IMG/VR virus record: IMGVR_UViG_3300044825_000845
Location: 1 to 33,392 of that record
Origin: a virus
Reading direction: 5' to 3' (one strand)
Length of the DNA: 33,392 nucleotides
How positions within the stretch are numbered: the first letter of the stretch is position 1; each line of letters begins with the position of its first letter. Below are positions 1-33,392 of the stretch, in pieces. The notes under the pieces are model-generated. The model was given only the letters and a program-made list of their open reading frames with translations, was not told where the DNA came from and did no database searches. A program made the position numbers and the translations under genes.

Positions 1-1130
1 CAAGCATCGGACCAGTAGCCCAGTTGGGTGCATCCCAAATCATCCCCGACACCCCAGGCTTCGACGAAATCACCAACATCCTCATGCCATACGGACGTAA
101 GGAAAACTTTCCTATCGCACCAACATGGTTGAGCCGCGCCAAAGACATTATTTCCGCCGACACCAAAAACACCCAAACCATCTTCGCCAACACCTACATC
201 GAAACGCTCCGAGCCATGACCCTCTCTGGCGAATACAACCTGCAAGACCCAAACGACAAAGAAAAGTTGTACGCGGACGCCAAACAGAAAGCCCGTGTGC
301 TCGCCGCGATGCGCGTGCTTGGCCAGTTCATTGGACCAACCAGCCCATCAGCGGAGTTCAAAGTGGCGACCGAACAGGGCGACATTTACGCCACCAAACT
401 CGTTCAAGAGTTCTACAAACTGCAAGCGGAGAACTACGACACCGCAGTACAGAGGTTCCTTGAAACCTACGGTAACGATGCCATCCTCTACATCTCTTCC
501 AAGAGCGAGGCGCTGATGGGTGGCCTTGAAGCCACCGAGCAGTTCGGTGACTGGGAACGAGAAAACAGCGGCCTATTCGATAGGTTCCCTGAGATTGCTG
601 GCTACATGGCCCCAGGTGGCACCGACTTCGACTTCCAGGTGTGGAACCGCCAGTTGACTTCAGGCAAGCGTCGCCGTCTCACCGACCGCGAACTGGTTGC
701 TGAGGCAGAGTACAGGGTGGGTATGGCAAAGTTCCGTGAACAGAAAGCCAAAATCGGACCCAGCCCATCCCAGGAGCAGAGGGAATGGTTGTCGGCTTGG
801 AGACAGCAACTCTATGAGCAGTATCCAGGGTTCTTGACGAACTCGAAGTTTGACCCGAACGCTTTCACCCGCAAGGTTGAACAGATGCGCCAAATGGTTG
901 TCGACCCGCAACTGGCTGGCAACGAGACCGCGCAGGCTTTGTCGCAATACCTGTCGTATCGAGATAAGGCTTATGCTCAGGCGGAGGCAAGTGGGTTGAA
1001 GTCGTTGGAGTCGAAAGCGGCTGAACCGTTGCGTGATTGGTTGAGTAGTATTGGGCAAGCACTCTCTCAAGAGGTGCCAGAGTTTGCAAGAATCTATGAC
1101 CGAGAACTGTCTTACGAGGTAGACCAATAA
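1..1130 (+). CDS. Large virion protein, C-terminal part (5' end outside window)
   Basis: The reading frame is open from the first base, so only the C-terminal ~375 residues are present; the TTG at 24 is unlikely to be the real start. The protein is soluble, Ala/Gln/Glu-rich and mostly helical by eye, with no signal peptide or membrane segment and no motif I can tie to an enzyme. It opens a run of four coupled genes leading to scaffold and capsid, which suggests an internal virion or ejection-type protein encoded after the portal. Its stop overlaps the next start by one base (TAATG). Codon choice drifts from C-ending codons early to TTG/GGT/GCG-type codons in the last 250 bases. Function is inferred from position only. 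Confidence 0.6.
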   Translation, partial: SIGPVAQLGASQIIPDTPGFDEITNILMPYGRKENFPIAPTWLSRAKDIISADTKNTQTIFANTYIETLRAMTLSGEYNLQDPNDKEKLYADAKQKARVLAAMRVLGQFIGPTSPSAEFKVATEQGDIYATKLVQEFYKLQAENYDTAVQRFLETYGNDAILYISSKSEALMGGLEATEQFGDWERENSGLFDRFPEIAGYMAPGGTDFDFQVWNRQLTSGKRRRLTDRELVAEAEYRVGMAKFREQKAKIGPSPSQEQREWLSAWRQQLYEQYPGFLTNSKFDPNAFTRKVEQMRQMVVDPQLAGNETAQALSQYLSYRDKAYAQAEASGLKSLESKAAEPLRDWLSSIGQALSQEVPEFARIYDRELSYEVDQ

Positions 1131-1963
1131 TGTCGATGGACCAGAACCAGGGAGAACTCAGCCCAAACCCGCCAGCGGCAACCGTTGCGGCCAGTTCTGA
1201 CCAACGCGGCATGGGCTTCGAAACACCCACACGCTCAATCACCGTACGCGCAGGAAACCGCTTCGATGTCAATGTCGGTGATGTTGTCCCAGGAAGCGAA
1301 GTTGAATACGCAACACCAAACGTCAAAGGCGGAAGAACACTCCCAGGAGTGGCACCATCCCCAGACTCACCAGTCGGCAGATACGGCTACATGGGCACCA
1401 AACTTGTAGACCGCAACGGTGCTATCGCCCGAGAACAATACGACCCGTCCAAAGAAGCGTACGGTTTTCTGGCGTCAATGGACTCTGGTGAGCGTGTCTC
1501 GTTCCTCCGCCAACTCCAATCCCGAGGACTCATCGGAAAAGGCGACGTTACCGCCCGCTTCACTAACGCCAACATCGGTGCCGCTGAAGAGTTCCTCATG
1601 TACGCGAACAGCCAACTCGTCACCGCAGATGTGGCGCTCGGGATGTTCCTCGCCGACCCAAACATTCCTGCCGTGTCAACTGGTGGACGTATCCGCACCA
1701 CCCCAAAGGAAGACCTTCGTGCGGTGTTCCGTGAGGCAAGCCGCAAGTATTTGGGTCGAGAGGTGTCGGCGGCTGAGGTGGAAAAGTTTGTGAACTCGTA
1801 CAACGCCAAAGAAATCGCTGAAGGTTCTGGCGGTGCTGTTGCTCCGTCTGCTACGACTGCGGCTGAGACGATGGTGCAACAGAGTTATGGCGAGGAGGCC
1901 GCGGCTGTGAAGGCGTTGAACTTTATGGACATTCTCGACCAGAAAATCAAGGCGCTCGCATAA
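1130..1963 (+). CDS. Putative internal virion/head protein, unknown family
   Basis: 277 residues, starting at an ATG that overlaps the previous stop by one base, so translation is probably coupled. The N-terminal ~100 residues are Pro/Gly-rich and look disordered (Asn-Pro-Pro and Val-Gly-Asp-Val-Val-Pro-Gly stretches). The middle and C-terminal parts are helical, with a short EF-hand-unlike region around FLADPNIPAVST. No enzymatic motif is seen. It lies between two other large head-region proteins in one transcription unit. It could be an internal virion protein or a head completion factor; I do not recognise the family. Confidence 0.55.
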   Translation: MSMDQNQGELSPNPPAATVAASSDQRGMGFETPTRSITVRAGNRFDVNVGDVVPGSEVEYATPNVKGGRTLPGVAPSPDSPVGRYGYMGTKLVDRNGAIAREQYDPSKEAYGFLASMDSGERVSFLRQLQSRGLIGKGDVTARFTNANIGAAEEFLMYANSQLVTADVALGMFLADPNIPAVSTGGRIRTTPKEDLRAVFREASRKYLGREVSAAEVEKFVNSYNAKEIAEGSGGAVAPSATTAAETMVQQSYGEEAAAVKALNFMDILDQKIKALA

Positions 1964-3552
1964 TGGCAACCATCGAAGAAAACATTGCAAACATCGAGTC
2001 AGCCATCGCGGAGGCAACATCCGCATCGCGTGGGTTGAAGAACTACAGGTTCGAAGGACGCACCTACACCCCTCAACAAATCAACCAAGACCTTCTCCCC
2101 AGCCTTAATGCCCGACTGAGCAACGCTAAAAAACAACAGTCTGCCACTGGGGAAAAAACAAAAGCAGAGCAAAATCTTGCCGCAAGAACCCAGCGCGGAA
2201 CAAAGACAATTTTGTCGCGTATTGAACAAGCAATTAAAAGTGGTGAAAACAGCGCCAACCAGTATTTTGAGGCTTTTCAGAATGGTCGTATGGACCAAGC
2301 GACATACGCTGAATACTTGAACAACATGGAAAAGTTGCGTGCAGACAAAGCCGCAATCGAGAGCGGTGCCACTGCGGTGGCTACTGGCAAAACTGGTGGG
2401 ACACACCATGCCGATGTTGTCAACTCGTACGAAGTTGTAACCCCGTCTGCCCCGCCCGCGCCTGTTACCGCCCCTGTTGACCCGAAAGAGACGCGCCGAG
2501 CAGTAACCAGTACCAGCAAAGTTACGCCGACCCCTGGCAAACCAACTGTTCAAAGTAGCGAAATCCAACGTATCAACGATGAACCTGTTCGCGTAACCAC
2601 ATACACGGATGGGTCTAAGAAAGTCAGCAAGGACCTGTCTTCGCCAACATCCGCGCCAGCCCAGCCTGCTGGTGGCGGTGGCGGAGTAACGACAACCCCT
2701 GCAACTAAGGGCGTTAAAGCACCGAAAGTTGTCAACTGGGAACCAAAATTCCGTGAAACATTCCCAGCAAAAGCATGGTTGCTTGACCTGGACCGAGACA
2801 AATACCCAGGCTTGTTCAACCTGCTCCAAAAGGCAATCACCGAGAACTACACCAACGAACGATTTGCCGCCGAAATCGACGGAACAGACTTCTACAAAGA
2901 ACTTGCCCAATCAGGCAAAGTCCGCGAAATCAAATCCATCGTCGGCGACCTTGGGTTTGACTCAACCGACTTCACCAAGTTCGTATCCGACTCCATTAAC
3001 TTCGGTTGGACAGGCGACACCCTCAAGCAGAAGACATACGAGGAAGTGTTCCGCCGCAACGCCGACGGCACCTACGCCAACCCGACCGCCCTGGCCCGCG
3101 CCAAGAAATCCAACGACTTTTTGAATGTCCAGTTGGTTGCCACGAACTACTTCAACAAAGCCAGCGACGCAACCATCGAATCGGTGCTCACGGGCAAAAT
3201 CATGATTGAGGACTTCCAGCGTCAACAGCGCGAAATCGCTAAAGCCAAATACAGCCACCTTGCCCCGCTCATTGACCAGGGCGTCACCTTGGAAGACTTG
3301 TCGGCCAACTTCAAGCAGTCAGCGGCCCGCCTCCTCGAAGTCGACCCATCCACTATCGACATGGGTTCCGCTGACTACGAAATTGCCCTCAACTTTGGTG
3401 AGGCAGATAAGCGCCGTGTGATGACCACAGGCGAGTGGGAGCGTATGCTTCGCACGGACTCGCGTTACGGTTGGGAAAAGACCGAGAACGCCAAGGAAGA
3501 GGCGCGTGCGTTGGCGTCTAACATTGCTCAGGCGTTCGGGAGGATTATCTAA
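1963..3552 (+). CDS. Putative internal virion protein with coiled-coil N-terminus and Pro/Thr linker
   Basis: 529 residues; ATG overlaps the previous stop by one base. Residues 1-140 are strongly helical and coiled-coil-like (many Glu, Lys, Ala, Asn). Residues 150-250 form a low-complexity Pro/Thr/Ala/Ser linker containing a five-Gly run. Residues 255-529 are a helical globular part rich in Asp, Lys and Phe. The rod-linker-globule layout and position suggest a structural protein packaged in the head or a long injected protein. No catalytic motif is visible, and this is not a convincing tape measure because it is short and lacks tape-measure repeats. Function is inferred. Confidence 0.55.
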   Translation: MATIEENIANIESAIAEATSASRGLKNYRFEGRTYTPQQINQDLLPSLNARLSNAKKQQSATGEKTKAEQNLAARTQRGTKTILSRIEQAIKSGENSANQYFEAFQNGRMDQATYAEYLNNMEKLRADKAAIESGATAVATGKTGGTHHADVVNSYEVVTPSAPPAPVTAPVDPKETRRAVTSTSKVTPTPGKPTVQSSEIQRINDEPVRVTTYTDGSKKVSKDLSSPTSAPAQPAGGGGGVTTTPATKGVKAPKVVNWEPKFRETFPAKAWLLDLDRDKYPGLFNLLQKAITENYTNERFAAEIDGTDFYKELAQSGKVREIKSIVGDLGFDSTDFTKFVSDSINFGWTGDTLKQKTYEEVFRRNADGTYANPTALARAKKSNDFLNVQLVATNYFNKASDATIESVLTGKIMIEDFQRQQREIAKAKYSHLAPLIDQGVTLEDLSANFKQSAARLLEVDPSTIDMGSADYEIALNFGEADKRRVMTTGEWERMLRTDSRYGWEKTENAKEEARALASNIAQAFGRII

Positions 3553-4556
3553 TGAGTATGTTTTTCCCACAAGAAGGAGACAACCCAGTCGCTCTGGGTC
3601 TCGTCAACCGCTCAAACATTGAAGGCGGTACCGACAACCGTGGTTCAGTCATTGAGACAAAGCCGCTTACCGCAGAGGAAATTCGTTCAGAGACACGCCG
3701 CGTCTACGCAGAAATGGCCGCCCAAGAACAACGCCAACAGGTAGAAACCGCTACCACCATCCTCACCAACACCCTCCGCTACTACGGTATCGACGACCCA
3801 GCACTCATCAACGATGTCAAGACCGCGCTCGCTGACCGTCGTATCACAGGGCAGTCCACGCTTGATGACATTGGTATCCAGTTGCGTGAATCAGAGTCGT
3901 TCCGTAAGCGGTTCGCCGCCAACGAACAGCGCCGCGCCGCCAACAAGCCCGTGTTTTCCGTGACCCAGTTGCTTCAGTTGGAGTCCCAATACCGTCAGGT
4001 TCTTCGCAACGCTGGCCTCCCAGAAAACTTCTATGACCAGCCCGATGACTTTCAACAGTTGATTGTCGGAGATGTATCCCCAGACGAACTACAGGACCGC
4101 GTCCAGTCTGGCTATCGTGCCGTGCGGGAAGCCGACCCAGCCGTAGTCAACGAACTCAAGACCCTGTACGGGTTGCAGGATTCTGAACTGGCCGCGTTCT
4201 TCATTGACCCGACCAGGGCACAGGACACGGTGTTGAGGGCGGCCAGAGCCGCAGAGGTGGCATCCCAGGCACGCCGTCAAGCAGGCATCGAACTGTCCGC
4301 AGGAGAAGCCGAAACCCTCGTACGCCAGGGAATCAACCAGGAAGAGGCCCGCCAAGGGTTCGCCGCCATCGGCTTCCAACAGGAACTTTTCAACACCCAA
4401 CTCCCAGGTGAAGAAGCCATCACTAGACAAGACATCATTGAGGGCACGTTCGGCACGAACCAGGCCGCCGCCCAGCGCATCGCTACCCGTCAGCGTCGTC
4501 GTCAAGCACGTTTCCAAGAAGGCGGGCAAGCCGCGCTTGGCACTGTCGGCGAATAG
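3552..4556 (+). CDS. Putative virion protein, helical, unknown family
   Basis: 334 residues starting one base inside the previous stop (TAATG). It is highly charged and Gln/Arg/Glu-rich with long helices; a C-terminal segment rich in Arg and Gln (around RIATRQRRRQARF) is basic and could contact DNA. It shares overall style with the preceding proteins, including repeated Phe-Ala-Ala and Leu-Phe blocks in a helical C-terminal half. It is the last gene of the first coupled run. Its stop (4554-4556) directly abuts the -35 box of the promoter for the scaffold-capsid unit. Confidence 0.55.
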   Translation: MSMFFPQEGDNPVALGLVNRSNIEGGTDNRGSVIETKPLTAEEIRSETRRVYAEMAAQEQRQQVETATTILTNTLRYYGIDDPALINDVKTALADRRITGQSTLDDIGIQLRESESFRKRFAANEQRRAANKPVFSVTQLLQLESQYRQVLRNAGLPENFYDQPDDFQQLIVGDVSPDELQDRVQSGYRAVREADPAVVNELKTLYGLQDSELAAFFIDPTRAQDTVLRAARAAEVASQARRQAGIELSAGEAETLVRQGINQEEARQGFAAIGFQQELFNTQLPGEEAITRQDIIEGTFGTNQAAAQRIATRQRRRQARFQEGGQAALGTVGE

Positions 4557-4585
4557 TTGACACAGTTCTAATACGGGACTACTGT
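4557..4585 (+). promoter_or_regulatory. Sigma70-type promoter of the scaffold-capsid unit
   Basis: A perfect TTGACA (4557-4562), a 17-base spacer and TACTGT (4580-4585). It begins immediately after the stop codon of the upstream gene, about 130 bases ahead of the scaffold start. Confidence 0.6.
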
Positions 4586-4691
4586 TCCTAACGATACTTC
4601 TAACAGTAGGAACCCATACGAGCGCCCCCCGACTCGTATGGCGCATACGGGGTGACCAATCAAACAGCCACCACAGTCCTCCGCTGTGGTG
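4579..4691 (+). promoter_or_regulatory. Structured 5' leader with three hairpins
   Basis: Three inverted repeats lie in the leader. First, CTACTGTT (4579-4586) pairs with AACAGTAG (4602-4609); the alternative GTTCCTA (4584-4590) with TAGGAAC (4607-4613) is mutually exclusive with it. Second, CATACGAG (4615-4622) pairs with CTCGTATG (4633-4640). Third, CACCACAG (4669-4676) pairs with CTGTGGTG (4684-4691), ending nine bases ahead of the AGGAG ribosome site at 4700-4704. A stable leader would suit a very highly expressed capsid mRNA; a regulatory switch is possible. Confidence 0.5.
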
Positions 4692-4712
4692 TGGGTAAAA
4701 GGAGAGTGCCAT

Positions 4713-5162
4713 ATGTCAGACATTGACAACTACGACAGCGACTTCGACGAAGCCGAAACCCGAGGCCAGAACCCAGTTCGAGCCAGGATGAAGCAGTTGG
4801 AGAAGGAAGCCGCCGAACTGCGAAAGCAGGTCGAGGAAGCCGCCGCCGCCAAACGAGAACTAGCCTTCGTCAAGGCGGGTGTAGACCCGTCCAGCCCGAT
4901 GGCCAAGTATTTCATGAAAGGCTACGACGGAGACCTGGACCCCGACGCAATCCGACAGGCCGCTGTGGAGGCACAGTTGATTAGTCCCCCCGATGCCACA
5001 CCAACCCAGGTGGAGGCGGCAGGATGGCAGAAAGTCGCAAAGATTGCGGCAGGAAGCCAGACAGCCCAGCCACCAGTTGACTGGAATCAGAGACTTGCTC
5101 AGGCTGAGTCCCCGAAAGAAGTAGAAGCAATTTTGGCAGAGGCACGGCAAGCACTTCAATAA
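4713..5162 (+). CDS. Capsid scaffolding protein
   Basis: 149 residues. I choose ATG 4713 because AGGAG at 4700-4704 is well placed; an upstream in-frame GTG at 4686 lies inside a hairpin. The protein is acidic at the N-terminus (SDIDNYDSDFDEAE), followed by a classic coiled coil at about residues 22-50 (ARMKQLEKEAAELRKQVEEA), and a C-terminal helical tail. This composition, length and position immediately before the major capsid gene are typical of phage scaffolding proteins, which form the internal core that directs procapsid assembly. No protease domain is evident. Confidence 0.75.
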   Translation: MSDIDNYDSDFDEAETRGQNPVRARMKQLEKEAAELRKQVEEAAAAKRELAFVKAGVDPSSPMAKYFMKGYDGDLDPDAIRQAAVEAQLISPPDATPTQVEAAGWQKVAKIAAGSQTAQPPVDWNQRLAQAESPKEVEAILAEARQALQ

Positions 5163-5190
5163 CCACCTCTAACCAAAGGAAACAGAAATC

Positions 5191-6156
5191 ATGGCAGGAG
5201 AGACCACTACCTCTTCGCTGTCTGTAGACCAGGTTGCATTTGACCGCCTCGCGTACTTCGCGTTGCGTTCGGAACTCCTGTTCGACCAGGCCGCAGACGT
5301 TCAGCCGACCCAGCAGGCAATGCCTGGTTCGGGCGTCACGTTCACCATCTTCGCCGACATCGCCGCCGCGACGTCCACCCTCAACGAGGTTACGGATGTC
5401 ACCCCGACGGCTCTCTCGGACAGCCAGGTGACCGTCACCCTCAACGAGTACGGCAACGCGGTCGTTACCACGGCCAAGTTGCGTGGAACTGCGTTCCTCG
5501 ACGTGGACAGCGCCGCCGCCAACATCATTGGCTACAACGCTGGCGACTCGATGGACCAGGTTGTCCGTGACGTGCTCGCGGGCGGAACCAACGTCGTGTA
5601 CGGAACTGGCGGTTCTTCGGACCCGTCCAGCCGCACCACGGTGGCCGCTGAAGACATCATCGCCGCCAATGACGTCCGTAAGGTTGTCGCTCAGTTGCGT
5701 GCCGCGAACGTTGCTACGTTCAACGGTGACTACATGGGCTTCATCCACCCAGACGTGTCGTACGACTTCCGTTCGGCAACCGACGCCGCCGCGTGGCGCA
5801 CGCCCGCGAACTACGTCGACCCGACGGGCATCTACAACGGTGAAATTGGCAAGTTCGAATCGGTCCGCTTCATCGAGACCCCACGCGCCAAGGTGTTCAC
5901 GAACGCCTCTGACGGTTCGGGTTCGACGGGCACGGTGGACGTGTACTGCACGCACATCATGGGCCGTCAGGCGCTTGCCAAGGCGTTCAGCACGACGGAC
6001 GGCAACGGCGCAGTGCCGAAGATTGTCCGCGGCAACGTCACCGACCTGCTCATGCGTCTCCAGCCGCTCGGCTGGTACTGGCTGGGTGGCTACGGTCGCT
6101 TCCGCGAGGCAAGCCTCCGTCGCATCGAGTCGTCTTCGAGCATCGGCTCCAACTAA
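5191..6156 (+). CDS. Major capsid protein (N4-gp56-like family)
   Basis: 321 residues, preceded by a good AAAGGAA site. The N-terminal region has the DRLAYFALRSELLFDQAAD type of segment, followed by a beta-rich P-domain-like part with a conserved Gly-Thr-Ala and Asp-Gln-Val-Val-Arg-Asp helix. The C-terminal part contains the VDVYCTHIMGRQALAKAF and LGWYWLGGYGRFREASL segments characteristic, as I recall, of the N4-gp56 family of HK97-fold coat proteins. Codon use is strongly biased to C/G-ending optimal codons, stronger than in its neighbours, as expected for the most abundant virion protein. It is followed by a strong terminator. Confidence 0.85.
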   Translation: MAGETTTSSLSVDQVAFDRLAYFALRSELLFDQAADVQPTQQAMPGSGVTFTIFADIAAATSTLNEVTDVTPTALSDSQVTVTLNEYGNAVVTTAKLRGTAFLDVDSAAANIIGYNAGDSMDQVVRDVLAGGTNVVYGTGGSSDPSSRTTVAAEDIIAANDVRKVVAQLRAANVATFNGDYMGFIHPDVSYDFRSATDAAAWRTPANYVDPTGIYNGEIGKFESVRFIETPRAKVFTNASDGSGSTGTVDVYCTHIMGRQALAKAFSTTDGNGAVPKIVRGNVTDLLMRLQPLGWYWLGGYGRFREASLRRIESSSSIGSN

Positions 6157-6177
6157 GTAATCCTTAGTTACGGAACT

Positions 6178-6212
6178 GCCCCCCTGCTTCGGCGGGGGGG
6201 CTTTTCTGTTTT
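6178..6212 (+). terminator. Rho-independent terminator with UUCG loop
   Basis: A GC-rich stem GCCCCCC (6178-6184) pairs with the G-run ending in GC (6195-6201), continues through G-C pairs, and is capped by C(TTCG)G. It is followed by TTTTCTGTTTT. This closes the scaffold-capsid transcript. Confidence 0.9.
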
Positions 6213-6220
6213 GGTATCAT
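6212..6220 (+). promoter_or_regulatory. Extended -10 promoter for a near-leaderless mRNA
   Basis: TG-G-TATCAT, immediately behind the capsid terminator and ending nine bases before ATG 6230. No Shine-Dalgarno is visible between it and the start. No clear -35 box, because the terminator occupies that position. Confidence 0.45.
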
Positions 6221-6229
6221 CTTCACACC

Positions 6230-6556
6230 ATGCCCCAATTTCTGCCCCCAACCGACAACTTTGTTCGGTTCGCTGAAAGCCCAAACCGATACGACAAGCC
6301 AGGAATTATGCGTTACCTGCGCACGAACCCTCGGGGCCGAAACATCTACTGGCTAAACGATGACACAGTCGTAGAAATCCAGCCATCAGACGAATCCACC
6401 ATCAAATACGAGTTCCTTGGCGGGCATTACAACTATGTGACTGATGCACAAGCGGCGTTCCTGGAGTCGAAGGGATACACGATTTTGGATGGCGTATTTG
6501 AACTAGACTCCACCTATTCGAGTCAACTGGACTCGGACGCGGTCCTGGGAAGTTAG
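6230..6556 (+). CDS. Small virion-region protein, unknown
   Basis: 108 residues. The start ATG 6230 has no ribosome binding site but sits nine bases after an extended -10, so it may be translated from a nearly leaderless mRNA. The sequence is polar and aromatic ([27 protein letters not shown]) with an acidic Ser/Asp C-terminus. It is probably a small beta/alpha head or fibre-associated protein given its position between capsid and collagen-like genes. I do not recognise the family. Confidence 0.55.
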
Positions 6557-6558
6557 GT

Positions 6559-7413
6559 ATGGCTGGATTCAAAAAGTTCGGTAGCGAAACCATCGAGTCT
6601 GCCGAACTCAACAACTACATCGCCTCCCAGGTTGTTGCTGTTTTCGACACCGAGTTTGACCGTGAAACCTATTTCAATTCGGCTGGCTCGTTCTCCATCA
6701 CCGAAGGCATGGTCACATTCATCAAGAGCCTGGACACCATGCAGTTCTGGAACGGCTCCGCATGGATGTCGATTGGCGCACAAGGAGCACAAGGTTCTCA
6801 AGGTGCGCAAGGCCCACAAGGTTCACAGGGCGCACAAGGCGCACAGGGCGCGGTTGGTCCGCAGGGTGCGACTGGCCCTCAGGGGGCGCAGGGTTCTGCT
6901 GGTCCTACTGGTGCGCAAGGAGGCACAGGCCCGCAAGGAGCCCAGGGTGCTACTGGTGCGACTGGTTCGCAAGGTCCGCAGGGTGCTACTGGTGCTAATG
7001 GCCCGCAGGGAGATACTGGTCCGCAGGGTGCGCAAGGTCCGCAGGGTTCTCAGGGTGCGGCTGGCCCAACTGGTTCCCAGGGACCGCAGGGTGCTCAGGG
7101 GCCGCAGGGTCCGCAGGGTGATGTTGGTCCCCAGGGAACGCAAGGACCTCAAGGCCCACAAGGGGCAACAGGTCCGCAAGGCGCGACTGGTGCACAGGGA
7201 GCAACTGGCGCACAAGGACCGCAGGGACCGCAAGGTGCTCAAGGACCTCAGGGCGCGCAGGGTCCTGGTGTCGCTGTTGGTGGTACGGCTGGTCAGTTGC
7301 TATCGAAGGTTGATGGCACGAACTACAATACGCAGTGGATTGACGCACCCGCGACTAATCCGATTACGAACGCTGGGTTCGCGGCAATTATTACCATGGA
7401 TGTAGGTGTGTGA
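6559..7413 (+). CDS. Collagen-like virion fibre protein
   Basis: 284 residues. Residues 1-72 form a small N-terminal domain ending in [13 protein letters not shown], a motif common at the ends of virion-anchoring domains. Residues 73 to about 236 are uninterrupted Gly-X-Y triplets (roughly 54), mostly GAQ, GPQ, GAT and GSQ, the collagen triple-helix pattern. The last ~48 residues form a trimerisation-like cap ([22 protein letters not shown]). Such proteins form flexible trimeric fibres. Its place right after the capsid gene makes either a head fibre or a tail fibre possible. Nearly all X-Y positions carry Ala, Pro, Gln, Thr or Ser, and no charged triplets occur. Confidence 0.8.
6775..7266 (+). 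repeat. Gly-X-Y coding repeat
   Basis: Nine-base-scale imperfect repeat encoding collagen triplets (ggt/ggc gcg/ccg cag units). It creates large spurious frames on both strands and is a likely site of length variation by slippage or recombination. Confidence 0.8.
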
Positions 7414-7425
7414 AAGGATTGACAA

Positions 7426-7764
7426 ATGGCAATAGGTGACAGAGACGAACGAAGGCTTGGCGGCCCAACACAGTTGGGTACTACCACGACCACGATTGCT
7501 ACTGCGGCTACTGGTTACAACGAAATCATCAAGCAGGTGGTGATTACTAATACGGATACGGTGGAGCGCACGTTCACTTTGTCGATTGGTACGGCGGCTA
7601 CTGCGGCTAATCGTGTGATTGACACGATGCCGATTGGTGCGAATGACACGATTATTTGGGATACGGCTTTGGTGTTGGCGGCTGGTGAGACGTTGCAGGG
7701 TTTGGCTGATACTGGGTCGAAGGTGAATGTGACGGCTATCGGCTGGGAGAAGCAGACCGCCTAA
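7426..7764 (+). CDS. Small beta-rich tail/fibre-associated protein
   Basis: 112 residues with AAAGGA ahead of the ATG. Composition is Thr/Ala/Ile-rich and beta-strand dominated (KQVVITNTDTVERTFTLSIG, NDTIIWDTALVLAAGETLQGL), the pattern of small beta-sandwich virion accessory proteins such as those found in fibre operons. The ORF sits between the collagen-like gene and the glycine-rich adhesin and shares a one-base overlap with the latter. No catalytic residues are recognisable; a tail or baseplate surface role is inferred. Confidence 0.55.
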   Translation: MAIGDRDERRLGGPTQLGTTTTTIATAATGYNEIIKQVVITNTDTVERTFTLSIGTAATAANRVIDTMPIGANDTIIWDTALVLAAGETLQGLADTGSKVNVTAIGWEKQTA

Positions 7765-8723
7765 TGGGGATTGACAACACCTACGGGTTGGGGTCATTGC
7801 GCCCAGGTGTGTGCACTAGTACTTCGCGTCCAGCGGCACCATTTATCGGTCAAATGATTTATGAAACCGATACAAAAGCAATAAGAATTTATACCTCGAC
7901 TGGATGGGGCAATCCCCTGATAGCGCCAACCACTGTTTCTGTTGACTATCTGGTGGTTGGCGGTGGTGGTGGAGGAGCAGATTCGGGCGGCGGTGGTGGT
8001 GCTGGCGGATTTAGAACTGGTTCGTTGTCGGTTGACATCAGTTCTTCGTTCACTGTCACCGTCGGAGCAGGTGGCGCTGGTGGTGCCGCTGGTGGAAATA
8101 ACAGCGGCTCGGCTGGTAACTCATCTGTGTTTTCTTCAATAACAGCCGCTGGTGGTGGTGCTGGTGGAACATACACGGTTGCTGGGGGAAGTGGTGGTTC
8201 GGGTGGCGGTGGCTCAAGTGGTGGTGCTGGAAATACTCCATCGACATCACCATCGCAGGGAAATAATGGCGGAGCAAACGCAACAAACGCTGTCAACTAC
8301 AACAATGGTGGCGGTGGTGGTGGTGCTGGTGGGGCTGGCTCCAACGCTAGTGCTGGTGCTGGTGGTGCTGGTGGTGCTGGTTCATCTTCAAGCATTAGCG
8401 GTTCATCTGTAACTTATGCTGGTGGTGGCGGTGGAGGCGGAGACTCAAGAGTCGGCGCTGGCGGCGGAACAGGGGGTTCTGGCGGGGGTGGCGCTGGAAG
8501 TTCTGGTGCTGGAGTGAACGGAACAGCAAACACTGGCGGCGGTGGTGGCGGCGCAAGTACTGCTTTGAAGGGTGGAGATGGTGGGTCTGGTGTTGTTATC
8601 CTTCGTTATCCATTGGCGTTTTCTATTAGCGGAGGGTCTGGCCTTACGTTTTCAACTTCAACAGTTGGCGAAAACAAGGTAACAACCTTTACCGCAGGAA
8701 CAGGAACAATTTCTCTCGCATGA
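7764..8723 (+). CDS. Glycine-rich tail adhesin with paralogous N-terminal anchor
   Basis: 319 residues. Residues 13-45 carry the module LRPGVCTSTSRPAAPF-GQ-IYETD, also present in the next two genes. From about residue 65 there is a glycine-rich array with repeated GGGGGGADSG, GAGGAGG and GGSGGGG blocks, closing with GGSGVVILRYPL and a beta-rich tail (TTFTAGTGTISLA). This resembles the glycine-rich adhesins of tailed phages, in which polyglycine helices form a receptor-binding brush. The ATG overlaps the previous stop by one base. Role as host-recognition adhesin is inferred from composition and location. Confidence 0.7.
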   Translation: MGIDNTYGLGSLRPGVCTSTSRPAAPFIGQMIYETDTKAIRIYTSTGWGNPLIAPTTVSVDYLVVGGGGGGADSGGGGGAGGFRTGSLSVDISSSFTVTVGAGGAGGAAGGNNSGSAGNSSVFSSITAAGGGAGGTYTVAGGSGGSGGGGSSGGAGNTPSTSPSQGNNGGANATNAVNYNNGGGGGGAGGAGSNASAGAGGAGGAGSSSSISGSSVTYAGGGGGGGDSRVGAGGGTGGSGGGGAGSSGAGVNGTANTGGGGGGASTALKGGDGGSGVVILRYPLAFSISGGSGLTFSTSTVGENKVTTFTAGTGTISLA

Positions 8724-9349
8724 GTATTTCTGCTACTACCCGTGGTCTGCGCCCAGGCGTCTGCACCTCGACGACTCGGCCTGCTTCGCCGTTTGACGGG
8801 CAGTTGATTTATGAGACTGATTCGAATTTGTTGCGGGTGTGGAATGGGTCGGCGTGGAAAACTTTGTCGTATTCGGATGCGACAAACGGCACCGTACTGC
8901 AAGTTGCCCAAACCACCAAAACTGATACTTGGACTCAATCCAATAGTGGTGGTGGCGACTTTGACGTAACTGGACTTTCAGTAAGCATCACCCCCAACTC
9001 AAGCACGTCTAAAGTTTTGATACTTGCTTCTATTTCCAAAGGAACATACGGTAGCCCTGTTATCAAACGTGGTTCAACTACGCTGATTGTTGGAGATACG
9101 GCAGGTTCAAGAACTGTTGTCCCGATGTCTGGAATCTCGTCCTCGGAATCGAACTGTCCACTGACTATTAGTTACACCTATCTGGACAGTCCAGCAACCA
9201 CTTCTTCGACCACATACAAAATCTCAATGCGAGACAATCACTCTCCAGTTGCTACGACGATGTACATAAATCGAGGCAACACGGATAACAACGAAATCTA
9301 CAGTTACCGAGCAACGTCTACATTGACGGTTATGGAGGTTGCGGCCTAA
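8720..9349 (+). CDS. Tail fibre/appendage protein, paralogue 2
   Basis: 209 residues, ATGA-coupled to the adhesin gene. The N-terminus repeats the anchor module (LRPGVCTSTTRPASPFDGQLIYETD) followed by LLRVWNGSAWKTL. The remainder is a beta-sandwich-like domain: GTVLQVAQTTKTDTWTQS, TGLSVSITPNSSTSKVLILASI, and a C-terminal ATSTLTVMEVAA strand. The same order recurs in the next gene. The anchor probably docks several interchangeable binding domains on the same virion site. No enzymatic motif is visible. Confidence 0.65.
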   Translation: MSISATTRGLRPGVCTSTTRPASPFDGQLIYETDSNLLRVWNGSAWKTLSYSDATNGTVLQVAQTTKTDTWTQSNSGGGDFDVTGLSVSITPNSSTSKVLILASISKGTYGSPVIKRGSTTLIVGDTAGSRTVVPMSGISSSESNCPLTISYTYLDSPATTSSTTYKISMRDNHSPVATTMYINRGNTDNNEIYSYRATSTLTVMEVAA

Positions 9350-9984
9350 TGCCACTGTCATCTGTTGTCGGTGCTTCCTCAATTTTGAAGCCTGGGGTGT
9401 GCACTAGCACGACTCGTCCTGCGGCTCCGTTTGAGGGGCAAACGATTTACGAGACTGATACTGACCAGTTGTTGACTTACAATGGTTCGGGGTGGAAGCC
9501 GTTTGCTGATGTCACCGCATCCACGAACGGGGCCGTGTTGCAGGTTGTCAGCACCACTAAGACCGACACGTTTACCACTACTAGCACCACGTTTGCCGAC
9601 GTAACTGGGCTGAGCGTTTCGATAACACCATCTTCCACATCCAGCAAAATTATGGTGCTTGGCATCATGTACGGTATGAACGACCAAAACTCTGCTGACG
9701 CACAGGGGCGAGTCGTTAGAGATTCAACAGCAATCTTTGTTGGCGATGCCGCTGGAAGCAGAACACCAGGTCTTTATGTATGGGCAGGTTTTGACCGACC
9801 ACCCACTCCGTGGCCAGTTTTAGTTCTTGATTCTCCTGCGTCAACCAGTTCATTGACATACAAGTATCAACTTCGGAACATTACCGCTGGAACCGCTTAT
9901 GTCAACAGGGGTAAAGCCGATGTCGATTCGGCAGGCTATGTCAGAACCGCTTCGTCTATTACTGTTATGGAAATCTCTGGATAG
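9349..9984 (+). CDS. Tail fibre/appendage protein, paralogue 3
   Basis: 211 residues, one-base overlap with the preceding gene. The anchor module is LKPGVCTSTTRPAAPFEGQTIYETD, then a domain clearly paralogous to the previous protein: GAVLQVVSTTKTDTFTTTS, VTGLSVSITPSSTSSKIMVLGI, SRTPGLYVWAGF, and the closing SSITVMEISG. The two proteins align over almost their whole lengths, so this is a tandem duplication followed by divergence at the exposed loops, typical of receptor-binding proteins under selection. Confidence 0.65.
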   Translation: MPLSSVVGASSILKPGVCTSTTRPAAPFEGQTIYETDTDQLLTYNGSGWKPFADVTASTNGAVLQVVSTTKTDTFTTTSTTFADVTGLSVSITPSSTSSKIMVLGIMYGMNDQNSADAQGRVVRDSTAIFVGDAAGSRTPGLYVWAGFDRPPTPWPVLVLDSPASTSSLTYKYQLRNITAGTAYVNRGKADVDSAGYVRTASSITVMEISG

Positions 9985-9997
9985 AATAGGAACCCTC

Positions 9998-10258
9998 ATG
10001 ATTGACTACCCCGCCATCCTCACCCGCCACTACCCCAACACCGAATGGACGTTGAACGGCGACGAATACGACGGCCTCACCTGGCTGTCCGAAACCCCGA
10101 AGCCAACCAAGGCTGAACTCGACGACAAGTGGCAGGCAACTCTCGACATGATTGCCGCCGAGAAGCAAGCCGTCGTAGACAAGAAGGCGTCTGCTCTTGC
10201 TAAGTTGGCCGCTATTGGTTTGACTGAGGACGAAGCAAAACTGCTGTTCGGCATTTAG
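9998..10258 (+). CDS. Small conserved phage protein, XkdW/YorD-like
   Basis: 86 residues. I choose ATG 9998, with AGGA a few bases upstream; a longer in-frame start at 9899 would overlap the previous gene deeply. The N-terminus (MIDYPAILTRHYPNTEWTLNGDEYDGLTWL-TPKPTKAELDDKW) matches my memory of the small phage proteins annotated as XkdW or YorD-like, found near tail fibre genes. It ends in an Ala/Lys helix and GLTEDEAKLLFG. A chaperone or fibre-assembly role is often assumed for such genes but is not shown by the sequence. Confidence 0.55.
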   Translation: MIDYPAILTRHYPNTEWTLNGDEYDGLTWLSETPKPTKAELDDKWQATLDMIAAEKQAVVDKKASALAKLAAIGLTEDEAKLLFGI

Positions 10259-10273
10259 CCAGCCTGGAGGGGC

Positions 10274-11074
10274 ATGAAAATCAGTGTCGTAACCACGACC
10301 TACAACACACCCCCAGACATCCTCGCCCGCACCTGGGCATCCCTGAAAGCACAGACCTACAAGCAGTGGGAATGGGTCATCTGGGACGACTCAACCACCG
10401 ACGCAGTGTGGCAACAAGTCTACGGGTTCGCATCTGACGAACGGTACAAGGTCAGCATCCACCGCTCCCATGTTCATTCCGGTTCTATTGGTGCGGTCAA
10501 ACGCAAAGCGTTCATGGTCGCAACAGGCGACATCCTTGTCGAACTAGACCACGACGACGAACTCACACCCGACTGCCTCAAAGAAGTAGCGGGCGCGTTC
10601 TACCACTCTGACGCTGGTTTCGTGTACTCCGACTGGTGCGAGATACTCCCCGACGGACAATCAGGAAAATACCCTGACGGCTGGGCGTTCGGCTACGGCG
10701 ACCACTACTGGTCAGACGAACACGGTGTCTGGGTCATGCAGGCCCCGCCGATAAACCTGACCACGATGAGCCACATCGTCTCTGCCCCGAACCATGTGCG
10801 GGCATGGCGAGCAGACCTGTACCGCGAACTCGGCGGGCACAACCCTGACCTGCCGATAGCCGACGACTACGAACTGTGTGTCCGCACCATCCTCGCCGCA
10901 CCCCACAAACAGATACCTCGGCTCCTGTACAAACAGCACATTGGGGCGCATACTGCCCAGCGTCAGCGCAATGGGTTGATACAGGCTCTTGTGGCGCAGA
11001 TAGAAGCGAACTACCATGACAGGCTGGCTGAGACCGATTGGGACGCGAAAGCCGCGGGAAATGCTGTGCGATGA
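10274..11074 (+). CDS. GT-A fold glycosyltransferase (family 2-like)
   Basis: 266 residues with GGAGG just upstream. The N-terminus MKISVVTTTYNTPPDIL and the Asp-Asp-Ser at 38-40 form the nucleotide-binding start of a GT-A fold. DHDDE at 92-96 is the metal-binding DxD region, and ADDYEL near residue 195 is a plausible catalytic-base segment. It has no membrane segment, so it acts in the cytoplasm on a nucleotide-sugar donor. It is ATGA-coupled to a second transferase. Within the structural region it may glycosylate virion proteins or alter a host surface glycan; the acceptor cannot be told. Confidence 0.8.
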   Translation: MKISVVTTTYNTPPDILARTWASLKAQTYKQWEWVIWDDSTTDAVWQQVYGFASDERYKVSIHRSHVHSGSIGAVKRKAFMVATGDILVELDHDDELTPDCLKEVAGAFYHSDAGFVYSDWCEILPDGQSGKYPDGWAFGYGDHYWSDEHGVWVMQAPPINLTTMSHIVSAPNHVRAWRADLYRELGGHNPDLPIADDYELCVRTILAAPHKQIPRLLYKQHIGAHTAQRQRNGLIQALVAQIEANYHDRLAETDWDAKAAGNAVR

Positions 11075-11775
11075 AACTCACGATTTACATACCGACATTC
11101 AAACGCCAAGAAATAGAACACTGTCTTGGAAGCATCGTCCCTCAACTGGTTGACGGTGTTGAGGTTTTGGTCAGTGATAACGATGGGTTTGCTGAGCAGA
11201 TTGTTCGTAGGTTCCCGCAAGTCCAGTACACTAAACAGCGGTTTAACATTGAGGGCGACCAGAACGTGTTGCGGGGTGTGGCCTGTGGAACAGGCGAATA
11301 CATTTGGGTGTTCGGCGACGATGACACGATGCTCCCAGGAACCATCGACAGACTCCTGCCCATGCTCGACGGGGTTGACCGCATCATTCACTGGTCACAG
11401 AACGCCAAAGAAGTCAGCCCAGGGTTTGCTGGTTCGATGGCCTCCTACATTGACCAACTCGGGGACAAGTCAATACTTGTGGCCAGCACCCTCATTACCG
11501 CGAACGTGTGGCGCAGAGACATCATGGACCTGGCCAAAGGGCTAAGGACAATCGACACAAAGTACCCGTTGTTGTGGGCTGGGGTGGATGCCAAAACCGT
11601 GAAAGTCATGCCACACCCCACCATTACTGTCGGATATGTCCACCAAAACAGGTTCGACTTTTTTGCTGAGGTAATGACCGATTACATTCTTGGTTTGCAG
11701 GAAGCAACTGGCTGTAAGCCGTTCCCGCCCAGAGGTGCTTTCGGTTGGAACTTTGTCAATGTAAGTTTGAGGTAA
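11071..11775 (+). CDS. GT-A fold glycosyltransferase, second copy
   Basis: 234 residues from ATG 11071, which overlaps the previous stop as ATGA; an upstream in-frame start is not needed. The N-terminus MKLTIYIPTFKRQEI and VEVLVSDNDG are typical of family-2-like transferases. GDDDT at 82-86 is the metal-binding motif. It differs strongly from its neighbour, so the two are not a recent duplication and probably add different sugars or act in sequence. It lacks a transmembrane region. Confidence 0.75.
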   Translation: MKLTIYIPTFKRQEIEHCLGSIVPQLVDGVEVLVSDNDGFAEQIVRRFPQVQYTKQRFNIEGDQNVLRGVACGTGEYIWVFGDDDTMLPGTIDRLLPMLDGVDRIIHWSQNAKEVSPGFAGSMASYIDQLGDKSILVASTLITANVWRRDIMDLAKGLRTIDTKYPLLWAGVDAKTVKVMPHPTITVGYVHQNRFDFFAEVMTDYILGLQEATGCKPFPPRGAFGWNFVNVSLR

Positions 11776-11781
11776 TTCGCT

Positions 11782-12060
11782 ATGGTCAAACATCAAGAAA
11801 CCCACCCGAATCTGGATGTGGAAGGCTGTTTTGGTTGCCGTATTGCCCATGTCCGTACTGGCACCAACACGACGACCACCCGTGGGGCTAGGGTTGCCGA
11901 AGTCAATCAGACTGAACGCAACTGGAACAAGGACATGCCCGCCTACAAGCGGTTGAGGGCTAATGGTCTTCAACCGAAAAAGATTGACGGGGCGGCAGAA
12001 GTCGAGAAGAAAGCGAAAGAGTCATGGCAGGTGGAGACAGGTATTCTTCCCGATTTCTAA
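11782..12060 (+). CDS. Small CFGC protein, conserved in phages
   Basis: 92 residues. The N-terminus HPNLDVEGCFGCRI has a Cys-x-x-Cys that could bind metal, followed by a Thr-rich turn and a helical basic part (DMPAYKRLRANGLQPKKIDGAAEVEKKAKESWQVE). I recall similar short proteins in actinobacteriophage genomes, without assigned function. The 3' end overlaps the next gene by 37 bases in another frame, so the two are likely translationally linked. GAGG is present upstream. Confidence 0.6.
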   Translation: MVKHQETHPNLDVEGCFGCRIAHVRTGTNTTTTRGARVAEVNQTERNWNKDMPAYKRLRANGLQPKKIDGAAEVEKKAKESWQVETGILPDF

Positions 12061-13157
12061 ACTTTCTCGGCCCAGAGTTGCCGAATGTTGGCTATGGCCG
12101 AATGTTTGTTTCGTTGAAAGAATCGCTGTCAAGCCGCGTCCAGTTGGACGAAAAGGCGGAGCATACGGTGTGGGCGATGCAACCGAACATGGTGAAAGGC
12201 TGGTTGCACGGAACTAGGAAAACAATTCTTACGATGTGGGAAACAGACAAACTCCCACCCAAGTTCTACGAATACCTACCCCAATTCGACACCGTCATCG
12301 TGCCATGCCTGCACAACTTCGACCTGTTCTCCCAGCACCACGACAATGTTCATGTCATCCCGTTGGGCGTGGACCGTACCGTTTGGCATCCTGCCGTAAG
12401 ACCCGAGAATGAGAAGTTCAGGATTGTGGCTGGTGGCTCAGAATGGATGCGCAAAGGTTTGGATGTTGTTGTTGAGGCGTTCCAAAAGTTAGGTATGCCT
12501 AACACCGAGTTGCATTTGAAAATTGTGCCGCCCTACCGAAGCGCCCCCGATGTGCGGGTATGGCCGAACGTGGTAGTTCACGACGATTGGATGAGCCTCG
12601 AAGACGAAGTCAACTTGATGCGTTCTGCTGATGTGTTCGTGTCCGCGTCCAGAGGAGAAGGGTTCGGACTGATGCCACTGCAAGCCATCTCTGCTGGCGT
12701 GCCAACCATCCTGACTGACGCGCACGGGCACCGCGAGTTCTCCGACCTTGCAACCCACCGCATCTCGACCAGCCCATCTCCCGCCAAGATAGGTAAGTGG
12801 GATAACATCGGAAATTGGGATGAGCCAAACATCGACGAGTTGATAGACGCCATTCGGGATGTCAAACAAAACTTGGGCAAATACCGCAAGCAGGCATTGG
12901 CTCGGGCTGAAGAGACGGCGGCGTTCAACTGGGATACAGCCGCGGACCAGTTGCTTCAGATTGTCAAGCCATCAGACAGGAAACTGGATACGAACTGGGT
13001 GCGGGCTGGCGAGGTAACCACCCCAATTAGGGTGAACCGCAGGGTGGTGGCTGACATTGGGGCGCATCATGTGGACCTGCGGCCTGGTCAGACTTATCAT
13101 GTAGTGTTGAATGTGCGGGATGTTCTCGCCGAATCTGGTTACCTGGAGGTGTCGTGA
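12024..13157 (+). CDS. GT-B fold glycosyltransferase (family 4-like) with C-terminal extension
   Basis: 377 residues. The donor-binding core is clear: VIPLGVDRTVWHP at 111-123, GGSEWMRKGLDVVVEAF at 137-153, and GEGFGLMPLQAISAGVPTILTD at 211-232. In the usual E-x7-E motif the second acidic residue is replaced by Gln220, which may alter donor contacts. Residues after about 315 form a separate small beta-rich extension (TTPIRVNRRVVADIGAHHVDLRPGQTYHVVLNV) that is not part of a GT-B fold and could dock on the virion or acceptor. Its start overlaps the preceding CFGC gene; it is third in a transferase cluster. Confidence 0.8.
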   Translation: MAGGDRYSSRFLNFLGPELPNVGYGRMFVSLKESLSSRVQLDEKAEHTVWAMQPNMVKGWLHGTRKTILTMWETDKLPPKFYEYLPQFDTVIVPCLHNFDLFSQHHDNVHVIPLGVDRTVWHPAVRPENEKFRIVAGGSEWMRKGLDVVVEAFQKLGMPNTELHLKIVPPYRSAPDVRVWPNVVVHDDWMSLEDEVNLMRSADVFVSASRGEGFGLMPLQAISAGVPTILTDAHGHREFSDLATHRISTSPSPAKIGKWDNIGNWDEPNIDELIDAIRDVKQNLGKYRKQALARAEETAAFNWDTAADQLLQIVKPSDRKLDTNWVRAGEVTTPIRVNRRVVADIGAHHVDLRPGQTYHVVLNVRDVLAESGYLEVS

Positions 13158-13321
13158 AAAAGTCAAAGGGCCAAAAGAAGGTCTCCAAAGTGATGCGCGA
13201 ATACAAGGCTGGCACCTTGCACTCAGGTAAGGGCGGTCCTGTCGTGAAGTCCCGTAAGCAGGCTGTTGCTATCGCGTTGAGCGAGGCAGGTATGGCAAAG
13301 AAGAAGAAGCGTGGCAAGTAA
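13154..13321 (+). CDS. DUF6496-like small basic protein
   Basis: 55 residues with a GTG start that overlaps the previous stop (GTGA). The sequence KVMREYKAGTLHSGK-PVVKSRKQAVAIALSEAGM is the recognisable DUF6496 pattern found in many phage and bacterial small proteins. It is Lys-rich at both ends. Function is unknown for the family as far as I know; nucleic-acid binding is plausible from charge alone. Confidence 0.75.
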   Translation: MKKSKGQKKVSKVMREYKAGTLHSGKGGPVVKSRKQAVAIALSEAGMAKKKKRGK

Positions 13322-13469
13322 AAAGGCTTTCTGGGAAACAAAGAACCCGAACAAGAAGTCAAAGCCATTGTCGCCTGCACAGAAGAAGGCGGCTCAGGCT
13401 CGCGCTAAGAAGGCTGGCCGCCCGTACCCGAACCTGGTTGACAACGCATGGGCGAAACGCAATGGCTAA
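13311..13469 (+). CDS. Small basic conserved phage protein (KAFWETKNP type)
   Basis: 52 residues, GTG start at 13311 inside the end of the preceding gene in another frame. The sequence includes KKAFWETKNPNKKSKPLSPAQKK and RPYPNLVDNAWAKRNG. I recall this short motif set in numerous actinophages next to the DUF6496 gene. It is strongly basic, with a central helix of Ala, Lys and Gln. No function is known to me; it may be a DNA-binding virion component. Confidence 0.65.
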   Translation: MASKKAFWETKNPNKKSKPLSPAQKKAAQARAKKAGRPYPNLVDNAWAKRNG

Positions 13470-13791
13470 ATACCAGGGCAAAAACGTCTCGCTGAACAGC
13501 CCGCGCCCTATCCGCAAGGGTGAGCCTGGGTATGGTCGCAAAAAGTCTGTGGTGTATGTGTCGGCTGGCGAACAAGTCAAGCGCGTGATGTTTGGCGACC
13601 CAAACATGAGCATCAAAAAGGACCAGCCTGGGCGTCGTAAGAACTTCCGTGCCCGCCATAACTGCGATAACCCTGGCCCGAAGACCAAGGCGCGTTACTG
13701 GTCTTGCAAGGCGTGGAGTGTGTTAGGGCTGGTAACACTTGGTATGATGGTGGCATGGAATACATCAAGCGTGGCAGGTGGCGTTATTTAG
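13462..13791 (+). CDS. Small conserved phage protein with 3' end altered by HNH insertion
   Basis: 109 residues from ATG 13462, overlapping the previous stop. Residues 1-85 (MAKYQGKNVSLNSPRPIRKGEP to RRKNFRARHNCDNPGP-TKARYWSCKAW) match a widespread small phage family that, as I recall, normally ends at the YWSC-W tail. Here the frame continues for 24 more residues (SVLGLVTLGMMVAWN and on) that read through the promoter and start of the HNH gene. The extra tail is hydrophobic and unlike the rest, so the native stop was probably lost when the endonuclease gene inserted. Confidence 0.65.
   Translation: MAKYQGKNVSLNSPRPIRKGEPGYGRKKSVVYVSAGEQVKRVMFGDPNMSIKKDQPGRRKNFRARHNCDNPGPKTKARYWSCKAWSVLGLVTLGMMVAWNTSSVAGGVI
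13740..13748 (+). promoter_or_regulatory. Extended -10 promoter at the HNH gene
   Basis: TG-G-TATGAT ends six bases before ATG 13755, so the predicted transcription start falls on the start codon itself. No Shine-Dalgarno separates them. It lies within the 3' part of the preceding gene. Confidence 0.5.
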
Positions 13792-14360
13792 CGTTTGTCT
13801 GCCAATCATGCGACAAACAATTTGAAAGACGAATTGACAGGGTAAACGCAACTGGGGCAAAAGCAATTTGTTCGTCCTGCGTTCTTTCTGAAAAGGCCAA
13901 ACAAAACAAAAAACATGGTTTTTATGGGACGCCCACCTATGTGTCCTGGGTGAAAATGAAAGATAGGTGTCTCAACCCGCGCCATAAATACTTCTACTTG
14001 TACGGCGGAAGAGGCATAACCATTGACCCCAAGTGGATGGATTTCATCGGGTTTTTGGAAGACATGGGGCCGATGCCTGTGGCGGGTTACAGTATTGACA
14101 GGATAGACAACGACCTTGGATACTCAAAATCCAACTGTCGATGGATACCCAGAAATGAGCAACAGAAAAATCGGCGTGTCTGCAAGGCAAAGCCTGGTAG
14201 GATTGCGCCACCGAAAGGAGTCACCATGTCCGCAAAGGGTGAAAAGTACAAGAGCAAGAAGTCCAAGATGCGCCACGAAAAGATGGAAGGTGCTAAGGAA
14301 CGCATGATGGAGTACGGCTCCAAAAAGGGCGGCATGAAGAAGGCCAAGAAGAAGAAGTAA
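13755..14360 (+). CDS. HNH homing-type endonuclease, in-frame with a downstream small gene
   Basis: 201 residues from ATG 13755. Cys16, Cys19, Cys39 and Cys42 form a zinc ribbon. Residues 82-131 carry YGGRGI, a Trp, DMGPMP, then DRIDNDLGYSKSNCRW, the core of phage HNH free-standing endonucleases. The enzyme part ends near residue 157, but no stop follows: the frame runs straight into the 44-residue Lys-rich protein that starts at 14226 with its own ribosome site. The product may therefore be an HNH fused to that protein, or the small protein may be made alone. It is likely a recently inserted selfish element. Confidence 0.8.
   Translation: MEYIKRGRWRYLAFVCQSCDKQFERRIDRVNATGAKAICSSCVLSEKAKQNKKHGFYGTPTYVSWVKMKDRCLNPRHKYFYLYGGRGITIDPKWMDFIGFLEDMGPMPVAGYSIDRIDNDLGYSKSNCRWIPRNEQQKNRRVCKAKPGRIAPPKGVTMSAKGEKYKSKKSKMRHEKMEGAKERMMEYGSKKGGMKKAKKKK
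14226..14360 (+). CDS. Lys-rich micro-protein, nested in frame
   Basis: 44 residues, internal in-frame start at ATG 14226 with AAAGGAG five bases upstream (14214-14220). Sequence is Lys/Met-rich (SAKGEKYKSKKSKMRHEKMEGAKERMMEYGS to KKAKKKK). This is the fourth small basic gene of the cluster and was probably the original gene before the HNH insertion. It directly abuts the connector gene that follows. Confidence 0.65.
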   Translation: MSAKGEKYKSKKSKMRHEKMEGAKERMMEYGSKKGGMKKAKKKK

Positions 14361-15248
14361 ATGACCACAGCGGCAACTGTCATTGACAGGACGTTGCGGC
14401 AACTGCTGTCGGGGACTGTTGAACAGCGCAACAAACTGGCTACGTCTATCGACTCCGATGACACATCGGTCGTAACGACGTACAACCTGGACGGGTTGCG
14501 TGCTGGACAGACCTTCGAAATCGGGTCAGAACTTTTCTACATTTGGGATACCGACACGGGCACCAAGACCATGACGGTGGAGCGTGGCTACAACGGAACC
14601 ACCGCCACATCACATACCTCTGGTGCAATCATCCGTGTTCAGCCCCGCTTCCCCCGCGCCCAGGTACTTGAAGCCATCAACGACGAACTCGCTGACCTGT
14701 CATCCCCTGTGCATGGCCTGTTCCAGGTGAAGACTGAAGACATTGACTACAACGGTTCGGACCGAATGATTGACTTCGAGAACGTCACCAGCGTCATAGA
14801 CCTCCTTGAAGTGTCCGTGCGTTACATGGATGACGATTACCCCGTGGCACGCAAAGTCAAACTGATGCGCAATGTCCCGACCGATGACTTCCCTTCTGGC
14901 TTTGCTTTGCGGTTTGACCAGTCTGTGTTTCCTGGCAGGCTCCGTGTCGTGTACAAGGCTGGGTTCACCAGTGCCGCCAGCGAATCCACGAACCTCGTTA
15001 GTGGTTGCGGGCTTGCCGAATCCATGCTGGACATCGTGAACATGGGTGCACAGATTCGTTTGATGGCACCACGCGAAATCAAACGCAACTTCACCGAGTC
15101 TCAGGGAGATACCCGCCGAGCCGAAGAGGTTCCCGCTGGCGCTGTTGCTGGGTCTATCACGAACTTGATTCGTATGCGCCGTGACCGAATCATTGCTGAG
15201 TCCGCGAAACTGAAGAGGCAGTACCCCACCTTTTTGACTAAGGACTGA
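14361..15248 (+). CDS. Putative head-tail connector/tail adaptor
   Basis: 295 residues; ATG immediately follows the previous stop. The N-terminal half is beta-rich (IGSELFYIWDTDTGTKTMTVERGYNGTTATSH) and the middle contains the adaptor-like FPRAQVLEAINDELADLSSP helix seen in head-tail joining proteins of phages. The C-terminus is a long helix (RMRRDRIIAESAKLKRQYPTFL). It precedes the large tail protein and is likely at the portal-tail interface. The assignment rests on order and on resemblance to connector-type sequences, not on a family I can name. Confidence 0.5.
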   Translation: MTTAATVIDRTLRQLLSGTVEQRNKLATSIDSDDTSVVTTYNLDGLRAGQTFEIGSELFYIWDTDTGTKTMTVERGYNGTTATSHTSGAIIRVQPRFPRAQVLEAINDELADLSSPVHGLFQVKTEDIDYNGSDRMIDFENVTSVIDLLEVSVRYMDDDYPVARKVKLMRNVPTDDFPSGFALRFDQSVFPGRLRVVYKAGFTSAASESTNLVSGCGLAESMLDIVNMGAQIRLMAPREIKRNFTESQGDTRRAEEVPAGAVAGSITNLIRMRRDRIIAESAKLKRQYPTFLTKD

Positions 15249-15250
15249 AC

Positions 15251-17095
15251 GTGGCAGAACTGACACGGTTCACTACACCGTTCTATCCTGCCCCAGCGTT
15301 TTACACGGGTGGCGCATCAACCCAACTTGTTCCCGACGTGTTCCCCGTTGCCATCAACGGACGCCCGTATCTCATCGACCAGCGTTCAGGGCAGTTCGCT
15401 CGCGGCTACGAAGCCCGTGTCCGTGATTCTGTTGACCAGTCGACTGCTCCTGGTGAGGCGGCTATCAACCCGCAGGGTTTGTGGCGTCGAGGAGAAGTGT
15501 CGTGGCACCGTGGCGCTGGACAAAGGTACGCCGACACTGCTGACGCCCAGGACTACAGGTTCTTTTCCAGCAAGGGTGTGAACCCGTGGACTAAGGGCCA
15601 GTTGACTTTGTTGAACGCGACGAAGTTGTCGCTCGCTTCCACCGCTACGACGGCCCATGTTGTTGTTCAAGATGGCCGCGTGTATGCCTCGCTTGACGCG
15701 GATGTGAAGTACACGACAGACCCGTACGCATCTTCCCCAACTTGGAGTGACGCAACGGGCGAACCTGGTGGTAACTGTGCGGCGATGGCTACGGATGGAA
15801 GCCGCATCTATCTGGCGTTCCCATCTGACGGTGTGCGGGTCATTGACCCTGCCACGTCAATCTCTGCTATTTCTGGGTCGAAGTTCGTGAACTCAAGCGA
15901 CAGTTACTATATGCTCGGCTTTGCCAAGGGGTTCATGTTTGGTTCACACAGCCACATCCTCAACACCATTTCTGCTGGTGGTTCTAAGAGCGCCCACATC
16001 ACCCCAGACGACACCGCTTTCCGTTGGATTGGTGTAGCCACAGGGCAAAGCGCCATCTACGCCGCAGGGTACGCAGGCAAAAAGTCGCTCATCTACAAAA
16101 TCACCATCAAGAACGATGGCACCCTCGACGCTGGCATCGTTGCCCTCGAACTACCCACAGGCGAAGTTGTCTCCGCCATCTCTGGCTACCTCGGCTACAT
16201 CCTTATCGGCACCAACAAGGGCGTACGGTTCGCCACCCCAGACTCGTCGGGCAACCTCAACGCTGGACAAATCATCCCCACCTCTGGCTCCGTCACCAAG
16301 TTCACATCTGAAGACAGGTTCTCCTGGTTCACCTGGACAAACTACGACGGCACATCAGGCGGCCTCGGACGACTCGACCTGTCAACACTCACCGCAGAAA
16401 ACACTCCCGCGTACGCAACTGACCTGATGTACGACTCGACCAACACCGTCAATGGGCTCGTCACATTCGAAAACAAACGATGCTTCTGGATTAGCGGAGT
16501 CGGCATCATCGCCGAAGACTCCAACAACCTGGTTACCACAGGAGAAATTGTTACTGGCACCTACCGCTGGGGTATCCCTGACCGCAAGTTCGTAGCCAAA
16601 CTCGACATCAGAACCACCCCTCTCGTTGGCGAAGTCACCCCGTCCATCAGTTTGGATAGCGGCGCATACGAAGCATTGACCCCGCACTCAACCGCGAACA
16701 CCACCGAACACGTTGCGACAGGCTCCCAAACCAAGTTCATCGAAGCAAAGTTCAAGTTCGAACTGGACCGTGCGACCGCCACCACAGGCCCAACCTTGAC
16801 CCGTTGGATGGCCCGCGCCTACGCCACCCCCGCCCGCTCCGAAGTGTTCCGCGTACCACTGCTCCTGCACAAGACCTTGAAAGTCAAGGACAGCGAATAC
16901 AACTTCGATGTCAACTATGAACTGTCCCTCCTTCGAGACCTCATCAACAACCCTCGGGTCATCACCTACCAAGAGAACTATGAGGCGTATTCGGTCATTA
17001 TGGAGGACTTGCAGTTCAACATTGAGGACGGGTTCGAGCGGACCTGGAACCTTGAAGGAACCTGTATTGTTACAATGAGGTCGGTCCAGGACTAG
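15251..17095 (+). CDS. Large tail/tail-hub protein, beta-propeller-like
   Basis: 614 residues from GTG 15251 with AAGGA upstream. After an N-terminal segment (TTPFYPAPAFYTGG) the middle ~350 residues repeat short beta blades with the form VQDGRVYASLD, TDGSRIYLAF, ATGQSAIYAAGY, YLGYILIGTNKGVRFA, which suggests a propeller. The C-terminal ~200 residues hold RVPLLLHKTLKVKDSEYNFDVNYELSLLRDL and FNIEDGFERTWNLEGTC. In short-tailed phages, a tail tube or nozzle protein occupies this position. Codon usage alters markedly around 16020, from GGT/TTG-rich to CTC/ACC-rich, which may mark a recombination join. Confidence 0.55.
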   Translation: MAELTRFTTPFYPAPAFYTGGASTQLVPDVFPVAINGRPYLIDQRSGQFARGYEARVRDSVDQSTAPGEAAINPQGLWRRGEVSWHRGAGQRYADTADAQDYRFFSSKGVNPWTKGQLTLLNATKLSLASTATTAHVVVQDGRVYASLDADVKYTTDPYASSPTWSDATGEPGGNCAAMATDGSRIYLAFPSDGVRVIDPATSISAISGSKFVNSSDSYYMLGFAKGFMFGSHSHILNTISAGGSKSAHITPDDTAFRWIGVATGQSAIYAAGYAGKKSLIYKITIKNDGTLDAGIVALELPTGEVVSAISGYLGYILIGTNKGVRFATPDSSGNLNAGQIIPTSGSVTKFTSEDRFSWFTWTNYDGTSGGLGRLDLSTLTAENTPAYATDLMYDSTNTVNGLVTFENKRCFWISGVGIIAEDSNNLVTTGEIVTGTYRWGIPDRKFVAKLDIRTTPLVGEVTPSISLDSGAYEALTPHSTANTTEHVATGSQTKFIEAKFKFELDRATATTGPTLTRWMARAYATPARSEVFRVPLLLHKTLKVKDSEYNFDVNYELSLLRDLINNPRVITYQENYEAYSVIMEDLQFNIEDGFERTWNLEGTCIVTMRSVQD

Positions 17096-17103
17096 GAGAG
17101 TAG

Positions 17104-18006
17104 ATGGCTTACGCAACGAGAAGGTCTTACGCTGGGGCGGCACCAGCCTGCACCCTGACGAACAACATCTCGTCTGGCGACACCTCCATGTCCATCACGG
17201 GCACGACAACGAACTGGCCGAACACTGCCAACGGGCCGTTCTACATGGTTATCGACCCAGGTTTGTCCACAGAAGAAAAGGTGCTTGTATCGGGACGCAC
17301 CACAGGCTCGCTGTCAAGTGTTACCCGTGGCGTGGATGGCACTGTTGCCGCGTCACATTCCGCTGGCGCGACCTGTTACCCGATTTTCACTGCTGTTGAC
17401 GCAGACCAGGCGAACAAGGTGGCGTCCACCCTGACCACCAAGGGTGACTTGTTGGTGACCGACGGTTCGGCATTGAACCGCCTTGCCGTCGGCACTAACG
17501 ACTATGTGGTTCTCGCTGACTCTGCCGCAACAAACGGCGTGAAGTGGGGTCAGGTTCCTGCCGCTGGTATCGCTACCGATGCTGTGACTACCGCAAAGAT
17601 TCTTGATAGCAATGTGACGACCGCGAAGATTGCGGACAATGCGGTGACGCAGGCGAAGTTGGCTGACCGTGTTGTCGGTTCCGCCGAGTATGACAGCCTT
17701 ACCTTGAACGCCCAGACTGGTACGACTTACACGCTGGTTCTTGCTGACGCACATAAGTTGGTGACGCTCAGCAACTCATCGGCCATCACTTTGACTGTTC
17801 CACCGAACTCGTCTGTTGCCTTTGAGGTTGGCGACCAAATTGGTTTGCTCCAGTTGGGCGCTGGCCAGGTGACGGTTGCGGCTGGTTCTGGTGTCACTTT
17901 GCGGGCACAAGGAACGAAGGTCAAGTTGTTTGGCCAGTATGCGCTTGCCACTCTCATCAAGATTGGCACCGATGAGTGGGTGCTGGTCGGCAACACGGTG
18001 GCGTAA
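17104..18006 (+). CDS. Tail fibre/minor tail protein
   Basis: 300 residues with AGGAG five bases before ATG 17104. N-terminal domain (residues 1-100) is a beta-rich adaptor with TTGSLSSVTRGVDGTVAASHSAGATCYP, a pattern frequent in tail fibre anchors. A central heptad-like series, TAKILDSNVTTAKIADNAVTQAKLADR (residues ~162-190), forms a trimeric shaft seen in many phage fibres. The C-terminal domain is beta-rich (TYTLVLADAHKLVTLSNSSAITLTVPPNS) and ends in DEWVLVGNTVA. It is coupled to the next glycine-rich gene by a one-base overlap. Confidence 0.7.
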   Translation: MAYATRRSYAGAAPACTLTNNISSGDTSMSITGTTTNWPNTANGPFYMVIDPGLSTEEKVLVSGRTTGSLSSVTRGVDGTVAASHSAGATCYPIFTAVDADQANKVASTLTTKGDLLVTDGSALNRLAVGTNDYVVLADSAATNGVKWGQVPAAGIATDAVTTAKILDSNVTTAKIADNAVTQAKLADRVVGSAEYDSLTLNAQTGTTYTLVLADAHKLVTLSNSSAITLTVPPNSSVAFEVGDQIGLLQLGAGQVTVAAGSGVTLRAQGTKVKLFGQYALATLIKIGTDEWVLVGNTVA

Positions 18007-18692
18007 TGTTGTTTTTGGCGGCGGCGGTTGGTGCTACTACTGCCCCAGAGTTTGAATTTATTGCTGTTGGTGGCGGAGGTTCTGGTTCCAATGGTGACGC
18101 TGGAAACGGTGTGGGCGGTGGTGGTGGCGGCGGGGGTGGATTAGCCGCAGGCACGATTGTCAACCCAACTTCGGGAACTGTAACCGTTGGTTCCGCTGGC
18201 AATAACTCCGTTTGTTTTACCGAGACTGGTTACGCGGGAGGCGGCGCGTCTGGCGTACAGGGTGCAACTGGTGGGGTTGGTGGGGGCCGCACGACAACTG
18301 GTGGTTCGAACGGCGCAAATGGCGGAAACTGGAATGGTGGCGCTGGTGGAACTGGACCAACTTCCTCAATAACTGGAACGTCAGTCAACTACGGTGGCGG
18401 CGGTGGTGCCGCATACGGTGGTCCTGGCGGGGCTGGAGGCGGAGGCACTGGTGCCGCGAGCGTGAACTTGATTGGAACCGCTGGAACGCCCAATACAGGC
18501 GGAGGTGGTGGCGGCGGTTTCGGAACTTTTGCTACTGGTCGCCCAGGCGGTTCTGGAATTGTCATCATCAAATACCCCGACACCTATGTTCCGATTAGAA
18601 CGATTGGTGCGGGACTTACTTACACATACGATGTGACTGGCGGTTACCGCATCTACACGTTCACTGCTGGCTCGGACACGGTGACGTTCTGA
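18006..18692 (+). CDS. Second glycine-rich adhesin
   Basis: 228 residues from ATG 18006, chosen because it overlaps the previous stop; a longer start at 17976 would cut into the fibre gene. MLFLAAAVGATTAPEFEFIAVGGGGSG begins the glycine-rich domain; Gly runs of five to nine continue to residue ~185. It closes with GGSGIVIIKYPDTY and a beta tail ending YTFTAGSDTVTF, matching the end of the adhesin at 7764-8723. The two glycine-rich proteins share closing motifs but not the N-terminal anchor, so they may sit at different virion sites or on different fibres. Confidence 0.65.
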   Translation: MLFLAAAVGATTAPEFEFIAVGGGGSGSNGDAGNGVGGGGGGGGGLAAGTIVNPTSGTVTVGSAGNNSVCFTETGYAGGGASGVQGATGGVGGGRTTTGGSNGANGGNWNGGAGGTGPTSSITGTSVNYGGGGGAAYGGPGGAGGGGTGAASVNLIGTAGTPNTGGGGGGGFGTFATGRPGGSGIVIIKYPDTYVPIRTIGAGLTYTYDVTGGYRIYTFTAGSDTVTF

Positions 18693-18693
18693 G

Positions 18694-19710
18694 TTGCGCA
18701 ACCTTCGTTGGATTGTTTTCGCGCCTGCCGCGATAATCGCATTTAGTGCCCCCGCCCAAGCCGAACAGTATCTAGAATCATTCGATAATGGAACAGCCGA
18801 ACTTGTGTCCGTATCCTTGGGACAAGGAGCGTTCTACTGTAGTAACTACAGAGATGCTTACGGCACCAGCGGACCATCTATCTGTCTGTTCAATACGAGT
18901 GCTCCGACAACTTTTCTATTTCCATCGGATGTGGAAGTACAAGGATTCGAGTTCGTAGCAGGAGCCAAGAACGGGACAGTCAACGGCACTGTCAACTATG
19001 ACGACGGAACCACTGGAACATTCCCGATAGACGGGTCGTGCTGTGTTGCTACGGTGCAGGTATTAGCACCCGAAGGACGAACGATTACTTCGTTCTCTGT
19101 TCCCGCTGACTACGACTTGTATCTGTTTGATTCTCTTGCGTGGGTCGGCTCATCGCCTGCCCCAACAACCACATCAACAGAAACAGTGCCGACAACAAGC
19201 ACACCAGAGCAAACAAGTTCAACATCTACGACCTCTACTTCTTCGACGACTTCTTCGACCGTTCCCATGACCATGCCGCCACCGCCACCAGATACGCAAC
19301 CAACGGTAGAAACAACTTCACCTGAAACCAGCCTTCCTGAAACAACAGTGGCGACCACGCTACCAGCGCCAACCACCACAGTCCCAACAACCACGGTTCC
19401 CGAGACCACCACGACCGTAGCCCAGACCACCACCACAGCCGCCCCTGATACCACTCTCCCGAGCCCTCCACAGGACGACTCGCAGGGTCAGGTACTCCAG
19501 GAAGCACTCGCCGAGGAGCCCCCAGCAAACGCCCCAGACGAGGTCAAGGCACAGTTCGAGGCGCAGGTTGACATCTTCTCTGGCGACTACGACACCTATG
19601 TCCCGTTAGGTTCGAAGATTTCTGTGGCTCAGCGCCGTACCGTTGTTGCCGTCACCGCGGTCTTCCTCATGCTGGCACCGCCACCATCTACAATGAGACG
19701 ACGCCAATGA
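18694..19710 (+). CDS. Secreted mucin-like protein with C-terminal membrane segment
   Basis: 338 residues, TTG start one base after the previous stop. Residues 1-23 are a clear signal peptide (RNLRW, hydrophobic core, cleavage after AQA). Residues 24-152 form a beta-rich domain with four Cys (49, 64, 116, 117). Residues ~155-265 are almost entirely Thr/Ser/Pro repeats resembling a cell-wall-spanning, glycosylatable stalk. After a short acidic region, residues ~313-330 form a hydrophobic stretch, followed by a basic tail MRRRQ, the layout of a sorting-like or membrane anchor. It is probably displayed on the infected cell. No LPxTG motif is visible. It precedes the lysis genes. Confidence 0.7.
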   Translation: MRNLRWIVFAPAAIIAFSAPAQAEQYLESFDNGTAELVSVSLGQGAFYCSNYRDAYGTSGPSICLFNTSAPTTFLFPSDVEVQGFEFVAGAKNGTVNGTVNYDDGTTGTFPIDGSCCVATVQVLAPEGRTITSFSVPADYDLYLFDSLAWVGSSPAPTTTSTETVPTTSTPEQTSSTSTTSTSSTTSSTVPMTMPPPPPDTQPTVETTSPETSLPETTVATTLPAPTTTVPTTTVPETTTTVAQTTTTAAPDTTLPSPPQDDSQGQVLQEALAEEPPANAPDEVKAQFEAQVDIFSGDYDTYVPLGSKISVAQRRTVVAVTAVFLMLAPPPSTMRRRQ

Positions 19711-19868
19711 GAAAGTTTCTGAATTTCCTAGCGGATAACTCCTGGACATACGCTGGAACAGGGCTTGTCTTGATTACCCTTACTGGTCCTACTTTGCGGC
19801 AAGCATTGTGGCTTACTGGTGTAACATTGGTGCTACATTCTGTACTGACCCTGACCCAAAAGGACTAG
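19707..19868 (+). CDS. Small membrane protein of the lysis region
   Basis: 53 residues, ATGA-coupled to the mucin-like gene. Two short hydrophobic segments (YAGTGLVLITL and ALWLTGVTLVLHSVLTL) around a TGPTLRQ turn suggest two membrane passes. It could be a holin or antiholin partner of the following gene. Assignment is from size, hydrophobicity and location. Confidence 0.55.
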   Translation: MRKFLNFLADNSWTYAGTGLVLITLTGPTLRQALWLTGVTLVLHSVLTLTQKD

Positions 19869-19870
19869 CA

Positions 19871-20098
19871 ATGGCAACCCTTAAGACCCTCGTACTTCGC
19901 ATCGTCGCCGTGTTCGGCTCGTCCGCTCTTGCCGCTGTTGCGGGTGGTGCGGTGTTGGATGTCGAGTTGTGGAAGGCCGCCGCTATCGCAGGTATCGTTG
20001 CCGCCGCCAAGGTCACCGAAGCGTTGCTCCGTTCTTGGGCGAGCGATGGGGTGTTGTCGAAGGAAGAGATTGCTGAGGCTTTCGGCAAGGCTAAGTAA
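19871..20098 (+). CDS. Putative holin
   Basis: 75 residues from ATG 19871 with AAAGGA upstream; the longer upstream start overlaps the previous gene in a different frame and is not supported. Two hydrophobic segments, LVLRIVAVFGSSALAAVAGGAVL and WKAAAIAGIVAAAKVTEALL, are joined by a short turn, followed by a charged C-terminus (SKEEIAEAFGKAK). This layout and its one-base overlap with the peptidase gene fit a class II-like holin that permeabilises the membrane to release the endolysin. Confidence 0.65.
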   Translation: MATLKTLVLRIVAVFGSSALAAVAGGAVLDVELWKAAAIAGIVAAAKVTEALLRSWASDGVLSKEEIAEAFGKAK

Positions 20099-20646
20099 TG
20101 CGTAAGCCTTTCCCTGTAGTCAAAGTCTCTCTCTGCTCGCACCTCAAGGGTGTGAAGGCTGGCGAACTGTCGTCTGATTTGTTGAAGACGATTGAGAAGG
20201 GTCGCTTGCATCATTGTGCGGCTGACGCATACGAGGCCATGGACGAAGCCGCCAACGCTGAGGGTATTGACTTGTCGCCCACGTCAACTGCGGACACTTA
20301 CCGTTCGTTGGAGATGCAGGAGTACGGGTTCTTTCAGCGTTACACGGATAAGCCGAAGAAGAACTTGTTGAAGCAGAAGCCACGCATCTACAAGGGCAAG
20401 GCGTGGTACCTGCGTAAGGGCATGGCTCCGATGGCTGTGCCTGGAACCAGCAACCACAACCTTGGCATCGCAGTCGACATCGCCAACGCTTCAGGCAAGC
20501 GGTTGGAGTGGCTGTTGAAGAACGCTCAGTCGTTCGGGTTCTCTTGGGAAGTTCAGTCCGAGCCGTGGCACCTGCGTTATGTGGCGGGTGACAATGTTCC
20601 AGAGCGTGTCAAACTCTGGAAAGAGTCCAAAGTTACCGAGGCGTAA
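20098..20646 (+). CDS. M15-family peptidase endolysin
   Basis: 182 residues; start overlaps the holin stop by one base. SNHNLGIAVDIA at 118-129 and EPWHLRY at 155-161 supply the zinc ligands and base of the M15/VanY D-Ala-D-Ala peptidase fold (His120, Asp127, His158). It has no signal peptide, so it needs holin pores to reach the wall and cleave peptidoglycan peptides. There is no separate wall-binding domain; the N-terminal ~90 residues are basic and could serve this purpose. A short membrane-anchored protein follows one base later. Confidence 0.8.
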   Translation: MRKPFPVVKVSLCSHLKGVKAGELSSDLLKTIEKGRLHHCAADAYEAMDEAANAEGIDLSPTSTADTYRSLEMQEYGFFQRYTDKPKKNLLKQKPRIYKGKAWYLRKGMAPMAVPGTSNHNLGIAVDIANASGKRLEWLLKNAQSFGFSWEVQSEPWHLRYVAGDNVPERVKLWKESKVTEA

Positions 20647-20647
20647 C

Positions 20648-20881
20648 ATGGATGCGGGCTGGGCGACCGTCGTTGCGGCGGCAATCACCGCAACAGGTGG
20701 TGTCCTCGTCGTCCTCCTCCAGAAAGCCCGCAAAGAAAACAAGCGTGACCACGAAGTCGTGCAAGGGATTCTTCGCATGATGTACCGCGGGATGCAACGC
20801 ACCGAAGACAAGGTGGACAAGGTCGCTGACCGTCTCGCAGACCACCTGCATGAGCATCATCGGGATTCGCAAGACGCTTAG
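20648..20881 (+). CDS. Single-pass membrane coiled-coil protein, holin- or spanin-like
   Basis: 77 residues from ATG 20648. Residues 4-24 (GWATVVAAAITATGGVLVVLLQ) form one transmembrane helix, followed by a charged coiled coil (KARKENKRDHEVVQGILRMMYRGMQRTEDKVDKVADRLADHLHEHH). Similar small N-terminal-anchor proteins (DUF2746-like) are found in the lysis cassettes of actinophages. It could be a second holin or an accessory disruption factor; a true spanin is not expected in a host lacking an outer membrane. Confidence 0.6.
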   Translation: MDAGWATVVAAAITATGGVLVVLLQKARKENKRDHEVVQGILRMMYRGMQRTEDKVDKVADRLADHLHEHHRDSQDA

Positions 20882-20887
20882 ATAAGT

Positions 20888-20896
20888 TGCTATGTT
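20888..20896 (+). promoter_or_regulatory. Extended -10 promoter
   Basis: TG-C-TATGTT lies ten bases upstream of ATG 20907. No Shine-Dalgarno lies between, so a near-leaderless transcript is likely and ATG 20907, rather than ATG 20892 inside the -10 hexamer, would be the real start. Confidence 0.4.
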
Positions 20897-20906
20897 TCTT
20901 CGTCCT

Positions 20907-21062
20907 ATGACGAGGGAATCGCTTTACACAATCCGCAAGTTTTTGGTTCGAGCAAGGGTCGCAGGGCACACAGAAGAAGACGAGTTCTTCCGAGCCTTAC
21001 AGGACTTGGACCGCCTCATCCTGGACGTGACCCGCAGGCAGGCGGAACAGAAGGTCGCCTAG
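20907..21062 (+). CDS. Small helical protein, unknown
   Basis: 51 residues from ATG 20907 (56 if ATG 20892 were used). MTRESLYTIRKFLVRARVAGHTEEDEFFRALQDLDRLILDVTRRQAEQKV is predicted by eye as two amphipathic helices with alternating Arg and acidic residues. It has no cysteine or membrane segment. It is the first gene of the early-type region and is preceded by a putative promoter. I do not recognise it. Confidence 0.5.
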   Translation: MTRESLYTIRKFLVRARVAGHTEEDEFFRALQDLDRLILDVTRRQAEQKVA

Positions 21063-21076
21063 TAGGATTAGTTCCC

Positions 21077-21187
21077 GTGTCCGCCCACGAATGGTTGACC
21101 TGCCCGACGTGCGGTGAAACATGGCCTATTTCGGAAGGAAAATACTGTGGTTCATGTAGGGACATCGGCAGTCAAGAACAGGATTAG
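21077..21187 (+). CDS. Zinc-ribbon microprotein
   Basis: 36 residues from GTG 21077. CPTC at 9-12 and CGSC at 24-27 form a minimal two-knuckle zinc ribbon, and little else is present, so the motif is strong evidence that the short frame is real. A TAGGAT hexamer at 21063-21068 could be a -10 (start codon eight bases later) or supply the AGGA ribosome site. The end overlaps the next gene by 41 bases in another frame. Confidence 0.6.
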   Translation: MSAHEWLTCPTCGETWPISEGKYCGSCRDIGSQEQD

Positions 21188-21434
21188 CGACCGCTCATTC
21201 GTCGTAGTGCGCTGGGCTGACACGCACATGAGCGAAGGCGGCTGGCTCGACCTAGATGAGTACGACGACACGGGTGAGTGCATCGTCGAGACCGCAGGGT
21301 TCCTTGTCCCCATCGGTGAACCAGGCTCCAAGCAAGGACACGTCTCGGTGTGGCAATCCCTGTGCGATGGCGAGGGGATTCACGGTACGCACATTCCTGT
21401 GGCGATGGTGAGGGACATCCAAATTATTTCCTGA
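21147..21434 (+). CDS. Small conserved phage protein (HVSVWQSL type)
   Basis: 95 residues from GTG 21147, chosen for the GGAAGGAA site six bases upstream; a GTG at 21114 lacks one. The sequence RSFVVVRWADTHMSEGGWLDLDEYDDTGECIVETAGFLVPIGEPG-KQGHVSVWQSLCDGEGIHGTHIPVAMVRDIQII resembles a small, widespread phage family of one beta barrel: an RVxWxDA opening, a GWL turn and a closing Ile-Pro-x-x-Met-Val. No function is known to me. It overlaps the zinc-ribbon gene and ends before the promoter at 21443. Confidence 0.6.
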   Translation: MVHVGTSAVKNRISDRSFVVVRWADTHMSEGGWLDLDEYDDTGECIVETAGFLVPIGEPGSKQGHVSVWQSLCDGEGIHGTHIPVAMVRDIQIIS

Positions 21435-21442
21435 AGAGGTCC

Positions 21443-21471
21443 TTGACATACGGTATGACGACCTGTAACCT
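21443..21471 (+). promoter_or_regulatory. Promoter of the recombination genes, with dyad in the spacer
   Basis: TTGACA (21443-21448), 17 bases, TAACCT (21466-21471). The spacer contains the perfect dyad CATAC-G-GTATG (21447-21457), a possible operator overlapping the -35. A strong AGGAAAGGAAGGGG ribosome site and ATG 21498 follow. Confidence 0.6.
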
Positions 21472-21497
21472 GACCTGCGAAGGAAAGGAAGGGGTCA

Positions 21498-22457
21498 ATG
21501 AACATCACCCGTTACAGAATCAGCAAGCCCACGCACGGAGAACAAGAATGGTTGTCCGTCCGCTTTTGGGATGAGAAGAAACGCAAGCGCGTATCAGCGT
21601 CACCAGCGGCGGCAATCTACGGATTGCACCCGTTCGTGCCACAGGACAAGTTCGCCGCGGAACTGCTAGGAGATACACCCCCTGCTCCTATCGCTCCAAC
21701 GTGGGCAATGACGAGGGGCAACGACCTCGAACCGTTGTGCATCAAGTGGGCTATCGACCGCACAGGCATCCCGTTTGAGACACCCGAGGAAATGTTTGCG
21801 GCAGACACCGACAACGGTGCCCGCATGATTGCCACCTTGGATGGTTTCTACGAGAACGGTGATGACCGCAAGGTGTTGGAGATAAAAACGATGAGCCGCG
21901 AATGGCAGAGCGAACTGCCCGACTACTGGCGCATCCAAGGCATCCAGCAAGCCATCTGCGCTGATGTCGACCTCATCACTTGGGGTGTGTTCGACTCGAC
22001 CATGAGTTTCTACATCTACGAACAGAAGGTGACAGACGAAGAGAAGGACGAACACATCAACGCTGTCGCCAAATGGCTCACCTCGATTGACCTTGGCATG
22101 ACCCCTGATGGTGTGGCTTGGTCATACGAGACCATCTCCACCCGTTACCAGACACCCGTGCATGAGTCGGTTGAGGTGCCGCCAACTGCTGTCGAGTTGG
22201 TTGCCCAGTTGAAGCACGTCAAGCGTGAACTCAAGGCGTACTCCGAGATGGAAGACAAGTTGAAGGCCGCGCTGTGCGAACTGATTGGACCGTACGAGGT
22301 GGCCACCGTGAACGGTGAGACTGTCGCCACTTGGAAGGGACGCACTTGGCAGTCGCTTGACATCAAAGCACTCAAGGCACAGGAGCCAGAACTAGCCGCG
22401 AAGTACAGCAAGCCAGTAACAACCAGAACCCTATTGCTCAAAGGAGAACGAGCATGA
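21498..22457 (+). CDS. YqaJ-like phage recombination exonuclease
   Basis: 319 residues. RGNDLEP at 73-79, TLDGF at 113-117 and VLEIKT at 126-131 are the acidic PD-(D/E)xK residues of the lambda-exonuclease/YqaJ superfamily (Glu78, Asp115, Glu128, Lys130), and YWRIQGIQQA around 143-152 is the supporting Gln motif. It should resect double-stranded ends to single strands for annealing. The gene is ATGA-coupled to the annealing-type protein that follows, the expected exonuclease-annealase pair. The C-terminal ~110 residues include a coiled coil (ELVAQLKHVKRELKAYSEMEDKLKAAL). Confidence 0.8.
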   Translation: MNITRYRISKPTHGEQEWLSVRFWDEKKRKRVSASPAAAIYGLHPFVPQDKFAAELLGDTPPAPIAPTWAMTRGNDLEPLCIKWAIDRTGIPFETPEEMFAADTDNGARMIATLDGFYENGDDRKVLEIKTMSREWQSELPDYWRIQGIQQAICADVDLITWGVFDSTMSFYIYEQKVTDEEKDEHINAVAKWLTSIDLGMTPDGVAWSYETISTRYQTPVHESVEVPPTAVELVAQLKHVKRELKAYSEMEDKLKAALCELIGPYEVATVNGETVATWKGRTWQSLDIKALKAQEPELAAKYSKPVTTRTLLLKGERA

Positions 22458-23125
22458 ATAACAGCGAACAACTACGGAAAGTCTTGGATGACTACAAGAC
22501 ACCAGACCCATCCATCGTCGGCAAACTCCCACGCGGAGGCATACAACTCGACTTCGTCGGACACGCTGACATCACCAAACTTCTCATCGAGATTGACCCG
22601 CTCTGGTCATGGGAACCAGTGGCAATCGTCGATGGTCGCCCAGCAATCCATGTCGTCAACGGCATGGCTGTCATGTGGGGCAGGCTCACCATTCTCGGCA
22701 AGTCCATGCTTGGTGTTGGCACCGTCAAGCACGACAAACCAGACCTCGACAAAGAACTCGTCGGGGATTTCCTGCGTAACGCATCCATGCGATTCGGTAT
22801 CTGCCTGTCGTTGTGGACGAAGCAGGAATGGGAAGAGCCGAACAAGGTAGCGGGGAAGACGCAGGGAATGAAAGGGCTTGCAGGGACGCACACAACTGGT
22901 AAGCAAACCCAAGTACCTGCGTCTTCACCCGTGATTTCAGAAGATGACCCCATCTCCGATGAGCAACGCGCACAGTTCGTTGCCGCCTGCGAGAAGGCTG
23001 GTCTAGACCCCGAGAATGTGGCGAAGAACGCGAAGGTCAAATGGGATGGGCCCATCCTTCAGCGTCATCTTCCGCATCTCAGGTCTTCGTTCAATGACCT
23101 CAAGTCGTTTGCGGCAGGTGAGTGA
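22454..23125 (+). CDS. Phage single-strand annealing-type recombinase
   Basis: 223 residues, overlapping the exonuclease stop. The stretch LPRGGIQLDFVGHADITKLLIEIDPLWSWEPVA (24-56), then GRPAIHVVNGMAVMWGRLTILG and KELVGDFLRNASMRFGICLSLWTKQEW is, as I recall, a conserved family in phages of aquatic actinobacteria and others, resembling Rad52/ERF-like annealing proteins. The C-terminus has a separate acidic helical part (SDEQRAQFVAACEKAGLDPENV). Pairing with YqaJ-type exonuclease supports a role in strand annealing. The specific superfamily is not certain. Confidence 0.6.
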   Translation: MNNSEQLRKVLDDYKTPDPSIVGKLPRGGIQLDFVGHADITKLLIEIDPLWSWEPVAIVDGRPAIHVVNGMAVMWGRLTILGKSMLGVGTVKHDKPDLDKELVGDFLRNASMRFGICLSLWTKQEWEEPNKVAGKTQGMKGLAGTHTTGKQTQVPASSPVISEDDPISDEQRAQFVAACEKAGLDPENVAKNAKVKWDGPILQRHLPHLRSSFNDLKSFAAGE

Positions 23126-23292
23126 TGGCGGCGAAGCGTACGGTTGACCCGACTGGCAAGAACAGGTCGATAGCGATGGTGTCGTTGCGGTTGACGCAGG
23201 AGCAGATGGAGTTGGTGCGTCGCTTGTCGCAACAGCATGGCTGTTCCCGTAGTGAACTGTTCCGCCGCCTGCTAGTGGAGGCATCGCGATGA
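23125..23292 (+). CDS. Ribbon-helix-helix DNA-binding protein
   Basis: 55 residues, start overlapping the previous stop by one base. SIAMVSLRLT at 15-24 is the beta strand, and QEQMELVRRLSQQHG and SRSELFRRLLVEA are the two helices of a CopG/Arc-type ribbon-helix-helix dimer. It lies in the early gene run and likely represses phage promoters. The dyads at 21447-21457 or 29798-29813 are candidate operators, but no direct link can be drawn. Confidence 0.75.
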   Translation: MAAKRTVDPTGKNRSIAMVSLRLTQEQMELVRRLSQQHGCSRSELFRRLLVEASR

Positions 23293-23522
23293 GAACCAAG
23301 AAACAAATTGAGTACATCATGGACTTCTATCAAGAGTTATTGGAGGCCGCACTTCGCGAAAAATTTGAGGCAGAACAAGACAGAGACAAATGGAAGTACA
23401 TTGCTGACCGTTTGGTGAACGGGGCAGAACGCCAGATTGACGACTACCGTACCGCTAAACCAACCAATCCGTATTGGACTGAAGCATGGAATCTTTATGA
23501 CAAGGCGGTACATGGTGAGTAA
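23289..23522 (+). CDS. Small coiled-coil protein, unknown
   Basis: 77 residues, ATGA overlap with the ribbon-helix-helix gene. Residues 4-35 form an acidic-basic coiled coil (IEYIMDFYQELLEAALREKFEAEQDRDKWKYI), followed by a polar aromatic C-terminus (TNPYWTEAWNLYDKAV). I do not recognise the family. It overlaps the resolvase-like gene by eleven bases. Confidence 0.55.
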   Translation: MRTKKQIEYIMDFYQELLEAALREKFEAEQDRDKWKYIADRLVNGAERQIDDYRTAKPTNPYWTEAWNLYDKAVHGE

Positions 23523-23850
23523 AGAAAAGGCCAAAGGCACATCGTTCGAGACAGCCATCGTGAACTACCTCAAGACGTGGTACCCGATGGCAGAACGCCG
23601 CACCCTGCACGGTGTTCTTGATAAGGGCGACATCGCAGGGACGCACCCTGCGCTGGTGTGGGAGTGCAAGAACCAGAAGAAACTGGAACTCTCGCAGTGG
23701 TTGCTGGAGACAGAGCAGGAGCGCATCAACGCGAACGCTGAACTCGGCATCCTTGTCGTAAAGCGTCGTATGTATGGCACGACAGCAGACCAGTATGCAG
23801 TCGTGCGGCTCGAAGACATGGTTCAACTATTGAAGAAAGCGGGATACTAA
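23512..23850 (+). CDS. Holliday junction resolvase-like PD-(D/E)xK nuclease
   Basis: 112 residues from ATG 23512. The active-site pattern is Glu13 (KGTSFETAIVNYL), Asp40 in DKGDIAG and Glu51-Cys-Lys53 in VWECKNQ, matching the resolvase (Hjc-like) branch of the restriction-endonuclease fold. It lies two genes downstream of the exonuclease-annealase pair and would cut branched recombination intermediates or concatemers. A generic structure-specific nuclease is an alternative. Confidence 0.75.
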   Translation: MVSKEKAKGTSFETAIVNYLKTWYPMAERRTLHGVLDKGDIAGTHPALVWECKNQKKLELSQWLLETEQERINANAELGILVVKRRMYGTTADQYAVVRLEDMVQLLKKAGY

Positions 23851-24089
23851 TGCCAGACATCAACAACGAATACCTGATTGACCAGATGGAGGAGCGAGAG
23901 GATGCGTTCCGCAACAAGTTGGAGAAGGTGCGTGCCGAACGAGACAGGCACAACGCCATCAGCAAAGCCTTGTACGAGTGTCTGGTTGCCCGCATCTATG
24001 ACCCGCCCGTGGTCAAAGGATTCGAGGGGGCACCTACTCCTGCCGAGCGTGAGGCGATGGATGCGTTCTTAGACAGGCACGATGGCTGA
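23850..24089 (+). CDS. Small acidic-basic helical protein, unknown
   Basis: 79 residues, one-base overlap (TAATG). A coiled coil occupies residues 6-40 (EYLIDQMEEREDAFRNKLEKVRAERDRHNA), then YECLVARIYDPPVVKGFEGAPTPAEREAMDAFLDRHDG. No motif I can assign. Overlaps the next gene by eight bases. Confidence 0.55.
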   Translation: MPDINNEYLIDQMEEREDAFRNKLEKVRAERDRHNAISKALYECLVARIYDPPVVKGFEGAPTPAEREAMDAFLDRHDG

Positions 24090-24522
24090 GGTTCAGCGCG
24101 TCGAAGGGTACGAACCGACGCACGACATCAAACGCTTCAACTTCAAGACCGACCTTTCATTCGGGCATGAGGGCGAAGAGATTGTGCGATTGTGCTTAGA
24201 GAAGTTCGAGAGTGGTGATGTCGAAGTGAAGTACGACAGGTTCCGCAACGGACGCATCTTCGTCGAGTACGAACAGAACCCACGCGGGCAAGGCTGGAAG
24301 CCTTCAGGTATTGCCGTTACTACTGCGGCTTGGTTCGCGTATGTGTTCTCTGAGGGCGGTTGGGTTATGATAGAGGTAACACGACTCAAGCGTTACCTCA
24401 AACATAACTGGCCTAACTTGCGCCATCTGGTAGCGGCACCTGAATCCGAGAACCCAACGAAAGGAGCATTGCTTTACCCCTCGCAGGTAACAGAGTTGAT
24501 GACCTTATCCACCTACGATTGA
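24082..24522 (+). CDS. Putative PD-(D/E)xK-like nuclease
   Basis: 146 residues from ATG 24082, overlapping the previous gene. SFGHEGEEIVRLCLEKFESGDVEVKYDRFRNGRIFVEYEQNPRGQGWKPSGIAVTTAAWFAYVF resembles small phage nucleases where an Asp/Glu-x-Lys (EVK near 48) is followed by a strand carrying a Glu (VEYE) and a lysine. Such folds occur in T7-like phages under the name of exo/endonucleases with unassigned substrates. Catalytic residues here are inferred from pattern; sequence support is moderate. Confidence 0.5.
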   Translation: MAEVQRVEGYEPTHDIKRFNFKTDLSFGHEGEEIVRLCLEKFESGDVEVKYDRFRNGRIFVEYEQNPRGQGWKPSGIAVTTAAWFAYVFSEGGWVMIEVTRLKRYLKHNWPNLRHLVAAPESENPTKGALLYPSQVTELMTLSTYD

Positions 24523-24530
24523 GAGACTAA

Positions 24531-25046
24531 ATGTTGAAGTACGTTGTGTGCGCGTTATTCACAGGGGTTGTCATAGCCGTCCCCCCAGCGGCGGCATCCA
24601 CCCAAGATGAAGGCAAGATGGCAGAAGGGACGAAGGGAAGAGCGGCAGTAGTGGTCCCAATTAGAGCGACCCCCCGCAAACCGATACCAGCAGACCAAGA
24701 GATGCGATGCCCAGAATGGCATCCCCTGTTCCGCAAGTACGGGCTACCCGTGCAGGTGTTCTCGTACATAGCGTGGCGTGAATCCCGATGCCGACCCAAC
24801 GCCATCAACGCCACATGGAACAAGCACGGAGTCATGACCTACCACCTGAATAACAACAAGTCATGGGACTCTGGTCTCCTCCAAGTCAATTCCAGTTGGG
24901 TCAATAGTGTCCGAGCGGTATGCGGACGCAAGACAGGCGACATGAGGAAAGACCTCGAAGCCCTGCTAGACCCAGACTGCAATGTCAAGTTTGCCCGTTG
25001 GATTATGGACAACACCAAGGGCGGGCTTGGCAACTGGAGTCTTTGA
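24531..25046 (+). CDS. Secreted lysozyme-like/transglycosylase-type protein
   Basis: 171 residues. Residues 1-22 are a signal peptide (LKYVVCALFTGVVIAVPPAAA). The lysozyme-like core is YIAWRESRCRPNAIN with catalytic Glu84, then DSGLLQVNSSWV (GLLQ at 115-118), and DPDCNVKFARWIMD (148-160), the usual pattern of SLT/goose-type folds. Cys60, 87, 131 and 150 could form two disulfides, suiting an extracytoplasmic location. It is not next to the holin and M15 gene but among recombination genes, and so may act in export-dependent wall remodelling or as an entry enzyme. Confidence 0.75.
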   Translation: MLKYVVCALFTGVVIAVPPAAASTQDEGKMAEGTKGRAAVVVPIRATPRKPIPADQEMRCPEWHPLFRKYGLPVQVFSYIAWRESRCRPNAINATWNKHGVMTYHLNNNKSWDSGLLQVNSSWVNSVRAVCGRKTGDMRKDLEALLDPDCNVKFARWIMDNTKGGLGNWSL

Positions 25047-25072
25047 CATCTGCCACACCCTCACGCTAGGGT
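25043..25072 (+). promoter_or_regulatory. Promoter ahead of the SSB gene set
   Basis: TTGACA (25043-25048), 18-base spacer, TAGGGT (25067-25072), ending ten bases before ATG 25083. No strong ribosome site lies between, so the first gene may be translated from a near-leaderless mRNA. The -35 overlaps the previous stop. Confidence 0.5.
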
Positions 25073-25082
25073 AGGTACTCCT

Positions 25083-25241
25083 ATGAAGGGGCCAGTAACA
25101 CGATGGGTTTGCGACCGTTGCGACGAGATGCTCACCACCTATGTACGCCTTTCAGAACCCCCGACACACGTTTGCCGTGGGGCAAATAACACATCCAAAG
25201 AAGGGCAGATACAGCCCATGATTCCGAAAGGAAACAAATGA
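25083..25241 (+). CDS. Small Cys-rich protein, zinc-binding candidate
   Basis: 52 residues. WVCDRCDEMLTTYVRLSEPPTHVCRG gives a Cys-x-x-Cys followed by a third Cys, with His29 a possible fourth ligand. It ends with GNK and overlaps the SSB start as ATGA. This supports the frame although it is short. Unknown function. Confidence 0.55.
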   Translation: MKGPVTRWVCDRCDEMLTTYVRLSEPPTHVCRGANNTSKEGQIQPMIPKGNK

Positions 25242-25633
25242 ATACCATCACAATCACAGGCAACGCAGGCAAACCCGTCGAGTTGACCTACGCCAAGAGC
25301 GGCACCGCAGTCGGCAACTTCACCGTCGCCACCACCTCAGGCAAGGACGACAAGAAGGTAACAGTGTGGCATAACGTCACCGTGTTCGGTCAGTACGCTG
25401 AGCACGCCGCCGCCACCATCGAGAAAGGCTCGAACGTGATTGTCGTCGGCAAGTTGGACATCTCCTCATACGAGAAAGATGGCGTGAAGAAGTACGTCAC
25501 CAAAATTCTCGCTGATGAGGTTGGTTTGCTGTGCCGTTGGAACCCTGTCGTCGCGGACAAGACGAACGACACGCTCGGCAAGGTGGCGCAGGCTTTCGGC
25601 ACCCCGAAGTTCTTGGAAGATGAACCGTTCTGA
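25238..25633 (+). CDS. ssb: Single-stranded DNA-binding protein
   Basis: 131 residues, coupled by ATGA. MNTITITGNAGKPVELTYAKSGTAVGNFTVATTS and KVTVWHNVTVFGQYAEHAAATIEKGSNVIVVGKLDISSYEKDGVKKYVTKILADEVGLL form a complete OB fold like bacterial SSB. The C-terminus is short, acidic and ends EDEPF, the tip used to recruit partner proteins. It would coat ssDNA in replication and recombination along with the nearby exonuclease and annealase. The glycine-rich linker typical of host SSBs is missing. Confidence 0.85.
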   Translation: MNTITITGNAGKPVELTYAKSGTAVGNFTVATTSGKDDKKVTVWHNVTVFGQYAEHAAATIEKGSNVIVVGKLDISSYEKDGVKKYVTKILADEVGLLCRWNPVVADKTNDTLGKVAQAFGTPKFLEDEPF

Positions 25634-25881
25634 TGGACATCATGACCATCTCGTACGACCAATGGCTAGAGATTGGATTGCGTTCAGGCTGGGTGTCACC
25701 ACCTATCTGTGAAACCCATGATGGCCCAGCCACCAGCATTACCGAAGAGGCAGAGTTCATTGACGGCTCAGACCCATGCGTGTTTGTCATGCGTGTCTAT
25801 GAGTCGGATGAACATCGTGAATCGGTAGAGGCGAACTGCCCTGCCGCAGTATGGAGAAACCCATTCCGTGAAGAAAACTGA
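25633..25881 (+). CDS. Small conserved phage protein (GWVSPPIC type)
   Basis: 82 residues, one-base overlap with SSB. SYDQWLEIGLRSGWVSPPICETHDGPATSITEEAEFIDGSDPCVFVMRVY resembles a family common in actinophages and seen beside replication genes, with a Cys-x-x-His and a later Cys that could bind metal. Function unknown. Confidence 0.55.
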   Translation: MDIMTISYDQWLEIGLRSGWVSPPICETHDGPATSITEEAEFIDGSDPCVFVMRVYESDEHRESVEANCPAAVWRNPFREEN

Positions 25882-26167
25882 CGGAGCAGAAATCCTGACC
25901 GAAGCGTTCGGTCTTATCACAGGAGACAGACATAAAGAGTACGCCCATCCACTCGATGACTACACGCAGACCCGCGACATTTTCGAGGCACTCACGGGGG
26001 TCAGGCTCACCGTCGAGCAAGCCATCCTATTCATGGTGGCGGTAAAACTCTCACGCCTACGCACCGCCATCGGAGAGAACCGTTGGCACAGAGACAACGT
26101 GGTTGACGCGGCAGGCTACCTCGGATGCCTGTCAATGGTGGTACACGCCAAGACCGAAGGCCACTGA
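25868..26167 (+). CDS. DUF6378-like protein
   Basis: 99 residues from GTG 25868 with a 14-base overlap. GDRHKEYAHPLDDYTQTRDIFEALTGVRLTVEQAILFMVAVKLSRLRTAIGENRWHRDNVVDAAGYLGCLSMVVH matches my memory of the DUF6378 phage family, whose pattern of His, Lys-Leu-x-Arg and Asp-Asn-x-x-Asp-x-x-Gly-Tyr resembles all-alpha nucleotide pyrophosphohydrolases. It may be a nucleotide-handling enzyme, but activity is not established here. Confidence 0.6.
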   Translation: MKKTDGAEILTEAFGLITGDRHKEYAHPLDDYTQTRDIFEALTGVRLTVEQAILFMVAVKLSRLRTAIGENRWHRDNVVDAAGYLGCLSMVVHAKTEGH

Positions 26168-26406
26168 TGTCGTGGGTGTTGTCGCTGGTAGGTATCACGG
26201 GGCTCATTGCTGTCGGCAGACACAAATGGTGGGGGTTCGCCATCGGGCTATGCAACGAGGTGCTGTGGGTGTACTTCGCTATTACACGGCAGGAGTATGG
26301 TCTTATCCTCGGAGCCATCATGTATGGTTCGGTGAACCTGATGAACATGATTCGATGGAGACGCGATGATAATCAAAGGACGAACAGCACCCTGCCCTTG
26401 CGATAG
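26167..26406 (+). CDS. Small three-pass membrane protein
   Basis: 79 residues from ATG 26167, overlapping the previous stop by one base. WVLSLVGITGLIAVGRHKWWGFAIGLCNEVLWVYFAITRQEYGLILGAIMYGSVNLMNMIRW shows three hydrophobic segments with aromatic-rich connections, like small phage membrane proteins resembling half of a PnuC-type transporter. A transport or superinfection function is possible; neither is shown by sequence. Confidence 0.55.
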   Translation: MSWVLSLVGITGLIAVGRHKWWGFAIGLCNEVLWVYFAITRQEYGLILGAIMYGSVNLMNMIRWRRDDNQRTNSTLPLR

Positions 26407-26464
26407 GTTGCCCCTCAACCCTGACACCTACTGTGGGAAGTACGAAGAAGACGACGATGAGTGA
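26366..26464 (+). CDS. Acidic Cys microprotein
   Basis: 32 residues from ATG 26366, nested over the end of the membrane gene. CPCDRLPLNPDTYCGKYEEDDDE has three Cys and a very acidic tail. Coupled to the next gene by an overlap at 26457. Small but consistent with tight packing; reality uncertain. Confidence 0.4.
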   Translation: MIIKGRTAPCPCDRLPLNPDTYCGKYEEDDDE

Positions 26465-26588
26465 CGTCGAACGTACCGACATCTACCGCGCTTTTGACAA
26501 GGAGACTACGCGCTGGTTATGGTTGCGTGAACAGCAACTAAAGAAGGAGAAGGGAACAGATGACTGCGGTGAACATGATGACCAGTGA
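26457..26588 (+). CDS. Small charged protein, unknown
   Basis: 43 residues from ATG 26457, overlapping the previous gene. MSDVERTDIYRAFDKETTRWLWLREQQLKKEKGTDD is helical with alternating charges. It contains the ribosome site of the WhiB gene in its coding sequence and overlaps it by 29 bases. No family recognised. Confidence 0.45.
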   Translation: MSDVERTDIYRAFDKETTRWLWLREQQLKKEKGTDDCGEHDDQ

Positions 26589-26847
26589 AATGGCATGGTG
26601 GGATGACGCGCCCTGCAAAGGGATGGATAACAGCGTGTTCTTCCCAGAGATAGGCAAAGGTCAATCATCTAAGACTGCGTACGATGATGCTATTGCGGTG
26701 TGCGAGCCATGCCAGTATCGCGTGCAGTGTTTAGAGTTCGCTATCGAATCAGAGATGAACGACATCCGTAGGTACGGTGTGTTCGGTGGTCTTACGCCTC
26801 GGGAACGTGAAGAGTATTTTGCTGGGCGACTGCACCTGAGAAAGTGA
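26560..26847 (+). CDS. whiB: WhiB-family iron-sulfur transcription regulator
   Basis: 95 residues. Cys19, Cys48, Cys51 and Cys57 are the four cluster ligands with the family's C-x(n)-C-x2-C-x5-C spacing; WWDDAPCKGMD and FFPE are the typical N-terminal motifs; GVFGGLTPRER at 73-83 is the beta-turn. Phage WhiB proteins bind host RNA polymerase sigma subunit and change transcription. The family is essentially restricted to actinobacteria and their phages, the best host clue here. It is last in the rightward run and AAGGAG precedes it. Starts at 26575 and 26578 are possible. Confidence 0.9.
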   Translation: MTAVNMMTSEMAWWDDAPCKGMDNSVFFPEIGKGQSSKTAYDDAIAVCEPCQYRVQCLEFAIESEMNDIRRYGVFGGLTPREREEYFAGRLHLRK

Positions 26848-26849
26848 AA

Positions 26850-26893
26850 AGCCCCGCTCAACCGCAGGAAGGGGAAACCGCGGGAACGGGGCT
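26850..26893. terminator. Convergent terminator
   Basis: AGCCCCG (26850-26856) pairs with CGGGGCT (26887-26893), with an inner CCGC/GCGG pair. On the minus strand it is followed by TTTTCACTTT, a good termination tract for the leftward operon. On the plus strand only AATCAAACCTTT follows, so it is weaker for the rightward WhiB transcript. Confidence 0.8.
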
Positions 26894-26914
26894 AATCAAA
26901 CCTTTAGCCTAGCA

Positions 26915-27163
26915 CTACAAACGTAGTTGGCGCACCTTGTACCTGTGTTCCCTTGCTAGGTCTGAGGCTTGGGCATCACGCTCGGCGTGGTCGGCGGTGT
27001 AGTAGAGGCAAGCCATCATCGGGTCGGGTGTCCATGCCTTGCCGTTGCGGACGCTACCGCCACGCCAATACAGAAAGTCCATTTCGCCTGCGTGTCTGCG
27101 CACCACCCACATTCGGTGCTTGCGGGTCTTTACCTGATAGAGCAAGAGGTCAAGCCGATTCAC
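26915..27163 (-). CDS. Small protein, unknown (last gene of leftward operon)
   Basis: 82 residues from GTG with GAGGGG a few bases upstream. MNRLDLLLYQVKTRKHRMWVVRRHAGEMDFLYWRGGSVRNGKAWTPDPMMACLYYTADHAERDAQASDLAREHRYKVRQL is basic and compact. It overlaps the preceding gene by 14 bases and ends just before the convergent terminator. Not recognised. Confidence 0.55.
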   Translation of the reverse strand: MNRLDLLLYQVKTRKHRMWVVRRHAGEMDFLYWRGGSVRNGKAWTPDPMMACLYYTADHAERDAQASDLAREHRYKVRQLRL

Positions 27164-27302
27164 GCTCGTACCCCTCGATGTTCTCGATGACTACCTGCCA
27201 GCCCCAACGCTGAACGAGCATGGCTACGACGCATCGTGCCAGCCGTTCGCTGTTGATGTGGTGGTGGATGAAGTCCTCGAACTCTGCCTGTCCGTCCCTC
27301 AT
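27150..27302 (-). CDS. Small protein, unknown
   Basis: 50 residues from ATG 27302, which overlaps the previous stop by one base; a longer frame from 27356 would lie inside the neighbouring gene. RDGQAEFEDFIHHHINSERLARCVVAMLVQRWGWQVVIENIEGYERES is predicted helical then beta. No motif. Confidence 0.5.
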   Translation of the reverse strand: MRDGQAEFEDFIHHHINSERLARCVVAMLVQRWGWQVVIENIEGYERESA

Positions 27303-27595
27303 CAGAACACGTCCCCATCTGTAACTGGAATCTCGATGGTCGCCCCCAAGTCCCATTCCTTCTCTGTTACGAAGTAGCCAACCCGATTGACCAACAGATA
27401 CCCGTTCGTTATCACCAGCCCATCGTCAGTATCGACCAGCGTCCACACTTTGCGTGGTTCGCGTGTCGCCACCGATAGCACCGCTTCGTTGTCGTCCCCG
27501 TATGTCTCGAACATTTGTCCATTCCATGAGGCGTACTCGTCGCCCGTGTTATTCACGGGCTGGTATTCGGTTTCCCATTGCTCAATGGTTGTCAT
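27302..27595 (-). CDS. Small acidic beta-rich protein, unknown
   Basis: 97 residues with an AAAGGGAA ribosome site upstream. EYQPVNNTGDEYASWNGQMFETYGDDNEAVLSVATREPRKVWTLVDTDDGLVITNGYLLVNRVGYFVTEKEWD is acidic and strand-rich, similar in style to small actinophage proteins of the leftward early region. No function is evident. Confidence 0.55.
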   Translation of the reverse strand: MTTIEQWETEYQPVNNTGDEYASWNGQMFETYGDDNEAVLSVATREPRKVWTLVDTDDGLVITNGYLLVNRVGYFVTEKEWDLGATIEIPVTDGDVF

Positions 27596-27774
27596 TTCAT
27601 TCCCTTTCTTGTCTCTTGGATTTCATGTCCGCCCACCGTCACCGTCTCACCAGTCGTAAGCCCGATGAGATACTCGATACCGTCCCGACCCTTCACCCCA
27701 CCTATCACCACACCCTGCTTACCGTAGTGCTGATGATAGGTGGCGATGATGGTCACCTTGATACCGCGCTTCAC
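27592..27774 (-). CDS. SH3-like small protein
   Basis: 60 residues from GTG 27774, overlapping the previous stop as GTGA. KRGIKVTIIATYHQHYGKQGVVIGGVKGRDGIEYLIGLTTGETVTVGGHEI is a five-strand pattern of a small SH3-like barrel. Unknown role. Confidence 0.5.
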   Translation of the reverse strand: MKRGIKVTIIATYHQHYGKQGVVIGGVKGRDGIEYLIGLTTGETVTVGGHEIQETRKGMK

Positions 27775-27917
27775 GCTGGCTCCACACTCACATCGTGTGG
27801 CAGTTCAGCCCGTAACACATCGTGGATAATGCCACCGATAATCTCTGCCGACTCCTCGGGTGTGCCGTCCATGTCCTCAGCCCAAACACGAACAGTAAAG
27901 ATGAGTTCCTGTTTCAT
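27771..27917 (-). CDS. Small protein, unknown
   Basis: 48 residues from ATG 27917. QELIFTVRVWAEDMDGTPEESAEIIGGIIHDVLRAELPHDVSVEP: one strand, one helix, one strand, like a small ferredoxin-type or dimerisation half. Overlaps the next gene as GTGA. Confidence 0.5.
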   Translation of the reverse strand: MKQELIFTVRVWAEDMDGTPEESAEIIGGIIHDVLRAELPHDVSVEPA

Positions 27918-27919
27918 AA

Positions 27920-28156
27920 TCAAATCTTGTCCTGCTTCTGCTCGTAAAGTGCTGTCTCAAGTTGGTCGAAGATGAGACCCATAGCCCACTCGCTCGGGTT
28001 ATCTTCCACTATCGACACCGCCACCGCCCAATCCTCGTCGGAGATAGGGTTCTCCTCGTCGTGGTCAAGAACTTCCTTGCCCCACCATTCGATGTAGATG
28101 TCATCGTTTGGTTGGTATCTTTCGACCAACATTTTGATTGCTTGTTCCACTCTCAT
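27920..28156 (-). CDS. Small acidic protein, unknown
   Basis: 78 residues from ATG 28156 with AAGGGA upstream; a longer start at 28192 lies in the neighbouring gene. RVEQAIKMLVERYQPNDDIYIEWWGKEVLDHDEENPISDEDWAVAVSIVEDNPSEWAMGLIFDQLETALYEQKQD is acidic and helical. The ERYQPNDDIYIEWW segment is a frequent feature of small phage proteins. No known role. Confidence 0.55.
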   Translation of the reverse strand: MRVEQAIKMLVERYQPNDDIYIEWWGKEVLDHDEENPISDEDWAVAVSIVEDNPSEWAMGLIFDQLETALYEQKQDKI

Positions 28157-28344
28157 TTGTTTTGTCCCTTCTTGTCTAAGCCCAACTGCCAACGGTAGCG
28201 GTTGCGGATTGCTTCGTGCTTACGAATCTTGCGTATGTAATACTCTCGTGCTACTGCCACACCGAACGCGAACATCGTGACCGACCACACCGCATAGGCG
28301 TACAGGTCATAGTTCGGGTCAATGTCATTCACTAACTGGTTCAT
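28153..28344 (-). CDS. Small single-pass membrane protein
   Basis: 63 residues, ribosome site GAAAGGGAA. Residues 14-33 (LYAYAVWSVTMFAFGVAVAR) form one membrane helix, followed by a basic tail (YYIRKIRKHEAIRNRYRWQLGLDKKGQ). Cytoplasmic basic tail suggests binding to nucleic acid or lipids. It overlaps the next gene by four bases. Confidence 0.55.
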   Translation of the reverse strand: MNQLVNDIDPNYDLYAYAVWSVTMFAFGVAVAREYYIRKIRKHEAIRNRYRWQLGLDKKGQNK

Positions 28345-28526
28345 TACTTGTTCCCTTTCTTTGGACTCAATACCATGTCGATGACGAACATCGTGGTGTG
28401 TAGTTGCTCTAATGCTCGGACTGTTTCCAGTTCTCCGACCACCCCACGACGCGCACCCTCAATGAGTACATGGCGGAGGTTGTCGAACTGGCTGTTCAGT
28501 TCCTCGCTTATCTGTTCCTTAGTCAT
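28344..28526 (-). CDS. Small helical protein, unknown
   Basis: 60 residues from ATG 28526 with AAAGGGAAA upstream; an earlier in-frame start at 28586 has no ribosome site. TKEQISEELNSQFDNLRHVLIEGARRGVVGELETVRALEQLHTTMFVIDMVLSPKKG forms two amphipathic helices. No family recognised. Confidence 0.5.
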   Translation of the reverse strand: MTKEQISEELNSQFDNLRHVLIEGARRGVVGELETVRALEQLHTTMFVIDMVLSPKKGNK

Positions 28527-28773
28527 TGCTTTCCCTTTCCAGTTGGTAGTCAAGCACCACGAAATCTGCCCCTGATGTTTGACCATTTACGAATTGCTTC
28601 ATTTCTTGCTCGCCTTGCGCATAAAAGGACACTCGGTCATCGGGTACACCGAACGAATCGGTTCCCGCTTCCTCGTCGTATTCCCCGAATGAGAAATACA
28701 TTCCTTCTATGTATGAATCGGGCGTGTCTAGCCATCTGACGGTGGCATACGCTCCGATAACTTGCTCGCTCAT
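28519..28773 (-). CDS. Nested small protein (internal start of the fused frame)
   Basis: 84 residues starting at ATG 28773, preceded by an almost perfect copy of the operon's standard ribosome site (GAAAGGGGAAAGGCA). Acidic with aromatic strands. It is the C-terminal domain of the fused frame and its independent site suggests it is translated alone as well. Confidence 0.55.
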   Translation of the reverse strand: MSEQVIGAYATVRWLDTPDSYIEGMYFSFGEYDEEAGTDSFGVPDDRVSFYAQGEQEMKQFVNGQTSGADFVVLDYQLERESND

Positions 28774-28893
28774 TGCCTTTCCCCTTTCTGTTTGTTGGTT
28801 GTTACATTCTGAACACACTCTGTCGCCACCGATGTAGAACCCATCGCCATCAGGCACAAGGTCGCCACAACTGTCGCAGTCGTACTCGCTCAT
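28519..28893 (-). CDS. Zinc-ribbon protein fused in frame to a second small protein
   Basis: 124 residues. The N-terminal 35 residues (CDSCGDLVPDGDGFYIGGDRVCSEC) form a zinc ribbon. From residue 41 (ATG 28773) the protein becomes MSEQVIGAYATVRWLDTPDSYIEGMYFSFGEYDEEAGTDSFGVPDDRVSFYAQGEQEMKQFVNG, a complete small domain with its own GAAAGGGGAAAGG ribosome site in the coding sequence. The inter-gene spacer is translated as TERGKA. The two were probably separate genes until the stop was lost, so both the fusion and the short form may be made. Confidence 0.6.
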   Translation of the reverse strand: MSEYDCDSCGDLVPDGDGFYIGGDRVCSECNNQQTERGKAMSEQVIGAYATVRWLDTPDSYIEGMYFSFGEYDEEAGTDSFGVPDDRVSFYAQGEQEMKQFVNGQTSGADFVVLDYQLERESND

Positions 28894-28916
28894 CGTTTCC
28901 CCTTTCGTTATGTCCT

Positions 28917-28945
28917 ACTGTATTACGCTGTTGTCTCGTTGTCAA
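28917..28945 (-). promoter_or_regulatory. Leftward promoter inside the operon
   Basis: On the minus strand: TTGACA (28945-28940), 17-base spacer, TACAGT (28922-28917). It lies in the last codons of the upstream gene and 24 bases ahead of ATG 28893. The -10 mirrors the capsid promoter's TACTGT. Confidence 0.6.
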
Positions 28946-29129
28946 GGATTACTAGATGAGACTGATGCCAAGTCTCCCCGATACCTGCCACGGGTCGAAC
29001 CTTGTAGTCGAGGTTCCCGTACCGTTTCCGTGCGTCAATAATCTCCACACGAAACCTAAGCGGACTGCTCGGCAGGCTAAGCGTTGCGTGTTTGCCGATG
29101 TTCTGTCCTAGTTCCTGCGCTGTGGTCAT
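28923..29129 (-). CDS. Small protein, unknown
   Basis: 68 residues from ATG 29129, overlapping the previous stop as ATGA. TTAQELGQNIGKHATLSLPSSPLRFRVEIIDARKRYGNLDYKVRPVAGIGETWHQSHLVILDNE is a small beta barrel by pattern (RFRVEIIDARKRYGNLDYKVRP). It resembles other small actinophage proteins, unassigned. Confidence 0.55.
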   Translation of the reverse strand: MTTAQELGQNIGKHATLSLPSSPLRFRVEIIDARKRYGNLDYKVRPVAGIGETWHQSHLVILDNETTA

Positions 29130-29446
29130 GCGTTGCCCCCGTTCTTGATGATTCGTCGAACCTCGGCTACCGCTTCGGCGCGTGTGTCGTACTGTCCGAA
29201 CTCTCCGACGGTGATGATGTGTCCATCTGCCGTTGCCATTCGCACTGTGTAGCGTCGCTGATAGTTCCACGCTCCATAGGAGTCTTGCTCACTGCTCACG
29301 AAGTAGCGTCCCCCGTATACCGTGCGCCCCACTCGACACCCGAAAAACCGTAGGGTATCTTCGTCGAACCAATGATTTCCGAGTCTGCGGTTGGCTTCCT
29401 CGATTTCGTTCATACTGGTGAACCAGTAATCTGTTTGTGTTTGCAT
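29126..29446 (-). CDS. Small conserved phage protein (FFGCRV-YFVSSE type)
   Basis: 106 residues with the standard ribosome site. NHWFDEDTLRFFGCRVGRTVYGGRYFVSSEQDSYGAWNYQRRYTVRMATADGHIITVGEFGQYDTRAEAVAEVRRI matches a family I recall across actinophages: an FF-x-SR-V stretch, YFVSSE, RRYTVR and TVGEF. It is presumably a small alpha/beta domain expressed early. No function known to me. Confidence 0.65.
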   Translation of the reverse strand: MQTQTDYWFTSMNEIEEANRRLGNHWFDEDTLRFFGCRVGRTVYGGRYFVSSEQDSYGAWNYQRRYTVRMATADGHIITVGEFGQYDTRAEAVAEVRRIIKNGGNA

Positions 29447-29479
29447 TTCTGTTTCCCTTTCTGTTGTAGTTGTAGTGTA

Positions 29480-29752
29480 TTACAATCCTAGAGCCTTGCG
29501 CAACCCCGTTGGGTAGCGTGTTACTGTCCCGTCTGATTCGATACGGAACGAACCCGAACGAACCGCCATACCGTCGGGCAACATTCGGAACACTTGTCCC
29601 GTGATTGCACCGTCGCGCTGCTCGCGTCCCGTGTCATAGAAGAAACGCTTTCCTTCTGTCTCGTAAGCGTTGCTCTGTCCCGTTTGTTTATGGCAAGCGT
29701 CCGACCATGCTCTTTCTATGTCGCACGCTTTCGCTGTTGCTGACCATCCCAT
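29480..29752 (-). CDS. Small conserved phage protein, unknown
   Basis: 90 residues with the standard ribosome site, identical over 19 bases to that of the next gene. GWSATAKACDIERAWSDACHKQTGQSNAYETEGKRFFYDTGREQRDGAITGQVFRMLPDGMAVRSGSFRIESDGTVTRYP is a small alpha/beta domain with a beta hairpin at the end. I recall similar small proteins with FFYDTGREQRDGAITG motifs in actinophages; function unknown. Confidence 0.55.
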   Translation of the reverse strand: MGWSATAKACDIERAWSDACHKQTGQSNAYETEGKRFFYDTGREQRDGAITGQVFRMLPDGMAVRSGSFRIESDGTVTRYPTGLRKALGL

Positions 29753-29788
29753 TTCTGTTTCCCTTTCTTGTTGTTGTTGCTATTGCTA

Positions 29789-29816
29789 AGCGTATCACAC
29801 TCTAGCGAGAGTGCAA
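29789..29816 (-). promoter_or_regulatory. Leftward promoter with dyad in the spacer
   Basis: On the minus strand: TTGCAC (29816-29811), 16 bases, TG-A-TACGCT extended -10 (hexamer 29794-29789). The spacer holds CACTCT-AGCG-AGAGTG (29798-29813), a 16-base hairpin or operator dyad. The next start is ATG 29752. Confidence 0.45.
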
Positions 29817-29824
29817 ACACTTGT

Positions 29825-29868
29825 CCCCGTCTAGGTCGTGAACCTTCGCGCCCTACGGCGTGACGGGG
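29825..29868 (-). ncRNA. Three-way-junction element, copy A
   Basis: Closing stem CCCCGTC/GACGGGG (29825-29831 with 29862-29868) encloses two hairpins: AGGT-CGTGA-ACCT (29833-29845) and CGCC-CTAC-GGCG (29849-29860). It starts ten bases after the stop codon of the 29878 gene on the minus strand. Its architecture and loop sequences repeat in copy B, while stem bases differ compensatorily. No U-run follows, so it is not an ordinary terminator. Confidence 0.55.
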
Positions 29869-29877
29869 GATTACTGG

Positions 29878-29988
29878 CTACTGCTCTTCGCAATCGTGAC
29901 CGTAGTACCACTCGTTAGCGTCGTCCTCGTCGAGCAGGTCGAACACTCGTTCGCACTCTTGGCACTTTGCTTTCGTCTGAATCTTCAC
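29878..29988 (-). CDS. Zinc-ribbon microprotein
   Basis: 36 residues from GTG 29988, with the operon's GAAAGGGACAACAA site. KCQECERVFDLLDEDDANEWYYGHDCEEQ has Cys-x-x-Cys followed by a late His-x-Cys, enough for one zinc site. SOS box at 30012-30025 lies directly upstream of it. Confidence 0.55.
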   Translation of the reverse strand: MKIQTKAKCQECERVFDLLDEDDANEWYYGHDCEEQ

Positions 29989-30011
29989 TTGTTGTCCCTT
30001 TCTTGTTGCCC

Positions 30012-30025
30012 CGAACGTTTGTTCG
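30012..30025. promoter_or_regulatory. LexA/SOS box 1
   Basis: CGAAC-GTTT-GTTCG, perfect dyad (extended by one more C/G pair). In the reverse direction it reads CGAACAAACGTTCG, which fits the Cheo-box form CGAACRNRYGTTYG. It lies 24 bases upstream of the 29988 start. Confidence 0.55.
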
Positions 30026-30030
30026 GTAGT

Positions 30031-30075
30031 TCCCCACTCACGGCGCGACCGTGCGTACCCTACGGTATGTGGGGA
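30031..30075 (-). ncRNA. Three-way-junction element, copy B
   Basis: Closing stem TCCCCAC/GTGGGGA (30031-30037 with 30069-30075) encloses CACGG-CGCGA-CCGTG (30039-30053) and TACC-CTAC-GGTA (30056-30067). It starts six bases after the stop codon of the 30081 gene. Loops CGYGA and CTAC are shared with copy A while the stems differ and remain paired. Confidence 0.55.
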
Positions 30076-30080
30076 GACTC

Positions 30081-30329
30081 TCAATCCCAAGTAATGAAAC
30101 CCTCGGGCGTGGTGTAGGTGGGTGGAATTTCTTTCGTCGGGGTCAATCCGCAAGCCTCCACGAATCGCGCCTTGTCGAATCGTGAGTTTTCTTCCGCCAT
30201 GTATTCCGCGAAGTTCTCCACGAACCCCGCCATGACCCTACGGGCGAGCAGTCTGTCAGATTCCGATGACCAAAACGCCCAAGCGTTATGAATGTCTTCG
30301 GCAAGTGCTTCATAGTCTTTGCTTGTCAT
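30081..30329 (-). CDS. First gene of the leftward operon, unknown
   Basis: 82 residues with GAAAGGGAGACA before ATG 30329. TSKDYEALAEDIHNAWAFWSSESDRLLARRVMAGFVENFAEYMAEENSRFDKARFVEACGLTPTKEIPPTYTTPEGFITWD is helical with a Cys and a Pro/Thr tail. I have seen small actinophage proteins of this style (DYEALAEDI... RFDKARFVEACGL) but know no function. It is immediately downstream of the main leftward promoter. Confidence 0.6.
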   Translation of the reverse strand: MTSKDYEALAEDIHNAWAFWSSESDRLLARRVMAGFVENFAEYMAEENSRFDKARFVEACGLTPTKEIPPTYTTPEGFITWD

Positions 30330-30373
30330 TGTCTCCCTTTCTGTAGTTTCCCTTGTATTCCCTTACAAATACC

Positions 30374-30402
30374 ACTATAGCAGACAAGGAGAACGAAAGC
30401 AA
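30374..30402 (-). promoter_or_regulatory. Main leftward promoter
   Basis: On the minus strand: TTGCTT (30402-30397), 17 bases, TG-C-TATAGT extended -10 (hexamer 30379-30374). This would give a leader of roughly 38 bases before ATG 30329. Confidence 0.6.
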
Positions 30403-30425
30403 GTCAATTTCCAAAAAGTCATCAA

Positions 30426-30453
30426 ACTGTAACACAAACACACGTTCGCCCAA
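30426..30453 (-). promoter_or_regulatory. Second leftward promoter overlapping SOS boxes
   Basis: On the minus strand: TTGGGC (30453-30448), 16 bases, TG-T-TACAGT extended -10 (hexamer 30431-30426). The spacer is occupied by the imperfect SOS box and the perfect box adjoins the -35, a geometry in which LexA would block polymerase. Confidence 0.45.
30435..30448. promoter_or_regulatory. Imperfect LexA/SOS box
   Basis: CAAAC-ACAC-GTTCG, one mismatch from the perfect dyad 24 bases away, inside the spacer of the second leftward promoter. Confidence 0.45.
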
Positions 30454-30458
30454 ACAAA

Positions 30459-30472
30459 CGAACACACGTTCG
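30459..30472. promoter_or_regulatory. LexA/SOS box 2
   Basis: CGAAC-ACAC-GTTCG, a perfect match to the CGAACRNRYGTTYG pattern. Together with the imperfect box it forms a 13-base direct repeat (AACACACGTTCGC at 30437-30449 and 30461-30473). Confidence 0.6.
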
Positions 30473-30616
30473 CAACTCAATGTTAGGTACACCAAACACA
30501 ACTTGTTAGGCGTCCCTAACTTTTGGGTACTCTTTCTAGGAATTTTGGTACTAGCAGGGGGGTATCTCTTCAGCAGATAGTGCAATTGTGAACTATCTCA
30601 TCGAGCGATAAGCCTG

Positions 30617-30648
30617 CACAAGCGCACAAGGCTTTCACAAACGCACAA
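30617..30648. repeat. Iteron-like direct repeat
   Basis: CACAAGCGCACAA (30617-30629) and CACAAACGCACAA (30636-30648), one mismatch, 19-base period. Confidence 0.5.
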
Positions 30649-30736
30649 CTAGGGGTATGCCGAGGCTGGTGGGTATGTAGTACCTGTATAAGCGTTCGGG
30701 ATGGTGTCACTCTTTCGGCGGTTTTAATGACTGCAC

Positions 30737-30767
30737 GGAGGGGGGTGGGGGTTGGGGGTTTGTGTGG
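30737..30767 (+). other. G-run tract, possible G-quadruplex
   Basis: Runs of 2, 6, 5, 5 and 2 G separated by A, T, TT and short T/G spacers on the plus strand. Enough G for a quadruplex, mostly with short loops. Confidence 0.5.
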
Positions 30768-31117
30768 AGTTTAATTGTGTAGCGAGCGTCTTACAGTTGC
30801 GTTCGGGAGCCAAGCCCGTGAGAGCAGTTTCGCCTTCCTTCTGTGCCAGCAAGCCGCGTATGCGGCGCGCTAGCCGCGAACGGTAGTGAGCGGAATGACA
30901 CCACGAACCGACTCGGACTTGTAGTGCCTCCCCCACAGTTCCCGCCCCCGCGGAAGGTCGCCGTGGCCATTTCAGCCGACACCTTTGTTTGAGATTACCG
31001 TTCCTCACGTCGCTCCCCCACATCGATGCATGGGGGTCTACCCGCGTTCCCGCGTGTTCTTGGCCCGCACCGTGCGACTGGTGTACGCCCTTGGACCATC
31101 CGTGTGGTCTAGGTATC

Positions 31118-31198
31118 TGAGGAAACAACAAGGTGTGAAGACTCTTCTGCAGTTTGGTCTTCCCACTTCTCGATGCGTCGTACCCTGTTATTTCCTCA
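31118..31198. other. Large imperfect inverted repeat upstream of the terminase
   Basis: TGAGGAAA (31118-31125) pairs with TTTCCTCA (31191-31198); after single mismatches AACA pairs with TGTT and GG with CC. Within it GAAGAC (31137-31142) pairs with GTCTTC (31157-31162), and a short CGA/TCG hairpin lies at 31171-31180, so the whole forms a branched structure. Confidence 0.5.
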
Positions 31199-31233
31199 CA
31201 TTCCTAAGATGTTGGCCGTCATCATACACCTCC

Positions 31234-31242
31234 TGATAAAGT
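31234..31242 (+). promoter_or_regulatory. Extended -10 promoter at the terminase gene
   Basis: TG-A-TAAAGT, ending twelve bases before ATG 31255. No Shine-Dalgarno precedes the ATG, consistent with near-leaderless translation. No clear -35. Confidence 0.35.
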
Positions 31243-31254
31243 TTGCAACTATTC

Positions 31255-33231
31255 ATGGGCACAAAGAGAAGGGTTCCAGCGGAAGACAAAGCACGGTTTT
31301 TTGCCGCTATCGCCGCAGGCTCAAACATCCGTGAAGCGTCCCGTATTGCTGGTATTCATTACAACACTGGGACGAACTGGATGGCTAAATCCAAGGAGGC
31401 GAAAGCCAAACTGGAGGTAGCGAAACTAGAAACCTCGAAAGCCAGGGGTTCTAGTGGTGGGAAACAGTACGAACAGTACGAACAAGACCTTGATGAGGCG
31501 GTCAATCTTCCGCCAGCCATCCCACTAACCCGCCTATCGGCTAACGCCCAACGTGGTTTGGAGGACTTCGACTTCTTCAGAAGGCACTATTTGGGGCGTA
31601 TGCCCTCGCCTTGGCAGGTAGAAGCCGCCGTCAGGCTGGTCGAGATGCTGGAATCTGAGGAAAAAGAGTTCGTTGTACTCAATGTTCCCCCTGGTGCAGG
31701 CAAATCCACCCTGTTCCACGACGTGGCAGTGTGGGCAATCGTCCGAAACAGGGCCATCCGCGTGATGATTGGCTCAATTTCACAAGCAATGGCAAAACAA
31801 TACAGTCGCCGAATCCGAGAAACCCTAGAAAGACCCGCCCCAATCCAGCCAGACGCCGAACTGGTACGCAAGGGTTTAGCACTAAATGCCGAAGGATGCC
31901 TCTCCATTGACTACGGTAGGTTCAAACCGTCCGACAAGGGGGCTTTATGGCGTGCAGAAGAGTTCGTGGTCGAGCAGTTGGATGGGAACGGCCTCGACAA
32001 CAAGGAACCCACGGTTCGCGCCTATGGTATCGACTCCGAATACATCGGTCATCGCGCCGACCTGTGTCTCTTTGACGACGTCGCCTCGGTTGACAACGCC
32101 CGAGAAGGCGCAACAAGGGATAAGTTGCTGGAACGCTGGGACCAGGTGGCCGAGGCCCGCGTCGACCCAGCAGGCTTGCTCGCCGTAGTAGGGCAACGCC
32201 TCGGTTCAGGCGACATTTATGCGCATTGCCTCAACAAAATCACCTACGACTTCGATGACGAGGACTACGACGGGGCAGACATCGAGAAGCCTGAGGATTT
32301 ACAGCGCAATGAGCCGTTGAAGCGCCAGAAATACCAGCACATCATCTACAAAGCGTATTACGAAGACCTCGACACAGGCCCCAAATCCCGCAGATACGAC
32401 GCACTCCCATACCCAGAAGGCCCACTTCTCGACCCGAAACGACTCTCCTGGAAAGACCTGTCTTACATCCGTTACTCAAACCCGCGCACGTTCAAGGTGG
32501 TTTATCAACAGGAGGATGACGCGGATGACACGAACCTTATCCCCCGAGTGTGGATAACTGGTGGATTAGGGCCAGATGGTGTGAATTACCAGGGCTGTAT
32601 CGACAACGACCGCCAACCAGGATTCGTCCCCGAAGGACTAACCCCACCCGTCGTCAGCCTTATTTCCGTCGACCCATCCCCCTCCCAATTCTGGGGAATC
32701 CAATGGTGGCTCTACCAACCACAAACCAACCTGCGCTATCTCATAGACGTAGAACGGGTCAAACTAACAGCAGAAGAACTACTGGGCTACGACACTACCT
32801 CAGGGGTGTACTCAGGTTTATTGGAAGAATGGACCGACCGAGCGTTCGCATACGGCTACCCCGTGTCCCACATCATCGTCGAAGTCAACGCCGCCCAACG
32901 CTTCCTCCTAGCCCACGACTTCGTCCGCAAGTGGCAAACCCGCAAAATGGTGAACATCATCCCCCACACCACCCACCGCAACAAGTTCGACGAAAAACTC
33001 GGCATCGAAGCCCTACTCCCACCCCTCTACCGCTCAGGCGCAGTACGCCTCCCATCCATGCGCGGCAACTGGAAAACCTTGGCGTTAGTGGACGAACTAA
33101 CAAAGTGGCATCCCGACAAGAAGAACGGCACCGACCTTGTCATGGCGAACTGGTTCGCTGAACTTCACTTCCCTAATGTCGGAGGGTTCAAAGCGCCACC
33201 CCGCCAATGGCGTCCTTCCTGGCTGTTGTAA
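31255..33231 (+). CDS. Terminase large subunit with N-terminal helix-turn-helix
   Basis: 658 residues from ATG 31255; TTG 31243 is less likely. Residues 1-50 are a helix-turn-helix (GSNIREASRIAGIHYNTGTNW at 22-42), a domain normally found in small terminase subunits or transposases. The ATPase has PPGAGKST (145-152, Lys150) and Walker B CLFDD (271-275). The nuclease acidic residues appear as SVDPSPSQ (Asp473), IIVEVN (Glu543) and DLVMAN (Asp627). It packages DNA into the procapsid through the portal encoded next. No separate small terminase gene is seen, so DNA recognition may be carried by the fused helix-turn-helix. Confidence 0.85.
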   Translation: MGTKRRVPAEDKARFFAAIAAGSNIREASRIAGIHYNTGTNWMAKSKEAKAKLEVAKLETSKARGSSGGKQYEQYEQDLDEAVNLPPAIPLTRLSANAQRGLEDFDFFRRHYLGRMPSPWQVEAAVRLVEMLESEEKEFVVLNVPPGAGKSTLFHDVAVWAIVRNRAIRVMIGSISQAMAKQYSRRIRETLERPAPIQPDAELVRKGLALNAEGCLSIDYGRFKPSDKGALWRAEEFVVEQLDGNGLDNKEPTVRAYGIDSEYIGHRADLCLFDDVASVDNAREGATRDKLLERWDQVAEARVDPAGLLAVVGQRLGSGDIYAHCLNKITYDFDDEDYDGADIEKPEDLQRNEPLKRQKYQHIIYKAYYEDLDTGPKSRRYDALPYPEGPLLDPKRLSWKDLSYIRYSNPRTFKVVYQQEDDADDTNLIPRVWITGGLGPDGVNYQGCIDNDRQPGFVPEGLTPPVVSLISVDPSPSQFWGIQWWLYQPQTNLRYLIDVERVKLTAEELLGYDTTSGVYSGLLEEWTDRAFAYGYPVSHIIVEVNAAQRFLLAHDFVRKWQTRKMVNIIPHTTHRNKFDEKLGIEALLPPLYRSGAVRLPSMRGNWKTLALVDELTKWHPDKKNGTDLVMANWFAELHFPNVGGFKAPPRQWRPSWLL

Positions 33232-33276
33232 TGATACTCTTGACCGCGGCTGTCTAGAACTAGGAGTTTCTGCTAA

Positions 33277-33392
33277 GTGCGAACCGTAGAAGAAATCGTT
33301 GCCCTTTACAACGAACGAGTAGAAGCACAAGGGCCAGTTCTTTCACGGATGCGCGAAGTTCGCGACCTTGCCAACGGCGAAGTAATCATCCC
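33277..33392 (+). CDS. Portal protein, N-terminal end (cut by window)
   Basis: Only 38 residues are present, from GTG 33277 with AGGAG at 33262-33266. RTVEEIVALYNERVEAQGPVLSRMREVRDLANGEVIIP has the helical opening with an RM-EVRD-x-x-NG-VxxP segment that I associate with portal proteins of this group, and its place right after the terminase is the usual one for the portal. Confidence 0.6.
   Translation, partial: MRTVEEIVALYNERVEAQGPVLSRMREVRDLANGEVII

Follow-up and report, generated by a model that had tools for sequence, protein, structure and literature searches.

The gene at positions 18694-19710 of the window (the entire IMG/VR virus record, 33,392 bases; + strand, as for all parts of the protein and the adjoining genes given below) encodes a stalked surface protein of 338 residues. 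It belongs to a family of viral proteins which combine interchangeable heads with a conserved C-terminal base module and with a two-helix membrane protein, referred to as the partner, which is encoded next to the base or fused to it. The family plan consists of a signal peptide, a variable head, a Thr/Ser/Pro stalk (often with an additional helical region), the base, a short hydrophobic stretch and a basic tail. The overall explanation preferred here, with a probability of about 0.4, is that the product is a late-expressed, Sec-exported, membrane-anchored lectin which controls adsorption via glycans on infected actinobacterial cells.

The open reading frame has a TTG start that abuts the stop of the preceding gene. 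Its dN/dS was 0.21 in the comparison with locus L004 and 0.32 with locus L007, the changes falling mostly in codon position 3; these values and the conservation of the sequence identify a real gene under purifying selection and rule out a chance ORF. Residues 1-23 (18694-18762) form a signal peptide according to sequence, hydropathy and family-wide comparison, with the h-region IVFAPAAIIAFSAPA (mean hydropathy 2.0) and the cleavage site AQA|EQ. Using an ad hoc heuristic devised for this analysis (not SignalP), signal peptides were called in 149 of the 150 full-length family ORFs; among the 442 long ORFs of other kinds in these loci, 62 were positive. Four cysteines (positions 49, 64, 116 and 117) lie in the head (residues 24-156, 18763-19161), which is followed by the stalk, delimited by composition at residues 157-265 (19162-19488); 77 of the 111 residues from 155 to 265 are Thr (42), Ser (14) or Pro (21).

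Residues 279-315 (19528-19638) fit the base pattern APDEVKxxFE...IFxGxxDxYVPxGSxIxVxxRR, the base lying within the C-terminal ~45 residues. The closing RR precedes the hydrophobic segment TVVAVTAVFLMLAPPPSTM-RRRQ (19639-19707), a presumed membrane anchor on the basis of hydropathy and of a helix that follows RR in a modelled relative with a fused partner; its length of only 15-19 residues and the PPP which it includes count against that reading. The protein has no LPXTG motif ahead of its terminal hydrophobic stretch and no lipobox Cys after the signal peptide (residues 19-24 are APAQAE, and the first Cys is at 49), which rules out LPXTG or lipoprotein anchoring. The preliminary description of this DNA had listed a signal peptide, four cysteines, a Thr/Ser/Pro region and a terminal hydrophobic segment with a basic tail, all of which are present; its account of the terminal segment stands as regards hydrophobicity and basic tail, but the segment is short, and the conserved base in front of it had been missed.

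A search with the C-terminal alignment found the base module in at least 237 IMG/VR contigs, and a search with the partner only yielded at least 580 viral contigs, figures that contradict the earlier statement that phages rarely encode such proteins. Exactly one base per record was present in 16 phage records of 33-210 kb, and relatives of the window head, where their C-terminus is covered, all carry this base or one close to it. Among the first relatives, L008 resembles the window protein at the C-terminus only, whereas Actinomycetia phage DSL-LC01 encodes a protein of 944 aa that has both head and C-terminus in common with it and carries the sequence of the window's 53-aa ORF fused behind. 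Neither Pfam nor PHROGs holds a family for the window protein, because relatives such as L008 match the C-terminus alone. A PDB sequence search with the window protein gave chance antibody matches only, and a PDB fold search with a model of base plus partner gave no match (best E 0.46). No prior description of a family of stalked lectins with base and partner was found in the open-access papers covered, among them papers on lake actinophages, phage lectins and PA14; within this scope, novelty is provisional.

Patterns run against 84,980 bacterial and archaeal genomes matched 149 times, and there was one doubtful relative, similar over 23 residues, in a Bacteroidaceae MAG. No convincing base copy was found in these cellular genomes at the sensitivity of the scan, which used short patterns that distant copies could escape, and at that sensitivity the base is thus phage-specific. 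An origin as a host-derived moron with cellular base homologues is rejected on the basis of this single doubtful match in the short-pattern scan.

The window head was modelled with AlphaFold from 17 sequences (pLDDT 82.5) as a CBM-like jelly roll. The best Foldseek matches were the folds of CBM35, CBM11, CBM61, CBM29, CBM36 and the peptidoglycan O-acetylesterase Ape1 (best TMq 0.63-0.65), with TM-scores of 0.5-0.65 to CBM-type folds; toxin domains with a jelly roll of this type were also among the matches. The structure-database search with the head domain, proposed in the preliminary description, gives a jelly-roll fold at a TMq of up to 0.65; no sugar-binding residues were recognised in the head. 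Pfam gave no CBM or PA14 match for the window protein. The modelled fold supports glycan binding without proving it.

Across the family eleven head clusters were distinguished. Pfam searches of 39 family proteins identified PA14 in nine and FN3 in four, and individual heads matched L-type lectin (5.7e-43), SUEL lectin and C-type lectin domains (the last in L101:1894-5172). A glycan-binding function of the head, predicted from structure or domains, is regarded as likely.

Heads are interchangeable: in related phages the signal peptide on one side and the stalk and base on the other are conserved, and the head between them is cleanly replaced. Loci L115 and L118 share 91.6% identity as far as the signal peptide and 91.3% from the stalk on, with unrelated heads in between; in L129 and L152 the head is replaced between flanks that are 84-85% identical. 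A total of 27 locus pairs combine bases at least 75% identical with heads from different clusters. Between the window and L004, dS is ~0.1 in head and stalk versus 0.8 in the base, which fits exchanged segments. Cassette-like exchange of this kind is typical of specificity-determining parts.

The partner (53 residues, 19707-19868) begins in the ATGA at 19707-19710, where the stop of the stalked-protein gene overlaps its start codon. It matches phrog_29041 (listed as function unknown in PHROGs) at 2.5e-29, and 27 of 29 partners were assigned to that group. Partners have two helices and the signature WTxAGTGLVLITLSG (core LVLIT[LT][ST]G), and their genes lie directly 3' of the base gene, mostly overlapping it or at most 45 bases away. 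According to local HMM counts, a partner adjoins or is fused to the base in 104 of 105 base loci, a set which includes some contigs twice and amounts to ~96 different IMG/VR contigs together with DSL-LC01 and the window; the exception (L059) ends at a contig edge. Fusions occur in DSL-LC01 and nine IMG/VR loci. About 500 bases separate the two genes in L012 and L079, and ORFs resembling HNH homing endonucleases by eye lie exactly between them (L012:5238-5678; L079:2269-2739). An ORF of the same appearance, also assigned by eye and with only weak zinc-ribbon matches in Pfam, is located between structural genes of the window (13704-14360).

Among 78 new loci fetched via the partner, the base was found upstream in 76, one contig was cut off and one locus (L111) was different. 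In L111 the partner is paired with an FN3 protein whose C-terminus is made up of LPVTGG, then a hydrophobic stretch and finally SKKG, i.e., a sortase-type anchor. This small sample suggests that the base occupies a position open to a sortase anchor and that the partner serves the base. Four relatives of the L111 protein (L188, L189, L190 and L191) also end in LPVTGG, with no partner within the available stretch; these FN3-domain phage proteins appear as phage-encoded sortase substrates.

In the model of the L105 base with its fused partner, the base region is helical and one helix comes after RR; a disordered Gly-rich/acidic linker and a two-helix hairpin complete the model. Given a pTM of 0.49 and the lack of a PDB fold match, its outline alone is usable. 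Fusion and linkage point to a probable physical contact between base and partner. The protein had originally been described as secreted, stalked and surface-displayed; a Sec-exported, stalked and membrane-anchored surface protein agrees with the family plan, the CBM and lectin heads, the head swapping and the LPXTG-anchored counterpart. From these sequence features, display of the stalked protein on the surface of the infected cell is considered highly probable.

The partner gene is followed by genes for a holin-like small membrane protein (19871-20098; holin by eye and position, phrog_26427, labelled 'nuclease' in PHROGs), a VanY-type peptidase regarded as the endolysin (20098-20646; Pfam VanY, 6.7e-16) and a small protein (20648-20881; phrog_32850) in which a single membrane helix and a probable coiled coil were seen by eye. 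The coupling by ATGA to a small membrane protein and lysis genes, as originally proposed, is borne out by this gene order. Across the family loci, genes within 3 kb downstream include VanY peptidases, peptidoglycan-binding proteins and PHROG endolysins. The position beside lysis genes suggests that the stalked protein is expressed late; exclusion proteins are often expressed early. A lysozyme-like protein with an SLT transglycosylase domain is encoded outside the lysis cassette (24531-25046).

Directly upstream lies the gene for a Gly-rich protein (17976-18692; Pfam Gly_rich_2, phrog_2295), a possible tail adhesin, which varies among relatives and has no match in L007; a second phrog_2295 protein is encoded at 7764-8723. 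The same head is found beside different upstream genes, namely the Gly-rich gene in the window, another protein in L007 and a fibre-like end in L004 and L099. The comparison of heads with tail receptor-binding genes covered a few pairs; the upstream tail genes are possible receptor-binding genes, the head does not strictly follow them, and the simple view of the head as a mask for the receptor used by the phage's own tail is weakened. Two ORFs among the structural genes of the window encode a GT4-type glycosyltransferase (12024-13157) and a weaker glycosyltransferase-like protein (10274-11074), for which virions or the Thr-rich stalk are possible substrates.

With regard to the host, the window contains a WhiB gene (26596-26814; 1.1e-15), and WhiB was present in 13 of the 17 records tested, the window included. 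WhiB-family genes are common in actinophages, and their frequency here points to actinobacterial hosts; the virus is regarded as one of lake actinobacteria. The host of DSL-LC01 was predicted to be actinobacterial by its authors (PMC10611076).

In the proposed mechanism, the host Sec system would export the lectin late in infection, and base and hydrophobic segment would hold it in the cytoplasmic membrane, probably in a complex with the two-helix partner. The Thr/Ser/Pro stalk would take the swappable, carbohydrate-binding-type head across the cell wall to the outside, where cell-surface glycans would be its targets, both on the actinobacterial cell under infection and on leftover envelope fragments. 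With glycan receptors occupied or crowded, no further phage would adsorb to a cell that is producing virions, and no progeny would be lost on debris. Adsorption control is favoured as the purpose since the protein would appear late, stay with the envelope and carry heads of glycan-binding type; as a statement of purpose it is tentative, with somewhat less than even odds. The sequence by itself does not discriminate among the roles suggested at the outset, namely a block to superinfection, binding of debris, altered aggregation or a decoy.

The main rival is adhesion in trans, in which the displayed lectin would tether uninfected kin or particles to the lysing cell, so that progeny meet hosts in dilute lake water. 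The flocculin-like plan of PA14 or lectin head, Thr/Ser stalk and anchor (Flo review PMC8621652), the lectin and CBM-like heads and the independence of head diversity from the neighbouring tail gene are all in line with it. Tethering carries a risk of loss through sinking or grazing, however, and does not require tight linkage to lysis genes, and this alternative is judged possible but clearly less probable than adsorption control.

The association of base and partner, which are nearly always found together, sometimes fused and usually just upstream of holin and endolysin, would also suit a regulator in which an outside signal from the lectin reaches the holin via base and partner and either delays or triggers lysis. 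T4 RI lysis inhibition offers an analogy, and candidate signals would be a superinfecting phage or the density of host glycans. Very strong purifying selection on the partner fits such a role (the window and L007 encode the same partner protein in spite of 25 base differences and a dS of ~1.2). However, equal linkage is shown by co-expressed late genes, no homology to antiholins was seen, and the DSL-LC01 endolysin gene lies ~4 kb away on the opposite strand; a lysis sensor is accordingly considered improbable. The same low probability is assigned to the broader proposal that an interchangeable lectin on the infected cell, the base and the partner might constitute a widespread, phage-specific sensor/display system coupled to the lysis genes, in which ligands bound outside, such as neighbouring hosts or other phages, set the timing of lysis or control adsorption; if true, it would represent a novel class of phage system.

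A role as a lysis aid, with base, partner and stalk weakening or bridging the outer envelope as a Gram-positive counterpart of spanins, would agree with the adjoining lysis genes and the membrane nature of the partner, but diverse lectin-type heads which swap among close relatives are unlike a generic lysis factor, and the LPXTG-anchored counterpart in L111 also speaks against it, making this role very improbable. A virion structural protein, e.g., a tail or head adhesin, could be imagined from the adjoining tail genes and from the CBM and lectin domains that occur in tail fibres too, but is rejected on account of the signal peptide kept in nearly all full-length relatives and of the C-terminal membrane anchor with its membrane partner.

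If adsorption control by a displayed lectin is correct, many phages of aquatic actinobacteria, which are among the commonest lake bacteria, would re-coat infected cells with a lectin of their own choice, held by a previously unknown anchor of base plus partner. Control of adsorption on infected cells and debris, or recruitment of new hosts in dilute water, would become testable. The function-unknown group phrog_29041 gains a context, and a two-part membrane display device is predicted.

Among known systems, the Ltp lipoproteins are lipid-anchored and have no stalk. Like these superinfection-exclusion proteins of phages infecting Streptococcus thermophilus (PMC3952083), the window protein is phage-encoded, predicted to be exported and exposed on the host surface, and proposed to affect superinfection; it differs in its lectin-type head, long stalk, base and two-helix partner. 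CwpV of Clostridioides difficile (PMC4737114), compared by description rather than by sequence, is likewise a modular cell-surface protein affecting phage infection, but it is the product of a phase-variable host gene and is not phage-encoded. Yeast Flo/PA14 adhesins (PMC8621652) share the succession of PA14-type lectin head, Ser/Thr-rich stalk and anchor; they are, however, eukaryotic GPI-anchored host adhesins, and PA14 is present in some relatives only and is not the head of the window protein. Gram-positive LPXTG adhesins have a similar plan, in which signal peptide, head and Pro/Thr-rich stalk precede the motif, a hydrophobic stretch and a basic tail, and L111 has its LPVTGG in the same place, whereas the window protein lacks LPXTG and its base needs no known sortase site. 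In PHROGs, the partner is a member of phrog_29041, whereas the stalked protein itself has no family there. A further counterpart is WJZ48438 of DSL-LC01 (OQ999401), which has the same head, Thr stalks, the base and a C-terminally fused partner; it differs in its greater length and its extra domains and is annotated as a hypothetical protein.
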